Part shown: positions 1 to 64,000 of the stretch, one piece after another
Position numbering within the stretch: position 1 is the stretch's first letter
How the letters are laid out: every line of letters starts with the position of its first letter
Origin: Nitrososphaeraceae archaeon
Lineage (GTDB): Archaea; Thermoproteota; Nitrososphaeria; Nitrososphaerales; Nitrososphaeraceae
NCBI GenBank assembly: GCA_031316115.1
Contig: JALDRC010000010.1
Coordinates: 1 to 64,000 of the forward strand
DNA: 64,000 bases
Direction of reading: 5' to 3'
The notes under the pieces: generated by a model
What the model saw: only the letters and a program-made list of their open reading frames with translations
What the model was told of the DNA's origin: nothing
Database searches by the model: none
Program-made: the position numbers and the translations under genes

Positions 1-224
1 TTCCCATCAATTCTTGATATATGATGTAATTTTATAATACATTTCATGCTAAATAAATTTTTTTGTAAATCTTTCGGCGCCGAAAAATGTATAATTTCAT
101 AAATCAAAAGTTTTACTAAATAAGATCTTATCATGATTGATGAAAGAGAATCTTTTACTATTTTTTTCCTTTTAACACATATACCACATGTAAATCCTGA
201 TATCCTTGATATAATTTTTCCATC

Positions 225-311
225 TTTCTCTGGAATAAATTTGGTTTCAGGATGTGACAAATTATTTTGACGTCGTCACATGAGAAAAATATTTTGGAAC
301 TAGAGAGGAAA
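225..311. repeat. Hairpin repeat, copy 1
   Basis: This is the first of three diverged copies of an approximately 80-90 bp imperfect inverted repeat; the others are at 1495-1571 and 1629-1720. The arms start with a TTTCTCTGG-like box, run through AAATTT and end at a central GATGTGAC / GTCACATGAG pair. The rest of positions 1-468 shows no gene. The copies bracket the transporter gene at 469-1443, this one lying downstream of it. The function is unknown; a small non-autonomous element or an RNA hairpin are both possible. Confidence 0.6.
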
Positions 312-468
312 TAACTTTTTAAATATTAAATACAATTGTTGCAAATGCTAAACATTCATTATCTCTACTCAACGTTTAAAATAATAAACTACTTTTGGTC
401 TTTTCATTTATCTTAAAATTTCTTTGGTAATGAGAATATAATAGATTAGTATAACAAGTCCGTATTTA

Positions 469-1443
469 TCAATCGTATATTTTCTTTTTCAAATAAAAAA
501 TCTTTTTCATAGGTATTATCATACTATAATAGGACAAATTATAAAATGCTGCCAAAGCAGCTACTTCATTTCCAAAGAATTTAGATGCAAATACCACTAT
601 TAGTATATTATTTACATAACTCATAATTACAAAGGCTGCAATTCTAAATGACTTGTCTTTTTTATCAAAAAGAAATGCAGAAACATAACCTATTAGTCCA
701 TATATAATATATAATGCAAATGCTGCAATACTCATTGTTATTACAAATGAGTACTGAGAAAAAAAGTAATTAGAATATTTTGCAAATATTCCAAAATTTA
801 TAAATGATATCAAAATCAATGAAAGAATAAAAGATTTTTCTTCTATTTTCTTTGCTAATTTTGGAGCTTTTCTTTTTGTAAACCAACCTGCAAATAAAGG
901 CAAAAAAAGTGCTTCTGCTAACAATATCATCATATTCGCAATAGGTATTTCAAATTTAGACACATCAACTAAAAGAAATACAAGTGAAGGCAAAATAAAT
1001 GGCACAGCAATAGATGTTAAAATTATCATTCCAACAACAAATGGCAACCTATTATTGCTTTTTTCAAATACATTGATTACAAATGGTGCACCAAGCCCTG
1101 TAGATATTCCTGAAAGTAAAAGTACAGAAAGTGCCAAAGAAGGATAAATTATATTTGTAACTGCATATAATATGATAGGAATTGCGATAAGCTTAATAAT
1201 TGTAAATATTATAACCAACAGAGGCTTTTTAATTATAAATGCTAATTGTTGCGGATCCATTCTTATAAGATTTAGAAATAATAAAAATCCTAACCATATC
1301 AAAAGAAATGGTTCAAAAATAATTCCAAAAGAGGGTAAAAATATTCCTATTGCCATAGAAAATGCAATTACAATAAGAAGAATAGAGTCATCCTTACCTC
1401 CTGATTGAGATGATGAAGATTGTGATTTTTGATTATTTGGCAA
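469..1443 (-). CDS. Bile acid:sodium symporter / ACR3-like (BASS superfamily) membrane transporter
   Basis: This is a 324-residue polytopic membrane protein with a hydrophilic Ser/Gln-rich N-terminus followed by about nine or ten hydrophobic helices. The segment LLLSGISTGLGAPFV and the later SYVNNILIVVFA stretch resemble the crossover regions of the BASS/ACR3 fold, and the length fits the family. Such proteins move organic anions or arsenite across the cytoplasmic membrane, usually driven by ions; the substrate cannot be read from the sequence. The frame opens with TTG at 1443; an internal ATG (Met-30, before AIGIF) is an alternative start that would remove the polar leader. No co-directional partner gene lies nearby. 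Hairpin repeats flank the gene on both sides. The superfamily assignment is fairly secure, the subfamily is not. Confidence 0.65.
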   Translation of the reverse strand: MPNNQKSQSSSSQSGGKDDSILLIVIAFSMAIGIFLPSFGIIFEPFLLIWLGFLLFLNLIRMDPQQLAFIIKKPLLVIIFTIIKLIAIPIILYAVTNIIYPSLALSVLLLSGISTGLGAPFVINVFEKSNNRLPFVVGMIILTSIAVPFILPSLVFLLVDVSKFEIPIANMMILLAEALFLPLFAGWFTKRKAPKLAKKIEEKSFILSLILISFINFGIFAKYSNYFFSQYSFVITMSIAAFALYIIYGLIGYVSAFLFDKKDKSFRIAAFVIMSYVNNILIVVFASKFFGNEVAALAAFYNLSYYSMIIPMKKIFYLKKKIYD

Positions 1444-1494
1444 TTCTATCTAAATTACAAATTATTCATATAATCATATGAATATTATTTTTAT

Positions 1495-1571
1495 TCTTCT
1501 CTCTGGGGTAAATTTGGGTTCAGCATGTGACAGCTGCTCTCACATGAAGAAACAATTTCAGGGGTAGAGAG
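1495..1571. repeat. Hairpin repeat, copy 2
   Basis: This is the best-preserved copy of the inverted repeat seen at 225-311 and 1629-1720. The outer arms are CTCTCTGGGG and a CTCTCT complement near 1565-1571, and the inner arms are CATGTGA / TCACATG around a short CAGCTGC-like loop. It lies about 50 bp upstream of the transporter start. Confidence 0.6.
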
Positions 1572-1628
1572 ACTATTTTTTATTATTTTAAAAATTCTTT
1601 ATAATTGAATTACATTATTATCATTATT

Positions 1629-1720
1629 TTTTTCTCTGTCTTTGGGGTAAATTCGTTTTCAAATTCTGACGATCAGTGTCACTTGATGAAAATATTTTAG
1701 AGTAAGAGGGAGAGAAGAAA
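1629..1720. repeat. Hairpin repeat, copy 3
   Basis: This is the third, most diverged copy. It keeps TTTGGGGTAAATTC, the GTGTCACTTGATGAAAATATTTTAG-type right arm (read in parts) and a purine-rich end that can pair with TTTTTCTCTG. It sits between the transporter and the Excalibur gene. Confidence 0.5.
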
Positions 1721-1789
1721 TATTTTTTATAGTTCTGTTAGCATACAATAACAACCAGTCATGGAAAGTAGGGTAATAATTATTTCATT

Positions 1790-2011
1790 TTGATGATTAT
1801 ACTGGTGTCAAGTCTAGTTTTCTCTTTCTTTTTTGCTACAAAAACAGAAGCACAATTTAGTGATTGTGATTCTTCATATCCAGATGTATGTATACCTTCC
1901 CCACCTCCAGATCTAAATTGTGGAGATATTCAAGATAAAGGATTCACAGTTTTGCCACCAGATCCTCATGGATTCGATCGTGATGGAGATGGTGTAGGAT
2001 GTGACTCATAA
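1790..2011 (+). CDS. Small secreted Excalibur-domain protein
   Basis: This 73-residue protein has an N-terminal hydrophobic signal segment (about residues 1-20, ending near TEAQ) and a mature part rich in Cys, Pro and Asp. It ends in DRDGDGVGCDS. Together with the upstream NCGDI and DPHGF blocks this matches the Excalibur extracellular calcium-binding module, whose DxDxDGxxC loop resembles an EF-hand loop. Start options are TTG at 1790 or ATG at 1793; both give the same signal peptide. The next gene, 33 bp downstream on the same strand, is a staphylococcal-nuclease-like protein. In many bacteria Excalibur and this nuclease fold are fused in one polypeptide, so the pair probably works together outside the membrane. 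The domain call is confident; the partnership is inferred. Confidence 0.75.
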   Translation: MMIILVSSLVFSFFFATKTEAQFSDCDSSYPDVCIPSPPPDLNCGDIQDKGFTVLPPDPHGFDRDGDGVGCDS

Positions 2012-2044
2012 CCATATTATATTGTCCAAATACAATATTTTTAA

Positions 2045-2506
2045 TTGGATAAGAAAAAATATCTCGTAATATTTTCAATAATTATAGTAACTATTTTGGC
2101 TGTTGTTGTTCTATCTGTATCGAATCTATATACTGTCCCAGAAGAACAAGACAATAATATAGAATTAGAAGGTATAGTAAATCATGTAGTTGATGGGGAT
2201 ACTCTAGATATTAATAAAGTTAGAGTACGATTAGCGTTAGTTGATACTCCGGAACGTGAACAGTATGGATATGAAGAAGCAAAGGAGTTTGTCAAGAATT
2301 TATGTCTAAATAAGAAAGGCAAAGTTGATATTGATGATGGTCAGCGTAGAGGAGATAGTTATGGAAGAGAAATAGGTGTCGTGTATTGTGATGGCATAAA
2401 TATCAATAAAGCATTGGTGGAAAACAACTTGGCAAAAATCTATATTCGATATTGTGACGTTTCTGAATTTGCCAATGAGGAGTGGGCTATAAAGTATTGC
2501 AGTTAG
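2045..2506 (+). CDS. Membrane-anchored staphylococcal nuclease-like (SNase/thermonuclease) protein
   Basis: This is a 153-residue protein with an N-terminal membrane anchor or signal (residues 5-27) followed by one SNase (OB-fold) domain. The catalytic landmarks are visible: DGDT at 50-53, VRLALVDTPE at 61-70 (Arg62, Asp67 and Glu70, equivalent to the known Arg35/Asp40/Glu43), and SYGRE at 105-109 (Arg108, equivalent to Arg87). It should be a calcium-dependent extracellular DNA/RNA phosphodiesterase. Extra cysteines in the C-terminal third (Cys87, 115, 137, 152) could form disulfides. The start is TTG at 2045. It follows the Excalibur gene with a 33-bp gap and probably shares a transcript. 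All key catalytic residues are present, so it looks active. Confidence 0.85.
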   Translation: MDKKKYLVIFSIIIVTILAVVVLSVSNLYTVPEEQDNNIELEGIVNHVVDGDTLDINKVRVRLALVDTPEREQYGYEEAKEFVKNLCLNKKGKVDIDDGQRRGDSYGREIGVVYCDGININKALVENNLAKIYIRYCDVSEFANEEWAIKYCS

Positions 2507-2545
2507 GATAAATGTTTTTATAAATAAGGAATAATTGATGATTAC

Positions 2546-2655
2546 TTACTGTCCCGTTACACAAAAAGAAAAAGGAAAAGAATGTAATTTATTTCATGTA
2601 ACAACTGCATGCAATTCTTTATTTCTATGTATAATAATACAATAGCAAATAAGTA
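2546..2655 (+). pseudogene. Relic of IS6-type transposase 3' end
   Basis: Translation gives broken pieces such as KECNLFHV followed by CNSLFLCIIIQ. These match the C-terminal segment CNLFHVYNWIQFFVSMYNDTI (read in two parts) of the better-preserved transposase fragment at 56789-57229, in the same order but with frameshifts. Only the last 35 codons or so remain and no terminal repeat can be defined. Confidence 0.55.
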
Positions 2656-2730
2656 CTATGACTGATTGAAATGTAAGACTATGAATTGACATAATCTAAA
2701 TACAGTTATTACTTTCATGAATAAAATATT

Positions 2731-3066
2731 CTACTCTTCAACTATTATCAATTTATTATCGATTTCAAATGCTAAACTTTGTTGTTTAAGTTTTTTTCTC
2801 ATTCGATTAGCAGATCTTATCAACTTTGTTTCGTCTAAATAGTTGGAATGTATCTCTACTCTAGTATACTTGATAGGTTCAAATTCGCCTTTGAAATAGC
2901 CGTCAAATTCATAAAGAGACATATTACCATATTCATTTTTCATTTTTTTCATTATTTCTAAATATCCCTGTGTTCTTGGTAGATAGAATTTTATAGAATA
3001 ATCAAAAGTTTTTATTTTAAATTTCTGTTTTATTTCCTTTTTTATTTTTGACCTTGAACTTGACAA
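2731..3066 (-). CDS. Uncharacterised small basic protein
   Basis: This 111-residue soluble protein begins with TTG at 3066. The N-terminal 20 residues are strongly basic (SRSKIKKEIKQKFKIK), the middle is mixed alpha/beta, and a second basic stretch RSANRMRKKLKQQ lies at about 84-96. There is no membrane segment, no cysteine motif and no family that I recognise. It stands alone between two mobile-element or gene relics. The even hydrophobic/polar pattern and the lack of a convincing opposite-strand frame favour a real gene. A nucleic-acid-binding role would fit the charge but is speculation. Confidence 0.5.
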   Translation of the reverse strand: MSSSRSKIKKEIKQKFKIKTFDYSIKFYLPRTQGYLEIMKKMKNEYGNMSLYEFDGYFKGEFEPIKYTRVEIHSNYLDETKLIRSANRMRKKLKQQSLAFEIDNKLIIVEE

Positions 3067-3141
3067 ATGATTATAATTAAAAGTACATAGAGGTTATTAT
3101 AAATTATGTTATAATTCTATGAATGTCATTTTTTAGGGAAA

Positions 3142-3192
3142 ACTATTGAAGCTGTGGCTAAAGATCTTAAACCACTAAACCGTTCTATCTGA
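3142..3192 (+). pseudogene. 3' remnant of a secreted-protein gene like the one at 10773-11363
   Basis: These 17 codons read TIEAVAKDLKPLNRSI and stop. The intact gene at 10773-11363 ends TIDAVAKDLEPLNRSTTE. The nucleotide match is high and continues about 35 bp past the stop into a TTTATATCTGCCA-like tail also seen after 11363. A short hairpin (CTGCCAATGATGGCAG, about 3216-3231) follows, then a T-rich run. It is the scar of a lost paralogue or a partial duplication. Confidence 0.75.
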
Positions 3193-3372
3193 GTAATAAA
3201 CCTATATTTATATCTGCCAATGATGGCAGAGTTTATTTTGTTAAAACTAATTGTATAAAAGTTGTAACAATATTAGACAAAAATAGTTAATGTAGTTAAA
3301 AAATATAGATTATAAATATATATATCTATATTTATTTTTGGATAGGTTAAAGTTGGTTAATACCTAGTGTTG

Positions 3373-3948
3373 TTAGTATTTGAAGTCTGAAGCGTCTCTA
3401 TTAAATGCTTTTATGCAATTGGTATTTGTTTTAATACAAGTCTTTAGATTATCTCTTGTCTGTTGAAGTGCAGTATTATATACTTTCATATTTGATTCTA
3501 TTGTGTTATTTATTAGATTGCTATAATTTAACTGATAATTTGTAAAGTTATTTACCAATGTTGCATAGTTTTGTGCAATTTTTTGTGGATTATAAAAATC
3601 CCATATACCATTTTTATCTACTTGTGACTGAAAATAGCCTACTACTTCTTTTTCTGATTCAATAAAGTCAGAGGCAATATCTTGTATAGTTCGAATTGTT
3701 TGTTCTTGATATTCGGAAACGCGCTCTGCGTACTTTGGAATTTCTCTCATAGCTTCGTCTGTGCTTTTTTTAACATTATGTAATGTGTTATCTAATGTCT
3801 TGTTTATTACATCTTGTTGTTGATTAATGGTATTATTATAGTCTCTGTTTGATACTCTCCTATCAAAGTTGGAACTTCTGTTAATATTTTCATCCGTACT
3901 AAATTTGTCTGTATTTATTTCATTTATTTTTTCTTCTTTTGACGACAT
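3373..3948 (-). CDS. Phasin-like amphipathic helical protein
   Basis: This 191-residue soluble protein is predicted from its pattern to be almost entirely helical after a polar Asn/Asp-rich N-terminus (1-50). Residues 50-185 are amphipathic with regularly spaced aromatics and few charges in one face (IPKYAERVSEYQEQTIRTI, then VGYFQSQVD, NYATLVNNFTNYQ). That pattern resembles phasins, the proteins coating polyhydroxyalkanoate granules, and other coiled-coil surface proteins. A shorter protein of the same style is encoded at 54573-54974. ATG start at 3948. No polymer synthase gene is in the window, so the phasin idea rests on composition only; a generic coiled-coil protein is the alternative. 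Confidence 0.5.
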   Translation of the reverse strand: MSSKEEKINEINTDKFSTDENINRSSNFDRRVSNRDYNNTINQQQDVINKTLDNTLHNVKKSTDEAMREIPKYAERVSEYQEQTIRTIQDIASDFIESEKEVVGYFQSQVDKNGIWDFYNPQKIAQNYATLVNNFTNYQLNYSNLINNTIESNMKVYNTALQQTRDNLKTCIKTNTNCIKAFNRDASDFKY

Positions 3949-4952
3949 ATATTAGTTATATGTCAACAAAGTATATAAGCTAAGGTAAGGTTTGGTGTGT
4001 ATAATCACCTTGTGTATCTTTAACCCATTTATTGTATATTGTCCATTTAAGTAAAATTAAAAACTAAATTTATACGTATATCCAAATCTAAATGCAGAAT
4101 TTAGAATTGCAATTAATAAAACTTTTACAATTAGTCATATATCCGTTGAAACTCAATCAGATAGTTATCATATTTGATTCAAATTATTTGATACGGGGTC
4201 ATAATTATTATTCTATTTGCATAATTAATAAAAATCATTAAATTTTTTTCTAGTTCCAAGTTGTTATCTTTGTTGCATACATGTTTAGTCATTTTGAGTA
4301 TATTTTATCAAATAGATGTTTTAAAAAAAAAGTTGAACCCCATAATCAGATCGCGAATTTATTCTCTGAACTATCTAAATAATTCAATTTAAGACGATGT
4401 TTATCTCCTGTTATAAATAAAAAATTGATATTATTTTTTATAATGGTATATTTATAAATATAAACAAAAGCCTGTAACCATTGATGTAAAATAAATATAT
4501 TTTATCTTTTTCCTTTTAATTTACAGACATAACAGTAACTAAAACATTAGTTCTGTCTTCGTTAGTTCATTTGTTCAATCAGGTTTTTCGAAGTGATAAT
4601 GTAACCATATTTTTTATATTCTAACAAGTAGATGTTTACGGATACAGCTTAAATCAGAATAAATAAAATATCATTAAATTTAACTAGAACCCAATTATTA
4701 GGTCAAATTTGTTTCATATTCCAAACCACATTTTAATAGACAAGTTCAAAATCTATTTGGAGGGGTATAAATGTGATAGGGTTAAAAGTATTCTTGTACA
4801 ACTTTTTTCAGGTTACACAAGTTAGCTCATAATTTATTATAGCAGAATATCAGATTATATAAATGAATTGTCCAAATCATAAAAACGAATTATAGGGATT
4901 AGTATGACTATTTTAATTCTTCTGCTAAAAAATATTAACTTGATATTTTTTT
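3949..4952. other. Gene-poor AT-rich stretch with one dispersed repeat
   Basis: I see no supportable gene here. Positions 4190-4224 carry a motif (GGTCATAATTATTATTC) that recurs with two mismatches over 27 bp at 9818-9850 near the tandem array; flanking bases are partly conserved as well. It could be the end of an eroded mobile element. Confidence 0.4.
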
Positions 4953-5618
4953 TTATTTTATCAGTTTTTGCTTCATTTGGTCAAATTCCTTTTCAGTGAT
5001 TATTCCATCTTCTCTCATCTTTGCAAGTTTTAACAACTCATCTGTAACTGATACAGATTTGTTGGATGTATTATTTTTAGGTATTTCTAAATTAGTATCG
5101 TATTTTTGTTTTTTTGAAGGTATTGATTTAGTATTAGTATGCATTCCTGAACGAATTATTTCTATTAAATCTTCTGCCTTATCCTTTGGAATAGCTTCGA
5201 TAATTCCTTCCTGATCATTTTCACCTTTTACTATACTATCTGCTATCCCTAGCTTGGTTGAACTCATTAATCCTGGTGCTTCAAACTTTATTGTAGATGA
5301 TAATAAACCCTTTTCAAGTTTTAGACTTGTAATTACATCGTAAGGAATATCCACAACATTTGATTTTATTCCTAGCATGTACGGATCTCGTATTATTATT
5401 CTTCTATCTGTTGCATAAATGGTATTTGGTGTAAAATATGATCCTCCTGGTTTTAATTTTGATTGTCTTGCAACAAGCAGTACCTTCTCATCTGGATTTA
5501 ACATTTCACTTATTTTATCAACTTCGTCTAAATCATCTTGATCTAAAATTTTTTTATCAATGTTTTGAGAATTTCTATCCTTCTCCTCTTTCTCCATATC
5601 CTCATCTCCAAAAATCAT
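4953..5618 (-). CDS. PH-like domain protein with C-terminal SHOCT motif
   Basis: This 221-residue soluble protein starts with about 35 acidic/polar residues. A bacterial-type PH domain follows at roughly 38-155: EKVLLVARQSKL, then TPNTIYATDRRIIIRD, VVDIPYDVITSLKLEKG and the final PKDKAEDLIEIIRSG helix. After a polar Ser/Thr/Asn linker, the last 30 residues (DELLKLAKMREDGIITEKEF) form a SHOCT motif, a short alpha-helical oligomerisation unit commonly found at C-termini. Such PH-SHOCT proteins are thought to act at membranes or as assembly adaptors, with no known enzymatic role. ATG at 5618; Met-8 is an alternative. It stands alone. Confidence 0.75.
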   Translation of the reverse strand: MIFGDEDMEKEEKDRNSQNIDKKILDQDDLDEVDKISEMLNPDEKVLLVARQSKLKPGGSYFTPNTIYATDRRIIIRDPYMLGIKSNVVDIPYDVITSLKLEKGLLSSTIKFEAPGLMSSTKLGIADSIVKGENDQEGIIEAIPKDKAEDLIEIIRSGMHTNTKSIPSKKQKYDTNLEIPKNNTSNKSVSVTDELLKLAKMREDGIITEKEFDQMKQKLIK

Positions 5619-5820
5619 ATTAAAATATCTTGTTTATTTCTATTATTTGTTAAATTGGTAAAAAACTATAACAAGAACCATTTTATATAATGTAATACAA
5701 GAATTATCTATATAGATAATGAGGTTAAATTAGATCAAAAGCATTTGTCCTTACAGTTGTATATTCAGATAAAATATATTCTTTTTGCTATATGGTAATA
5801 TCATGAAATCCATATGCCAT

Positions 5821-5877
5821 GCATGCCAAAAATAGATAAAGATGTTAAAGAATTATCAGAATACAATGTAGAAAGGT
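5821..5877 (+). other. Possible micro-ORF or relic related to the 20818 frame
   Basis: ATG at 5821 opens 18 codons reading DKDVKELSEYNVER and a stop. The core KELSEYNVE resembles KELSEHDVE in the small frame at 20818-20985. It may be a truncated copy of the same small gene. The evidence is only this short match. Confidence 0.3.
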
Positions 5878-5907
5878 AGAATAACAAATAATTATTTGTT
5901 ATACATA

Positions 5908-6732
5908 TTATTCTTTACCAAGAAGTGTTTGCTTCATCATTTTCATAACAGCTGCATCACCTTTTTCTCTTTTAACAGAGTATATTTGTTCTGCATCTTT
6001 TCCTGAAAGGTAACGTAGTCTACCAGATTCGTCAATAGCTGCAGAAAAAATTGTCTCAGCTATCATTTCTGGAGTACTAGCGTTTTCAGAAGACATGAAA
6101 GACTTTATGTTTTCTTGCATATTTTTTATCTCTGAATCATAATCTGTCATAGTATCATTTTTAGCCAACTCCATTGCACTACCAAAATTAGTCTTAACTG
6201 CTCCTGGCTCAATTATCTTTACACGTATTCCAAATTGTTCCAGTTCAAAAGCAATTGATTCAGAGAATCCTTCTAATGCAAATTTTGTACTATGATACAA
6301 ACTAAGATATGGTAGAGTTACCAAACCACCAACAGAAGTCAGATTAATAAATAAACCATTTTTATTTTTCTTAAAATGTGGTAAAATTTCTCTTGTTATG
6401 TTCATAACTCCAAACAAATTTGTTTGAAATTCACGTTGAATTTGGTCTTTTGATAATGCTTCAAAAGGACCCATTAATCCATATCCTGCATTATTAAGTA
6501 CTACGTCTACAACTCCAAATTCATTAACAACATCAATTACTGCCTGTTTTATTGAATCCTCATTTATAACATCTAATTGAAAAATTTTGATATTTGGAAT
6601 GTTCTCTAAATCTTTACCTTTTTTTATTGTCCTCATTGTAGCTGCTACATTCCAACCCTTGTTTGCAAAATATTTGGCAGTTGCTTTTCCAATTCCAGAA
6701 CTTGTTCCTGTAATTAATATTGTTTTGCTCAT
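5908..6732 (-). CDS. Short-chain dehydrogenase/reductase (classical SDR)
   Basis: This is a 274-residue Rossmann-fold oxidoreductase of the classical SDR type. The cofactor motif is TGTSSGIG (residues 8-15), the NNAG motif is at 80-83, catalytic Ser133 is in LTSVGG, and Tyr146/Lys150 are in YHSTK. The PG motif EPGAVKTNF lies at about 175-183. Arg34 after the second strand (ATMRT) suggests NADP(H) preference. The substrate is unknown; the extended C-terminus with SSENASTPEMIAETI is typical of SDRs that act on ketones or aldehydes. Complete and apparently intact, ATG start at 6732, monocistronic with about 380 bp of gene-free sequence upstream (6733-7110). Confidence 0.9.
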   Translation of the reverse strand: MSKTILITGTSSGIGKATAKYFANKGWNVAATMRTIKKGKDLENIPNIKIFQLDVINEDSIKQAVIDVVNEFGVVDVVLNNAGYGLMGPFEALSKDQIQREFQTNLFGVMNITREILPHFKKNKNGLFINLTSVGGLVTLPYLSLYHSTKFALEGFSESIAFELEQFGIRVKIIEPGAVKTNFGSAMELAKNDTMTDYDSEIKNMQENIKSFMSSENASTPEMIAETIFSAAIDESGRLRYLSGKDAEQIYSVKREKGDAAVMKMMKQTLLGKE

Positions 6733-7110
6733 ATTGATTTTTAGTCAATCCGTCTTATGAAGATTTTTGTATTTATTTTCAAAAAATCATGTACTAATTC
6801 TAAAAATTATAATTGGTTTGTACTATTCTAAGAATCTAAAGTATAGATTCTAAACCAAGATGAAGGAGATGGAAAAATCATACAAAAACTATTACGGCTA
6901 TTCCAAAAATTTAAAAGTCTGATCTGCGAGAAAAAAGTCTCATACACATGAATGACTTTTAACTTTATCGATACAATATAATCATAAAATTTTGTTCATT
7001 CATAAATAAGTTTCTAATTGGAATAATAATAATTACTCCCACAAATATAATTAATAATTCTTTAAACATATCCATATAATCATTAGATTTACGCTATTAC
7101 GCTATTTCAA

Positions 7111-7890
7111 TCACATTTTATCAAGCCAGTAAGATTTAAACTTCTTTTTATATAAAAAAATTATTATGGTAAAAAGAAAAACTGCCTCAGATACGAGCAT
7201 AATCGATAAATTTAGGTTGGGTAAAAAGTTAGGAAAAAGCAATAATTCTCTCAGGATTGTTAACCCCTGAGTCAATGGTAGAACATAAACAAAATGGTCA
7301 AAAGGAGATGGGAAAAATTCTACAGGAAAGAAGACACCAGAAGACAATCCAAATATAGTAGTTGTTATAAATCCTATGCTTTTCATATCTTTTATATGTG
7401 TATGAGAAATAAGAATAATAATTGCTATTTCAAAATGAACAATTATTATCAACAAGAAAACTAGAAAAGCAATAAAAATTTGATTAAGAAAAACAGAAAA
7501 ATCATAGAGTAAAACTGCAGTTAATAATATGCAAGCTCCGATAATCATTGCAATAGAAAATGTAGCTACTAAACTTGACCATATTAATACGCTTTCTCCT
7601 CTTGGCGAGGTTATTATACTTTTAATTGCAGGAGCATCTTCCTTTATTGAACTTGGAAATTTACCTAAAATAAAACTTACTATCCTCCACAAAAAAATTC
7701 CCAATACAAGAAATTCGATATATCTTATTTGATGATTGTATAAAGTTATTGTAATATGTTCCTCTCTCAAATATAAAAAAATAATTAACCATAACACTGG
7801 TTGTAATATTGTTGTAAAAGTGCTTAGTGAAAATGAAAGGTTGTTTAGTATTTTTTTCCTAGTTAATAATAAGAAAGCATTAATGGGCAT
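7111..7890 (-). CDS. ABC-2 type transporter permease
   Basis: This 259-residue integral membrane protein has about six hydrophobic helices, in the layout of ABC-2 exporters: a short cytosolic N-terminus (LTRKKILNNLSFSLST), helices near 25-45, 60-80, 100-125, 135-160, 170-190 and 225-248, and a basic C-terminus. It should form the channel of an efflux system for a drug, lipid or polysaccharide; the cargo cannot be inferred. ATG at 7890 lies inside the last codons of the ATPase gene (11-bp overlap with 7880-8809), a clear sign of translational coupling. Confidence 0.8.
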   Translation of the reverse strand: MPINAFLLLTRKKILNNLSFSLSTFTTILQPVLWLIIFLYLREEHITITLYNHQIRYIEFLVLGIFLWRIVSFILGKFPSSIKEDAPAIKSIITSPRGESVLIWSSLVATFSIAMIIGACILLTAVLLYDFSVFLNQIFIAFLVFLLIIIVHFEIAIIILISHTHIKDMKSIGFITTTIFGLSSGVFFPVEFFPSPFDHFVYVLPLTQGLTILRELLLFPNFLPNLNLSIMLVSEAVFLFTIIIFLYKKKFKSYWLDKM

Positions 7891-8809
7891 TAATTACTTC
7901 TCCAATTAATTTGTCAAGATTTGGTTCTTTACTAATGATTTTTTTAATCTTTAGTCCTCTATTTCCTAATGTGTTAATAATAGATGAAATGTCACCATCT
8001 TCTTTTAAATAAACATGAACTGATTTTTGACTTAAATATGTATTTTCAATACCGGGTAAAGTTTGTAATATTTCATCTGCCAACAGTCTATTAGATGTTT
8101 TTAGAATAAATGCGTTTTTGAATTCCTTTGTATTTTTTATTAGATTTTCGACAGATTGATACTTGATGATTTTTCCATCTTTCATAATAATTATATCATC
8201 AATTAAATTAGAATATAGAGATGCATGATGAGAAACAATTATGATTGATTTTCCTTCTTCTTTATGTTTACAAAGTATCTTTACCAAGGTTTTTTTTGAT
8301 TTATTATCCAAGAAAGATGAAGGCTCATCCAATAAAAGAATTTTGAAATCACTTATTAATGCCCTACAAAGATCAACCTTCCTTTTAGTTCCTAAAGATA
8401 GGTTACTGATAAATTTATTCTTGTCATGTATAATTTCAAAATCTCGTAATATGTCATTTGATTTTGTATCTGCTTCCTTGGCACTCTTGCCTCTTAGAAA
8501 TAAAAAAAAACGCAAGTTATTTACAACTGACATATTGGAAAAAAGAGAAGGCTCATTCCAGACACAGCCTATATAAGATTTAATTTTTTTAAAATTGGAA
8601 TTTAAATCATACCCTAAGAATATAGTATTTCCCTCAGAGGGAGAAATAATACCTGATAGAATATTAATTAAAGTTGATTTACCTGCACCTGATGGCCCAG
8701 CTATTAGTGTTACTTTTCCTTCTAAAAACTTGTAATTTATATTCTTGACAACCCAACGGTCATGATATTTTTTTCCTATATTATTACATTCTATTACTGG
8801 ATATATGAA
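7880..8809 (-). CDS. ABC transporter ATP-binding subunit without a canonical start
   Basis: Read from just after an in-frame stop at 8812-8810, this frame gives 309 codons. It starts YPVIECNNIGKKYHD and continues through Walker A GPSGAGKST, an ABC signature NLSLGTKRK (the usual SGG is reduced to SLG), Walker B ILLLDEPSS and the switch histidine in IIIVSHHA. This is a complete nucleotide-binding domain plus a C-terminal extension of about 80 residues. No ATG, GTG or TTG occurs in frame before Walker A; the first canonical start is ATG at 8533, which would delete Walker A. Upstream in another frame the sequence runs out of the tandem array as KLNDFIDKFYESNSYIQ and a stop. Either the 5' end was lost or frameshifted, or an unusual start is used. 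It overlaps the permease gene. Confidence 0.7.
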   Translation of the reverse strand, partial: FIYPVIECNNIGKKYHDRWVVKNINYKFLEGKVTLIAGPSGAGKSTLINILSGIISPSEGNTIFLGYDLNSNFKKIKSYIGCVWNEPSLFSNMSVVNNLRFFLFLRGKSAKEADTKSNDILRDFEIIHDKNKFISNLSLGTKRKVDLCRALISDFKILLLDEPSSFLDNKSKKTLVKILCKHKEEGKSIIIVSHHASLYSNLIDDIIIMKDGKIIKYQSVENLIKNTKEFKNAFILKTSNRLLADEILQTLPGIENTYLSQKSVHVYLKEDGDISSIINTLGNRGLKIKKIISKEPNLDKLIGEVINAH

Positions 8810-8846
8810 TTAGATTCATAAAACTTGTCTATAAAGTCATTCAGTT

Positions 8847-9686
8847 TTAGTTGATATAATTGATCAGGTTCTGTGGTTTTTGAGGTTCCTTTTGGGATGT
8901 GCCTTGCGGCTGTTTGTTGGATGTGCCTTGCGGCTGTTTGTTGGATGTGCCTTGCGGCTGTTTGTTGGATGTGCCTTGCGGCTGTTTGTTGGATGTGCCT
9001 TGCGGCTGTTTGTTGGATGTGCCTTGCGGCTGTTTGTTGATGCCTTGCGGCTGTTTGTTGATGTGCCTTGCGGCTGTTTGTTGGATGTGCCTTGCGGCTG
9101 TTTGTTGGATGTGCCTTGCGGCTGTTTGTTGGATGTGCCTTGCGGCTGTTTGTTGGATGTGCCTTGCGGCTGTTTGTTGGATGTGCCTTGCGGCTGTTTG
9201 TTGGATGTGCCTTGCGGCCGTTTGTTGGATGTGCCTTGCGGCTGTTTGTTGGATGTGCCTTGCGGCTGTTTTTCGGTTGTTGGATGTGCCTTGCGGCTGT
9301 TTGTTGATGTGCCTTGCGGCTGTTTGTTGGATGTGCCTGCGGCCAGCCGTTGGATGTGCCTTGGTGGCTGTTTGTTGGATGTGCCTTGCGGCTGTTTGTT
9401 GATGTGCCTCTGCGGCTGTTTGTTGGATGTGCCTTGCGGCTGTTTGTTGAGGCTCTTGCGTCGTTTGCTGGATGTGCCTTGCGGCTGTTTGTTGGATGTG
9501 CCTTGCGGCTGTTTGTTGGATGTGCCTTTGCGCCGTTTGTTGGATGTGCCTTGCGGCTGTTTGTTGGATGTGCCTTGCGGCTGTTTGTTGGATGTGCCTT
9601 GCGGCTGTTTGTTGGATGTGCCTTGCGGCTGTTTGTTGGATGTGCCTTGCGGCTGTTTGTTGGATGTGCCTTGCGGCTGTTAACAT
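8847..9686 (-). other. Open frame across the 24-bp array (coding status doubtful)
   Basis: ATG at 9686 opens 279 codons made almost only of the octapeptides QQTAARHI and NKQPQGTS, ending KEPQKPQNLINYIN. All six frames of the array are stop-free because the unit is 24 bp and contains no stop in any frame, so openness is no evidence for translation. The frame switches phase inside irregular units. If translated it would be a disordered Gln-rich repeat protein just upstream of the exporter genes. Confidence 0.25.
8894..9681. repeat. G+C-rich 24-bp tandem array, about 33 units
   Basis: The unit GGATGTGCCTTGCGGCTGTT plus TGTT is repeated about 33 times over 788 bp. Most units are identical. A few are short (near 9037-9065 and 9300), long (near 9270) or scrambled (about 9335-9375, 9447-9475 and 9525-9540). 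The array is about 58% G+C in an approximately 30% G+C setting. It sits directly upstream of the ABC ATPase frame. The sharp base-composition step and near-perfect homogeneity point to recent expansion; an assembly effect in the irregular units cannot be excluded. Confidence 0.95.
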
Positions 9687-10772
9687 AAAATCACAGTACC
9701 TGATATATTATATCGCAATATCATACGTTTGCATATGATAACTAATATATTAAAAAAGAAGTATATGAATATTTATTAATTTATTTTAGCTTAACTAAAA
9801 TTTAGTAAAATAATTGATGGTAGGTCATAATTATTATTCCATTTTCATAAGAAATAAAGTTTGATTATTGGTGTATAATGTTTTGGTGAAACTCTTCTAC
9901 AAACCAATGAACTGAGGACAAAATCGAGCAATATCTGTTTTAATTACTAACTTGTATCTGATTGGATTGATTAGGTGGCCACATAATAATAAACTACGAC
10001 CTGGAAGGCCATATGTCTATTCTCCTAATGTTATTTTGAGATGCTTTATAGCACGTATATGGTTCCGATTAGACTCCAATATGGCATTATATTAATATCT
10101 TGCAATGGATCTATCATACAACAAAAAGATAATGAAAGGATTGTTTTATCCAGAATACTAAGCAGAAAAACATTTGATAGAGATCTTGTAACAATAGCTG
10201 GATATATAAAAACAGAATTACAGCAATGAGCTAACTTTTTAGTGATAAAATATACTACTTTGCATATGTTAGCTAACACCTGCTAACAAATATTTTCTCA
10301 TATCAAGATTGAATCTTTTTGTTCGAGAATATGAGATATCTTATTTCTAAAATCTGTAAAGGATGAGAGTAGTATTGTAAAAGTCGATCCTCAAAGTCTA
10401 TCAGAGTTAAGGTTAATGGTTGAAGGAACGTATTAGTGATATTACGGATTTTGGTTTCACCTTTGCTAATAGTACTGCGAGAATCAGGATCAGCTGTTCT
10501 AGTATTCCTGCTAGGTGGAGGAATGATGTGATATAATAAACTCCTAGAAATCTAGTGGTGTACAAAGTTCGTGTCCACCCACCGACCTATTAGGAAAGAG
10601 CAGCAAGTCGTTATTGCTCTTCCAGTGTCTACTGTTGATATTCTAGTGCCAAACTGTCACTCTTGTATGCATTATTCTTTGACTTAAAATGCCCATTGAT
10701 TAGAAGATATCCTACTCTTACCGGGATGAACAGAAATGACTATATGTAATCATTCCCTACATTGATAATGTT
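9687..10772. other. Gene-free stretch with relics and one strong hairpin
   Basis: No gene is supported here. It holds the second copy of the dispersed 27-bp motif (9818-9850), a possible transposase scrap on the minus strand near 9870-9960 (PQFIGL and KSFTKTLY pieces), the IS630 relic at 10284-10360, and an inverted repeat GGAAAGAGCA / TGCTCTTCC at 10593-10623. Base composition from about 10400 to 10770 is richer in G+C than the surroundings. Confidence 0.4.
10284..10360 (-). pseudogene. Relic of IS630-type transposase C-terminus
   Basis: The minus strand ends RTKRFNLDMRKYLLAGVS and a stop. This matches the C-terminus RTKRFHLDMRNYLLAKIDK of the IS630-type pseudogene at 27111-28060. The preceding codons are shifted in frame, so only the tail of an old copy remains. 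Confidence 0.7.
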
Positions 10773-11363
10773 ATGATAGTACAAATAATAACCGTGTTAG
10801 CAGTGATGATTGGAAGTGTAGCAGCTGCTTTAGGAGGAGCATCATTTTTTGTATCTTCAACATATGCACAAAGTCAGACTCAGACTGAATCAATAGAAGA
10901 ACCAGTAGAAAGAGATACCGTTGTTGAACAGAGAACAGCAATGTCCAAAGCAGCCATAACAACTCATCCTGGTCAAGTAAAACATCAGATACTACCAGTT
11001 CTTCCGATTCGAGAAGATGGAAAGATCTGGTCAGGAACAATAACATTCACCGCAAGCAAACCTGTCGAATTGGAAATTCTACAGAAATATAACCCTTATC
11101 AGCAAGCAAATGAGACACATGGAGAACCATTTCATAACATCGCGGTACTGCTTAATAATACGGATGTAGCATTTACAATCTTAAAAGATGCAGTTGATAC
11201 CCATCTACTAATCAACGGAACAACCATTAGCTCAGGGACATTTGACTTTGTAGGTAGCGCTTTAGATCTGCACCAGAGTGAAGGTGAGCCATTCTCTGCG
11301 ACATATACTATTGATGCTGTGGCTAAGGATCTTGAACCACTAAACCGCTCTACCACTGAGTAA
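10773..11363 (+). CDS. Secreted thaumarchaeal-type protein of unknown function, paralogue of the 61187-62014 product
   Basis: This 196-residue protein has a signal sequence (residues 1-33, cleavage plausible after STYAQ) and a Gln/Thr/Glu-rich linker to about 60. A beta-rich domain follows: HPGQVKHQILPVLP, WSGTITFTASKPVELEIL, then DLHQSEGEPFSATYTIDAVA. The same blocks in the same order occur in the product of 61187-62014 (YEGTLSFIASKPVEVQIL and ALHNLDGDEFVAAYTV), and the last 16 codons recur as a relic at 3142-3192. The family is therefore at least three-membered here. Asn-x-Ser/Thr sites suggest a glycosylated surface or exoprotein. The gene is noticeably more G+C-rich than neighbours. Function unknown. 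Confidence 0.75.
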   Translation: MIVQIITVLAVMIGSVAAALGGASFFVSSTYAQSQTQTESIEEPVERDTVVEQRTAMSKAAITTHPGQVKHQILPVLPIREDGKIWSGTITFTASKPVELEILQKYNPYQQANETHGEPFHNIAVLLNNTDVAFTILKDAVDTHLLINGTTISSGTFDFVGSALDLHQSEGEPFSATYTIDAVAKDLEPLNRSTTE

Positions 11364-12442
11364 GAAACCTCTATCTATCTTTGCCAACCAAGGATTCTAG
11401 AGGAAGGAGGTTTATTGTGTCGTAAAGGTATATCCCTCCTAATCGCATAACTTTTTTGGAACAAGTTTCTGTTGGAGATAGACTTAAACTAGTAGGCTAG
11501 ACTGCATGTGCTCAAAGTACTCTTGCTAAAAATAATGGTCTTAAAATCACGTCGAATTTGGTTCCCATCTCTCTGATTTTTTTCACAAGTGTCTGATCAG
11601 GTAGTGATTGTGACCATTAACACTCGAATTGTAAACAATGTCCTCTTTTCTGAGTCCTAACCATATTTGTCCCTTTATTAATGCCTACCCCGATAATATG
11701 CACATAAGATCAGTAGGAGTATAAGAAGTAAGTATTCCCCCCACCCTCTTGATAAATTAATACAAATCTAAATGGTATACACTATGTGTCTATTTCAGAT
11801 TCATCTTTATTTAAATATAGTTTCTACCAATTTAGGTTATATGTTGAAACTTGTGTTTACACATATATAGATTTGTAGATCTCAACATTGGATTAAAAAA
11901 CTATCTACATTCACTATTCCAGAAAAGTTTGTGGAAAAAGAGTAATTCAGTATTTGAATGAGAATAGAAAGTTTTGATGACTATTATCCTTTTATTAAAG
12001 AAAAAGGTAATCTATTTCATTTACATAACTGGATACAATTCTTTGTAGCTATGTAAAATGATACAATAGTAAATAATAATTATAATTTTGAATCAAAGGA
12101 GATGAATATTATCTTATTTTAACAGAGCCTTGCTGAAGTAGTAAGATCATAAATCTCTACTCTTTTTTATCTTATTTTTTAATAATTTCATTTTTCAAAT
12201 AATAATTTAATTATCAATACTTTAGAAATTAAAACTATTCTAGTAAAACTATACTCTTTAGTTTAGTTAGAGTAATAAAATTAACATTATAGTAAATAGT
12301 ACAAAAAATTGACTTTTATTCTTATTCCTTGATAAATATCTCTACAATATGATAAGATTATGTCTAAGGTCTTCTTGTAACCTTTAATTATTTCTTCCAA
12401 GCTCCCTTAAAAATGGTAAGCATCTCCTTAGAAACAATGTTG
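11364..12442. other. Gene-free stretch holding an IS6-type relic
   Basis: Apart from the relic at 11930-12130 I see no gene. The stretch at 11530-11740 may be another eroded mobile sequence but cannot be assigned. Confidence 0.35.
11930..12130 (+). pseudogene. Relic of IS6-type transposase 3' end
   Basis: Reading gives RIESFDDYYPFIKEKGNLFHLHNWIQ, then FFVAM, a stop, NDTIVNNN and finally KEMNIILF. This matches RIESFDDYYPCIKEECNLFHVYNW and the KEMDIILN ending of the copy at 56789-57229 (segments quoted in part). In-frame stops and a missing N-terminus show decay. The sequence after the stop (AGAGCCTTG) resembles the CAGCCTCTTG just beyond the 56.8-kb copy, so the element terminus is probably near 12130. 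Confidence 0.75.
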
Positions 12443-12907
12443 TTATTTATCAAATCGTCTTTGTTCATCCTTTTGAATCTGCTTCCGCAAGTTAAGATAG
12501 AGAATAATTATACATGGTATAATTAGTATTATGAATGTAAAAAAATAAAGAAATAATGGAAAGAAAATTGATACAACTATTCCATAGATAATTAAAAGCA
12601 AACAAAGAATTATTATCATAGTTACAAAAATCGTTAGTTCCTTTATAGCACCAGCTAATATTTTAAATATAAGAAGAAAAGTTGAAATTCCAAGTAATAT
12701 AGAGACTGTAGTTTGATGAGCACTTAGAGATCCAGCAATTATTGATCGATCTTCTCCCTTTATTCTATCCCATATATTAGAAAACATGTCACTAGATTTA
12801 TTATTATTTATTAAGTATAATTCAGATTGATTTCTTTCTGAATAGGAAAAAATAAAGAAATTATTTAAGAGATGAAAAGTTATAAGAAATAAAATTATTA
12901 ATTTCAT
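12443..12907 (-). CDS. Small membrane protein of unknown function
   Basis: This 154-residue protein has a signal-like N-terminal helix (1-20), a polar external segment with NQSE and NNKSS, then three hydrophobic helices near 65-85, 90-112 and 115-140, and a charged tail RKQIQKDEQRRFDK. The order suggests an extracytoplasmic N-terminal loop and a cytosolic basic end. No family is recognised. ATG at 12907; single gene with relic-bearing sequence on both sides. Confidence 0.55.
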   Translation of the reverse strand: MKLIILFLITFHLLNNFFIFSYSERNQSELYLINNNKSSDMFSNIWDRIKGEDRSIIAGSLSAHQTTVSILLGISTFLLIFKILAGAIKELTIFVTMIIILCLLLIIYGIVVSIFFPLFLYFFTFIILIIPCIIILYLNLRKQIQKDEQRRFDK

Positions 12908-13124
12908 TTTAAATTATTATAACTCTGAAAGAGTTAAAAGATTGTCGATAGTAATAGTTTTATTGCTACTTTTGATTCATGAATGGTATTTATGACATTT
13001 TCAGATGGAGATTCGAGTCCCTTACCTGTATTTTTAATTATTCTAATAGAATAGATCTCTTGCATAATTAGAAAGCTTAAAGATATATTCCTCATTTACT
13101 ACAACATGATAATTTCTAGTAGAT

Positions 13125-13640
13125 TTGTTAAATTATGATAGATTATCTAAAAAACTATTATTGTGGAGATCCTTCACAGGATTGGAATTATCTGAATTTG
13201 ATTATATCTGCAAGCAAGTAGAATCAAAATATCTCCAATACTAGATAAAACATCTATCAAAGAAGAGGAGAACTTGTAGTAGAAGAGATAGATGAGATTT
13301 TAAACATCCAATAAGAGATATGTTTCTCATCCCACTTCCATACTACAACCTATACTTAGAGTCATCAGCAGGATTTCTATTTGATCTTGACCAAGGCAAT
13401 GTAGATAGAGATATACAATATATGGAACATATAATAACAAGTCACATTCAAATTCAGAAAAGTTTGATGGAAAGAATCTACCAAAATTTGAAGGACATAA
13501 TAGAAAGTTTTAGTATGATTACTATCCCTGTAGATAAAAAGAAAACTGTAAACTATTCCAATTACATATCTGGATACAATTCTTTTTCTTTGCTTCTCTT
13601 TTTACAGTCACAAAAATAGATAATAATGATTTTTGATTAA
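13125..13640 (+). pseudogene. Chimeric scar: IS5-like transposase N-part joined to an IS6-like C-part
   Basis: The first part reads LNYDRLSKKLLLWRSFTG, then LSEFDYICKQVESKY, a stop, and after more codons PYYNLYLESSAGFLFDLDQG with NVDRDIQYMEHII, the conserved N-terminal arrangement of an IS5-group (DDE_Tnp_4-like) transposase. From about 13440 the similarity switches to the C-terminal end of the IS6-type enzyme (KSLMERI, NLKDIIESF, SGYNSF). The 99-codon open frame at 13320-13619 is thus made of two unrelated relics and is not a gene. Confidence 0.7.
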
Positions 13641-13681
13641 AGATCCTCAACATTATTTAAAGTAACATGTTCATTAAGATA

Positions 13682-14884
13682 TTAGTTTTTAAATATCTTA
13701 TATAGAATTCCATCATCAAATGACAAAACATACATATTTCCATCTGGACCTGTTTCAAGGTCTGTTATTCCTTTAAATCCAGTTCCAAATATGATTGATG
13801 ATGCTTCATGATCATTATCAATTACTCTGTCGTGTAATTGATATGGATATTGATTTATATCTATGTCTTCTCTCTGTTTATCTACAGTAATCAAATATAA
13901 ATTCCCATTATTATAATCGCCTACAAATAAATTATTATAATATTTAGATCCTAACTTTGAAGAATTCCAGAATTCTCTATCCGTTAAACCTATAGAAGAT
14001 TTCCAGCTAAGAACAGGATCCCGATAATGGGAGTCAGGTATGATTACAAGATCTTGTTGGTTTTTACCTGTCCTTCCGATTGGCCCCATAACTTGATTCC
14101 ATCCACTATTAAATCCAGGTTTAACAATGTTAATTTCATCATAAGATTCTGGACCATTCTCAGATTCCCAGAGATATCCTGATTCAGGATCTATTGCAAT
14201 GCCAAAACTGTTTCGTATTCCATATGCAAAATACTTTGAAAAATTTTTATCCTTAAAAAATGGATTGTCGTTAACCGCCATGCCATCAACAGATCCAATT
14301 CTAAGTATTATTCCTGTGTCGTCTATTCTATCATTGGATTTATTGTTTTGTAAAAGTCCAGTATCATTCAGATCAGCGTGATTAAGATCTCCTATGACTG
14401 TATATAGAATAAAAGATCCATCTTTTGTATTGTTGTTTATTAGCAGTTTAGCTCCATCGTGATTAGGTCCAGGTAAGGCAGGAAGATCCAGAAGCAACTT
14501 AGGATTTTGCAAAGTGTTCCCATCCCAAGAATATTTAAAAACCCTGTTTCTAATAGGATCTACACTTGAATCTGTGAAATAAAAGAATAAATCATTATCA
14601 TTTGATTCAACTGCCAATAAACCCCTTCCACTTTTCTGCGCAACATCAAAATGAAAGATACTTCGTACTTTGTAGGTTTCAGATGAGATTAACTTTACAT
14701 CCCCATTTTTTTCAATAACTACAATGTCATTATCTAGGAAAGTGATTCCAGTAGGCTTTGATAAATTTCTCATTATAATTTCTATATTAAATGACGAATC
14801 GTTAAGATATGGTTCTGCAAAAACATAATAAAGAAAATTGATTAGCAAGATAGATATAAATCCCATTACAACATGGAAAATCAT
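13682..14884 (-). CDS. Secreted PQQ-dependent glucose/sorbosone dehydrogenase-family protein
   Basis: This 400-residue protein has an N-terminal signal or anchor helix (1-22) and one six-bladed beta-propeller of the soluble quinoprotein glucose/sorbosone dehydrogenase family. Landmarks are LSKPTGITFL near 40, SGRGLLAVE near 86, PGPNHDGAKL near 140 (with the family histidine), YGIRNSFGIAIDPESGYLWESENGP-type blade near 220-245 (quoted in part: RNSFGIAIDP), DEINIVKPGFNSGWN near 250, and the closing GITDLETGPDGNMYVL. It probably oxidises an extracellular sugar or alcohol with PQQ. No PQQ biosynthesis gene is in the window. ATG at 14884; no operon partner. The family call is firm, the substrate unknown. 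Confidence 0.85.
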   Translation of the reverse strand: MIFHVVMGFISILLINFLYYVFAEPYLNDSSFNIEIIMRNLSKPTGITFLDNDIVVIEKNGDVKLISSETYKVRSIFHFDVAQKSGRGLLAVESNDNDLFFYFTDSSVDPIRNRVFKYSWDGNTLQNPKLLLDLPALPGPNHDGAKLLINNNTKDGSFILYTVIGDLNHADLNDTGLLQNNKSNDRIDDTGIILRIGSVDGMAVNDNPFFKDKNFSKYFAYGIRNSFGIAIDPESGYLWESENGPESYDEINIVKPGFNSGWNQVMGPIGRTGKNQQDLVIIPDSHYRDPVLSWKSSIGLTDREFWNSSKLGSKYYNNLFVGDYNNGNLYLITVDKQREDIDINQYPYQLHDRVIDNDHEASSIIFGTGFKGITDLETGPDGNMYVLSFDDGILYKIFKN

Positions 14885-15329
14885 AATTGGTTAATCCATA
14901 TAATCATATTTAATTTAACTATTTAAAATAAATTCTCATAACTGTTTTTAATTCGAGAAATAATAAGGATGATATTCCTTCCAATTTTATATCCATATTA
15001 TATACATCATTTCTGATATATCAAAACTATATTTTTTATCCATTTGAGCCAGTAACAAAAACATATATTCTATATCATCTAAATTGATTTGCCCTAACTG
15101 ACTTTTGATAACATATTGAACTAATCTATACAAACTTCCATAATTTCGCTAATCAATTGTTCTTATCAGATACTTTATTTACGATATCCAGATTGAATCT
15201 TGTAGTACTGTAGTAACAATGTTATTGTATCTTAGAGATTCAAATGTTAGATAATAACAACAGAGTAGATCCTTTGAATAAATAGAAATCTTAAATCTAT
15301 AGCCCTGTTTTATGTCATGAACATCAATC
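14885..15329. other. Gene-free stretch
   Basis: I see no gene here. Around 15185-15280 the sequence shares short words with the IS630 relic at 10284-10360 (CAGATTGAATCTT), perhaps another eroded copy. Confidence 0.3.
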
Positions 15330-15500
15330 AATAAATTTGCTAAATTATGATAGATTATCTAAAAAGCCATTATTGTTTAGGGAATTTACAGGATTAAAAC
15401 TAGCAGAATTTGATTCCAATTGTTAGCAAGCTAAATCACAATATCTTATATGAAATAAAATATCTATCTGGTAAAAAGAGAACAAAAAATTATTTATAGT
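15330..15500 (+). pseudogene. Relic of IS5-like transposase N-terminus
   Basis: Codons read LNYDRLSKKPLLFREFTG followed by LAEFDSNC and a stop, matching the beginning of the relic at 13125 (LNYDRLSKKLLLWRSFTG). Several stops follow. It abuts the integrase relic at 15516. Confidence 0.65.
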
Positions 15501-15515
15501 AAAGAAAAATCAATT

Positions 15516-15929
15516 TGTATGAATGCCTATGGATGTGATTGCGAAAAGTTACATGCTGTAGATTGTAATGACATCGGTATTAGTGTTATCCCCATTGGAT
15601 GAACTAGAGGAAATAAAAAAGCATTAGCCACAGTACTGCCAGCTACATATTGGAATAAAGTTTGTAAACTAGAAAAATTTGATTATTATGATATTTCTGC
15701 AGCCCACAAAATAATGAAAAGAGATATAGGGATGGCATATTTTGCAATGAGAAAGATTCACTACAATGTAATGAGATTTAGAGATACAATGTCTGTTGAT
15801 GAAGCTGAAGTTTTAGCTTGATGATTTAAATCAATAAATGCAAGACATTATGTATTACACGATCCAGAGAAGATTCCTCAGAAATATATTTATGCATGGT
15901 CTAATTTTGGAATTGATAGTAATAAATAA
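15516..15929 (+). pseudogene. C-terminal relic of an archaeal tyrosine recombinase/integrase
   Basis: One frame of 137 codons reads through GISVIPIG, a TGA, TRGNKKALATVLPATYW, KLEKFDYYDISAAHKIMKRD, MAYFAMRKIHYNVM, SVDEAEVLA, two TGA codons, FKSINARHYVLHDPEKI and YAWSNFGI. From memory of the family this resembles the C-terminal part of thaumarchaeal phage-type integrases, where an ARHY motif near the end is typical. Three TGA codons interrupt an otherwise unshifted frame; the N-terminal half is missing and replaced by an IS5-like relic. An integrated element has probably decayed here. Confidence 0.6.
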
Positions 15930-16126
15930 ATTAATAGTTACTAACGATTGATAATGAATTAATTAATGTGAAGTGATATTTAATCATAAAATAACAATAT
16001 TTATTAAAAAACAGATTCATAAAATATAGATTTTGATTTACTAATTTATTTATTGTAAGAACATAAGCAATTTAAAATGCAAGATAAACAAAATATAAAT
16101 CCTAAAGAATGATTTATCTTTTATTT

Positions 16127-19100
16127 TCATAGATTTTCTGAAACCAAATCAAATATCTTTTCGGTAAGCTCTTCTATCATGTCTTCCCTTTGCATGAAAT
16201 CTTTGTTATTTGTATCCCTTAAAATATCGTATATTATCAGACTAATTCTTGTTTGAGAGGTTCTCTTTGTTCTCCATCCTATAATCTTTGTCTCTGGTTT
16301 TACATCTTCATATATCCTTTTGGTAATCTTTCTGCTAAAAGATTCATCTCTGTTTGTTATCTCTAGCAGAATTTCATAAACAGCTTGTTCAAATGTAGTT
16401 TTAAATCCTAATCTTGTCCTTTCTTTTCCAACATCTAGAAGTTCTTTATATATTCCTTTATAACTATTAAAATCTTTTGCATTCTCTCTTCTCTTTCTCT
16501 CTTCTTCTTCAATCAGTTTTTCCAATCGTTCCCTTATCTTGTCATAGTATACTGGATTTTCATTCTTTTTTTCCTGAATTATCTGTCTTATCTTGTTTTT
16601 AACAAGTGCGGTTCTTGCTTTATCATTTTTAAATCTTAGAATATCTACAAGAAAAGTTTCGTTGGTTACCTTTCTATAATCTATCAGGTTTTGCATACGT
16701 AAGGTGTCAATATAATCGTCTATCAACTGCTGAACTTTCTGTCCTTCAAGTCTGAAACTCATTCCATAACTTCCATAGAAATTTCTTAAAAGATTTCTCT
16801 TCTTGGACAGATATTTAAAATCATCAATGTATGGTCCTGCTTCTTTTCTTGGTAATACCGCATCCAAGGATTTGGAAAACATCTTAAAGGCATATTCAAA
16901 ATCCTCTCTAACATGTGCAGGTTCAAACTTTTCAATGATAAGGTCATTGTTATCTCTATCAGGAATATCAGAAAAAAACGAGATTACATCTGTATGTCTT
17001 GCTTTTAGCTCTTGTACCTCTTTTTCAATTGGAAGAAGAGCACCTTTTATATCCTGTTCATCAAAGATAGCAAGAGCCTGTTGTAATTCTTTTGTTATAC
17101 CACAATAATCAACTATCAAGCCATATGTCTTGGCTGGATTATATGGTCGGTTAACCCTTGCGATAGCCTGAAGAAGACCGTGTTCTCTTAAAGGATGGTC
17201 AAGATACATAACCTGTACTATGGGAACATCATATCCTACAAGTAGCATATCTACTACCACAAGTATTTGAATCTCATTTTCTGGAGTTTTGAAAAATTCA
17301 GATTCAAACTCTCTCTGTTCTTGTGTTAGAAAATATTCATCCCATGATGTTCCATCTCTGCCTTTTTCTCCCAAATGAGATGTCATTATGATTTTGGACC
17401 TTGGGGCTCCTAACTTGTCAAGTTCTCTTTTATATGTGACTGCTGCTTCTCTTGATGGAGCAACAAGTAAAGCCTTAAATCCATTTGGTTGAATATGTGT
17501 TGTAAAATGTTCAATAACATCTGCTGCAATTTTTCTAATCCTTTCTTTAGATTCTACAATTAGTTGTTTTGTTGCATATTCTTGTTTTAATCTCTCTCTT
17601 TCTTTCTCTGAGAGGTCTGAGAATACTCTTTGAAAGATTTTCGCTATATCCTCTTCCTTTTCTTTAATTATTTCTTGTACTCTTCCTACTATTTCTTTAC
17701 CTTGTACATAAAGGTCTGGTATCCTTTCCTCATAAAAGATTGGAAGAGTTGCTCCATCTGCCTTTGATTCTTCAAACGTATATCTATCCAAAAGTGGACC
17801 AAAGACTTTGTATGTACTTTTATCTCTTTTGTCTATTGGAGTACCAGTAAACGCAAAAAATACTGCATTGGGCATCGCTGACCTCATCGTTTCAGCCTGT
17901 AACTTGTACTGACTACGATGTCCTTCATCTACCAAAACAATAACTTTCTGGTCTGTATGGATAAGTCTTCCATATTTTGTTCCAAATTTTTGTATTGTAG
18001 TGATTATTGTTTTTCCTTTTGGATTCTGCAACAAGCGTTCAAATTCACTTGATGTTTTTGCTTTTATTGGTGTTGGGAATCCGCATGCCCAGAATGTTTC
18101 ATGAATCTGTTTGTCAAGCTGTGTTCTATCTGTTACTATTACTATGTGAGGGTTTCCGAATTTGTATATGAGTTGGGTTGCAAGCCATAACATTGAAAGG
18201 GATTTTCCTGAACCCTGGGTATGCCATACTACCCCGCCTTTGTCAGCAACAGAATTCTCATCTATATTAGCAAGTCTATCAACTGCTTTTGTTACTACTC
18301 TATATTGCTGATGTTTTGCAATCTTTTTTACCCTCTTGTTGTTTACTGTTTCATATATCACATAATTTTTTAATAAATCTAAAAGATGTTTTTTTGACAG
18401 CATTCCAGCAATTAAAATTTCCTGTTCTCTTGCCTTTTTTCTGTTACACATCTTTTCAATGTCTGATAAAGAAAGTGGTTCTGCCTCAGACCATCTTCCA
18501 TAATGATTCAGACTTGTGCCAACTGCACCATGTCTTGCAAGATATCCAGAAGTAGCAATAAGAATATGATTGTAAAACATTAGTTTTTCGAATCCGTATC
18601 CTCTCTCTTGATATTTGTACAGGTTTTTCTCTACTGCTTCCTGTACAGAGTTACGAATAGAAGGAGCTTTACATTCTATAATTACAAGAGGAATTCCATT
18701 TACAAACAAGACAATGTCTAGATATTTTGGTTCTCTTAAACCTTCAAGCTGAAACTGATTTGTTACCAAATAATCATTATTTTCAGGATTATCAAAATCA
18801 AATAAACAAATAGTTTTGAATACGTTGCCTTCTGCAAAGTTTTGTATAACAGTTATTGGTTCCAGTCCTGTGGACCTTGATAAACCAACAAGTTTAGCAT
18901 GAATCTTTTCATTTGTATCCATCATATCAAGATTTGATGGAAAAGAATCTTCTTTTATCTGGCCTATTGCCTCATAGACTCCATCTTCATCAAGTTCAGG
19001 ATTTAGTTTTCTTATTGCTTTTTCAAGTCTATCATAAAGTAATACTTCTCTGTAGTCTCTTCTCTCTCTGTTAAGCTCTGACTGATTTTTGTATTCGTAT

Positions 19101-19201
19101 CCCATTACAACAAGCTGATTTAATGCTGGTAGTTCTGATTCTTGATATTCTTCACTACCTTCTCTACCAGTATAAAAGACCTGACTACTAATCCTACTCA
19201 A
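16127..19201 (-). CDS. hsdR: Type I restriction enzyme R subunit (HsdR)
   Basis: This 1024-residue motor-endonuclease subunit is intact by sequence. The nuclease core is at Asp162, Glu176 and Lys178 (DIVLF then IIECKAP). The SF2 helicase motifs are Walker A HTQGSGKS (327-334), DEGH (425-428) and TGTP (452-455), with the second RecA domain ending in the Q-x-x-x-R motif region QAIARVNRPY. The C-terminal part (about 780-1024) is helical and is expected to contact the methylase complex. HsdR cleaves unmodified DNA only together with HsdM and HsdS. Here the only partner is a decayed HsdS tail 2 bp upstream; HsdM is absent from the window. The start is TTG at 19201, two bases after the HsdS stop, so the gene was once coupled to hsdS. 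Confidence 0.95.
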   Translation of the reverse strand: MSRISSQVFYTGREGSEEYQESELPALNQLVVMGYEYKNQSELNRERRDYREVLLYDRLEKAIRKLNPELDEDGVYEAIGQIKEDSFPSNLDMMDTNEKIHAKLVGLSRSTGLEPITVIQNFAEGNVFKTICLFDFDNPENNDYLVTNQFQLEGLREPKYLDIVLFVNGIPLVIIECKAPSIRNSVQEAVEKNLYKYQERGYGFEKLMFYNHILIATSGYLARHGAVGTSLNHYGRWSEAEPLSLSDIEKMCNRKKAREQEILIAGMLSKKHLLDLLKNYVIYETVNNKRVKKIAKHQQYRVVTKAVDRLANIDENSVADKGGVVWHTQGSGKSLSMLWLATQLIYKFGNPHIVIVTDRTQLDKQIHETFWACGFPTPIKAKTSSEFERLLQNPKGKTIITTIQKFGTKYGRLIHTDQKVIVLVDEGHRSQYKLQAETMRSAMPNAVFFAFTGTPIDKRDKSTYKVFGPLLDRYTFEESKADGATLPIFYEERIPDLYVQGKEIVGRVQEIIKEKEEDIAKIFQRVFSDLSEKERERLKQEYATKQLIVESKERIRKIAADVIEHFTTHIQPNGFKALLVAPSREAAVTYKRELDKLGAPRSKIIMTSHLGEKGRDGTSWDEYFLTQEQREFESEFFKTPENEIQILVVVDMLLVGYDVPIVQVMYLDHPLREHGLLQAIARVNRPYNPAKTYGLIVDYCGITKELQQALAIFDEQDIKGALLPIEKEVQELKARHTDVISFFSDIPDRDNNDLIIEKFEPAHVREDFEYAFKMFSKSLDAVLPRKEAGPYIDDFKYLSKKRNLLRNFYGSYGMSFRLEGQKVQQLIDDYIDTLRMQNLIDYRKVTNETFLVDILRFKNDKARTALVKNKIRQIIQEKKNENPVYYDKIRERLEKLIEEEERKRRENAKDFNSYKGIYKELLDVGKERTRLGFKTTFEQAVYEILLEITNRDESFSRKITKRIYEDVKPETKIIGWRTKRTSQTRISLIIYDILRDTNNKDFMQREDMIEELTEKIFDLVSENL

Positions 19202-19203
19202 TT

Positions 19204-19445
19204 TCAGACTTTAACCCTTATTTTTCCAGTTAGAAGTTGTTGCATTAAACCTTTTTTGAGATTTTCATGATTTGATTTGTTATGTCGGTGTTTTTGTATT
19301 AGTTCATCTACATTTGAAAGTATTGATGCTATTTTTTGTTATTCTCTTAAGGATGGAACAGGAATTTGTAAATTTCTAAAATCTTTTTTTTGTGATATTA
19401 TTATCGATGAAAAATTTTTAGCAATTAAAAACAATTATTCAGATG
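19204..19445 (-). pseudogene. hsdS: C-terminal remnant of type I specificity subunit (HsdS)
   Basis: The minus strand reads LFLIAKNFSSIIISQKKDF, RNLQIPVPSLRE, TAA, QKIASILSNVDELIQKH and LKKGLMQQLLTGKIRVKV, then a stop at 19206-19204. The IPVPSLREQQKIASIL and KKGLMQ.LLTGK.R blocks are hallmarks of the second target-recognition half of HsdS. The TAA stands where Gln (CAA) is expected, a single C-to-T change. Everything upstream of about 19445 is lost. The small plus-strand frame at 19277-19504 is a shadow of this relic. Confidence 0.85.
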
Positions 19446-19640
19446 TTAATAGACTTTACAACCAATTAAGAAAAAATTATGAATCAGACTTAGCATTTAA
19501 CTAAACAGCGAATTTTTTCATTCGAGAAATGGAAGTAACAAGTTTTTAAAATCTACATCAAATAAAGGAAAATTTATTTTTTTTCATATTTTCTAGATTT
19601 TCCATTTGTGAGAACAATTGTCTTATAATAACACTATTTA

Positions 19641-20561
19641 CTAAAACAAACTTGGATGTTGTTCAATATGCTGTATAGAAAATCCGATATGTGAATATTG
19701 ATTTATACATTCATAATATCCCTGAGATTCTTGGTCATCTCCATTTATTCCAACAAATTCTGCATAGGTAGGAAATTCATCTTCCGTATAGTAATAAAGC
19801 ATACCATTCTGGTCAAGTGCTATATATGCATCACAGTTTGAAACTTGTAACTGTCTTTCATCAACACCATAAAGTTCTACAACAGGTGACATCAATCCCT
19901 TCTTATTGTCGGTATGGTACAATCCTAAAACATGTCCAATCTCATGCAATATTGCATTGTATGCCGTGTATTGACCATGTCCGTTCTTTTTTAAAAGTTC
20001 AGGTGTAAATGCTTGAGACCAAGCAGTAATGTCAACATATTGAATAACTCTGTCATTTCCATACTCTGTATATGCTATAATGGTATTTGCAAGAACCTCA
20101 GCTTCGTCTTTAGAATAATCAAAATCAGATCTATCATTTATCTCCTTTTCCATATCTGTTAATTTCTGCTGACTCTCTAGTGTACTAAATAATATGTCTG
20201 CTGAAGATACATCATCTATCTTCACGAAAGATATAATATTTTTCATCTTTACTTGCCAGTTATAAAGTGCAGCATCAACTATTGCATTAAAGTATTTGTT
20301 ATCTGAATCAACTACGTACGTCAGTATCCCATCATCCAGATTCTCATTCCAGAAACAACATACTTCTATCTTTTCTGCAGCATTTGCAGGTTCGATATCA
20401 ATACTAGTTAAAGAAAATAAAATACTTGAAATAACAATTATTCCAAGAATAACAAAAAAAGGATATGTTAAATCATTCTGGGGATTATCAAATAATAAAT
20501 ATTTACGAGCCTGAGTTTGTCTTACTATAATAACTTCCATGAAATTATCGATGGTTTTCAA
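19641..20561 (-). CDS. Secreted matrixin-like zinc metalloprotease (metzincin)
   Basis: This 306-residue protein has an N-terminal cytosolic tail of about 30 residues and one membrane/signal helix (33-53, then EPANAAEK). The catalytic domain carries HEIGHVLGLYH (206-216: His206, Glu207, His210, Gly213, His216), the metzincin zinc site, followed eight residues later by the Met-turn LMSP (Met224). Spacing and the upstream ITAWSQAFT and ADILFST blocks resemble matrixin (peptidase M10-type) domains. There is no obvious Cys-switch propeptide; Cys68/Cys69 lie near the start of the domain and could be disulfide-bonded or regulatory. It should act outside the membrane on proteins. ATG at 20561. The metzincin call is firm; the subfamily is inferred. 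Confidence 0.85.
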   Translation of the reverse strand: MKTIDNFMEVIIVRQTQARKYLLFDNPQNDLTYPFFVILGIIVISSILFSLTSIDIEPANAAEKIEVCCFWNENLDDGILTYVVDSDNKYFNAIVDAALYNWQVKMKNIISFVKIDDVSSADILFSTLESQQKLTDMEKEINDRSDFDYSKDEAEVLANTIIAYTEYGNDRVIQYVDITAWSQAFTPELLKKNGHGQYTAYNAILHEIGHVLGLYHTDNKKGLMSPVVELYGVDERQLQVSNCDAYIALDQNGMLYYYTEDEFPTYAEFVGINGDDQESQGYYECINQYSHIGFSIQHIEQHPSLF

Positions 20562-20595
20562 CTATGTATCCTTATAGAGTATAAGAGCTATATTT

Positions 20596-20811
20596 CTATT
20601 GTTTTTTATTTCTTTTTTTAATATTCAATATTGATAACAAAAATGATATAAGAGCATGAATTAAATCTGTGGAAAAAGTATTGAGTTCCATAGTTATTTT
20701 AACATAAATCTTATTACTATAAATTCTCTTTGAATAGTAGAAAACGAATCTTTCAATTATATTCATAACAATACCTATCCTCATTAGTATAATGGAATAT
20801 TTGGAAACCAA
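20596..20811 (-). CDS. Small hypothetical protein (weak)
   Basis: This 71-codon frame has two hydrophobic segments and many Lys/Ile/Tyr residues. Its composition follows the local AT content and no motif is seen. It could be a small membrane protein or chance; it is listed because nothing better occupies the strand. Confidence 0.2.
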   Translation of the reverse strand: MVSKYSIILMRIGIVMNIIERFVFYYSKRIYSNKIYVKITMELNTFSTDLIHALISFLLSILNIKKRNKKQ

Positions 20812-20817
20812 TTCCTT

Positions 20818-20985
20818 ATGTATGCTGAAAAAGATAAAAAAGATAAAGAACTATCAGAACATGACGTAGAAAGTTTATGTGGAGCTTCAGAGGCCTATGA
20901 GGCACATAAAGAACAATGCGATAGACTTTAAGATATGTTAGATAAAGGAATTATCAAAGATGATCCAGATTTTGAATATGATTAA
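20818..20985 (+). pseudogene. Small acidic protein gene interrupted by one ochre stop
   Basis: ATG at 20818 opens MYAEKDKKDKELSEHDVESL, CGASEAYEAHKEQCDRL, then TAA at 20929-20931, and the same frame continues DMLDKGIIKDDPDFEYD to a second TAA at 20983. A single CAA-to-TAA change would join both parts into a 55-residue acidic helical protein. A shorter look-alike (KELSEYNVE) sits at 5821-5877. It is either a fresh pseudogene or a 37-residue product. Confidence 0.4.
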
Positions 20986-21483
20986 TTATATATTTCACAT
21001 GTGTTTATGTACTAGCGGCAATCCAAGGTCTGGATATTATAGAACTGAAAGAAAACAAAATATCAAGAAGGATTTGAAAATGAAAATTTAAATACTTTTT
21101 TAATATGTTATCTTCAATAATAGCAAACAATCTATAAAGGCTGTTTGCAATCTTTTTCTAAATATCTAAGTTCTAAGAAATTCATATGATGTTGATGTAC
21201 AAATTAAGATAAATCATAAAAGTGTCGGAGAAAAGCAAAGTTCTCTAACGAATTTTTAAATGTATCAACCATTAAAATCTGAAATTCAAGTGCAAGTTCA
21301 ACTTGTATTAAAACGCTATTTTTGCTGACAGAATTCTTATCCAAGAAGTTGTAGTTGTTGTTGAATTGTTTTGCTTGGCCAATTCTTACTTAAATACGAC
21401 AACATCGAGAAAAAATATAATATTTTATTTAGATAAATAACATCCAACCAATAAAATTATATTAATTATTTATAGAACAAAAA
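20986..21483. other. Gene-free stretch with terminator-like hairpin
   Basis: No gene is seen. The inverted repeat GCAAACA (21123-21129) / TGTTTGC (21142-21148) is followed by a TCTTTTTCT run and could end transcription on the plus strand. A second perfect palindrome CAAGTTCAACTTG lies near 21293-21308. Confidence 0.4.
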
Positions 21484-22293
21484 ATGATGAGGCCATATCG
21501 CAAATTATCATTATCATCATCCAAAAGAATTGTTCTGGCTTTATCATTTCTTTTTATATTCACTTTTACTATAACACTAGCTGAGGCTCAAACTAGTAAT
21601 TCGACAGATTTAGAAACATTGTTGGAAACAGCTAATGGTTTGTTTAACCAAAAAAAATATGATGAATCAATCCCTTACTATGACAACATTCTAATGATAA
21701 ACGCATCAAATATTGATGCTCTCAATCACAAAGGTCTTGCTCTATGGGAGTCACACAAATATATTGAATCACTTCCGTATTTTGACCAAATCCTTGCAAT
21801 AAATCCATCAAATGTAAAGGCTTTAAATAACAAAGGACTTGCTTTGTTGGGGTTGCAAAAAAATGATGAGGCAATACAGTATTTCGACAAAGTTTTATCT
21901 ATAAATTCATCAGATGTTTATGCTCTAAATAATAAGGGGGGTGCTTTATTGATATTTCAAAAAAATGATGAGGCAATACAGTATTTCGACAAAGTTTTAT
22001 CTATAAATTCATCAGATGTTTATGCTCTAAATAACAAAGCAGAAGCCTTAGCTGAAATGGGAAAGAATCTCGAAGCACTTTCAGTAATAGAAAAAGCAGC
22101 TATAGATAATCCAAAGGATGAAGCCTTGCAAAGTACTATGGCTTTTGTGCTTGCTAATATGGGAAAAGACGATGAAGCCAGAAAATATTATGAAAAAGCC
22201 CTAAAAATAAATCCTAATTTAATTGAAATATTATATGAAGATGAAGTAGAGCAATTCAACAGAGTTATGGGTAATCAAACAACATCTCACTAA
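21484..22293 (+). CDS. Secreted TPR-repeat protein
   Basis: This 269-residue protein has a signal sequence (about 15-36, ending AEAQ) and at least five 34-residue tetratricopeptide repeats from residue 43 onward. Each has the W/L-G-Y-A-F pattern in the degenerate form ALNNKGLALLGLQKNDEAIQ. TPRs form a right-handed scaffold for protein contacts, here outside the cytoplasm. Repeats three and four are nearly identical at the DNA level (21856-21934 and 21958-22036), a recent 102-bp in-frame duplication. The C-terminus (EILYEDEVEQFNRVMG) leaves the repeat pattern. ATG at 21484. A simple AAC/AAAAC tract follows the stop (22294-22328). The partner is unknown. Confidence 0.85.
   Translation: MMRPYRKLSLSSSKRIVLALSFLFIFTFTITLAEAQTSNSTDLETLLETANGLFNQKKYDESIPYYDNILMINASNIDALNHKGLALWESHKYIESLPYFDQILAINPSNVKALNNKGLALLGLQKNDEAIQYFDKVLSINSSDVYALNNKGGALLIFQKNDEAIQYFDKVLSINSSDVYALNNKAEALAEMGKNLEALSVIEKAAIDNPKDEALQSTMAFVLANMGKDDEARKYYEKALKINPNLIEILYEDEVEQFNRVMGNQTTSH
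21856..22036 (+). repeat. 102-bp-period direct duplication inside the TPR gene
   Basis: About 78 consecutive bases (from CAAAAAAATGATGAGGCA to GCTCTAAATAA) occur twice with an offset of 102 bp, exactly one TPR. The intervening 24 bp differ. Confidence 0.9.
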
Positions 22294-22541
22294 CAAAAAC
22301 AACAACAAAAACAAAAACAACAACAATAAATGTAAATTTAATTCGGCTTTTTTATTGTTATATGTTATCTAGTTTCTCAGATACAAAAAAAGATTTTATG
22401 GTATATGAACCTGGTATTTTTTTATGCTTGTATTTTTTATTCTCTGTCTTTACATTACTATAAAGATAAATATTCTATTTCTAAAACTTTAACAAAGATT
22501 TATTAAAATAGAAGATCTAAAGCTAAATCTATCTGGTCAAT

Positions 22542-22736
22542 CTAACAGCAATTAGGGTTCCATTTTGTAGCTGCTTCAGCAACTCCTATTCCTAAAATTC
22601 CTGTATCAGCTATGTAGAATGTACCCAATACGCCTAATGTAATTGCAGCACTGATACCGAATGCTACTAATGTAGGATGTGGAACCTTCACATTACTTTG
22701 AATGTGGGCTTTCATAGCTCTTACTATCTTAAGCAA
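22542..22736 (-). CDS. Small single-pass membrane protein with C-terminal CC
   Basis: This 64-residue product has a basic N-terminus (MLKIVRAMKAH), one long hydrophobic helix (about 24-46, LVAFGISAAITLGVLGTFYIAD) and a short tail GVAEAATKWNPNCC. The tail resembles the end of a signal peptide (VAEAA) followed by a tiny mature peptide with two cysteines. It could be a membrane-anchored small protein or a secreted mini-peptide. ATG at 22736; no neighbour on the same strand. I do not recognise the family. Confidence 0.5.
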   Translation of the reverse strand: MLKIVRAMKAHIQSNVKVPHPTLVAFGISAAITLGVLGTFYIADTGILGIGVAEAATKWNPNCC

Positions 22737-23498
22737 TTTATTTCTAAATTAACAGCGCCTTTCAAATATATAGGCATTTCTAGTTAATTTTTCTATTATT
22801 TAAAACCATAAAATTGTTTTAGATATTTGATACTTTTTATTTTATAACAATTTATGACCCACAAAATCAGATTTCAAATGAGTTATACAATTTCATAAAA
22901 TACGGAGGATAAAAAATTTTGATTCAGAAAAAATATAGTGACTAGATTTACTTTGGATACAAAATAGACTCTGAAAAAGAATCAAATTTTGACCAGTTAC
23001 GTAAGAGAAAACCTAACAAATAAAACTAAATATTAAAAAATATTGAAAAGAAAATAATAATATTTTGAAACAAAAAAAATGATCATTAATTTAACAATAT
23101 TTTTATTGCAGTGCTCTCAGCCTAAACATGCCAATACCAGATTATGAAATCCTAATGTTGCCGTTAATAAAACTTACTTTGTTCAAAAGAACATTCATCG
23201 AAAGAAGCAGGAGATTAGTTATCAAGTTAATTTAAGCTTACAGAGGAAGAAAAAAATAAACTATTCCTACGAAGAAGATATCAGTTTTCTATGATATAAC
23301 CCAGCGGCTATTTACCTATCTCAAACATACGGTATTATGGACAGGAACGAATGGAATTTTTAAAATACCAGGAAGAGGAAGATATGTATTTAAAAAAATA
23401 TAGTACTGTTGAATTGTTATTGTTTAAATCAATTGTTGGGAATAAGTTTGTAAAACCCTAACAGTAATGCTTAAAACTAATTTTCTGTTTTAATTTTT
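22737..23498. other. Gene-free stretch
   Basis: Nothing assignable. Short broken frames at 23220-23400 (QRKKKINYSYEEDISFL and a stop) hint at an eroded gene, but no family match is visible. Confidence 0.3.
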
Positions 23499-23741
23499 AT
23501 GGCAACTGAAAAGACTTTAAATCAAAATCAACTCAGAAGATTATCCGACCTACTAGACATCGCAATCGGTAATAAAGAACACCAACATCCACGTGACACA
23601 AGAAGAGCAGCAGTTCTTTTTTATAGTATAAATAAACTTGGGTATCAATTTGTTGATACTAATGTGTATAATATAATAGACAATAATTCTCGTTTTTCAT
23701 ATTCGGATATAATGAAAAAAAACACTTGGTTGTATAGCTAA
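23499..23741 (+). CDS. Small hypothetical protein
   Basis: This 80-residue soluble protein starts at ATG 23499 with MATEKTLNQNQLRRLSDLLD. It has a balanced composition, is predicted to be helical, and is free of cysteine and membrane segments. The block HPRDTRRAAVLFYSINKLGY looks like a genuine folded core. It is monocistronic and I see no known motif. Confidence 0.45.
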   Translation: MATEKTLNQNQLRRLSDLLDIAIGNKEHQHPRDTRRAAVLFYSINKLGYQFVDTNVYNIIDNNSRFSYSDIMKKNTWLYS

Positions 23742-23940
23742 CGCCTGTAACGACCTTGTCGAAGGTTTATACAATTCAGAAAATAGTATGTTTAATATTA
23801 CAACGGAAGAACAGTTACAACAATAATAAAATTTATTTTTGAATCATAAATTCCCCTTTTTGATGTTTGAAATGAATGAGTAAAGCTAAATATATCCTAG
23901 TCATAGCATAATAAAATGACAGATTCAATCGTCTGTCGAA

Positions 23941-23967
23941 TCGAGTGTTCAAATCCCGTCCGATCCA
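23941..23967 (+). other. Possible tRNA 3'-end scrap (attachment-site-like)
   Basis: GTGTTCAAATCCCGTCC followed by GATCCA looks like a T-loop (GTTCAAATC) and the 3' acceptor strand of a tRNA. No matching 5' half (expected GGATCGG) lies upstream and the T-stem pairing is poor. Such 3' tRNA pieces are often attachment-site scars of integrated elements. Confidence 0.3.
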
Positions 23968-24139
23968 TCGCTTGCAATGTGAAAGATTTCGATAACAAAA
24001 ACGTTCAATAGTAATCGAGATTAACATGTGTTTTGTATTTGTTAATTAAAATAGATAAAATGTCACCGTATTTGTTAACATGTAATTTCGGGTAATCATG
24101 CAATTGCAATAAAATTGTTAACATATTTACAATTTGGTC

Positions 24140-24624
24140 AACCAAACAATTTTCTATGTAAAATGGTTCAAGATATCCACCTGACCCATTTGGTTTAGTT
24201 TTTTCATTGGAAATATTATCCATTTTCTTTAATTCCTTATCTTTCATTCCAGGATTTTCAGACCATATCTTTTCAGAACCCTGTACATAATTGTTGTTCT
24301 TATTGAGATCTTAAGAGAATTTAACCTGAATTTTAAATTATTACATCCAAATTTTTTTGTTATGCTTAAATATAGTATTTCCTTTACTATCTCTTTATTT
24401 GTTACTCTTTCAGATTATATATCATGTGGTTTTCTACTTTTTTCATGTAAATCTGATATTCCATGTTTTATGTACCTGTTCTTGGCCTTAAAGTATATCT
24501 TTCTGATTTACGAATTAAATTGTATTTTGCTTGCCATTCTATTTGATAAACATTTCCTAGAATGGTACAAGAAAATTTCACCTATGTCAGTAAATGAAAT
24601 TGTAAATTGTTGAAAGTACAACAA
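24140..24624 (-). pseudogene. Truncated copy of the IS481-type element
   Basis: The outer end (24570-24624) matches the right end of the IS481-type element at 62101-63144, including GTCAGTAAATGAAATTGTAA followed by AAGTACA. Inside it, degraded HTH codons around 24400-24530 and the block EPFYIENC near 24150 correspond to GPFYIENC of the complete copy. The left two-thirds of the transposase and the other terminus are gone. Frames annotated on the plus strand here are shadows. Confidence 0.7.
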
Positions 24625-24696
24625 TTAAGCATAACAAATAAATTTCAAGAATAGTTTATAATAAAAAAGGATTTTATTGGAGAAAAGAATTGTCCG

Positions 24697-26829
24697 TTGA
24701 ATCTAACTAAAAAATCTTTATTTTTTATAGTTTTCTTGATAATATTTGTAGAAAACTCAATTATAATTTTGGCAGATATCGAAGAAAAAGAACACCATTC
24801 TCATCAAATAATAGTAATAAATTCATTGATAGCAGTGATAATCGCAATTCTGGTATTATTCCAAGAAAGTGAAGACAAGAATTTTCATCTAAAGACAAGA
24901 ATATCAGTTGTCTTGGGACTGTCTTGTTGGTTTTTGGCTAATTTAACATGGGCGATATATGATATTGTACTTGATGTAGTGCCTCCAGAACCATCTATTG
25001 GAGATGCGCTATGGTTATCAGCTTATGTATTTTTAGGTTTTCATCTTTTTGTGTCTTTTAAAAAATTTCGACATAGATTCAATAAAAAATTAATTGGTGT
25101 TGGTGTAATAATAGGTTCAGTATATTTGACCATTATGACATATTTTACTTTGAGTATTTCTAGTTTTGAAAATTATCGTGGGATTTCTATGTTTATTGTT
25201 CTTTTGTTATATCCTCTTTTTGCTTCTTTATTATTGATATTTTCTATAATTCTACAGGTTGGATTGAGAAAAGATACCCATCATGCTGTTCCTTGGATGT
25301 TCGATTCATTAGCAACTATTGCTATCGTCGTAGCAGATAGTTGGTTCGTTATAGTCATGGTAACCAATATAGTTAACGAGATATGGGTAGCATCGCTTTT
25401 CATTAGTGCACACTATCTCATCATGGTTGCTGGATTCCTCTGGTATTCCAGGTATTTAACTCACAAAACCGAGACAAGTATATTATATAAATGTTATAAC
25501 AACATAAAGAAAAAACGAATTATGGGTATAATTGGGATTTTGATTGTTCTATCGATCTCCTTTTACACTCTTTCAAATCCTCTGATTTCTATAAATCCTC
25601 AATCACCACATCATAAACATGATAAAGAAATTGGATCTGTCTACGCCCCTGAAGATTTCAAGGAAATAAAATTAGGAGCATTACTGCCGATAAGTGGTAC
25701 ATTATCATCTGTTGGTGAATCGGATTTAGTTACCCTAAATATTGTTACCAAAGATATTAACGAATATCTATCAGATATCAATTCACCTTATAGAATAAAA
25801 ATACTAGTAGAAGATACAGAAACAAATCCATATGTAGCATTAACAAAACTCAAACATCTGAGGGAAAAAGGAGTCGATATTGTAATAGGGCCAGGCAGTA
25901 GTTCAGAAATAATGCGTATAAAGGATTACGCAGACCAAAATGGGGTAATGGTAATAAGCCCGGCGAGTACCGCACCATCCTTAGCTGTAGTTGGCGATAA
26001 TATTTTTCGCTTAATTCCAGACGATACAAATCAGGCAAAAGCCATATCAAAAAAAATGTGGGATGATGGAATAAGGGTCATAGTTCCTTTGGTTAGATCA
26101 GATGTTTATGGAAATGACATTCTAAATTTTACACGAATAAATTTTGAAGAATTAGGTGGAACAGTAGTAGATGGAATAAAATACAATCCACCCATAGGTC
26201 AATTTGCTGCAAGTTTAAATAGAATTAACTATGTATATTGGGGTCAGGAGCTAATTACCTTAAATTCAAAAGTTAAAGAACTAACTTTAGAATACCCATT
26301 GAATCAAATTGGAGTATATCTTGTAGCATTTAATGAAGTGGTTCCAATACTTAGTCAGGCCAATTCCCATCCACTATTAGAAAAAGTACTCTGGTATGGA
26401 AATGAGGCAACTGCAAAGTATAAAAAAATAATTTCTAACCATAAATCATCGATATTTGCTGTAAATTCTAAATATGTTGCCCCTTTATATGGATTTAATG
26501 AAACAAATAGTAAAAAATTGGAATCATTTTTAGAATCCTATGATGAATATCATACAAAAACACCTATAGCATTTGATGGTCCATATATGTACGATGCAGT
26601 ATGGTTGGCAACCCTTACAAAAATACAGACAAACAATACCAACCAAATACAAGTTTTAAAAAATGCTTTTTTTAATATATCTGATTCCTTTACTGGAATT
26701 ACTGGACCAACTATTCTTAACGAATTTGGTGATCGTTTATACAGTAGTCATGATTTCTGGACTGTGAGTGAAAATAACAAAAATGAAACTACAATTGCTG
26801 ATAGATTAGAATGGATTAAGGTCAGTTAA
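24697..26829 (+). CDS. Multi-helix membrane protein with C-terminal Venus-flytrap (type 1 periplasmic binding) receptor domain
   Basis: This 710-residue protein has nine hydrophobic segments in its N-terminal 293 residues (about 6-26, 37-55, 69-90, 104-121, 132-153, 162-186, 203-225, 229-250, 274-293). The segment VPPEPSIGDALWLSAYVFLG resembles a seven-helix sensor module seen in bacterial signalling proteins. From residue 323 to the end comes a complete branched-chain amino-acid-binding type domain: LGALLPISGTLSSVGE, DTETNPYVALTKL, VIGPGSSSEIMR and VISPASTAPSL. That domain should bind a small ligand outside the cell. No kinase, cyclase or ABC transporter partner is attached or adjacent. TTG start at 24697. 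The domain order is the reverse of class C receptors. It is probably a ligand sensor; the mechanism is unknown. Confidence 0.75.
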   Translation: MNLTKKSLFFIVFLIIFVENSIIILADIEEKEHHSHQIIVINSLIAVIIAILVLFQESEDKNFHLKTRISVVLGLSCWFLANLTWAIYDIVLDVVPPEPSIGDALWLSAYVFLGFHLFVSFKKFRHRFNKKLIGVGVIIGSVYLTIMTYFTLSISSFENYRGISMFIVLLLYPLFASLLLIFSIILQVGLRKDTHHAVPWMFDSLATIAIVVADSWFVIVMVTNIVNEIWVASLFISAHYLIMVAGFLWYSRYLTHKTETSILYKCYNNIKKKRIMGIIGILIVLSISFYTLSNPLISINPQSPHHKHDKEIGSVYAPEDFKEIKLGALLPISGTLSSVGESDLVTLNIVTKDINEYLSDINSPYRIKILVEDTETNPYVALTKLKHLREKGVDIVIGPGSSSEIMRIKDYADQNGVMVISPASTAPSLAVVGDNIFRLIPDDTNQAKAISKKMWDDGIRVIVPLVRSDVYGNDILNFTRINFEELGGTVVDGIKYNPPIGQFAASLNRINYVYWGQELITLNSKVKELTLEYPLNQIGVYLVAFNEVVPILSQANSHPLLEKVLWYGNEATAKYKKIISNHKSSIFAVNSKYVAPLYGFNETNSKKLESFLESYDEYHTKTPIAFDGPYMYDAVWLATLTKIQTNNTNQIQVLKNAFFNISDSFTGITGPTILNEFGDRLYSSHDFWTVSENNKNETTIADRLEWIKVS

Positions 26830-27110
26830 TAAATAAATCATAACAAAGAGACAAAAAAAAGAAAAAAATAAAAAACCATAGGCATTATTAGTTTGGGTAG
26901 ATATATGCCAAATTATATGTTTAGTAGAAGATACACAAGCTATTCCCACATTTTCTTTATCCTATATAGTAAGCGAAATATTACAGGGTAATCCATTTGT
27001 ATTAGAGATTAGCCTGTTTACTAGTTCTTCTAATTGTTGAGACGGTGCTAAACTCAATTCTTCGAAAAGTTCTTCAATTTTGATTAAATATATCAAATAG
27101 ATTATGTTTT
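26830..27110. other. Intergenic stretch
   Basis: Short gene-free sequence between the receptor gene and the IS630-type pseudogene; no signal is recognised beyond A-rich runs just after 26829. Confidence 0.3.
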
Positions 27111-28060
27111 CTATTTGTCAATTTTAGCAAGCAGGTAGTTTCTCATATCCAGATGAAATCTTTTTGTTCTAAAGTATGAGGATATTTTATTTTTTAAATT
27201 TATAAATGATGGATAATATTGAACAACAAACAGATCGTTTTTAATTATATGCCATATATCTTCCAGTACCATAAATTCTGGAGATACAGTAGGAAGATAA
27301 ACTGTAATTAAATCTTGTTCGTGTTTATCAAAATATTCCAGTACATTTTTTGATTTATAATATTGTTTTGCTTTATCCAGAAAGAGATAGCATATTGGAA
27401 ATTTCCTATGGATTTGTTTTAGATAATCTAAAAATATACTTGCATTAAACCGAGCATATTTTCTGAATTGTTGTTTTCTTTCCAAACTTTTCGCACCAAA
27501 TAATACAGATTTCTGATTGGATCCAGTAATTCTGACAATTGAACTTTCATCTTCTCATATCCGTGCTTTTCTTACAAGTGAACTACAGAAGGAGAATGAA
27601 TGACCAGCATATACTGATGTAAATTCATCTTTTAAATTGTCCAGTATCATTCTGACTTTTTTAAAATATGCTTTCTCTTCCTAGGGTGTAATATTGACAT
27701 GTACTTTTTGTGATACTTTCTGTTTGAATCCCTACTTGTGCATGAGTCTATATATATGAGTGAAATGATATTTTATTCTACTTTTTCTTACAATCAAATC
27801 TTATACCTCTTTTGTGATGCTTCCTTTTTTGTTCGATGCTAACTCGTTTTGTATTTGGTATCTTATCGGTTATAGCATTTCTAGTGGTCTGCCATTCCTT
27901 GATCTGTCGTTTAACCCTTCTATTCCCTCTTCTCTGTATTTCTTTAACCATTCAGATGCTCATGTTCTGCTTCTATGTAGATCTCTTGCCACCTGTGCAG
28001 GAATCTGTATCTATTATAACCATTTAAAACAAGTAACATTCTTTCTTTTACATTAGTATC
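27111..28060 (-). pseudogene. IS630-type transposase decayed by stop codons only
   Basis: One unshifted frame can be read across about 950 bp. It begins with the HTH part VARDLHRSRT, TGA, ASEWLKKYREEGIEGLNDRS, then NGRPLEML, TAA, and later LMHK, TAG, GFKQKVSQKVHV, P, TAG, EEKAYFKKVRMI. It continues RKARI, TGA, EDESS and ends in the DDE half CYLFLDKAKQYYKSKNV, VYLPTVSPEF, LEDIWHIIKNDL. REEGIEGL, the LP..SPE block and LEDIWH-IK are typical of IS630 enzymes. Six in-frame stops (three kinds) and no indel were found. The last 124 codons remain open. Confidence 0.85.
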
Positions 28061-28214
28061 ATGTTCATGTCTGTATAGTTTTTCAAATCTTGTTTTTGTT
28101 ATTTTTGTTGTATTAATCTATAAGTTAAATCATATTAATAATAGTGGTAGTTTATAGCTATTTTGATCTGAAATTTTCTTCACATAATATTATATTGTCA
28201 GTATATTTATGCTA

Positions 28215-28330
28215 ATTAGTATAGATGAGACTATAATTCAGATTGGTGGTCAACAATTCTGGTTATCGATCTGTATAAAACCAGTACATAAATCTGTGCT
28301 TGGAATCTATATCATAGTAAATCTTAATTT
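28215..28330 (+). pseudogene. Relic of IS6-type transposase (central part)
   Basis: Codons read DETIIQIGGQQFWLSICIKP and VHKSVLGIYI, equivalent to DETIIQIGNQHYWLWVCIEP and VLGIYL in the copy at 56775-57450. DETxxxIG is the first catalytic Asp region of the IS6 group. Only about 40 codons survive. Confidence 0.7.
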
Positions 28331-28387
28331 ACGATCTGTTATCTTTATATTTATTAAATATTAATTATATATGAGTAATAACAGATA

Positions 28388-28579
28388 ATGTTAGATGTTG
28401 AAAAATTAGCCATCTTACACCCAGAAATGGACCATACATTTGTCCTAAAACCGTCTAATGCTGAAGATATTATAACAAAAGATTATCAGTCAAAATTTCA
28501 AGTTCAAGATCCAAAAATAAATGAATGTATTTTTGGAACTGTTCTGGGAAAAAATGGTATTAGATACGTATTGGTTTGA
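28388..28579 (+). CDS. Small hypothetical protein, first of a two-gene unit
   Basis: This is a 63-residue soluble protein, MLDVEKLAILHPEMDHTFVL and so on, mixed alpha/beta, ending FGTVLGKNGIRYVLV with a beta-like tail. No motif is recognised. ATG at 28388. It is followed 9 bp later by another small gene (28589) on the same strand, which argues that both are real and co-transcribed. Confidence 0.5.
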   Translation: MLDVEKLAILHPEMDHTFVLKPSNAEDIITKDYQSKFQVQDPKINECIFGTVLGKNGIRYVLV

Positions 28580-28588
28580 TGATAAATA

Positions 28589-28744
28589 ATGAGAAGTGAA
28601 CAAGAAATTCGAAAAAAAATTGAGGAATTAGAAAAACTAAGGTTCCAACATTCCAAGTACTGTCATATACCTTTGGATAAATGTGAAGAGGCAAAAGAGT
28701 ATGACCTACTTATAGACATACTGGAATGGGTCTTGAAAAGTTAA
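28589..28744 (+). CDS. Small helical protein, second of a two-gene unit
   Basis: ATG at 28589 opens 51 codons, MRSEQEIRKKIEELEKLRFQ, then HSKYCHIPLDKCEEAKEYD and LLIDILEWVLKS. The heptad-like Ile/Leu spacing predicts a helical hairpin, and the ending LIDILEWVL looks like a buried helix. The two cysteines are 8 residues apart. It lies 9 bp behind the 28388 gene. Family unknown; small coiled-coil proteins of this style are common in thaumarchaea (from memory). Confidence 0.55.
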   Translation: MRSEQEIRKKIEELEKLRFQHSKYCHIPLDKCEEAKEYDLLIDILEWVLKS

Positions 28745-29153
28745 AAATATTTAAGAAAATTGTTAGTTTAAGTTTCGATATAACAATAGTTCATAAAACA
28801 AAACAACAACAATTTGTTTCTTATTGAATTTGTTGAGGTGTTTGACATAGTACAAAGATCTTACGCAGATAGGAAATGAAAAAGGTATTATTTCTTTAAT
28901 ATCAATTATATTGAAATGTCTAGATGATTTTAATTTACCAGAATGAAATTAACCTTTTATTCTAAAATTATAGTTCATCAAAAATAAGTAATTAAAACTT
29001 GATAGATTCGAAGGCGTAGTACATTTATAAATATTATTTTTATACATAATAGTTTCTTTAATATAAATTACCAATTTTAATCAGTGAAGAATAATGATTG
29101 TTAAACAAATCTTATAGAGAACTATTATCATATTTTTTGTTCCTTATTGTTTC
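28745..29153. other. Gene-free stretch
   Basis: No gene or clear signal; A+T-rich with an AACAACAA tract near 28798-28815. Confidence 0.35.
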
Positions 29154-30518
29154 CTATTTTTCTTTTCTCAATATCTGTAATATCTCTTTTTTCCATTTGT
29201 TTTTTTCTTTTTCTTGTTGTGACAAATCATTCCATAAATTATACGCCTTATTATATCTTGTAGACCAGTCTTGACAACCCATGTCTTGTCTTATATCCGG
29301 CACACTGGATGATTTCTGTGTCAAGTTATCAGTATTTGAAATCTTTTGTCCCTCATGATTTTCCTCTCTTATCTGTAATTTCTTTGCGTTAGATATTTCT
29401 GATAGATATTGTTTATTTCCTTTGTTAACTAAATAGTCGTGTATTACTGGATTGTCTATATCATGCCAAATTACTAATCCCTGAACAATAGCAGGAGTAG
29501 CAGTAGTTGTAGTAGTAGCAGTAATAGTAGTAGATGAATTGGATGCTATAGATAATGTAGCTTGTATAAGACGATCTGTAGGAGGATTATATCCTTTTTT
29601 AGAATAGTTGTAAGTAATAGTTGGATATACTACATATTTTATAGGCTTTTCAAAAATTTCACTAAATAAAGTCAATTCTTTTTCTAGAATAGATATATCA
29701 TAATAACATCCACTTGCTACAACCAATCCCTCTATATAATCATCATATTTTGCAGAGATTTTCTCTGTTCCAATTCCTTCAAAATATGTTGTCGGATAAA
29801 ATTTAATATCTTTATCTTTGTTATCAAGTGCTTTTCTTAAATTAGAATGTTCCATAAAATCAATATTATTTACAAATTTTGTATCGTTTCTTGTACTTAT
29901 CCAATTAAAATCATCTATTGTAAATCCTTGAAATGAATTTGGATATTTTCTCTCCAATGAATTAAAATATTTTATCCATCCTTTCCAGTCATAATTTGTA
30001 TCAGAATTACCTTCAGAAGGTGGACGAAGAATAATTATTATTTTTAGAGTAGTTTGTTCGGCAGATTTTAGTAATCGCTCTGTTAAGTTTGCAGATTCAC
30101 GGTCTTGAAAATTATTCATAGGAAAATAGTATTCATGAAAACCTTGATTAAGAAGAACATGTATTGCATTTTTTTGCTCTTCTTCGTTCAACTGCTCAAG
30201 AATAAGACTATTATTTAAAGGAGCCCAGGCCCCGATACTGATGTAATCTTCAAGAGCATCACCGTAATGGCTATTGTTATTTATTAAAATAGTCGGATTA
30301 TTATTATAATTATTTGTAATATTTTCTGCATTTATGATTTGTACCCAATCATAGTCAACATCCATATTAAAGGATAAGAATAATAACTGTACATTGGTTA
30401 TGATAAAATTCAATAGGGAGAATTCAGCTATGCTGTCTTGATAATAAAACTGAAAATATAGAAAAAATGTTATAATTATTAAAGATATAATTAATAATAG
30501 AAAATTCATAAAAAACAA
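29154..30518 (-). CDS. Membrane-anchored extracellular protein, possibly a glycoside-hydrolase-like barrel
   Basis: This 454-residue protein has an N-terminal anchor (1-25), a second hydrophobic patch (about 35-52) and a large external domain with many Asn-x-Thr/Ser sites. Alternating strand/helix blocks suggest a TIM-barrel: YISIGAWAPLN, HEYYFPMN, TTLKIIIILRPPSEG, FQGFTIDDFNW, IKFYPTTYF, YIEGLVVASGCYY, IKYVVYPTITY and IVQGLVIWHD. The acidic FTIDDFNW strand end is where a sugar hydrolase would place a carboxylate. A Thr-rich stretch (SSTTITATTTTTATPA) is inserted before the last strand. The C-terminus is charged and helical (QQEKEKNKWKKEILQ). The hydrolase idea is inference; no family was identified. 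Confidence 0.55.
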   Translation of the reverse strand: MFFMNFLLLIISLIIITFFLYFQFYYQDSIAEFSLLNFIITNVQLLFLSFNMDVDYDWVQIINAENITNNYNNNPTILINNNSHYGDALEDYISIGAWAPLNNSLILEQLNEEEQKNAIHVLLNQGFHEYYFPMNNFQDRESANLTERLLKSAEQTTLKIIIILRPPSEGNSDTNYDWKGWIKYFNSLERKYPNSFQGFTIDDFNWISTRNDTKFVNNIDFMEHSNLRKALDNKDKDIKFYPTTYFEGIGTEKISAKYDDYIEGLVVASGCYYDISILEKELTLFSEIFEKPIKYVVYPTITYNYSKKGYNPPTDRLIQATLSIASNSSTTITATTTTTATPAIVQGLVIWHDIDNPVIHDYLVNKGNKQYLSEISNAKKLQIREENHEGQKISNTDNLTQKSSSVPDIRQDMGCQDWSTRYNKAYNLWNDLSQQEKEKNKWKKEILQILRKEK

Positions 30519-31016
30519 GTATGGCTTTTAGTTGTCTTCTTGAATATATATATTTTAATTGTTAAATTATTATGTTAAAATAATAATTAATTTTTAAAGT
30601 AAATTTCTAATACTCGTCCTAAATTTTTCATTTATTATAATATATGGATATCACAGAACTAATCGTATGTCCAACTGGACATTAAAATCGCGTCAAGTGT
30701 ATTATTTTTAATTGTCACAGAATGATTACTAACATCCCACTTTAATCCGAGAGGATTTTCGTTGTTGAAAATTAGATAGAAATTCTTTGGTGAAATTATC
30801 TACACTCTATTGACCTGTGAAGATGTAGTTAATTAGATTTATCCCATTTTTTTTAAAAGTCATGCAGTTTTTTTCCATTTACATTTTGTATTTCCCATAA
30901 CAATAGATAGAGCCTAGTTCTGCTACTGACTTGAATTAACTCCTTATTTCAGTATTGGATTAATTTTAATGTAATTTTTAAATTAGTTTAGTTATTTTTT
31001 GTAAATATAATTATTT
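30519..31016. other. Gene-free stretch, perhaps with an eroded transposon
   Basis: No gene. A short hairpin GTCCAACTGGAC lies near 30669-30680. Minus-strand scraps such as VDNFTKEFLSNFQQ (about 30750-30810) resemble the scraps near 9900 and may derive from one transposon family. Confidence 0.3.
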
Positions 31017-31538
31017 TTACCAGATCTTTAGTGACCTTAACACTATCATAAAAAAGGTTATTGGTATAATAATCATAATAATAAAAATGAAGGGTAAAAT
31101 AGATAAAGTATTAAACTCGATAGGTATAGCAAATGGAAATGGAAAAATGTAGATAAAGCCATTTCCATCGTTATTTTGATTGGTTATCTTATTTTCTGAA
31201 ATAATATCATCATTAGTGGTAATATTATTGAGATTAAAAACAGATGGATATGATGTTAATACTAAAAATATCCCTAGAAATAATATTGATGAGGCAATTA
31301 CTATATTAATAATGTTAATTATGTTACGATTATTTTTCTGTAAATTGAATTGGTTTTCTCGTTGCTGTTCTTTCCATTGTTGTTGTCGCTGTTTTTTTTC
31401 CTTTTCTTCTCGCTTTCTAAATTGGCATTGAGAACAAAAAAGTTCATCCTCTTTCATGCAAACAGTACAAAACTCCCTATTACATTCTAGACAAATGTAT
31501 CGAGCATCATTAATCTTACAATTTTTGCATTTTTTCAT
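31017..31538 (-). CDS. B-box-like zinc-finger membrane protein
   Basis: This 173-residue protein starts with a cysteine cluster CKNC-8-CLEC-4-CTVC-7-CSQC (Cys 4, 7, 16, 19, 24, 27, 35, 38), like a B-box or treble-clef zinc finger. A very polar Lys/Gln/Arg helix follows (about 42-72), then two membrane helices (about 75-97 and 140-168) with an external loop containing NNITT. It probably binds a protein or nucleic acid at the membrane surface. The stop of the DUF131-type gene at 31541-31804 lies 2 bp upstream of its start, so both are one operon. Confidence 0.65.
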   Translation of the reverse strand: MKKCKNCKINDARYICLECNREFCTVCMKEDELFCSQCQFRKREEKEKKQRQQQWKEQQRENQFNLQKNNRNIINIINIVIASSILFLGIFLVLTSYPSVFNLNNITTNDDIISENKITNQNNDGNGFIYIFPFPFAIPIEFNTLSILPFIFIIMIIIPITFFMIVLRSLKIW

Positions 31539-31540
31539 TT

Positions 31541-31804
31541 CTATATACTAATATAATTTAAAAAAATAAAAAAGAACAAAATAAAAAATATTGCTACTAG
31601 AGAAATTAAAGATATTGTAGATAATAAATTAATATTTTTATTGTCATTATTAAATATAATTGGAAAAGGACCGAGAAAAAGAATTCCCTTAAAAGTCAGA
31701 GTGTTTTGTTTATGAGGTTTAATTAAAAAAAAATAAAGCAAAATACTACCAATTGCGATTAGAATAACTCCACTTGTGAATACAAATACATCAAACATAC
31801 TCAT
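31541..31804 (-). CDS. DUF131 (TIGR00304-like) small membrane protein
   Basis: This 87-residue protein has two or three membrane segments (about 7-29 and 62-85). It carries the diagnostic block KGILFLGPFPIIFNND in the loop, equivalent to the GG-V-IGPIPIVFGSD signature of the archaeal DUF131 family. The function of that family is unknown. ATG at 31804 (Met-3 alternative). It is the first gene of a two-gene unit with the zinc-finger membrane protein at 31017-31538, which may point to a shared role at the membrane. Confidence 0.7.
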   Translation of the reverse strand: MSMFDVFVFTSGVILIAIGSILLYFFLIKPHKQNTLTFKGILFLGPFPIIFNNDNKNINLLSTISLISLVAIFFILFFFIFLNYISI

Positions 31805-32201
31805 AATAATAGTTATGAATTGTATAATATGATAAACAGCATTTAAATTTATTTTTTCACCTTGTAGTATTAGTTACAATAATAAATATTGAAAAATTAA
31901 AAATTTACTCTATTCTGATGAGACGAAGATCTATTTTCTATATTGTCATAATCACTTGAATAGTAACAATAGGTTTTATTTAACTATTTAATTCATTAAT
32001 AAAGAAAAAAATAGAGTGTTGTTTCTAACTAACTATGTGATATATTATTCTATGAATCCAAAAAACATTGGATCTAAAACCAGTATACACATATCACACT
32101 CAGTAACATTTGATATCTAATTTCTATAAAAACAAGTAAGGTCTTATACTCAATGATGATGTCATCATCTTTTTAATTTTACATCATTTTTTTTAATTAT
32201 A
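31805..32201. other. Gene-free stretch with a palindrome
   Basis: No gene. The odd palindrome GATGATGTCATCATC at 32155-32169 is followed by TTTTT and could act as a terminator for plus-strand transcripts or a protein site. Confidence 0.35.
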
Positions 32202-33102
32202 TTATCCAGTGTAGTTGTTGAGTAATATCTCTTGGTAAATTCTAATGCTTTTGTCTCTGTCTGATAACGATATTCCTAACATGTCTTTGAATTCTAATGC
32301 GTTGATAACTGCTTTGGCACCATAGTGATTATTAAAGTAAATCCGCAATTTACTAGTAGTAGTATTGTTGTTTGAGTTAATTTTCGTTCCTAATTTTATA
32401 CTATGTATTTCTTTTACCTTTTCAATCCAAGGTTGCAACTCCTCTCTAGAATTGAGGTAATTGTATCTATGTTTTGAATTTCTTCCATGAAATCTTATAA
32501 ATGAATGGTTTTGTGAAGTCACAATGACCTCAGATAGAAATTGGAGATTATCGGAGGCGGGTGAATCTGTCATTATTGCTGCGATATCATAATGTTTCAA
32601 CATCTCCCATGGACCTTCTGTATTCCATGATATATGTCTAAACTCTAAAGCATATTGATAACCCAAAGGGAGGTTATCAAGAAATTTCTCAGTATTTTTA
32701 AATTCATCCACACTAAAACTGGGAGGCAACTGTATCAGAATAGCACCAAGTTTATTTGCTAGCTTGAGAGTTGAAATCTTTTCAAGAAATTCTTCAAGTG
32801 ACGTTATTGCTCCTTTTTCTATATCTAATCTTTTTAAATGTGTTATTGTTTCAGGAACTTTTATAGAGAATTCAAAATTATCCGGAGTCGTCCTAACCAT
32901 TCCTTCAAATGTTTTTTTGCCCATGTATTTGTAAAATTTTTCATAAAATGTAGAATCCATTTCTACAGTACTAAAGAATTTAGAATAATAGGAAACTAGA
33001 ATAATAGGAAACACGTTTTGTTTGATTGTTAGGGTAAAAGACTTTGGTCCATCCACCTTTCTCTGGGGTATCAGGATAACTCCACCCAGAACAACCAATC
33101 AT
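32202..33102 (-). pseudogene. DUF72-family gene frameshifted by a 16-bp tandem duplication
   Basis: The family start MIGCSGWSYPD, then EKGGWTKVFYPN and KRVSYYS, is encoded from ATG 33102. The rest (FFSTVEMDSTFYEKF, FSIKVPETITH, GAILIQLPPSF, YALEFRHISW and FIRFHGRN) is in another frame. The switch is caused by TAGAATAATAGGAAAC occurring twice in tandem (32981-32996 and 32997-33012, plus strand); removing one copy restores VSYYSKFFSTVE. As it stands, translation from ATG stops after about 41 codons. DUF72 proteins are TIM-barrel proteins of uncertain enzymatic role. A second, badly eroded DUF72 copy is at 55209-55900. Apart from the duplication the gene looks intact. Confidence 0.9.
32981..33012 (+). 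repeat. 16-bp perfect tandem duplication
   Basis: TAGAATAATAGGAAAC is present twice without spacer inside the DUF72 reading frame. Sixteen is not a multiple of three, so it breaks the frame. Confidence 0.97.
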
Positions 33103-33601
33103 GATTTGGTTCATAATCATATTATTATAAATATTAGATTCTATTTATCTGAAGAGAATAATACTATATATTCATTATTTGAGTTTGCAAGATTGTGTTA
33201 TAAAGTTATTAGAGAGCTTGGATTTGTTTTCTCCTTTTTCTACTAACATAACTCCCTTATCTGCCTGTTTATTTGGATTACTTATAACTATAAACAATGT
33301 TACGATTTTGATAAGGGTCATCATAGAAAGTTACTTACTATGTGATTACTTGGATGTTCTATTTTTTTATCATAATTTTTTTCATATGCTAAAAGTATCA
33401 TTGTGGACTCTACTTCTATTTTTCTTTAAACTTTTGTTCAAATGGTCTAGTTTTTCTTCATTAATATTTGCTATATTTTATAAATGAATTTTCGTATCTT
33501 ACAGCATCATACTTTTATTATTAGAAAAAGCCATTCCATTTTTATATATCTAAAGAGACGTTAATCTGAATCAACTAATAACTTCTCAAAAATAAAGTTT
33601 A
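33103..33601. other. Gene-free stretch
   Basis: An open frame on the plus strand at 33179-33487 (102 codons, hydrophobic) has biased Phe/Leu composition typical of chance frames in poly-T sequence. I do not call a gene. Confidence 0.35.
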
Positions 33602-34435
33602 ATGTATTTAAATGTTGAAAATGAAATTAATATAATGAACACACAACAAGATAGTAATTTTGTAGTTGGTATTGCTACTAGTATAATTATCTTTTCAAGT
33701 ATTATTATTTTTTCATCGATTTCGACTGATTTGCCAACAATAAAAATAACCAAAATAATAGATAGCGAAGAAAAGGGAAATTATCAAAATAATATTTTTA
33801 ATTATAATGATATGGAAGCTTTTGCTCAAATAGAGGATAGAACGCCACCATCACCGCCTGTTGTTAAGCATTCAAAGATTTTAGATTTTCAGGGTGCAAA
33901 TTATGCAGATGTTACAAACAGTACTGACCTTAATCTTGATAGTTTCACGATTTCACTATGGTTTAACTCAGAAATGAATGTTACCGGAAGAGATATTGCT
34001 TTTTTACTAAATAAAGGTGGATTTGGAACAGAAACATTAGGATATAATCTTAATTATGGTATGTGGTTAGATAATAAAGAAAAAATTAACGGTGGATTTG
34101 AGTCTAAAACCGGAGAGGATTATTTTGTAACCTCTCAAGGATCTTACGGTGATGGACATTGGCATAACGCCATTTTAACATTTAGTGAAAGGCTACATCT
34201 GTTAAGGCTATATGTTGATGGTTTGGAGATTGCAACTAATGCTACACTAGTAGGAATTACACCTGATAACACAGGAAAACAAACTGTAAGGTTTGGAGCA
34301 AATTCTTTGGTTGAGAAGGGACAAGTAAATGGCAATTATACTGGAAAATTAGATGACATACAAGTATGGGATTTTGCTTTTACTAAACCACAAGTAACTA
34401 ATTTGTTTAACACAGAATCAAAGATGACTCGATAA
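33602..34435 (+). CDS. Secreted LamG/concanavalin-like lectin-fold protein
   Basis: This 277-residue protein has a membrane/signal helix (about 20-42), a polar linker ending PPSPPVV, and one LamG-type jelly-roll from about 92 to 270. Its blocks are LDFQGANYADVTNSTDLNL, FTISLWFNSE, HWHNAILTFS, LRLYVDGLEIATNA, VRFGANS and the closing GKLDDIQVWDFAFT, the usual order for this fold. It should bind carbohydrate or protein outside the cell. Two starts are possible: ATG 33602 and ATG 33635 (MNTQQ), the latter giving a more typical signal length. Single gene. Confidence 0.85.
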   Translation: MYLNVENEINIMNTQQDSNFVVGIATSIIIFSSIIIFSSISTDLPTIKITKIIDSEEKGNYQNNIFNYNDMEAFAQIEDRTPPSPPVVKHSKILDFQGANYADVTNSTDLNLDSFTISLWFNSEMNVTGRDIAFLLNKGGFGTETLGYNLNYGMWLDNKEKINGGFESKTGEDYFVTSQGSYGDGHWHNAILTFSERLHLLRLYVDGLEIATNATLVGITPDNTGKQTVRFGANSLVEKGQVNGNYTGKLDDIQVWDFAFTKPQVTNLFNTESKMTR

Positions 34436-35344
34436 TCACAAAGTAATGAATTTAAACTATACCGTTATCGTTGAAGATATCGTTAAAGTTACATATACAA
34501 TTTTTTAATATGCATCATAAAAAATATGTACCGCTTAAAAATAAGGAAGATTTTTTAAAATTTTAATGGATAAAAAGTATGGAAAAATTGAAAAAAGCTC
34601 ATTAATATATGAAAAATTAGTTTTACAATTAGAATATGCCAGGTGATCATCAAGAAATAAAAAAAAGGCATAGATGGTTTAATAGAAGCAACAGAGATTT
34701 ATCATGAGTTGAATTTTTCTTTCTAAGAAAAGATATTTTATCAACATAAAGTAAATTTAAGAATCCTGAATATCTAGCTTATTTTACTTGAACAGATGTT
34801 TTCTTTTCATTTTATTGCTGTAGTTGACAAATGCTTCTTCCGACTTTTAAACATAATAGGCATCTTCTGTAGAAAACGAATGTAGAGTAAAGGAGTGCAA
34901 GTGCCAAAATGATTTTAATATTTTAAAAAACTATATAGATTTTTGTCTAATGTCATAGCTGTTATCACAATTGTGTCTTTATATAATGTATCATTTTATA
35001 AATTGGAGAACATTAGGGGATTGTTTATCGAAAATTCCTATTAATACATCTGAATCCAATATTATTGGCAAAATCTTCGTTCACTTTTTTTTGAGGCAAT
35101 ATCTGAAATAATAGTTTCTTTTTTACCCAATTTCAAAATCAACAGACATCTGATTTTTTTCTGAAACGTCAATCCGACTATTAGAATTTTGATTCATTAG
35201 GGTTTCAAACAAATCACTGAAACTTTCTTTTTTTTGGTTTTTTAGTTTTTTATATACAACCTACTATTATTCCATAGTGAGTTGGTAAAAGATGACATAC
35301 AATAGATCCATTATAACAATTAATTCAGAACCAATAGTCGATAT
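34436..35344. other. Long gene-free stretch
   Basis: I see no supportable gene. A 27-codon frame at 34566-34649 (MDKKYGKIEKSSLIYEKL) is too short to call. Confidence 0.35.
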
Positions 35345-36130
35345 TTAGATTTCCTTATAAAAGTTTTTAAAAGATTCCATAATATTTTCCTTCTTATTAT
35401 CTTGTTGTCTTCTTTCTAGCACATTTTGCCATTCTATCGTATAAGAAGAAGTAACATCATCTACAGAGTTATATGAAAAAGCTAAAATGTACTTGTATCT
35501 TTTTGACCAATTTTTCTCATAGTAATGAGGATGGTTTAAAGAGACAGGATAGGCTAATGTAGAATCAACATGTATCCATTTCCCATCAATCAATGCTTCA
35601 TTCCAACAATGATCCAGATAATCTTGTACAATTCTTGTTTCAACGTATAAGGAATTTAAAATTGCACCAAATAGTATTGACCATTCACTGCATCTACCTA
35701 TTCTGCTATTGGCTATTTTTTTTATTTCGGCATATCTTGGAAATATTATTTTTGAGTTACAATTCAGACATTCATAAATTTCATTCATTCTTATCCTCCA
35801 AGAAATACCTTTTATTATGCTAAAATGCAAAGGTTTATTGCAATTTTGGCATTTTATGTTTTTGCTGACGTTGTTACTACTACTGCTATCCATCCATTTC
35901 ATATAATCTTGTTTAAACCAATCAAGAAGTGATTTTAAAATTTGGACGTTATTACTATTTAGTTTGCTTATTGTTATTAGCTCTTTAATTTTTGATGGAA
36001 TAATACTGTTAACATAAGACAGTATTTCTTTATCTTTGTATTGTCTTGCTACATTTTTATATAATATAAAAGAATCTTTTGTATAAGGATGTCTAAATGT
36101 ATTTCTGCTAAATTTATTGGTTTTAAACAT
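35345..36130 (-). CDS. Peptide:N-glycanase (Png1/NGLY1)-like transglutaminase-fold protein
   Basis: This 261-residue protein aligns by eye, in order, with the core of eukaryotic cytosolic PNGase. The blocks are LLDWFKQDYMKWM (68-80), zinc cysteines CQNC (94/97) and CLNC (121/124), FPRYAE (130-135), GRCSEW with catalytic Cys147, DHCWNE with His174, WIHVDS with Asp189, then YEKNWSKRYKYILAFS (204-219) and DDVTSSY (224-230). Cys-to-His spacing is 27, the same as Cys191-His218 of yeast Png1 as I recall it. In eukaryotes the enzyme removes N-glycans from misfolded glycoproteins. There is no signal peptide, so it is cytosolic. The PUB and PAW domains are absent. An intact triad and zinc site suggest activity; whether the substrate is a glycoprotein is inference. 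It is divergent from 36391. Confidence 0.85.
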   Translation of the reverse strand: MFKTNKFSRNTFRHPYTKDSFILYKNVARQYKDKEILSYVNSIIPSKIKELITISKLNSNNVQILKSLLDWFKQDYMKWMDSSSSNNVSKNIKCQNCNKPLHFSIIKGISWRIRMNEIYECLNCNSKIIFPRYAEIKKIANSRIGRCSEWSILFGAILNSLYVETRIVQDYLDHCWNEALIDGKWIHVDSTLAYPVSLNHPHYYEKNWSKRYKYILAFSYNSVDDVTSSYTIEWQNVLERRQQDNKKENIMESFKNFYKEI

Positions 36131-36390
36131 AATTACAATATCTATACCTCCATTCTGATAAAATATTTACTGTTAATGTATTCCTCGAAATATGAAATTA
36201 TTGACAATCATGGTGTAGATAAAAAATAGTCTCTGGTAATTTTAGATAATATCGACCTCTTTAATCCAAAAACTATATTATTATTAGCAATTGTATCATT
36301 ATATATTTACAGAGAATTGTATCTAGTTATTTAGTTCGAATAGATTAAAAACATAAAAATATAAAATTTAAGTATATATAAAGTTGTATT

Positions 36391-37537
36391 TTGATTGATA
36401 ATAACACCGAAAATATTAACTTTTGGTTTTCTCAAAAAATTAAAAAGTATAAAATAATTGAAAAATCTTTAAAATTTAGTCACCAAGAGGCAATAGTTGA
36501 TTGGGATCACTGCTTAGTTTCTATTGTGGGAAAAAAGTCTGGGAAAACCAGGATTGTGTTAAGGAGTAGCTCAGAACATATTAGCAGGTATATTGGTAGA
36601 ACAAAAACAAAAGAAATTGAATTAAGATATATGATAGGTATCGATATTTCTTCTATTTCTGAACCTTTAATTGAAGATTATGAAGTGAATAAAGATCAAG
36701 TTAGAAAACATTTACCAAATGAAACTAGAAAACATATAAAACGAGTAGTTTTTAAACTAGATGATAAATATTGGTTATGGGAAGAACATTTATCAACATT
36801 TATCAGATATCCCTTTAGAAGATACAAATATCTATAAATTATATTTATATACAAACCATTATCTTCAAAAAAAAGATCATATAGATTCTGATATAAATGA
36901 TCTCTTTAGAGTAACTATAGATCTAAAAAAAATTAATAACGAGATGGAGGATGAAATTCTTCCAATTATATTTCAACCTGCAATTGATGAATTGAAAAAC
37001 TTTTTACGTGAAATTCATTGCTATCTTGTAGAACCAAACATAATAGAAGTCACACTTATCTTTAACAATGAAGAATTAAGAAAGTTTTCACTTTTAAATA
37101 AATTATATGAAAAGATTAGATTAATAGTTTATGGAAGAATTATGGATATAGAAACATTCAGGATTTATTTTGACCCTAATGATAAGGTTAAAAACAATAA
37201 AAATTTTACATTTCAGAACATATATAGTAATATCAATAATAACCAATATGGGATTGAATACGATACTATTCATGGAGACTCACCACCAGATGTTCCTCTA
37301 AGGAAAGTCAAATACTATTTCCTAGATTATAATCATCCGATAGTCTTCATAAATACCTCTAATCATGCTATGGCAGAAAATGATAATAATCATGAAATTT
37401 GGAGATGGGAATATATTCCGTTTGTAAATGATTCCCCTGTTGTATTTGGCACAAAATCAAGAAAGGAAATTGATAGTATTTATAAACCATTAAAACAAAG
37501 AATTTTAGAATTCTTGGGATCTGTTAATCTAAGATGA
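36391..37537 (+). pseudogene. Unknown soluble protein gene frameshifted by a 10-bp tandem duplication
   Basis: Two overlapping frames (36391-36837 and 36761-37537) belong to one gene. ACATTTATCA occurs twice in tandem at 36786-36795 and 36796-36805; with one copy the text reads continuously WLWEEHLSDIPLEDTNIYKL. The joined protein would have about 379 residues, start TTG at 36391, and be soluble and mixed alpha/beta. The N-part (KSGKTRIVLRSSSEHISRYI) is basic, and the C-part ends WRWEYIPFVNDSPVVFGTKS. I recognise no family. Upstream it faces the PNGase-like gene with a 260-bp gap that could hold shared control sites; minus-strand scraps near 36270-36340 resemble an IS6 tail. Confidence 0.7.
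36786..36805 (+). repeat. 10-bp perfect tandem duplication
   Basis: ACATTTATCA is directly repeated within the gene at 36391-37537 and shifts its frame by one base. Confidence 0.95.
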
Positions 37538-37708
37538 CATTCCCCTCTATTAATTCAAAATTATAATTATTATGTAATATTGTAGAAATACATATATAAA
37601 AACAAATTAGTGTATCTAGCCATATGGATAAAATAGATTATATTCCGATAGTTTAAACGCCTAATCATCCTTAGAAATTTCTATTCTGTCTTTTAATCAT
37701 CCCCCTTA

Positions 37709-38905
37709 TTAATAAGAATGATGCTCCTGGTAATTAGTATTTGATGAAATTATAAACTGGTCGATAATATTCTTATCAGAAGGAGAGTTGGTAGCAGTAT
37801 TAGCTGCAGAAGCAGTATTGATAAAATAATATCCATTTTCATTATCATCATATTGAGAGGAATAATCTTCGTTTGCATAAAAAGTTCCTACCAGGGCATC
37901 ACTAGAATGAACATCTATATTCAGAAACCCAAATTGTTTATCATAGTAATTAGCAACAAATGGTACATCACCTTTAACATCATAAAGAGACCTTCCTCCA
38001 GTACCTATTATCAGATAAACAACTCCTCCATTATCGCTATTATAGTCATTATTGTCATTAACATATGTTATAATAGGAGTTTCAGAACTGTCATCTCCGC
38101 CATTATTATTATATTTTAATGGAAATGTCCTTTGATAATTGTGATTATCACTACTAAATACTAAATCAACTCCGTATTTATCAAACAGAGGATGATATAT
38201 ATCTCGAATATCAGAATCACCTGGATGTTTGGATGGTGCAGTATAAATCGGAATAGATTCTACAACAAAAGTCCAATCAATTTTCGGATTTGAAGCAGCA
38301 CTTTTTAAATCTTGTTCAATGAACTTATATTGAGCTGAACCTAGTTTATAATCAATATATGGATCTATCATAGTAACATGTACATTATTTTTATCAAAAG
38401 AATAATATGTTTTTTCTAGATTGAATGGTTTTAAATATTGATTAATTACTCCATATTTTCCACCATTGGTATCACTATATTCATGATCTCCCATGGCGAT
38501 CTTCATCTTTGATTGTATTGGTTGTATTATTTCAAACCAACAATCTGCAGAATTTTTATAACTTAGATCACCTGCTGCGATAACCAATTCAGGATCCTTA
38601 TTTTGAATATTTTCAACTGTTTTTTTTGTGTCATCTCCACAGCCCCAATCTCCTGCAACTGCGATATTGAAGACTACATCATTGTTGTGGTAGCTATTTC
38701 CATAATCATTATTATTATTAGTTGTACTTACCTCGCTATCAGAATCTGAACCAAATTCTGAATCAAATAGATCAGATAATGTAAAAGAATCATTTTGTAT
38801 ATCTTTATCTGCATATAAGAATTCGGTAGAGAAAATACTGGATAAGGGTAACATCGTTGTAAAACATATCGTTAAAGTCAACAATTTTTTTTTAGTGTTT
38901 ATCAT
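37709..38905 (-). CDS. Secreted calcineurin-like phosphoesterase (purple-acid-phosphatase type) with altered metal ligands
   Basis: This 398-residue protein has a signal sequence (1-32) and an Asp/Ser/Asn-rich linker to about 77. A metallophosphoesterase domain follows with GDWG (85-88), GDLSY (112-116), GDHEY (139-143), a FDKYGVDLVFSSDNHNYQRT block and GTGGRSLYD. The usual motifs would be GNH, a histidine in the VxxH-PLY segment, and GHxHxY. Here they are GDH, VESIPIY and SDNHNY, so one Asn is Asp and two metal-binding His positions are Ser and Asp. The fold is certain but activity is doubtful or uses a different metal centre. ATG at 38905. Single gene. Confidence 0.8.
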   Translation of the reverse strand: MINTKKKLLTLTICFTTMLPLSSIFSTEFLYADKDIQNDSFTLSDLFDSEFGSDSDSEVSTTNNNNDYGNSYHNNDVVFNIAVAGDWGCGDDTKKTVENIQNKDPELVIAAGDLSYKNSADCWFEIIQPIQSKMKIAMGDHEYSDTNGGKYGVINQYLKPFNLEKTYYSFDKNNVHVTMIDPYIDYKLGSAQYKFIEQDLKSAASNPKIDWTFVVESIPIYTAPSKHPGDSDIRDIYHPLFDKYGVDLVFSSDNHNYQRTFPLKYNNNGGDDSSETPIITYVNDNNDYNSDNGGVVYLIIGTGGRSLYDVKGDVPFVANYYDKQFGFLNIDVHSSDALVGTFYANEDYSSQYDDNENGYYFINTASAANTATNSPSDKNIIDQFIISSNTNYQEHHSY

Positions 38906-39547
38906 TAAACATCGCTGAATCGAATATAGTATTTAGATCATAAAAGCAACATGATCATAGATTATTTGGTCAAAAGTTTATATTTTAGAGTCAAATAACA
39001 TTATATAGTAAATATAGATTTTAAATATAAAGAAAATAAATGGCTATATTAGAAATTTATTATTGATTCTTCTACCATATTAAGGCATCATAGTATTGTT
39101 TTAGAAAAATACTTATATTTTAGATCTGGATTTTATCTTCTAAACTATTATTGTTAAATATTGACGATAATTTTTTTGATATAATTAGTATTTATTTTTG
39201 GTATCTTAATATTTTTTGTCAAATCTAAGTTTGTAGGAAATGATGTATTACGATCACTGTATATTATAGAGAAAAAGGTTTATTGGAATTTTATACAGAA
39301 TGTATGTCAATAAGTATAAACTATATTTTTGTTATACTTTTCGACTAAAATTCATTTTTTTCCCAAAGAAAAAAATAATTACTTTTTTAATCAAATTTAC
39401 AAAAAAGGAGAGTATAAATCATTATTACATATGTGAAATATTCTTGATTTAATACCCAGTATTTGAAAATTTTCCTACAATAAACTGTATGTTTTATAAT
39501 TGAAGAAATTTTCATTTCTGTCTATATAATGAATCGATTATTGTGAA
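38906..39547. other. Gene-free stretch
   Basis: No gene, repeat or clear RNA structure is seen. Confidence 0.35.
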
Positions 39548-39847
39548 CTACTTCCTCTTCTCAAGAATAGAATCTATTTTTTCATCTAAAGATAGAATAT
39601 TTTGTAAAATATTTTCATGTTTTTTCTCCAATTCTTCTATATGTTTTAAAACTTTATCCTGGTCAATAGTGGTTTTCTTTTGCCTGTTGTAAATCCACCA
39701 AGATATTACCACACCAATTAATACACCTACAATCAAGCCAACCCATGTACTTGCAGCATTTGACATGTCATCAAATTGCTTTGAGCATTCATATACAGCC
39801 GAATTCCATTCAGGTAGACATCCCCAAATTCCTAGAATTGCAAACAT
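39548..39847 (-). CDS. Single-pass membrane protein with cytosolic coiled coil
   Basis: This 99-residue protein has a short N-terminal region with two cysteines (WGCLPEW and YECSKQ), one clear membrane helix (about 33-53, STWVGLIVGVLIGVVISWWI), then NRQKK and a heptad coiled coil (DKVLKHIEELEKKHENILQN, LSLDEKIDSILEKR). The positive-inside rule puts the coil in the cytoplasm and the cysteines outside. It probably oligomerises. ATG at 39847. No family recognised. Confidence 0.6.
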   Translation of the reverse strand: MFAILGIWGCLPEWNSAVYECSKQFDDMSNAASTWVGLIVGVLIGVVISWWIYNRQKKTTIDQDKVLKHIEELEKKHENILQNILSLDEKIDSILEKRK

Positions 39848-40215
39848 ATAAGTTGAAAGTAAGAGTTGTTATGATTTATTTTTTATCTCTAAAAATATTA
39901 TTCTCCCTATGAAAGAATGAGTTGTTCTTGTCCAATATATCATATAGATTAACCATCGAATCTGTAACCTGCGAAAAATTTCTCTTTCACTTTCATGTAT
40001 TTATGAATTTAAAAATTTTTATCCTTTTGAAATTTTTATCGATAATATTAAAATATAGAAATTGTTAAAATGTTTTTATCTCCTTTGATCAATATTTTTT
40101 TAATAATTCAAACATACTTTACTAAATAATCCTTTATTGTTTATTTTGAATATGTCTTAAAATAATTTCAAAATTCAAAGAATAGGTTTTGATAGCTTTG
40201 TTTAATCTACGATAT
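39848..40215. other. Gene-free stretch
   Basis: No gene or structured element recognised. Confidence 0.35.
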
Positions 40216-40539
40216 TTATTTATTGAATTTGCGATATTGTGCTATTATATTATTACAATTCATGCATTTGTATTCACCTTTTTCTAATAATATAACTCCT
40301 TCCCCAACATTTTCATTTAGATTTTCATATTCAATTCTAGGAGAACCAGAATATTCTTTAGCACACTTTTTACAGTAATATCTCAAAAATTTCTCACTAT
40401 CTAGTCTTCCGATATGTCCCAAGAACAAATGTGGTACTCCTAAATTGAATTGTAGTTCTTCCTCTTCGGATAGATTAACAAAAGCATAACCACCTGAACC
40501 TAATACCTTCTTTTCTTCTAGAACTTCATCCTTGTTCAA
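40216..40539 (-). CDS. Small zinc-ribbon protein
   Basis: This 107-residue soluble protein has two CxxC knuckles 35 residues apart: YYCKKCAKEY (Cys 56/59) and YKCMNCNNII (Cys 92/95). They would form one zinc ribbon around a variable insert. The N-terminal part GVPHLFLGHIGRLDSEKFLRY looks like the folded core. Zinc ribbons of this size are commonly nucleic-acid or protein adaptors. ATG at 40539; single gene. Confidence 0.65.
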   Translation of the reverse strand: MNKDEVLEEKKVLGSGGYAFVNLSEEEELQFNLGVPHLFLGHIGRLDSEKFLRYYCKKCAKEYSGSPRIEYENLNENVGEGVILLEKGEYKCMNCNNIIAQYRKFNK

Positions 40540-41238
40540 ATAGAGTATCTATATAATTATCAATTCTAGAATTAAACTTTTTATGCAAATCCAATTTTAT
40601 ATTATATCATTTCTAGGTGAAATAATAGATTATGACTTCAAAGATGGTCAGAGGTAAAGATATATTTCTAGAATTAAAACATAGATAATTAATAATAATA
40701 TTTAGGAGGGATGTTAGCTCACCGAAAGAGCTTTCGCTATGAATGTTCTATTCTGACAACATAGGTTGTTTAACTCTCCGAAATAGAACATCCGCTATTG
40801 TTGTAACGTATTCTTCGTATTTGTAAATTAAATAGTAATGTCAGATTTTTAGTTATCATTATTTTGATACATCTTTATTCTAATAAATTAATGACTATAA
40901 TATTGGAGTTTTTACCTTATATCAACTAAGAGGAGATTGTTTTGTCCCTATAATAACAGACGATAAGATTAAACAACCTAAAATAAAAAATTTAAAAAAT
41001 CATTAGATAAAGAAACAACTTTTTTCTTATCTTTAATACAAAAATCAAAGAAGATATTGAAAAAATGTTAGATTTAATAATTAGTATATAATAACTTTAT
41101 AAATAAGTGTATTAAATTGAATAGTTCAATTCTCCATAATGTTTGGAATAACCTTTCTTTCCTCAATTACATTGGAAAACATAATTTGTTCAAATTCTGT
41201 CTCAATATATTTATTTAAAAATTAGACAGAAATAGAAA
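40540..41238. other. Gene-free stretch holding a structured repeat
   Basis: No protein gene. The region contains the paired element at 40712-40797; the rest is A+T-rich with no recognised signal. Confidence 0.35.
40712..40797 (+). ncRNA. Candidate structured RNA or regulatory element (two related half-elements)
   Basis: Two related blocks, TTAGCTCACCGAAAGAG ... CGCTAT (from 40714) and TTAACTCTCCGAAATAG ... CGCTAT (from about 40770), lie about 57 bp apart. The first contains CGAAAG-AG-CTTTCG. GAATGTTCTATTC at 40741-40753 can pair with GAAATAGAACATC at 40779-40791, enclosing an inner ACAAC/GTTGT hairpin. The structure stands in otherwise unstructured AT-rich DNA. The strand is arbitrary. No known RNA family is claimed. 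Confidence 0.35.
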
Positions 41239-41523
41239 ATGAAGCAAAAGGATCCATCCCACACACCTAAAAAGTTCAATAAACATCATCACCGTGAAGA
41301 ATTCTTCCTTTACAAAGACATAAACGAAAAAGATGCTTTATGTCCTAGTTGCAACCATCCGTTATGTAGACACAAGAAAAAAAGTCCTCATCACTGCACT
41401 ACGAAATTATGTAATTGTAAACTTTCAAGACTTGAGTCAAAGACAGATTATTTCAAGTTGTTTATGAAAGAAAGAAGGGATCAAAAAAATAATGAATCTG
41501 TTTTTAATTATATAGATACTTAA
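41239..41523 (+). CDS. Small Cys/His-rich zinc-binding protein
   Basis: This 94-residue soluble protein has a His-rich basic N-terminus (KFNKHHHREEFF) and a compact cluster CPSCNHPLCRHKKKSPHHC with CNCKL, giving six cysteines and several histidines at about 36-62. This probably binds one or two zinc ions. The C-terminal third is a charged helix (FKLFMKERRDQKN). Such CPxCNHPL proteins recur in thaumarchaeal genomes as far as I recall, with no known role. ATG at 41239; the next gene on the same strand starts 90 bp downstream. Confidence 0.6.
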   Translation: MKQKDPSHTPKKFNKHHHREEFFLYKDINEKDALCPSCNHPLCRHKKKSPHHCTTKLCNCKLSRLESKTDYFKLFMKERRDQKNNESVFNYIDT

Positions 41524-41613
41524 TTATTATAGAATATTGAAAAAAACATAAAGATACTATTTGTTTTTTAAAACCACATACTTTTTATCAAATATCATTT
41601 ATATACAAGCTAA

Positions 41614-41994
41614 TTGAAAACCATTTACTACGTATTTATAGGATTTTTTATTGTTGTAGTAGTAAGCTTATTTTTTATTTTAAAAGAGATAGATAAAAAA
41701 CCATATGCGTTAGAAATTGATGCTATTAAAGATAAAACTGATGTTGCAGGTACTTTTTACAGGGTCAAAGTGACAAATACAGGAACCAATCCTCTCACAG
41801 GATTAACGGTAAACTTGGGGAAAGGAGATATTCAAAACATGGATTTATTGGAAGCCGGACAATCATTTTTCTTTTATCCTAAACCAGATACTAATATTAC
41901 CAAAGTGAAAGTTACAACTCATGAAGGAATAGAAGAAGAAAAGGATTACAGATCTCCGTTGAAAGGATTAGGATTACCAGGTAGTGGTAGATAA
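41614..41994 (+). CDS. Membrane-anchored beta-sandwich protein
   Basis: This 126-residue protein has an N-terminal anchor (4-24) and an external domain ALEIDAIKDKTDVAGTFYRV, VTNTGTNPLTGLTVNLG, MDLLEAGQSFFFYP and ITKVKVTTHEG. The KVTNTGTNPLTGL pattern is that of CARDB/FxLYD-like immunoglobulin-fold modules. It ends Gly/Pro-rich (LKGLGLPGSGR). TTG start at 41614; no ATG occurs before the anchor. The role is presumably extracellular protein contact. Confidence 0.6.
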   Translation: MKTIYYVFIGFFIVVVVSLFFILKEIDKKPYALEIDAIKDKTDVAGTFYRVKVTNTGTNPLTGLTVNLGKGDIQNMDLLEAGQSFFFYPKPDTNITKVKVTTHEGIEEEKDYRSPLKGLGLPGSGR

Positions 41995-42947
41995 TCATCT
42001 ATTGTATAAATTTTTTATGTCACCATAATATAACATTAATCAATTAAACTTTCAGTATATTATAAGAACATTATAGGATAAATCATGTCTATAAAGGGGT
42101 TTGAAAATCTGTCAGAGTTCAAATAAGTATTAAGCAGATCCAATGGAGTAATATTTACTAATATCAAGAATATAGCAACATAATCATAAAAATGATAGAA
42201 CTTTACATTTAGAAATCTCCAATAACCAGTTCAATTTTTTATAAATATACAGATCCAAACTTGCTGCTCTTTACAAAAGAATGACAAAAAAGATTTCCTT
42301 ATAATAACGACAATAATTTTAATTACATGAATGATATCGATTACTTTTTTGTATTTGGAATAACTTTGAATAGAATAGAATAGCAAATTTAGAATAAAAA
42401 CTTCCAGAACTAGTTTTAGTTTTTTATTTTTATCAGTATAAAATTTTGTTTGAATTAATCAGAATATCCAATTCAATTGATAGAATTATTAACATCTGAC
42501 TTTAAGTCCCTTTTCATAGAGAAAATGCACTCATAGACTGTATATTCTCGACATTAATTAGAAAAAAGGTAAATAATAATCTAAATATTTAAGATTACGA
42601 TACTCCTCAAAGATTGCCTATGTACACCATAATATAGTTCAAATTTAGATTAATTTTTCTGCTTTTGAATGTAAATTATTAAAAATAATCTTTATTTTTT
42701 ATTTGAATTTCTACTTTTCTACAATCATGGAAAAATCATTTACTTTTATTGTTGTAATTATCAACAACAAACTCACTTCATTCCCCGTCCTAAATTCGCA
42801 TTATTCTTTCTTTTATTTTATATACTATACATGGTTAATATGTTTCTTATTACTAGTTTGAATACGAGTAAACATATCTGAATTAGTCTGAACGTGTTGA
42901 TAACCAAAAGACATATAAGAAAAAATACCAAATATATTAAATAGTGA
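41995..42947. other. Long gene-free stretch
   Basis: I see no gene, relic or structured element here. Confidence 0.35.
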
Positions 42948-43151
42948 TTGAATAAGAAAATGAGAAAGGGTCAAAAATTAATCAAAACAGTTTTTCACAA
43001 GTACTATTCTGGCACTGGTGAAAATGCATCACAAGCATTCAATCCATTCAATCTTAAGACGTTAGATGAACAACTTCTAAGATTAGTAATAGGCAATATT
43101 CATGATATGCCAGATGAAGAATTTGATAAAATAATATCAGCTAATAACTAA
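42948..43151 (+). CDS. Small hypothetical protein
   Basis: This 67-residue soluble, mostly helical protein starts MNKKMRKGQKLIKTVFHKYY and ends DMPDEEFDKIISANN. The start is TTG at 42948; ATG at 42960 (Met-5) is an alternative. The middle (GENASQAFNPFNLKTLDEQL) is balanced in composition, unlike chance frames around it. It stands alone in a long non-coding region. Confidence 0.45.
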   Translation: MNKKMRKGQKLIKTVFHKYYSGTGENASQAFNPFNLKTLDEQLLRLVIGNIHDMPDEEFDKIISANN

Positions 43152-44262
43152 TTCCAATAATTTTATTTTTGTATTATAATATTTGTATGGTATTTCTGCG
43201 GGTCGAGTCAATAATATACTTAAAAATTACTTACCTATAATGATACATGTTCTTGATCTATATTCCTATAAAGTTAATGATAGGTCAGAAGATTAATTTC
43301 ACTATTTACATTTGGTAATGAGCCGAGTTGCCCAAGTAATATAATAACACTTTGCTTTTACTTTTATATCTACTATCATTTTATAAGTTGTAATAACATT
43401 TTAATCTAACATTTAAAATTGATTTGTTTTCAGAAATATGAAGAATAAATAATTGAGTCAATCCAGAATAGAAAAAATATTTGTCGTTTTTATAGATTGT
43501 TTAAGAATTTAGTTATTTTAATTATGTGAAAACAATTTAAATTCCTCCAACCATCTTTTCAGCCATATTGTCTTTTCTATTCGCTGACCATTATCTGCAA
43601 GTCAATTATATATTATAACTAGATGTGCGTTTTATTTAAGAAAAATTTACATCCATGAAAGTATTGAATTCTGATTACATTTTATGTAATCTCCATATAT
43701 TTTTATATTAAGAGGTAAGACAAATTTAATATACATAAATATGATCGCTTAAATCTTGTCCTATTTTAAATAACATGTTTTTTGTTTAAGGAGGTAATAT
43801 TCTTACTATTTTAACAAGTAGTGAAATTGCTAAGATCATGTCAAAATGATATAGTTAATAGAGATTTATCAAAACTATTTTGTTATAATTCCTAAATTTC
43901 TTTAACAACATAAAAAACTTCACTTTTTAAATATTCTTGTTGTAGGAAATGAAGTTTCACTTAACTATAAAGATAATATTGTGTATAATTTATAGGAATG
44001 AAAATATATACTTTTTATATACAAGATAAAGGGGAAGAGGAGAATAGATAAATTAAATTTTTAACGAATCAATAAAACTTTGAAAATATGATTAGATTCA
44101 ATCGAATAATCTAAGTAACAAACTATACGCATTATTTAACAAAATCCAAGGTTTAACAGATTTAATCATCCAGGCTATCAAACGCGAAAATCCCAAATCA
44201 TATGTATGTGTTGTTATCTTTTTACTTGATTTAAAAACATTATATATTTTTATTACACTTAT
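43152..44262. other. Long gene-free stretch
   Basis: No supportable gene. GAGCCGAGTTGCCCAAG at about 43321-43337 resembles the 5' end of a tRNA but no cloverleaf follows. Confidence 0.35.
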
Positions 44263-44760
44263 TTGATCACTATGGATTTAATCAATATGGTTATAACCTC
44301 ATTATTTTTAGCTGCAGGACTAGGAGGAGTAGAATTTATCTATATCCTGACCATATATTATACAGGTGCATTAATTGTTTCTACTATTTTACTGATAATC
44401 ACCATCAAAAAGAATAGATTTGAAGGTGAATATCAGTTATATTCTAGGATTCTAGATGCTAGAACTAAACTACAAAATACTGAAATATTTACTAATATGG
44501 CCAAGGAAAGTCCGCTCTTTGCTGAGAGATTTAAGTTAGTTGATCCTAATGAATACTATACTATAATATCTTTAATCGATACAATTGAATTTATTTATCG
44601 AATTAACAAAAAGAAAATGATTGATAAAGAATTATGGCAGAGATGGGAACAGCATGCGAGAGGTATGATGACTATTCCAAAATTCAAAAAAATATGGAAT
44701 ATAACAAAAAAGTTTCACACTCGTGATTTTGTTAACTTTATGGATGCATTAGAATCTTGA
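44263..44760 (+). CDS. Two-helix membrane protein with cytosolic helical domain
   Basis: This 165-residue protein has a hydrophobic N-terminal region with two close membrane segments (about 5-20 and 25-47), then NRFEGEYQLYSRILDARTKL and an all-helical soluble domain rich in Phe/Tyr (SPLFAERF, YTIISLIDTIEFIYRI, ELWQRWEQHARGMM). This layout is like DUF4760-type proteins. TTG at 44263 or ATG at 44272 are both possible starts. It runs in the opposite direction to the glutamate-synthase-like operon and is convergent with its last gene. Confidence 0.5.
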   Translation: MITMDLINMVITSLFLAAGLGGVEFIYILTIYYTGALIVSTILLIITIKKNRFEGEYQLYSRILDARTKLQNTEIFTNMAKESPLFAERFKLVDPNEYYTIISLIDTIEFIYRINKKKMIDKELWQRWEQHARGMMTIPKFKKIWNITKKFHTRDFVNFMDALES

Positions 44761-44885
44761 AGATATTTATTCATCATTAATTTGTATCTAATAATAATAG
44801 ATAAATATCTATTCAAGTTAGCAAAGGAAATATCTTCTAACCCAGAACTTTTGAAGCTTAGATCACCTTGTTAGTTTTAAAGTTT

Positions 44886-45797
44886 TTATTTAGATTCAGC
44901 TGAAGTAATTTTTATAAACCTTTGAAAAGCGTATTCTTGACTATTCCCGTTATTGGTAATATATAAAATAGGATTATCTTGTGAAAAATTATCAAGTTCT
45001 CTTATTTCCAACTCAGTTTCGAATTTTTTCAATAATGATAAAATAACTTGATAATCTATATTTGTCAAACTTTGAATTTTGGCACCTTCTCCAACGGTAG
45101 TACCTTCGGGAGAATAAATCGAACCACCAACCATTCCAGGACCAAAAGACTTTCCTGGTGCTCCCAAATTTAACAATACTCCTCCTGACATGTAAAGACC
45201 TGAATTATATCCTGCTCCAAATGTTATCAAGCTCCCTCCTCTAGCTTGTCCCATGGCTCTTTCCATGCATCCCTTTCTGACTAGAATATCAACACCATTA
45301 CTACCATATGTTGCTTGATTATTTTGTCCTGCAAGTTCTGTGGCAAACCCATCAACAACAATCTTACCAGAATAACCCTTATCAGCCAATCCATTTTCAG
45401 AATGACCTTTTACTGTCCATGTTCCATGAAAATTACAACCCGCTGCAAAGAAATTTCCAACATTTCCATCTACAATTAGATCTAGTTTTATGGGTTCTCT
45501 GAAACTTAATATTCCAATCCTGTAAAGTGCCTTAGGGTTTTTTATAGTAATTTTATTTTCCCCTTCAATTATTTTCCTTTTTAGAATAGAATTTACTGCT
45601 CTTTCGAAGATTAGCGGCGAGGATGTGATATCCTTAAACTTTTCTAAGGATGCCTTCTTTACACCTTGAGGTAGATCTACTCTATATTCTTTATATAACA
45701 TAAAATTCAGCCGTTGAAATTGTACATCTGGATTTGATGTTTTAGACCCTATAGAGTTTGCAATGGATCTTATTTGATCAATATCTAGAATATACAA
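44886..45797 (-). CDS. GXGXG-domain subunit of a glutamate-synthase-like complex
   Basis: This 303-residue protein is equivalent to the C-terminal beta-helix (GXGXG, alpha-subunit domain 3) of glutamate synthase. Repeating glycine-rich coils are plain: SFREPIKLDLIVDGNVGNFF, GLADKGYSGKIVVDGFA, ELAGQNNQATYGSNGVDILV, MGQARGGSLITFGAGYNSGL, MSGGVLLNLGAPGKSFGPGM and YSPEGTTVGEGA. Separate polypeptides of this type occur in N-methylglutamate synthase (MgsB) and the Glx proteins. It lacks any catalytic cysteine and has a structural role. It is the last gene of the nitrogen cluster but is separated from the amidotransferase gene by 323 bp, so it may have its own promoter. Long N-terminal extension (1-90) of unknown role. 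Confidence 0.8.
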   Translation of the reverse strand: MYILDIDQIRSIANSIGSKTSNPDVQFQRLNFMLYKEYRVDLPQGVKKASLEKFKDITSSPLIFERAVNSILKRKIIEGENKITIKNPKALYRIGILSFREPIKLDLIVDGNVGNFFAAGCNFHGTWTVKGHSENGLADKGYSGKIVVDGFATELAGQNNQATYGSNGVDILVRKGCMERAMGQARGGSLITFGAGYNSGLYMSGGVLLNLGAPGKSFGPGMVGGSIYSPEGTTVGEGAKIQSLTNIDYQVILSLLKKFETELEIRELDNFSQDNPILYITNNGNSQEYAFQRFIKITSAESK

Positions 45798-46120
45798 TTT
45801 GTTTTATATCGAATATCTAGAAATGTTACTGATATATCTTTTATTCTATTACAAAAAGTTGACAACAATTTTAATAATTAAAAATTATCTCGACAGAGTT
45901 TTCTTTATCATTATCAGAATGAATAAAGAATTTAAAAGAAATAGAACTTGATTTTAAAAGAGATGTAATGGAAAAAGACCCTGGATATAGATTTTCATCC
46001 AAATAAAGTGAAATAATATTTATTAGATTTTCAAATATAGAAGCATATCAAGAGTCATTTTGTATTACAAGTTTTGTTTTGTATTTGAGATCACTTGCAT
46101 TAAAGATATTCAAACATTAT
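45798..46120. other. Gap inside the nitrogen operon
   Basis: These 323 bp between the amidotransferase and GXGXG genes hold no frame of note. They may contain a promoter for the last gene. Confidence 0.35.
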
Positions 46121-46996
46121 TTAATTACAAATCGAACTCATTTTGATCTGGTTGTAAAATATTTTTGGTTTTCCGGGTTCAGGAGTTTCTATGTAATGTG
46201 TTGCTCCTACCGAATCTAAAGCAGATAAATCAGTAGCGATCGCCCAGAAAGCAGGATAGTCTTTATTTCCTGGATTATATCCAAAAATCCCTTTTCTTGC
46301 TCCATTTTTGTCTCTAACTAAGGCTAGAGAATCGGATGTAGCAACTATATATGTAAAAGGACCATCTGCTTTATTGATAAATTCATAATTTGCTTTTTCT
46401 ATATCTCCGTGCCTCAAAATTTGGTCTGAAATAAATACTGCGATGACCTCAGAATCACATTTAGAAAAAAACCTATATCCTTTTAGTTCAAGTGAAGATC
46501 TTAACCGCGAATAATTTGTGATTTCTCCATTATGGACCACGGCCATATCTGGGTAAGCTGTTGTGCTAAATGGATGTGCATTGTAAGGATTAACTCTACT
46601 GCTTGTGGCTATCCTCAAATGACCTATCCCATGTGTACCTAGAACCGACTTTATTTTATATTTTAATTCAAGATCTCTGACAAGTCCTACATCTTTTAAA
46701 AGGTTCATCTCTTTTGCAAAACTCGCTAGAATAATATCAGGGTCTTTGTTTAATTGATTCATACTACTGGCTAGTCTTTCTCTTGATACTTTTTCTGTAA
46801 AAGAACAATATACCCCATTGATTTTTCTATAATAATCTATTTTGTAAAACTCTTTGTTTGTTTCTTTATTGAAGATGGCTACGCCTGTACTATCCTGGGC
46901 TCTTATCTGCTGACTCTCCATCATTTTGTATAGAAGAGAACCGATAGGAAAGTGTTCTTTGCAATTTTCCAACATGACAGCACATATTCCACACAT
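46121..46996 (-). CDS. Class II (Ntn) glutamine amidotransferase subunit, GltB1/MgsA-like
   Basis: This 291-residue protein starts MCGICAV, so Cys2 becomes the N-terminal nucleophile after Met removal, as in all class II amidotransferases. Further family marks are GHLRIATSS, NAHPFS, VVHNGEITNY (oxyanion Asn-Gly), FFSKCDSEVIA (glutamine-binding Asp) and GPFTYIVA. It hydrolyses glutamine and delivers ammonia, presumably to the FMN subunit encoded by the operon. It is a stand-alone domain, as in MgsA/GlxB, not fused as in standard GltB. ATG at 46996, 3 bp after the stop of 47000-48181: tight operon. Confidence 0.9.
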   Translation of the reverse strand: MCGICAVMLENCKEHFPIGSLLYKMMESQQIRAQDSTGVAIFNKETNKEFYKIDYYRKINGVYCSFTEKVSRERLASSMNQLNKDPDIILASFAKEMNLLKDVGLVRDLELKYKIKSVLGTHGIGHLRIATSSRVNPYNAHPFSTTAYPDMAVVHNGEITNYSRLRSSLELKGYRFFSKCDSEVIAVFISDQILRHGDIEKANYEFINKADGPFTYIVATSDSLALVRDKNGARKGIFGYNPGNKDYPAFWAIATDLSALDSVGATHYIETPEPGKPKIFYNQIKMSSICN

Positions 46997-46999
46997 TTT

Positions 47000-48181
47000 T
47001 TATTCTCCTCCTATTGATTTAAGCACGTCTCTAACTTCTGAATAAGTCATATTCAATTCTTTATTACTGAGGAATTCATCAATTAGTTCGCCTATTGTAT
47101 CTAGATAAGTTTTGTCTATTCCTTCAAGTGGAATATTTCCTTGCAAGCTTGCATCTATACTAGAAGTACGCAAATCGGATGGAGATATATTATGAAAATC
47201 GCTATACCCTAATGCTGCAGGTATTCCCCTAAGTTCTTCTTTTGTTCCTATCATATGCCTGTAAACACTTTCTGCAATAGATATTACATCGTAAGGCTTT
47301 TCAGAGTAAATGTAAGAATTTGCTATCAATATACTTGTCGAATATCCTATAATATCTGCACCTAGTGCTGCTACTTTGGCAATCTTACCTGTACTGTTTA
47401 CGTCTCCTGCAATTACTAAAATTGCATTATCACTACTCTCATCCTTACTTTTATAATAACTATTTAGTGCATTTCTTGCATCACAAATTACTTTTATTGC
47501 ATGTTTGCCATTGTATCTTGAACTTTTCGTGATCTTTTCAGTATCAACTAGAATCCCATCTGTTTTCAAATCCAAGATGGAATTAAAACTTGATGGAAAA
47601 ACATTACTAACATCCACTAATATAGGACCGTCAAATTGTTCTCTTAAATCTCTAATTATGTCAACCGAAGAGTCGTCTTTATATTCAAACACTAGCCCAT
47701 CTGCGCAGAATTCGTTGCACTCACCTAAAAGATCACCAGGATGATTTTCTGAAATAGACGATATTTTTTTAAATAAAGGATATTTTCTTTTATCCTTTTT
47801 TGTATTTATTTCTCCCTCCAAAATTATTCCTACTACCTGTCCTTGTTCAGCTAGTCTGTTTAAGGCAAGATGTAAAGAATCTAGGGAATAAGAATCCATA
47901 TCAATACTTCCATAGATTATCAAAGGTATATTCAAAACAATCTTTCTAGACTTGCCAATTCCAATGGAAATGTCCAGGTTTATGGTTTCCCTATAAGGAT
48001 CATAAGCAGGTCTTGAGAGTTGAGCCCCTATCAAAGTCACATAATCCCATAGATTTATGGCTCTAAGATTGATGTCACGAGTCTTTCTAATGTTATCATC
48101 CATAGAAGCAGAACGTGGTATACCTGTCTTTGCAAGCTCCAATACGGCTCTTCTAATCATGAATTTGTCTGAATCATTCAA
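47000..48181 (-). CDS. FMN-fold glutamate-synthase paralogue lacking the Fe-S cysteines
   Basis: This 393-residue protein is related to the FMN-binding GltB2 domain encoded just upstream (48241-49740). Shared landmarks are IPLIIYGSIDMDSYSLDSLHLALNRLAEQG (in part) against VPFFVSGMSYGSLKLPAKIALHLALNKLAKEG, and VIAGDVNSTGKIAKVAALGADIIGYST against the VHGSVWDSERIAKCIALGANGVGIGTG segment. The region that holds the 3Fe-4S cysteines in the neighbour (Cys390/396/401) here reads SILIANSYIYSEKPYD without cysteine, and the glutamate-channel GQGAKIGHGG loop is gone. It is probably a non-catalytic or regulatory partner subunit. It overlaps nothing but lies 59 bp after the previous stop and 3 bp before the amidotransferase. 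ATG at 48181. Confidence 0.75.
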   Translation of the reverse strand: MNDSDKFMIRRAVLELAKTGIPRSASMDDNIRKTRDINLRAINLWDYVTLIGAQLSRPAYDPYRETINLDISIGIGKSRKIVLNIPLIIYGSIDMDSYSLDSLHLALNRLAEQGQVVGIILEGEINTKKDKRKYPLFKKISSISENHPGDLLGECNEFCADGLVFEYKDDSSVDIIRDLREQFDGPILVDVSNVFPSSFNSILDLKTDGILVDTEKITKSSRYNGKHAIKVICDARNALNSYYKSKDESSDNAILVIAGDVNSTGKIAKVAALGADIIGYSTSILIANSYIYSEKPYDVISIAESVYRHMIGTKEELRGIPAALGYSDFHNISPSDLRTSSIDASLQGNIPLEGIDKTYLDTIGELIDEFLSNKELNMTYSEVRDVLKSIGGE

Positions 48182-48240
48182 AATTGTTTAACCTCGGCTT
48201 GAAATACTTGCGAATCATTTCTATCTTCCAAACCTCTCAA

Positions 48241-49740
48241 TTATTTATTCTCCAGCCTTTCATTTATTCTTCGGTTTCTACTATCAATGGCTTTCTTTAC
48301 CTTTTCCTTTACCAGGTCTTTAAAAGTAACACCGTCTTCTAACATCAAACCACAAAGCATACTAGATAACTCGTCGGTTGCAACAAGGTCGTCTTTTCTA
48401 AGATCATTAATGCTTTTTCTCCCTAGCGAACCAGCAATATTTTTTAGCTCAGATAATGTTCCTTTAACATAGTTAACTATTCCTGTCACGCTTTGTTCTA
48501 TGTCCAATTTTTCATATGATCCAGTTAATCCTGCTGGACATACATTTGTATAACAATCTTGCACAAGAGTACACCCCATTGAAAGAAGAAAACCTGTACC
48601 TATACCAACGCCATTAGCACCTAATGCAATACATTTAGCTATTCTCTCAGAATCCCATACACTCCCATGAACTATTAACTTGAACTCATCCTTTGCAGTT
48701 ATTGAATAATAATCTTCAATTGCTTTTCTTGATGGAATAAGAGATGGTACTGTATTTATTCCAATGATATCTCGGAGTTCCCAAGGAGCAGCTCCAGTTC
48801 CTCCTACAAAACCATCAATCGAAGCTGCATCAGCATAGGATTTGAGTATTATTTCAATATCATCATATACGTGCGAACATCCTACTTTTACTATTATAGG
48901 TGATTTCCAATCCGTAATTTCTCTCAACTCCAGAATCTTTGCTACCAAGTCTTCCGGACCCAAAATATCCAGATGTCTAGAAGGTGAATGTGCTGCTTTA
49001 TAGGACGGAATTCCTCTATTCTCTGCAACTAGATCTGTTACCTTTGGCCCAGGTAGTAAGCCACCATGACCTATCTTTGCTCCTTGACCGATCTTTATTT
49101 CTATAGCATCAGCATTCAAAAGATAACTTGGATCTTTCCAGAATCTTCCAGATGCATACTGAGTAACCAATGGATATAAACGAGAAAAAAGCAGATCCCT
49201 ATCTATTGACTCTAGATTGTGTTCTTTTAGTAGTCGATCAGCATAATCAAGAATACTTTCATGTCTTTTTTTGGATACATTCGAACAAGATTCTTCAGAA
49301 CCGTACAGTTCCCAGGGTAATGCACCACCTTCTCCGGTATTCATTATCATGTTTATTCCTTCTTTAGCCAGCTTGTTTAATGCAAGATGAAGTGCTATCT
49401 TGGCAGGAAGTTTCAAAGATCCATAGCTCATACCAGAAACAAAAAATGGAACGTTTGTAGATATAACATTGCTAGAATATCTTCCTCCCAATATGAAAGT
49501 AGTATCTATATCATTGTAGGAAACATCATTTTCTTTTGGTTTTATTTCTGAACCTATTATCTTAATTGAAGGAAAATAATCATTTGGAGAGCGGGCACCT
49601 AGACCGGAATATGGAACTTCTGAATCATTTACTTTTCTTACGTCGACAATCAATTTATTTAGATCAAAATAGCTGCGCGATGTCTCTGCAGCTTTCAAAA
49701 TGTGTCTTTTTAGATCTAGTACATCTTTTGAATACGGCAT
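48241..49740 (-). CDS. FMN/3Fe-4S glutamate-synthase-type subunit (GltB2/MgsC-like)
   Basis: This 499-residue protein is the catalytic oxidoreductase module of glutamate synthase. Landmarks are VSGMSYGSLKLPAKIALHLA (in part, FMN site), NTGEGGALPWEL (134-144), KIGQGAKIGHGGLLPG (216-230), GTGAAPWEL, the phosphate-binding LGANGVGIGTG, and the 3Fe-4S ligands C390-x5-C396-x4-C401 followed by PAGLTG. It would reductively add ammonia to 2-oxoglutarate or a related reaction such as N-methylglutamate formation. The electron donor is not encoded here (no GltD-like subunit), so ferredoxin is plausible. ATG at 49740, 41 bp after the glnA stop, same strand. Confidence 0.92.
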   Translation of the reverse strand: MPYSKDVLDLKRHILKAAETSRSYFDLNKLIVDVRKVNDSEVPYSGLGARSPNDYFPSIKIIGSEIKPKENDVSYNDIDTTFILGGRYSSNVISTNVPFFVSGMSYGSLKLPAKIALHLALNKLAKEGINMIMNTGEGGALPWELYGSEESCSNVSKKRHESILDYADRLLKEHNLESIDRDLLFSRLYPLVTQYASGRFWKDPSYLLNADAIEIKIGQGAKIGHGGLLPGPKVTDLVAENRGIPSYKAAHSPSRHLDILGPEDLVAKILELREITDWKSPIIVKVGCSHVYDDIEIILKSYADAASIDGFVGGTGAAPWELRDIIGINTVPSLIPSRKAIEDYYSITAKDEFKLIVHGSVWDSERIAKCIALGANGVGIGTGFLLSMGCTLVQDCYTNVCPAGLTGSYEKLDIEQSVTGIVNYVKGTLSELKNIAGSLGRKSINDLRKDDLVATDELSSMLCGLMLEDGVTFKDLVKEKVKKAIDSRNRRINERLENK

Positions 49741-49781
49741 TATAATTATTTCACTTTAAAATGGAACGCATAGAGATGGCA

Positions 49782-51296
49782 TCAGACGTTACCGTACATA
49801 TAGAATTCTCTTGGAGATGGAATCGATGCTACTTTTATATGTTCATCTTTTTTAATCTCGCAATACATCTCTAGAAATTCACTTGTAAACGCAGGTTTTA
49901 GGAATTCCATATCGCTCTCTAGCGATTCTATGGCATCTTGCAAAGATGTGGGTAATTTTTTAATTCCATATTCCATTTTTTTATGTTCTGATAGTTTGTA
50001 GATATCTTCATCTACTGGATCTGGAACTGTAATTTTCTTGTCTATACCGTCCAAACCTGCAAGTAACAATGCTGCCTCAACAAGATAGATATTGGAACTT
50101 GGATCTGGTGTTCTATATTCTATCCTCTTTCTTTTTTCCATTTTTCGAAAGTGCGCAGGAATTCTTATGCTTACAGATCTGTTCATTTTACTCCATGCTA
50201 CATTTATGGGAGCCTCATAGCCTGGTACTAATCTCCTATAAGAGTTCGTTGTAGGATTAGTAAATGCACATAATCCCTCTGCATGCTCAATCAACCCTCC
50301 GATATAATATAATGCTGTTTGACTTAACTCTGCATATTCATCTGCAGGATCATAGAACAAGTTAACATCTTCATTTTTCTTCTTCCCCCACAGACTCTGA
50401 CTAACATGCATCCCTGAACCATTATCTTGGGCAACAGGTTTTGGCATAAAATTCGCAACCATTCCACGTTTTGCAGCCGATTCCTTTACTGTTTTCTTAT
50501 AAGTAACTACTTTATCGGCCATTGGAACAAGACTATCAAATGACATTTGAATTTCACATTGTCCTGCTGTAGCTACCTCGTGATGATGAGCTTCAACCTT
50601 GATTCCAAAATATTGGCGTAATACATCGGATACTTCATCTCTAAAGTCGGTTAAACTATCTGCAGGAGGTGCAGGAAAATATCCGCTTTTGAAAGGAATT
50701 GTGTATCCTCCGTTAGAATTCCCATTTCCCCATGGAGCCTCTGTAGATTCAATGGAATACCCTGTTCCGCCTGAACAATTAACCGCCGACATAGCATTTG
50801 GCAATAATGTTATCTTGTTGAATACAAAAAATTCCAATTCCGGCCCCCAATAACTGTTCTCAAATCCTTTATTCTTTGCGAATTCGGCTGCCTTCTGTGC
50901 AATAAATCTTGGATCCCTACTGTACCGAGCTCCGTTAAAACCTTCATAGATATCAACAAACATACGTGCAGTTGTTGAACCATACATGTTACTAATACTA
51001 TGATGATTTTTATCGAAATAATTTGGTAGAATAGCAAATGTATCTGGATCAGGTTTTAGTACCATATCAGATTCCTGAATTTCTCTGAACCCTCTTATAG
51101 AACTTCCATCTAATCTGGGTATACCATTTTTAAATGAATCTTCTGTAATCTCTTCTCCTTGGACACTTATTTGTTGTAAAAATCCAAATGGATCACAAAA
51201 ATTCAACCTAACCCATTTTATATTCATTTGTTCTATTTCATTAACAACATCTAAGTATTTTTTTTTTTGATCCTGATCCGTTCGCGCTATTTGCAT
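49782..51296 (-). CDS. glnA: Glutamine synthetase, type I
   Basis: This 504-residue enzyme forms glutamine from glutamate, ammonia and ATP. Family marks are present in order: FCDPFG, DGSSIRGF, GPELEFFVF, VEAHHHEVATAGQCEI, NGSGMHVSQSLW, NSYRRLVPGYEAPI, then RIPAHFRKMEKRKRIEYRTPD. Length and motifs fit GSI; the adenylylation-loop region does not match the bacterial NLYDLP site. It heads a five-gene minus-strand cluster with dissected glutamate-synthase-like subunits, so it likely supplies glutamine to them. ATG at 51296 lies about 25 nt from a TATA-like box, suggesting a leaderless transcript. A divergent Lrp/AsnC gene and a pair of 15-bp direct repeats lie upstream. A gamma-glutamylmethylamide-synthetase-like role is a less likely alternative. 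Confidence 0.93.
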   Translation of the reverse strand: MQIARTDQDQKKKYLDVVNEIEQMNIKWVRLNFCDPFGFLQQISVQGEEITEDSFKNGIPRLDGSSIRGFREIQESDMVLKPDPDTFAILPNYFDKNHHSISNMYGSTTARMFVDIYEGFNGARYSRDPRFIAQKAAEFAKNKGFENSYWGPELEFFVFNKITLLPNAMSAVNCSGGTGYSIESTEAPWGNGNSNGGYTIPFKSGYFPAPPADSLTDFRDEVSDVLRQYFGIKVEAHHHEVATAGQCEIQMSFDSLVPMADKVVTYKKTVKESAAKRGMVANFMPKPVAQDNGSGMHVSQSLWGKKKNEDVNLFYDPADEYAELSQTALYYIGGLIEHAEGLCAFTNPTTNSYRRLVPGYEAPINVAWSKMNRSVSIRIPAHFRKMEKRKRIEYRTPDPSSNIYLVEAALLLAGLDGIDKKITVPDPVDEDIYKLSEHKKMEYGIKKLPTSLQDAIESLESDMEFLKPAFTSEFLEMYCEIKKDEHIKVASIPSPREFYMYGNV

Positions 51297-51318
51297 ATAC
51301 TAGTGTCAACATGCCCAC

Positions 51319-51381
51319 ATATAAAGTATTTCATAGTTTTGTTTAACATATAAGAGATCTAATGCGGTTTTGTTTAACATA
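51319..51381 (-). promoter_or_regulatory. glnA promoter with two direct-repeat operator candidates
   Basis: On the minus strand CTTTATAT (51326-51319) is a TATA-like box about 25 nt before the glnA ATG. Just upstream of it GTTTTGTTTAACATA occurs twice (51336-51350 and 51367-51381, plus-strand orientation) with a 31-bp period, i.e. three helical turns, so both copies face the same side of the DNA. They are good candidates for binding of the divergent Lrp-type regulator or another factor. Confidence 0.6.
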
Positions 51382-51636
51382 CATTAAGTTCACTTCAATA
51401 ATAGTTAAGTAATACTTTTCAAGCATATTTGTAACCTTCATAAATAACATTATTATGAAAAAGTATATTTGTATCGTATAGAAACTTTAGGTATTGTTCA
51501 AGTAATATGTTTGTAAAAAAGATCTTTTTTATAATAAATTATTCTTGAAAATAATTTTAATATAATTTATATGAAATCATCATCTGTTGAAGTTACCTTG
51601 TAAGACGAAAATATGTAAGGGTTTGTATCTGTAAAG

Positions 51637-51644
51637 TATAAAAA
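51637..51644 (+). promoter_or_regulatory. TATA-like box of the Lrp/AsnC gene
   Basis: TATAAAAA-type sequence about 26 nt upstream of ATG 51666, consistent with a leaderless archaeal transcript. Confidence 0.5.
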
Positions 51645-51665
51645 TGTTTAGCACCAACCATAAAG

Positions 51666-52124
51666 ATGATGCTCCATACCAGTTCTTTGGATGATTTAGA
51701 CATAAAAATACTAAAAAAGCTAATTTCTGATGCTAGATTATCATATCGTGCTATTGCTGAACAGATTGGAGTTTCGCCTCCCACCATACTTGCGAGGGTA
51801 GAAAAGCTTGAAAATAACGCCACTATAAAATCATATTCAGCAATACTTGATCATGAAAAATTAGGTTATGATTTAACAGCAATAATTGAAGTTACAGCTG
51901 TCAAAAATAAAGTTGTAGAAGTTGAAAAGATAATATCTAAATACCAAAATGTGTGTGCGATCTATGACATTACCGGTTTGACGGACATGGTAATTGTTGC
52001 AAAGTTTAAAAATAGAAAGGAACTAAGTAATTTTGTAAAAAAAGATTTATCAATGCCTTATGTAGAAAGGACTAATACGCATATTGTATTTATAACAGTG
52101 AAGGAGGATTTTCGTATTTTATAA
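51666..52124 (+). CDS. Lrp/AsnC-family transcription regulator
   Basis: This 152-residue protein has an N-terminal winged helix-turn-helix (about 8-55: LDDLDIKILKKLISDARLSY, AIAEQIGVSPPTILARVEKL) and a C-terminal RAM ligand-binding domain (about 70-148: LTAIIEVTAV, VCAIYDITGLTDMVIVAKF, HIVFITVKED). The G-x-x-D motif of effector-binding RAM domains is present as ITGLTDM. Lrp-type proteins sense amino acids such as glutamine in archaea. The gene is divergent from glnA, 370 bp apart, so it may control the operon and itself. ATG 51666 or the next codon ATG 51669. Confidence 0.92.
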   Translation: MMLHTSSLDDLDIKILKKLISDARLSYRAIAEQIGVSPPTILARVEKLENNATIKSYSAILDHEKLGYDLTAIIEVTAVKNKVVEVEKIISKYQNVCAIYDITGLTDMVIVAKFKNRKELSNFVKKDLSMPYVERTNTHIVFITVKEDFRIL

Positions 52125-52400
52125 TTACATCCATTAAATTTTGATTTATTTTTTTATTTCAATATAGAATTATGACACAATTTTGGTTTTATAATTCTAA
52201 GTATAGTATACTAAATTTTAACATTAAATTATTTATATTAGACTAAGTTGGTCTATATATTTTCATTACTTTGAGTTTCCTATTTTTTTAATTTAATGAA
52301 TATAATTAATAAAAGTCACCTTCAAAGATTAATCTAACAAAAAATCTGATATTTACTCTAGTTAATATGGATAAAAATCAGGTATTGATTTAATTCTATG

Positions 52401-52410
52401 CATTAAATAA
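52401..52410 (+). repeat. Target-site duplication, left copy
   Basis: CATTAAATAA at 52401-52410 is repeated at 53340-53349, flanking the IS1595-type element. Confidence 0.75.
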
Positions 52411-53339
52411 GGTAATACCTAAGGTGTTGGAACAGTTTTAACGAGAATATTTATTAACATATTAAAGATATTTCTATTTCTATTGTTGAATCTAAATTCT
52501 ATTTCTTTTAGATACAGATGACAATATTGTTTTGGTACTCCTCTAGAATGATATAACCAAGTATTAGCATAACTCCAGAATCCTTCAATTCCGTTAATAT
52601 GACTATCCTCTCTTACGTATTCTTCTCTTCCATGTGCAACACCTTTGTGTTTTCCAATCATATTTAACATTGCCTATGCAGTATGATCATCTGAATAATA
52701 CAAACTACCTTTCTTAGTATATTGTTTTATTAAAGGAATGAATGTTTCATGCTTTCTATCTGATACCGGAAATGTAATAACAATTCCATTCCTCTTGTAG
52801 ATACCAAAAACCAGATTTTTGTGCTCAATTGAACCCCATCCACACTTTCCTCCTCTTCTGCGATCACCAAATAATGCTTCATCAATTTCTATGTACCAGA
52901 TAATTGTAATTTCCTTATCTCATCTAATAAAGAATCATAAATCGCCTGTCTAAATATTTTAAATGTTCTTTCTATTGTCTTAAGACCTATAGGTACATAA
53001 AATCTGATTCTGTATTCTGGTACACCTAATGTAAAGAGATAAACAAGGTGAGATACTATATCTGGTGGATAATTGAATTCTCCAATATACGTACCAGTAA
53101 AATCATTAAATTTATATCTACATCTTTTACATCCATAACGTTTATCCTTTTCAAAATAATACAGCATCCTATAGTTACATTTTATACATCTTCTTCTTCC
53201 CTTCCATCTTGCATGACAAAAATAACCCCTACTTTTTGTCACACTTCCAATGAGTTTAACATTACTTATCTCACGCATGAATCAAGCATGATGTTATATC
53301 AATAACTATCTAATTTCTGTTCCAAAAGATGGGGTATTT
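52411..53339 (-). mobile_element. IS1595 (ISXO2-like) element with broken transposase
   Basis: Terminal inverted repeats AATACC-7-TTGGAACAG lie at 52414-52435 and, reversed, 53317-53338, bounded by the direct repeat CATTAAATAA. The transposase (minus) starts at 53278 with zinc-ribbon CIKC and CKRC, FNDFTGTYIGEFNYPPDI, breaks frame at about 52890, continues WYIEIDEALFGDRRRGGKCG, meets a TAG (DDHTA then AM), and ends with HINGIEGFWSYANTWLYH, GVPKQYCHLYLKEIEFRFNN. These are the DDE_Tnp_IS1595 landmarks. One frameshift and one stop inactivate it, but ends and target duplication are intact. Confidence 0.88.
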
Positions 53340-53349
53340 CATTAAATAA
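53340..53349 (+). repeat. Target-site duplication, right copy
   Basis: Second copy of CATTAAATAA flanking the IS1595-type element. Confidence 0.75.
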
Positions 53350-53914
53350 AACAAATCTCCTTTGGTTGTATTATAAGAAAAATTAAAAATTTTACTATTA
53401 TCATGAAAATATTTAGTAAATCCCTTATAATTTTAAGATGTTAAATTCTGATAAGGATTCTTTCTGATAATCTTGCAATCTACATCTATCCTTTAAACAT
53501 TTTTCTCATTTCAAAATAAGAAAAAAAGAGGCTGATTTTCCCTGTATCAGATAGTTCACAATCAATTAATCTATAGACAAGAAAATCTATACGATAAAAA
53601 AGTCAATATAGCCTATATATCTTTCATGTATGCTGAAGATATTCATTAGTTTCTGAAATATAACATTGGCATTGTAAGATTACTTCTTTGTTACTATTAA
53701 TAATAAAATAAATATAATTAAAATATTCTTATTATTTTTATTGTTGGCTTTTTTATGTATTTTAACATGATATCGTAGAGATTTATTAATCCTAGTTTGG
53801 TTACGAATATATTTTTTCTAATAAAGTTTCAATGATATTAGTCAAATTAACTTAAACTTTACAGCAATATAAATTCCACTACTTTAGTTAAATACAATAA
53901 AAAAAAGAAAAATT
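53350..53914. other. Gene-free stretch
   Basis: No gene or relic recognised. Confidence 0.35.
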
Positions 53915-54208
53915 CTATTTCCTTCTCGCTACTATAGTATGCGTTTTATCAACATACCATCTTATGGAATCTTTGTACTCTGACCACCAATCAAAAAAGG
54001 AATCACTGGTTTCTGCTTGAAATAATAAAAATCCATTGTATTCTGTTCCCCATGCATGACTATATTCTCCTATGAGCTCAATACCCTGAGGCAATGTATT
54101 CTTTAATTCGTTCCATTCCTTCCTTGATTTTTCCTTCTCATCATGTGTAAGTGCTCGGAATTTATAAAATACCAAAAAAGTTGTACGATGTTGAGTTATG
54201 TGAGTCAT
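53915..54208 (-). CDS. Small alpha/beta-barrel-like protein (DUF3303-like)
   Basis: This 97-residue soluble protein reads TTFLVFYKFRALTHDEKEKS, then ELKNTLPQGIELIGEYSHAW, GTEYNGFLLFQAETSDSFFD and WWSEYKDSIRWYV. The beta-alpha-beta pattern and the W-G-x-x-Y-NGFLLFQA block with a following W-x-x-Y helix resemble dimeric ferredoxin-like (DUF3303 or EthD-like) proteins. No catalytic residue is evident. ATG at 54208; single gene. Confidence 0.6.
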   Translation of the reverse strand: MTHITQHRTTFLVFYKFRALTHDEKEKSRKEWNELKNTLPQGIELIGEYSHAWGTEYNGFLLFQAETSDSFFDWWSEYKDSIRWYVDKTHTIVARRK

Positions 54209-54572
54209 ATTTTATTATAATAATATTAAACGAAATTAAAAAATATTTAAATTTATTAGCGTTGGGTAGTATCAATTTGATAGATGTATATTTTTTCTAG
54301 CTTTTTATTAAAACTTATTGAGTCTATATAATTACAATACAAGATAAACCAGAATGAGTTCATAATTTTTATCAATAAACAAATACCTTACTAAATAGTT
54401 GATGGATCTCTTTGTTCATTTTAATGGAGTAAAAATCTACCAGATCTAAATTAAAGTATATTTTGTTCTGAACTTTCATCTAGAAAATTAAGACTTTATT
54501 TTATATAATGAAAGAAAAATTACATAGATGTTGCTATAAATACTAATATTCTTCACATGCTCTAAACTGTAT
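54209..54572. other. Gene-free stretch
   Basis: No gene; probably holds the promoter of the phasin-like gene at 54573. Confidence 0.3.
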
Positions 54573-54974
54573 ATGACTACAGAGAGAAATGAAATCACAG
54601 TAGCAGTAGATGCTTTTCAAGATGAAGCTAGAAAATCATTTGAGATAAATAGTGGAATTCAAAAAAACATACTTTATTCCTATCAATCACTATATGGTCA
54701 ATTTCTAGAAAGTATACCTAAGATATATTGGAATAATTCAAGGATTCAAGAAAGATTTATTGAAACATATAATACAATCAGCAAAAACATTTTCGATAAC
54801 CTGGTTAATAAAACAAATATCATAAATGAAACGATATTTGGAGATATACAAAGATTCAGCAAAAATATGGAATCTGCTAATCGATACTACAATGATACGG
54901 CTAAAAATTATTTCAATTATCAAAATTATTTCAGCTATATGAAAGAATTAGAGAGGACCTCTAGTAATAAATAA
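54573..54974 (+). CDS. Phasin-like amphipathic helical protein
   Basis: This 133-residue soluble protein is almost fully helical, with many Asn, Tyr, Phe and Ile residues in amphipathic spacing (NILYSYQSLYGQFLESIPKI, RFIETYNTISKNIFDNLV, YYNDTAKNYFNYQNYFSYM). No cysteine, membrane helix or catalytic motif. The style matches the product of 3373-3948 and granule-coating phasins, but that link is only compositional. ATG at 54573; single gene. Confidence 0.5.
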   Translation: MTTERNEITVAVDAFQDEARKSFEINSGIQKNILYSYQSLYGQFLESIPKIYWNNSRIQERFIETYNTISKNIFDNLVNKTNIINETIFGDIQRFSKNMESANRYYNDTAKNYFNYQNYFSYMKELERTSSNK

Positions 54975-55208
54975 CTATTTTATTTTTTAATATCTTTAAA
55001 CTACTAGATCATTCTACTTATTTTTAGTTCATTAATGTATTTATTGAAGTTGAAATTATTTAATAAACCTACGATGTAAGATTTTAGAGTGATAATATGT
55101 AACCTATTTTGTAAGATTTGATTTGTAAAAATTAAGATTTCGGTGAATTTTTGAAACTCAATTGGAGATCAAAAATTTGTTTGAATTTGGAAGGTTTTTA
55201 ATCAGACT
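54975..55208. other. Short intergenic stretch
   Basis: No feature recognised. Confidence 0.3.
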
Positions 55209-55900
55209 ATTCTTCAATGTAGTTGATGAATAATATATCTTGATTAACTAGCATTTTTTTCAAGATTTCATTCTATCCTTCCTTTAGATTCTAAAGAGTG
55301 GATAAATGATTTTACCCGCATAATCATTATTAAAACGAACCTGAGTGTTAATGTTGGTTATTCTATCTTCTTATTCTGTCACCTTTTCAACCCGTGGCTT
55401 TAACCCCTTCAGATTACAGATAATTGTACCTATCTTGTGGATGGATTTTTCCCCATATAAGGTTATAAACGAATGATTGTCTAAAGCAACCATAACCTTT
55501 GATAGAAATTCAAGATTGTAAATTATTGATTAATCTATCATTAAAGCTGCCAATTAATAATGTTTTAGCATTGTCCAGATATCTTCTCTATTCCCTCATA
55601 CATGTCTAGAATCTGGTTCAAGTGATATCCTCAAGGCATCAGAGCGAAAAAATTTTCAATATTAAGACCGATTACAGTTAAACTTGAAGGTAACTTTATA
55701 AGAAATTGATAATTTTTTTCTTGTTTTAGAGGAGAAATCTTGTAAAAAATTCCATAGATGATAAGATTTCCCTTTTTCACATCAACCTTTTAATGTGGGT
55801 GATTTTTTCAAAAACTTTTATAAAAAACTCAATTCTCAGAGATTAATTAATCTCTAAAAATGTTTTTGTGATATATTTTTAAAATATTAGGTTAAATAAA
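55209..55900 (-). pseudogene. Eroded DUF72 gene
   Basis: The minus strand aligns along its whole length with the DUF72 gene at 32202-33102. Examples are GAATGATTGTCTAAAGCAACC against GAATGGTTTTGTGAAGTCAC (quoted in part), the AATAATGTTTTAGCATTGTCCAGAT segment against the equivalent ATAATGTTTCAACATCTCCCATG, and the final LLNNYT-like end. Many frameshifts and stops leave no open frame. It is an old copy; no mobile-element ends are visible around it. Confidence 0.7.
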
Positions 55901-56130
55901 TCATGAAAAATTATACAGAAAATCATAGAGGATTATAGAATGTTTCTATTTTATTTCTTATCTTAACATATCCCTTTTAGGATATATTCATATTCATTAA
56001 CTGGTTATTTGTTTGATGAATACTAAATCAAATTTCCAGCTAGTAGTTCATTGCATCATTTTTATTTTTTTAATTTATATAGGACGAAAAAACAAAATTT
56101 TTAATTACTAATTATGCCAATTATAAACTT

Positions 56131-56307
56131 ATGCCAATAGTAACTATATCAATGTATAGTGGTAGGAATCAGAAAGAAAAAGATAGACTTGCAGAGTCAA
56201 TAACTGATAACATAGTTAAAATATTCCAAGTAGAAAGAGAAGAAGTAGTGATTGTTTTTCAAGAAGCTCCACACGGCAATTGGTATGCCGCAGGTATTAG
56301 ACTTTAA
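56131..56307 (+). CDS. 4-oxalocrotonate tautomerase-family protein
   Basis: ATG at 56131 opens 58 codons: MPIVTISMYSGRNQKEKDRL, AESITDNIVKIFQVEREEVV, IVFQEAPHGNWYAAGIRL. After Met removal Pro1 is the catalytic base, and the beta-alpha-beta layout with the ending FQEAPHGNWYAAG is classic for the family, which keto-enol tautomerises small acids as a hexamer or trimer of dimers. The arginine after the first strand (Arg12) fits the substrate-binding position. Size is exactly the family norm. Single gene. A partial repeat of its start (ATGCCAATTATAAAC) precedes it at 56114. Confidence 0.9.
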   Translation: MPIVTISMYSGRNQKEKDRLAESITDNIVKIFQVEREEVVIVFQEAPHGNWYAAGIRL

Positions 56308-56774
56308 TATTACCATCTAATAATATCCACAAAATAGATTAAACAAGAATAAACTGAAAAATTTAGAGAACAGTGATTGACTGTAATAGTTTCAACTATA
56401 TTCGTCTTAAGTTTTAGGAAAACAATTTTATTTGTAATCGACTAAAAATTCTATATTCAGATCGATGAGTAGTGGTTGCACAGTACTGTTAAATTTGGTA
56501 TTTTTACACAGGTTTTAATCGAGATTTTTTACGAATTGTTGTATGTGTAGATAAAACAATTACGTATCCATTTTGAATGCCTTTTATATATTACGATGCA
56601 TATTTGTTTGAACAAAATAGATATTAATAATCAAGACATGCTTCCTATCCATACAATATTTCCTTATTTTTGAAATATATTATCTCTGAAAATTTAATCT
56701 TGAGTTTGGGTTGATAGATAAATGTGTCGTATGTTTAAAAGTCCTAGCTCTAATTAAATATGTTATATTTATCA
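56308..56774. other. Gene-free stretch
   Basis: No gene or relic recognised. Confidence 0.35.
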
Positions 56775-57450
56775 TACAAGAGGCTGTGTTAATTTAGGAT
56801 AATATCCATCTCCTTTAATAAAAAATCATGACTATTATTCACTATAGTATCATTATACATAGAAACAAAGAATTGTATCCAGTTATACACATGAAATAGA
56901 TTACATTCTTCTTTGATACAAGGATAATAATCATCAAAACTTTCTATCCTGTCTTTCAAAAACTGGTTTACTCTTTCCATCAAACTTTTTTCTATTGAAG
57001 AATGCAGATAGTGTTTTAATCCAATTATGTTACATGCTTCATCATACCAGGTACCTACATCTGTATAGACGGTATGTTTACCGTATCTGGATACAAGAGA
57101 TCTGATGAATTTTTCAGCTACCAGCATGTTTCTCTCTTGAGAGATAGATTCCAAGCACATAACTGTCAACAGGTTCAATACAAACCCATAACCAATAATG
57201 TTGGTTACCAATCTGAATAATTGTTTCATCTATAATAAAAGCAGTTATTCTTTTTCTTTTGTAGATCTGACAAGATCCAAATCTTTGTATTTGATTCCAA
57301 ACAGAAACATGACTTCTCTTTTCATCTCTAAATATTACTAATGCTTTAGATGTACTACGTAAACTTAAACCAAGTACAGATAAAGAGAATACATTACAAT
57401 ATAGTTATATGTTCTATTTCTTTCAAATTTGATTTGATTCATATTATAAA
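56775..57450 (-). pseudogene. IS6-type transposase, frameshifted, best-preserved copy
   Basis: The open part (57229-56789) contains RNMLVAEKFIRSLVSRYGKH, VYTDVGTWYDEACNIIGLKH, SSIEKSLMERVNQFLKDRIE and SFDDYYPC: the second Asp and the Glu of an IS6/IS240 DDE core. The upstream catalytic part DETIIQIGNQHYWLWVCIEP is in another frame before 57229, so one base is missing or added near 57140. Further upstream to about 57450 only scraps remain. After the stop, CAGCCTCTTGTATG is a probable element end. Relics of the same enzyme occur at 2546, 11930, 13440, 28215 and perhaps 36270. Confidence 0.8.
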
Positions 57451-58027
57451 TAGAATACTTCTTAGCTATAGCTGTTTCTGCTTAAGTTAATAGAGCCATA
57501 CAAGAATAGCTATCAATATTAAGTTTTCTCTTCTTTGAGGTTAGATTCCAAAGGTAGATGGATAATTTGGACCAATTTAGATCCACAGCAAAATGTAATG
57601 ACTGCTAATTTTGAGTATAGTTTCAACTATTATGAATGGTAATACTCTTTATCTTTGGTAAATATTGAATGAATGAGAACGTTAGTTGAATCAACTTTTG
57701 TAAATCTACATATTTTTTTTATTTTGAAATAACACATAATGTTTTAAATTTCTGGTAGACAAGATCTTTAAGAGTCAAGAAATATGATGATACATTACAA
57801 TTAAGTATTTGTAAATATTAAAATTACTTTGATTCAAGTATTAATGAAATCATTTCATTAAACAATTCTTGATTATTTAATTATATCTATCTTTATAATT
57901 TACTATTGGATATACATAAATTTTATGGTATTCATAAAAAATCTTCTAATTGGTTACTAATTAAAAAATAAATGGATAATAACTTATGAGATTAGTCTTG
58001 ATATAGGTTATTACTATTATTAAAGTA
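57451..58027. other. Gene-free stretch
   Basis: No gene; may contain the eroded 5' end of the IS6-type element. Confidence 0.35.
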
Positions 58028-58651
58028 CTAAATATCTAATGAACGAGAATGTTTATGTGTATGTGGACGTTCACCAGGATATTTTCGTCTAATATGCGCA
58101 GAAGGTCTCTTATATAACATCTCTAAAAACCAGGCTTCGTGTTCAATTTCTTCTCTAAGAATATCTTTTGCAACATCGTATGTTGCTGGATCTTTTCCGA
58201 TTGTCATATTGCAAACTTTATTCCAATTAACTATAGCTCCTTGTTCTGCTTTTAGACATTTTTCTAAAATTTCTTTAAGATTTGTTGGATCTGGTGATGG
58301 AAGTTGTAAAAATTCTGTACCAGAAATACGGATAAATTCTTCAGCGTCATTAGGTAAACGTCCACCCAATTCATATATTCTTGATAGACAAGATTCAAAA
58401 TGACTTAGATCTTCCAATCGTGCGTCTTCAATTATTCCTTTAATTGATTCACCTTCCGTTCCTGTACAATGCATACGAAGATTAGTAAAATAATAATACG
58501 CAGCAAATTCGACCGATGCGTTATATACTAACGCTTTAACTAGTTCTTCAACATTGATCCCATTCTGCTCCAGAACTTTTACTCCCACTACATTTATTTG
58601 TTCTATTGATTTTTCTGCTCTATCGGTATTTTCTTTACTCATTAAATTCAT
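58028..58651 (-). CDS. Ferritin-like / Dps-like protein
   Basis: This 207-residue protein has a four-helix bundle with ferritin-type ligands: Glu48 (VEFAAYYYFTN), the DLSH motif (Asp81/His84, where ExxH is usual), Glu136 (AEQGAIVNW) and EIEH (Glu168/His171). Four cysteines (62, 88, 132, 146) recall archaeal Dps-like proteins that keep a cysteine pair near the metal site. It would oxidise and store iron or protect against peroxide. A basic His/Arg-rich tail (RRKYPGERPHTHKHSR) could touch DNA. ATG at 58651 (Met-4 possible). The CBS gene upstream is on the same strand, about 155 bp away. Confidence 0.8.
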   Translation of the reverse strand: MNLMSKENTDRAEKSIEQINVVGVKVLEQNGINVEELVKALVYNASVEFAAYYYFTNLRMHCTGTEGESIKGIIEDARLEDLSHFESCLSRIYELGGRLPNDAEEFIRISGTEFLQLPSPDPTNLKEILEKCLKAEQGAIVNWNKVCNMTIGKDPATYDVAKDILREEIEHEAWFLEMLYKRPSAHIRRKYPGERPHTHKHSRSLDI

Positions 58652-58806
58652 TATATTATTAAACTTTATTTATAAATTTATTTCTTAAAAATAGGAATCT
58701 AATTTTAAACTTTTCAAGTAAATCATGATAAAGAGTATAAATCTTCATAAAACAATTATATTTTAAAATAATAAACAATGAATATATGTACCTAATTGTA
58801 TTTGTA

Positions 58807-59355
58807 TCAAGGTAAATCTACAGTATGGATCGCATCTTCGCAATTTAAACACATAAATCGGTCACAATCATCGCACCATTGTATTTCATCCGAACCACCA
58901 CATGAATCACATGAAGGACCTTTTCCTCTTGTAACTGTTTTCAATATCGAAAAAATAGAACTAGATTTGATTTTAGGTAATAAATACATGACCAAGTTTG
59001 TTGTTGTGATAATACCTAATATATCATCATTTTGGTCTACAATTGCAATCTTTCTGACTCCATTTTTTAACATAATTTTAACTACATTTTCAATCGTGGT
59101 AGTTTGATACGCTTGAATAAGTGGATGAGAAGCCAAAGACTCCACTGGAGTATCAGGATCATATCTTCTGACAAGATCTCGTTCAGTGACTATCCCATAC
59201 GGTTTGTTATTTTTAGTGATAATAATACTACCAACCCTTTTCTCTGTCATCAAGGTTGCTGCTTGGGATGCTGTTTTTGATATATCTAAAGAAACAACAT
59301 TAGGAGACATTATATCCTCAACTTTTGTATTGTTCTCTTCTTCAAATGATCCCAT
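58807..59355 (-). CDS. CBS-pair protein with C-terminal B-box-like zinc finger
   Basis: This 182-residue soluble protein has two CBS motifs (about 11-66: VEDIMSPNVVSLDI, RVGSIIITKNNKPYGIVTERD; and 76-128: VVKIMLKNGVRKIAIVDQND, ILGIITTTNLV) forming one Bateman module that binds adenosyl ligands such as AMP or SAM. The last 35 residues hold Cys149, 152, 161, 164, 169, 172 and His177, a B-box/treble-clef zinc finger. CBS plus zinc finger suggests an energy or ligand sensor that docks to a partner protein. ATG at 59355. No operon partner is obvious beyond the ferritin-like gene downstream. Confidence 0.88.
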   Translation of the reverse strand: MGSFEEENNTKVEDIMSPNVVSLDISKTASQAATLMTEKRVGSIIITKNNKPYGIVTERDLVRRYDPDTPVESLASHPLIQAYQTTTIENVVKIMLKNGVRKIAIVDQNDDILGIITTTNLVMYLLPKIKSSSIFSILKTVTRGKGPSCDSCGGSDEIQWCDDCDRFMCLNCEDAIHTVDLP

Positions 59356-60011
59356 GATATAATACCCTTATAATTTGGTAAATCTATGTTATATACATTA
59401 ACTTGAACTATAACAGATTATCAATTTTTTACATATCAACAATGTAGGATAATCGAATATAATTAAAGTATGAAAATAAGAAAGAACTGCCACAGATAAT
59501 TCGTTACATCCTTTTTTATATTCTTTTTAGGCATCAATATATGCTTTTAATCATGTGTTTCACCTAAAGGTGAAGAAAGTTTAGAGTATAAACCTAAGAA
59601 TTTCAATCCTAATGAGCATCATCATAGGTATCTAACAAAAGTCGTTTGTATGTAGGAATAAATTTTGATTATAATTTTTAATAAAACACAAACATCTTTA
59701 AAAACAGATACCATATTGTCTCTAAACTCTAAATAAAAACAATAAAAAGATTTAATATCTCATAGAGAAGAAAATATAAGTAAACAAGACCATAGAAAAC
59801 AAAAACGAAATATAATCGATAGCAAATTTTTCTCTAAATAACATAAATGCATAAATTGTAATATATTTTCTTTCAAAATTACTTTTTTAAGGATATTAAA
59901 GATAATCCAACAGAATTTGTAATGTGACCTATAGAGAAATTATAAATCATTTTTGCTATTTAGTCTGATCCAATTAATCATAGTACCTGAGATTTAGATG
60001 GAAATTCGATT
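59356..60011. other. Gene-free stretch with a small hairpin
   Basis: No gene. TTCACCTAAAGGTGAA (about 59560-59575) is a perfect 6-bp hairpin with a 4-base loop, not followed by a clear T-run. Confidence 0.35.
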
Positions 60012-60716
60012 TTATTTAGTTTTTGCGACATTAATGATTTTTTCAGCAGTATTTCCAGTTGGATCTTCTAAAATTACCTCTGCGATATTTTTTAATGGTT
60101 CCAGAATACTCGCGCCACTGGCCTTGGTCGGTTCTATAAAATCATTTAGTGCTTGAGTAACTTTACTTTTATCTATATTGTTTGCATTGGAAATCGAAGT
60201 GGATATAATGTCTACAAGTTGAAATTGATTCAAATTTTCCAAATTTTTAATATTATCTGAAATATTATCATTACTTGAAGATGGTCGTAAAGTTGGACTA
60301 GTATTATTTTGGGTACCGTTTGGAATGCTCTCTATTCCCGTTTTGTTGTTCGGACTAGAACTTGCCAATTGTTTAGGCTCAACTAATTCCAAATACTTGT
60401 TTAATATTGCCTCATTTTTACGTTCTTCTTCAGTTAGTGGTTTTTTTTCTACTGGTTTGCTTTCTTCTTCCTTTATTTTCATTTTTTCACATGTTTCTGA
60501 ATCAAAAAGTTTATTACAAATCTCTATTTCTATTGACTCTTTTTTATCTTCTTTTTTTTCTTTGGCTGCTAAAGCTTCATTAAAATAGAAATTAGCCCAA
60601 GATAATTCAGATTTTGGTGTTTGCACGAAATTATTTTCAAACACTGATAATGGGATAACCAGTATCAAACCAATACCAGCTATTGAAAATAGATTACTAA
60701 CAGTATTTTTGTTCAT
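60012..60716 (-). CDS. Secreted or anchored low-complexity protein
   Basis: This 234-residue protein has a signal sequence (about 8-26, IAGIGLILVIPLSVF) and a charged Lys/Glu-rich section with two cysteines (EICNKLFDSETCEKMK, 68-79). A Pro/Glu linker (SKPVEKKPLTEEER) follows, then an Asn/Ser/Thr-rich stretch with many N-x-S/T sites, and a C-terminal helical part (FQLVDIISTSISNANN, TQALNDFIEPTKA, GNTAEKIINVAKTK). It is probably exported and glycosylated. ATG at 60716. No family recognised. Confidence 0.55.
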   Translation of the reverse strand: MNKNTVSNLFSIAGIGLILVIPLSVFENNFVQTPKSELSWANFYFNEALAAKEKKEDKKESIEIEICNKLFDSETCEKMKIKEEESKPVEKKPLTEEERKNEAILNKYLELVEPKQLASSSPNNKTGIESIPNGTQNNTSPTLRPSSSNDNISDNIKNLENLNQFQLVDIISTSISNANNIDKSKVTQALNDFIEPTKASGASILEPLKNIAEVILEDPTGNTAEKIINVAKTK

Positions 60717-61186
60717 TATTACATTGAATAATATCTCCTAGTTATTTTTATTCATTATGTTTAAGATTTTATTGAAAAACTTTACTTTTTAAAGAATATA
60801 GATAGAAATATTTAATTTTTTAATTTCTATTCCCGTAATTAACTAGAAATTTTTATTTTGTAAATTAAAATAGGTCAACTTTTGAAAGACAATAGAAGAT
60901 TATTAAATGAAGAATGGAATTCCTATTTACAAGTTTCGAAAAATCCTTTTATTGACATAATTATAATCCATCAGGTTGTAAAATCATTATTTTCTTTTCA
61001 TGTAATAATATTATTCTATTTTTTTTATTTTATTTTATGATGGAGTAGGTATAGTAAATTTTCTTAAAACATAATAAAATAAAAATAAAAACAAATTTAA
61101 TATAAAAAAATAAAAAATAAAAATGAAGTCTTTTCTTATTTTTGTACGTTATTCACAATAATTCCTATGTTATTGTACTAATTATA
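60717..61186. other. Gene-free AT-rich stretch
   Basis: No gene; long A/T runs (about 61070-61125) precede the 3' end of the next gene. Confidence 0.35.
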
Positions 61187-62014
61187 TCAATTATCATCGT
61201 CATCCTTGTTGTCATCCTTGTTGTTATCCTTGTTGTTATCCTTGTTGTTATCCTTGTTGTTATCCTTGTTGTTATCCTTGTCATCCTTGTTGTCATCCTT
61301 GTTGTTATCCTTGTCATCCTTGTTGTCATCCTTGTTGTTATCCTTGTTGTCATCCTTGTTGTCATTGTCATCTTTTTCGATATCAGCAGATTGAGAAGGA
61401 TTAACGATATCATCTGCCCTTTCAGCTTGACCAAGCTGGTCAGCAACAACGGTATAAGCTGCTACAAATTCATCCCCATCCAAATTATGCAAAGCCAATC
61501 CATTACCGGCAAAGGGGATAGATGCTGAAAATGAGTTTCCTTCTTCTGGATATTGAGGTTGTATAAGTGATGATATAACTGAACCTTGGTTACCAGGTAA
61601 TGGAATAATACTCATTGTTCCAAATTGAGGAGATATTTTAGGAATTGTTGTTGAAGTCTCACCTGAGGTCATATTTCTATACAGTATTTGTACTTCAACT
61701 GGTTTAGACGCAATAAAAGATAGTGTTCCTTCGTAAATGGTATTGTCTCCTTTTAGACGTAATATAGTTATACTTTGGTGCGCTTCATGACCAGGAAGTG
61801 GGTCAGGAGATGATGTGACTACACCCTGTTGTACAATTTTTTTAGTATCTGTTCCTTGTTCTTGAGTGGTGATTTGATTACTTTCTTCTGAAATTTGCGC
61901 GCTAGCTAGACCAAGTACTCCGCCATCTGTCAAGTATGTGAACAACATTATGAAAGATGCCAGAGATACTAAAGAAACAAAGATCAGATTACTTATATCG
62001 ATCTGATTTTTCAT
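61187..62014 (-). CDS. Secreted protein with Asp/Asn/Lys repeat tail, paralogue of the 10773-11363 product
   Basis: This 275-residue protein has a signal sequence (about 10-38, ending GLASAQ). The folded domain (about 60-200) shares GHEAHQSITILRL, YEGTLSFIASKPVEVQIL and GLALHNLDGDEFVAAYTVVA with the product of 10773-11363. The last 60 residues are built of DNK/DDNK/DNNK units encoded by a near-perfect ATCCTTGTTGTC-type repeat. The tail is highly charged and disordered and may bind cations or the cell surface. The domain has no cysteine. ATG at 62014. The tail repeat and the high conservation of blocks suggest a domesticated exoprotein family; its role is unknown. Confidence 0.75.
   Translation of the reverse strand: MKNQIDISNLIFVSLVSLASFIMLFTYLTDGGVLGLASAQISEESNQITTQEQGTDTKKIVQQGVVTSSPDPLPGHEAHQSITILRLKGDNTIYEGTLSFIASKPVEVQILYRNMTSGETSTTIPKISPQFGTMSIIPLPGNQGSVISSLIQPQYPEEGNSFSASIPFAGNGLALHNLDGDEFVAAYTVVADQLGQAERADDIVNPSQSADIEKDDNDNKDDNKDNNKDDNKDDKDNNKDDNKDDKDNNKDNNKDNNKDNNKDNNKDDNKDDDDN
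61196..61372. repeat. Asp/Asn/Lys-coding microsatellite-like tract
   Basis: Units TTGTTATCC, TTGTTGTCATCC and TTGTCATCC alternate for about 175 bp inside the 3' end of the gene at 61187-62014. All units are multiples of three, so length changes keep the frame. Confidence 0.9.
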
Positions 62015-62100
62015 TTATAGAAAAAGTATTTAAGGTATGATATAACCTTTTTTACTTTAAAGGGATATCACAATTACCAAGCTTCTAAATAACTAAATGT

Positions 62101-63144
62101 TGTACTTGCATACATAGGTAACAGATTCACTTACCAACATGGGTAACACTTTTTATCTGCTTGATTTTCTTGTTACCATTATAACTATTTAATCTTCCTT
62201 TTATAAGAAACATTTCAGATGGTGTATGACCACCTATACCACCATGTTCTCTTTCTTCATTGTATGCTTTGACAAACATGGAATACATTATTTTTCCATC
62301 TTCTACATTAGGAATATTTTCTACTGCTAGAAACTCATTCTTTACAATCTTGTTATATGCTTCAATTTTTCCCTGTAATTGTGGATATCTAGCAGGTATG
62401 GATTTATCTTTTATATTGTTACGTCGTAGAAAACGTCTGAATATCTTGGATGTAAACTGTTTACCATTATCATGCATTACCTTTTCTGGTTTACCATTAT
62501 CTACTATGTAGTCTTCCAGTACATCTATTACATCTACACTCCTTTTTCTCTCAGTCCATTCACTTGCTATCTTTCTTGAACAATCATCTTCACAACTGAT
62601 AACATAGTTCTTTTGAGCACAATTCTCTATGTAAAATGGTCCTAAAATGTCCATCTGTACCATTTGATTAGGTTTTTTCATTGCAAATCTTTTGTATTTT
62701 CTGTGTCTGATTTTACATGAAAAGATATTCAAACCATGTCTTTTCAGTATATTGTATATGGTTCTGGTACTTAGTGATACCTCCTTTAGTCTTTTTAATC
62801 TGAATTTTATACGATTGCATCCAAATCTTTTTGTTGTACGTAAATTTAGTATTTCCTGTTCTATCTCTTTTGTTACTTTTCCAGGTTGGATATTATGAGG
62901 TTTTGTACTTTTATCATGTAAACCTTCTATTCCATACTTTAGGTACCTGTTTTTCCACTTGTAGTATATCTTTCTAGATATCTGATATCTAATACAGATA
63001 TCAATTACAGTATCTCCAGGCCATTCTTTTTCATGAAGTAAATTATATTTTGTTTGTAAATCTATTTCCTATAAACTTCCTAGCAGAGCTAGAGAGTGTT
63101 ACCCATGTCAGTAAATGAAATTGTAACCTATGTGTGTAAGTACA
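62101..63144 (-). mobile_element. IS481-type element with approximately 50-bp terminal inverted repeats
   Basis: The ends match as imperfect inverted repeats: TGTACTTGCATACATAGGT ... ACATGGGTAACACT at 62101-62150 and the reverse of AGTGTTACCCATGTCAG ... ACCTATGTGTGTAAGTACA at 63094-63144. The transposase frame (minus) runs from about 63073 to 62127 without a stop: helix-turn-helix IRYQISRKIYYKWKNRYLKY, GIEGLHDK, then integrase core MVQMDILGPFYIEN, DDCSRKIASEW, VMHDNGKQFTS, ARYPQLQGKIEAYNKIVKNE and EREHGGIGGHTPSEMF (D-D-E residues present). No ATG, GTG or TTG precedes TTG 62732 in this frame, and an upstream frame (SSSARKFIGNRFTNKI) seems to be the real N-terminus, so a frameshift near 63045-63060 is likely. 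A truncated copy is at 24140-24624. Confidence 0.85.
62127..62732 (-). CDS. IS481-type transposase, catalytic part
   Basis: This 201-codon TTG-started section of the transposase covers the rve integrase core with the acidic triad: Asp in VQMDILG, Asp in MHDNGKQF and Glu in GKIEAYNK. The full frame extends upstream to about 63073 (HTH region) without a usual start codon. See the element entry for the probable N-terminal frameshift. It is likely inactive unless frameshifting or transcriptional slippage joins both parts. Confidence 0.7.
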   Translation of the reverse strand: MNIFSCKIRHRKYKRFAMKKPNQMVQMDILGPFYIENCAQKNYVISCEDDCSRKIASEWTERKRSVDVIDVLEDYIVDNGKPEKVMHDNGKQFTSKIFRRFLRRNNIKDKSIPARYPQLQGKIEAYNKIVKNEFLAVENIPNVEDGKIMYSMFVKAYNEEREHGGIGGHTPSEMFLIKGRLNSYNGNKKIKQIKSVTHVGK

Positions 63145-63168
63145 TCAACTAAGTAATAGTATTCCATT

Positions 63169-64000
63169 CTAAAGTTCTTCTCCATTTATTGCTATTATGT
63201 ACTTGGAAATTTGATTCATCCATTCTTTATAGTCTTTTTCCGTTATATGACCGTTAAAAAAGTCTTTAATGATTTCATTTCTAATCTGTCTCAAACGGTA
63301 CAGAGATTCTTCTGGATTATTCTGTGATTCTTTATATGCATCATCTATGACCATTTTCCTTTTGGTTAGATAAGTCTTCTTTCTCTGTCTATATTTCTTT
63401 AATACCCATTTTAATCCTGGTATAGCTGCTAGAAATATTATTGGAATAAGTAAGACATTCAAATATTCTGAAATCGTACTTCCTTCTTTAAAGTTGGCCG
63501 TAAGAGCTGTCCCATATTTTGTCATAGTAAAATTTAGTTTAGGACTCTCTTCGTCAACAAACAAATCACGAAACCAAAATATAAATGAATTTAAAAACTC
63601 CACTACCTGTGCTTGATCCTTTTCAATTGAATTATTTGAAATATTTCCAGACCAATAAGAAAAGTCATAACTTACTCCCGGATATGCTACACAGTTCAAT
63701 TGAGATCCGAAAGGAAATCGAATAAAAGAAGAATGGTCTATGGAAATAGTGTCATTAGAGGTATCAGAGGAACATACTATTCTGCCTGAGTTTGGAGGAT
63801 GAATGTTGGTTTGCAATCCTACATCCAACTTTTTTGAAGTGGAATTAACAACAGATATTGAATTTGATGCAGTATTAGTAACATATAGAGTTTTTGTTAG
63901 TACATCAAAATCCATAAAACTAGCTATATTGGGAAATTGATTTGACTTTGATTGTCCACTCTCCTTGATAAATCTGTCTAGATACTCGTTTGTTTGGAGA
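63169..64000 (-). CDS. Partial beta-propeller-like membrane protein (5' end outside window)
   Basis: The frame is open to the window edge (upstream codons read LQTNEYLDRFIKESGQSKSN), so at least 276 residues of a longer protein are seen. The visible N-part DFDVLTKTLYVTNTASNSIS is a YVTN-type propeller repeat. A Cys-containing beta domain (IVCSSDT, LNCVAYPG) follows, then a membrane helix (about LLIPIIFLAAIPGLKWVL), a basic patch and a SHOCT-like helical tail (DFFNGHITEKDYKEWMNQIS). Topology: propeller outside, tail inside. It probably is a surface binding protein. Confidence 0.7.
   Translation of the reverse strand, partial: LQTNEYLDRFIKESGQSKSNQFPNIASFMDFDVLTKTLYVTNTASNSISVVNSTSKKLDVGLQTNIHPPNSGRIVCSSDTSNDTISIDHSSFIRFPFGSQLNCVAYPGVSYDFSYWSGNISNNSIEKDQAQVVEFLNSFIFWFRDLFVDEESPKLNFTMTKYGTALTANFKEGSTISEYLNVLLIPIIFLAAIPGLKWVLKKYRQRKKTYLTKRKMVIDDAYKESQNNPEESLYRLRQIRNEIIKDFFNGHITEKDYKEWMNQISKYIIAINGEEL

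Follow-up and report, generated by a model that had tools for sequence, protein, structure and literature searches.

A gene of a Nitrososphaeraceae archaeon, located on the minus strand of the window (the whole stretch of 64,000 nucleotides that we analysed), encodes a protein of 261 residues that belongs to the Png1/NGLY1 family of peptide:N-glycanases (PNGases) by its fold, its catalytic triad, its zinc site and its position in phylogenetic trees. Based on its sequence and predicted structure, this protein would be a minimal, soluble, zinc-type PNGase that most likely acts in the cytosol, cleaving the bond that links the innermost GlcNAc to Asn in N-glycopeptides or unfolded N-glycoproteins, a reading to which we assign a probability of about two in three and in which both the activity and the glycan specificity are predicted. 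Cytosolic PNGase is known as an enzyme of eukaryotic ER-associated degradation (ERAD), and the human gene, NGLY1, is a disease gene. The features of the archaeal gene are the following (residue numbers are those of the protein).

35345 to 36130, minus strand: coding sequence of the Png1-like protein, 261 residues, ATG start (open reading frame, PDB matches, AlphaFold, Foldseek)
35957 to 36079, minus strand: N-terminal three-helix segment conserved in the archaeal family, residues 18-58 (FILYKNVARQYKDKEILSYV..IP; AlphaFold helices 18-30, 34-43 and 46-58)
35894 to 35950, minus strand: helix LLxWFKxDYMKW, residues 61-79, as in Png1 (PDB match, alignment, AlphaFold)
35840 to 35851, minus strand: first zinc CxxC knuckle, Cys94 and Cys97 (invariant in 38/38, aligned with yeast C129/C132)
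35759 to 35770, minus strand: second zinc CxxC knuckle, Cys121 and Cys124 (invariant in 38/38, aligned with yeast C165/C168)
35690 to 35692, minus strand: codon of Cys147, predicted catalytic nucleophile, in GRCSEW (residue check, alignment)
35609 to 35611, minus strand: codon of His174, predicted catalytic, in DHCWNE (residue check, alignment)
35564 to 35566, minus strand: codon of Asp189, predicted catalytic, in HVDS (residue check, alignment)

By searching all PDB chains with phmmer, we found yeast PNGase at 2e-25 and mouse PNGase at 2.3e-25 and 8.5e-24, and no match beyond these two enzymes up to E=1. Matches of such strength exclude a chance resemblance. A profile made from seven archaeal orthologues alone reached 2.3e-41 with mouse PNGase and 1.5e-37 with the yeast enzyme, the next chain being at 0.27. 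The initial annotation had proposed Cys147-His174-Asp189 as the triad and cysteines 94, 97, 121 and 124 as zinc ligands, and all seven were confirmed residue by residue. The sequence blocks that it quoted are also all present and in the order it gave: LLDWFKQDYMKW (68-79), FPRY (130-133), GRCSEW (145-150), DHCWNE (173-178), HVDS (187-190) and YEKNWSKRYKY (204-214). Likewise, the 27 residues that it counted from Cys to His do match yeast Png1, where C191 and H218 are chain positions 184 and 211 of 1x3w, whereas the His-Asp spacing is 15 in the archaeal protein and 17 in yeast. The zinc ligands of yeast Png1 are Cys129, 132, 165 and 168 (PMC9102325). They align with archaeal Cys94, 97, 121 and 124, and the two triads align as well. 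Domain models were less specific, with Transglut_core (2.5e-10) as the sole Pfam match and no NCBIfam model above cut-off; the PUB and PAW domains, sought with Pfam, are absent from the 261 residues. No member of the archaeal family has a signal-like or membrane-like stretch, the highest 19-residue hydropathy being 1.51 compared to 2.4-3.0 in membrane relatives, and by sequence the protein is predicted to be soluble.

The open reading frame is a real gene, as its frame is kept by orthologues in many genomes, and it is under purifying selection, with a dN/dS of about 0.1-0.3 across ten pairs of archaeal orthologues (in the comparison of the window gene with that of locus L030, silent sites are saturated). 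In an alignment of 38 archaeal family sequences, the triad and the four zinc cysteines are invariant, as are Y24, Q30 and P45 in the N-terminal segment; the family is diverse, with 41-55% identity to the window protein. For the comparison with human NGLY1, numbering was anchored on the nucleophile, which we take to be Cys309. Missense variants of NGLY1 are listed at W236, W244, C283, R328, D386, L318, Y342, C355 and R390 (PMC9102325). Of these, the first four are kept in 38/38 archaeal sequences and D386 in 37/38, the remaining sequence having a gap there; the last four positions are not conserved in the family.

The AlphaFold2 model, computed from the 38-sequence family alignment, had a pLDDT of 89 and a pTM of 0.88. 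When it was compared to the PDB with Foldseek, PNGases took ranks 1 to 4, led by mouse PNGase (E 2.5e-16, query-normalised TM 0.74, 260 alignment columns) and including yeast PNGase at 1e-13 and 2.5e-13. XPC/Rad4 came next, from 1.6e-6 to 3e-4, and then a bacterial transglutaminase-like protein at 9e-4 and mammalian transglutaminases at 5e-3 and weaker. Thus, with PNGases as the best matches of the model and generic transglutaminases at about 1e-3 and weaker, the structural comparison agrees with the initial annotation, and the predicted overall fold is nearest to PNGase among solved structures. XPC/Rad4 shares the transglutaminase fold but is a catalytically inactive DNA-repair protein (PMC10318531), whereas the triad of the archaeal protein is intact. 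Within this fold, PNGase is known as the active branch and XPC/Rad4 as the inactivated one (Anantharaman et al. 2001, cited in PMC10318531).

Taken in detail, the archaeal protein has in common with Png1 (yeast, PDB 1x3w and 3esw) and NGLY1 (mouse, 2f4m) the order of the triad, the Cys-His spacing, the core fold, the four-Cys zinc domain placed between the WFKxDFxKW helix and FPRY, and the C-terminal segment YExNWxKxxxYxxAFxxxxxxDVT. Over the catalytic core, the mouse and yeast enzymes are about 40% identical to the archaeal family. It differs from them by its size of 261 residues without PUB or PAW, by N-terminal helices of an archaeal type and by DHCWNE in place of DHVWTE. Moreover, the residue two positions after Asp189 is Thr in 38/38 archaeal sequences and Cys in mouse and yeast, and the active-site loops of the archaeal family carry a 3-residue insert past this Thr and lack a 2-residue insert between His and Asp. 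The bacterial PNGase F also removes N-glycans, but it is secreted and relies on acidic Asp/Glu residues (PMC9102325) rather than on Cys-His-Asp. It was not matched in any search with the archaeal protein.

Phylogenetic trees were built without the zinc-domain columns and included two eukaryotic PNGases, both long-branched. The archaeal zinc family and eukaryotic PNGase formed a clade apart from the other archaeal transglutaminase-like proteins, with a support of 96/83 for all rows, 100/99 once long-branched rows were dropped and 99/98 on a 102-column catalytic core, in line with the placement implied by the initial annotation. Constraining either the eukaryotes or the zinc family to group with the short zinc-less archaeal relatives was rejected (AU p 0.007 and 0.025 for the former, 0.003 and 0.025 for the latter). 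The pattern of a generic transglutaminase-like protein, whose closest relatives would be zinc-less and branch together with it, was not what we observed.

These zinc-less relatives are a second archaeal family, from other Thermoproteota (L009, L010, L012, L013, L014, L017 and L019, with match regions around 1500-1830 of the loci). They are short (about 160-190 residues) and form a separate clade, but share with the window's family the triad, a downstream YERxWKK..AFE segment and a mean core identity of 36%. In the PDB, the 100-residue match of one of them, L017, to mouse PNGase had an E of 6.2e-22, and PNGases were its sole matches below E=0.1; for a zinc-less relative, PNGases still ranked first with a predicted structure of moderate confidence (pLDDT 72). 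Their raw core identity to mouse PNGase is 41%, compared to 40% for the window's family, and past the catalytic His their loops have the lengths seen in eukaryotic PNGase, unlike the loops of the window's family. Hence, the claim that the window protein is far closer to Png1 than to generic transglutaminase-like proteins holds for structure and tree, but the idea of a catalytic core uniquely Png1-like among archaeal proteins is not supported. As the zinc-less family also matches PNGase, what sets the window's family apart is its zinc domain combined with its place in the tree.

Because only two eukaryotic sequences were included, both on long branches, the trees give membership and not the direction of descent. 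According to one scenario, which is compatible with the PNGase reading as it concerns descent and not mechanism, an ancestor of soil Nitrososphaerales acquired a eukaryotic Png1 gene. This fits a gene that is present in 41 of 300 genomes of the order, namely 34 of the window's family (Nitrososphaeraceae) and 7 of a single Nitrosopumilaceae genus, with no zinc-type relative found elsewhere in our sample of the phylum. Most sampled Nitrososphaeraceae carry the gene, and Nitrososphaerota account for all 39 loci in named genomes. On the other hand, the archaeal family is monophyletic (99/98) and is not nested within the two eukaryotic sequences, although two are too few to decide; its sequence diversity also speaks against a transfer, as does the GC content of the gene, which matches the genome (27.5%, compared to 29.2% for the whole window). 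On balance, we give such a transfer slightly less than an even chance. In the opposite scenario, the zinc-type cytosolic PNGase would predate eukaryotes, and Png1/NGLY1 would derive from an archaeal enzyme, with the window's family as its surviving relative, used before and without an ER for N-glycoprotein turnover or for recovering sugar and nitrogen from chitobiose-type N-glycans, which we propose tentatively and regard as rather unlikely. A viral origin was rejected: three queries against IMG/VR contigs and a search of phage records returned no relative, and there was no convincing viral fold match. A plasmid search gave two weak bacterial transglutaminase-like fragments and nothing more.

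The gene stands alone. A LamG-domain gene converges on it from about 0.9 kb downstream, and about 0.26 kb upstream lies a divergent ORF that matched nothing in Pfam. No neighbour is shared by all members of the family, hence no conserved operon, and none of the neighbours shared between loci shows a link to Rad23, Cdc48 or the proteasome. Those of the window (the LamG-domain protein, unknown ORFs, a metallophosphatase and a DUF72 protein) did not suggest any function. Six Nitrosocosmicus-type loci, but not that of the window, have a divergent gene for an M1 aminopeptidase about 0.3 kb upstream, and in 10 loci an MFS transporter gene is convergent; both neighbours are clade-specific. Farther away in the window are a 24-bp unit (GGATGTGCCTTGCGGCTGTTTGTT) repeated in tandem about 33 times (8895-9681), with long mechanical ORFs on both strands, a type I restriction HsdR-like protein (16127-19201) and a predicted archaeal metalloprotease of the matrixin type (M10; 19641-20561). 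The region 44886-52124 holds split glutamate synthase-like genes (GXGXG, class-II amidotransferase and glutamate synthase core, by Pfam) together with genes for a glutamine synthetase-like protein and an Lrp-like regulator, both read from translations. Several mobile-element remnants are also present, including transposase or integrase fragments at 27111-27485 (DDE_3), 52889-53278 (weak IS1595 zinc ribbon) and 62127-62732 (rve).

Since the triad is intact and set in a PNGase frame, Cys147 would be expected to attack the side-chain amide of a glycosylated Asn. Hydrolysis of the GlcNAc-Asn bond would then leave an aspartate in the peptide and release a glycosylamine, which would in turn yield ammonia and the free glycan. 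Attack by the triad, conversion of Asn to Asp and glycosylamine breakdown are established PNGase chemistry. The host genome (3.16 Mb, 98.8% complete), in which the Png1-like protein is the sole transglutaminase-core protein, encodes AglB/STT3 (2.1e-27). The family to which this genome belongs also includes Nitrosocosmicus and Nitrososphaera; its assignment to the Nitrososphaeraceae is based on the named loci that carry the gene and on family codes in common. Archaea attach their N-glycans outside the cell and have, to our knowledge, no ER, and we know of no archaeal route that brings external glycoproteins into the cytosol. Since the protein appears soluble and the glycans are outside the cell, we consider cytosolic glycopeptide turnover or salvage the likeliest role, ahead of an ERAD-like step. 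Peptide catabolism would be in keeping with the M1 aminopeptidase found beside the gene in six relatives. Neither a GH85 ENGase nor a glycosylasparaginase-type enzyme (asparaginase_2) was found in the host genome, and the eukaryotic downstream pathway is therefore missing. As for a possible substrate, the N-glycan of Nitrososphaera viennensis is a hexasaccharide with a chitobiose core, attached to Asn-X-Ser/Thr, which is nitrogen-rich and was proposed to be a nitrogen store (PMC12153357).

Three complete genomes of one genus, each a single contig (2,833,868, 2,527,938 and 2,954,373 bp), lack the gene. We take these to be Nitrososphaera gargensis, N. viennensis and N. evergladensis. As all three have AglB/STT3, the gene is no obligatory part of N-glycosylation. 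Nitrosocosmicus lacks an S-layer (PMC12448741). The Png1-like gene is present in this genus. Given this and its absence from the genome that we presume to be N. viennensis, a strict link to N-glycosylation is disfavoured. Broken copies were found in three genomes of the order (G480, G502 and G554) and at loci L066 and L067; being absent or broken in some genomes, the gene is thus useful but dispensable. The decayed copies of L066 (809-1590) and L067 (6001-6780), from two Nitrososphaeraceae MAGs, have stop codons and a broken frame over the stretch around the nucleophile, which may be an assembly error, yet is similar in both. One MAG, CRAIB_MAG96, has three different copies (L031, L033 and L039), either true paralogues or the product of a mixed bin.

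The decayed copies, the altered surroundings of the active site and the AglB-containing genomes without the gene all argue against the PNGase reading. An enzyme of Png1 ancestry and fold could instead act on a different amide, as a cytosolic peptidase, deamidase or transamidase of the transglutaminase superfamily. Such a shift would account for the unusual environment of the triad, with Thr for Cys after HVDS and changed loop lengths, and for a gene distribution out of step with proven N-glycosylation (PMC12153357); besides, a plant PNGase was reported to have transglutaminase activity too (PMC9102325). However, the protein retains its zinc domain, its triad, FPRY and the conserved positions of disease variants, and the tree places it with PNGase, away from other transglutaminase-like proteins, so that we consider a different amide improbable, though a serious competitor to glycan removal. 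Finally, despite a Pfam result limited to Transglut_core and zinc-less archaeal transglutaminase-like proteins that resemble PNGase as well, it is highly improbable that this is an ordinary archaeal transglutaminase-like protein with a superficial likeness to Png1, as PDB matches, model, Foldseek ranking and trees all point to PNGase.

Among open papers, we found no description of an archaeal Png1; subscription papers were outside this search, and an earlier mention is possible. An archaeal member of this family, together with archaeal N-glycans built on chitobiose (PMC12153357), raises the question of whether glycoprotein turnover by PNGase predates the ER or came from eukaryotes. With neither PUB nor PAW, the protein is also a compact PNGase core that stands by itself and might become a tool for N-glycan release, while the archaeal sequences provide natural data on the positions of NGLY1 that do not tolerate change.
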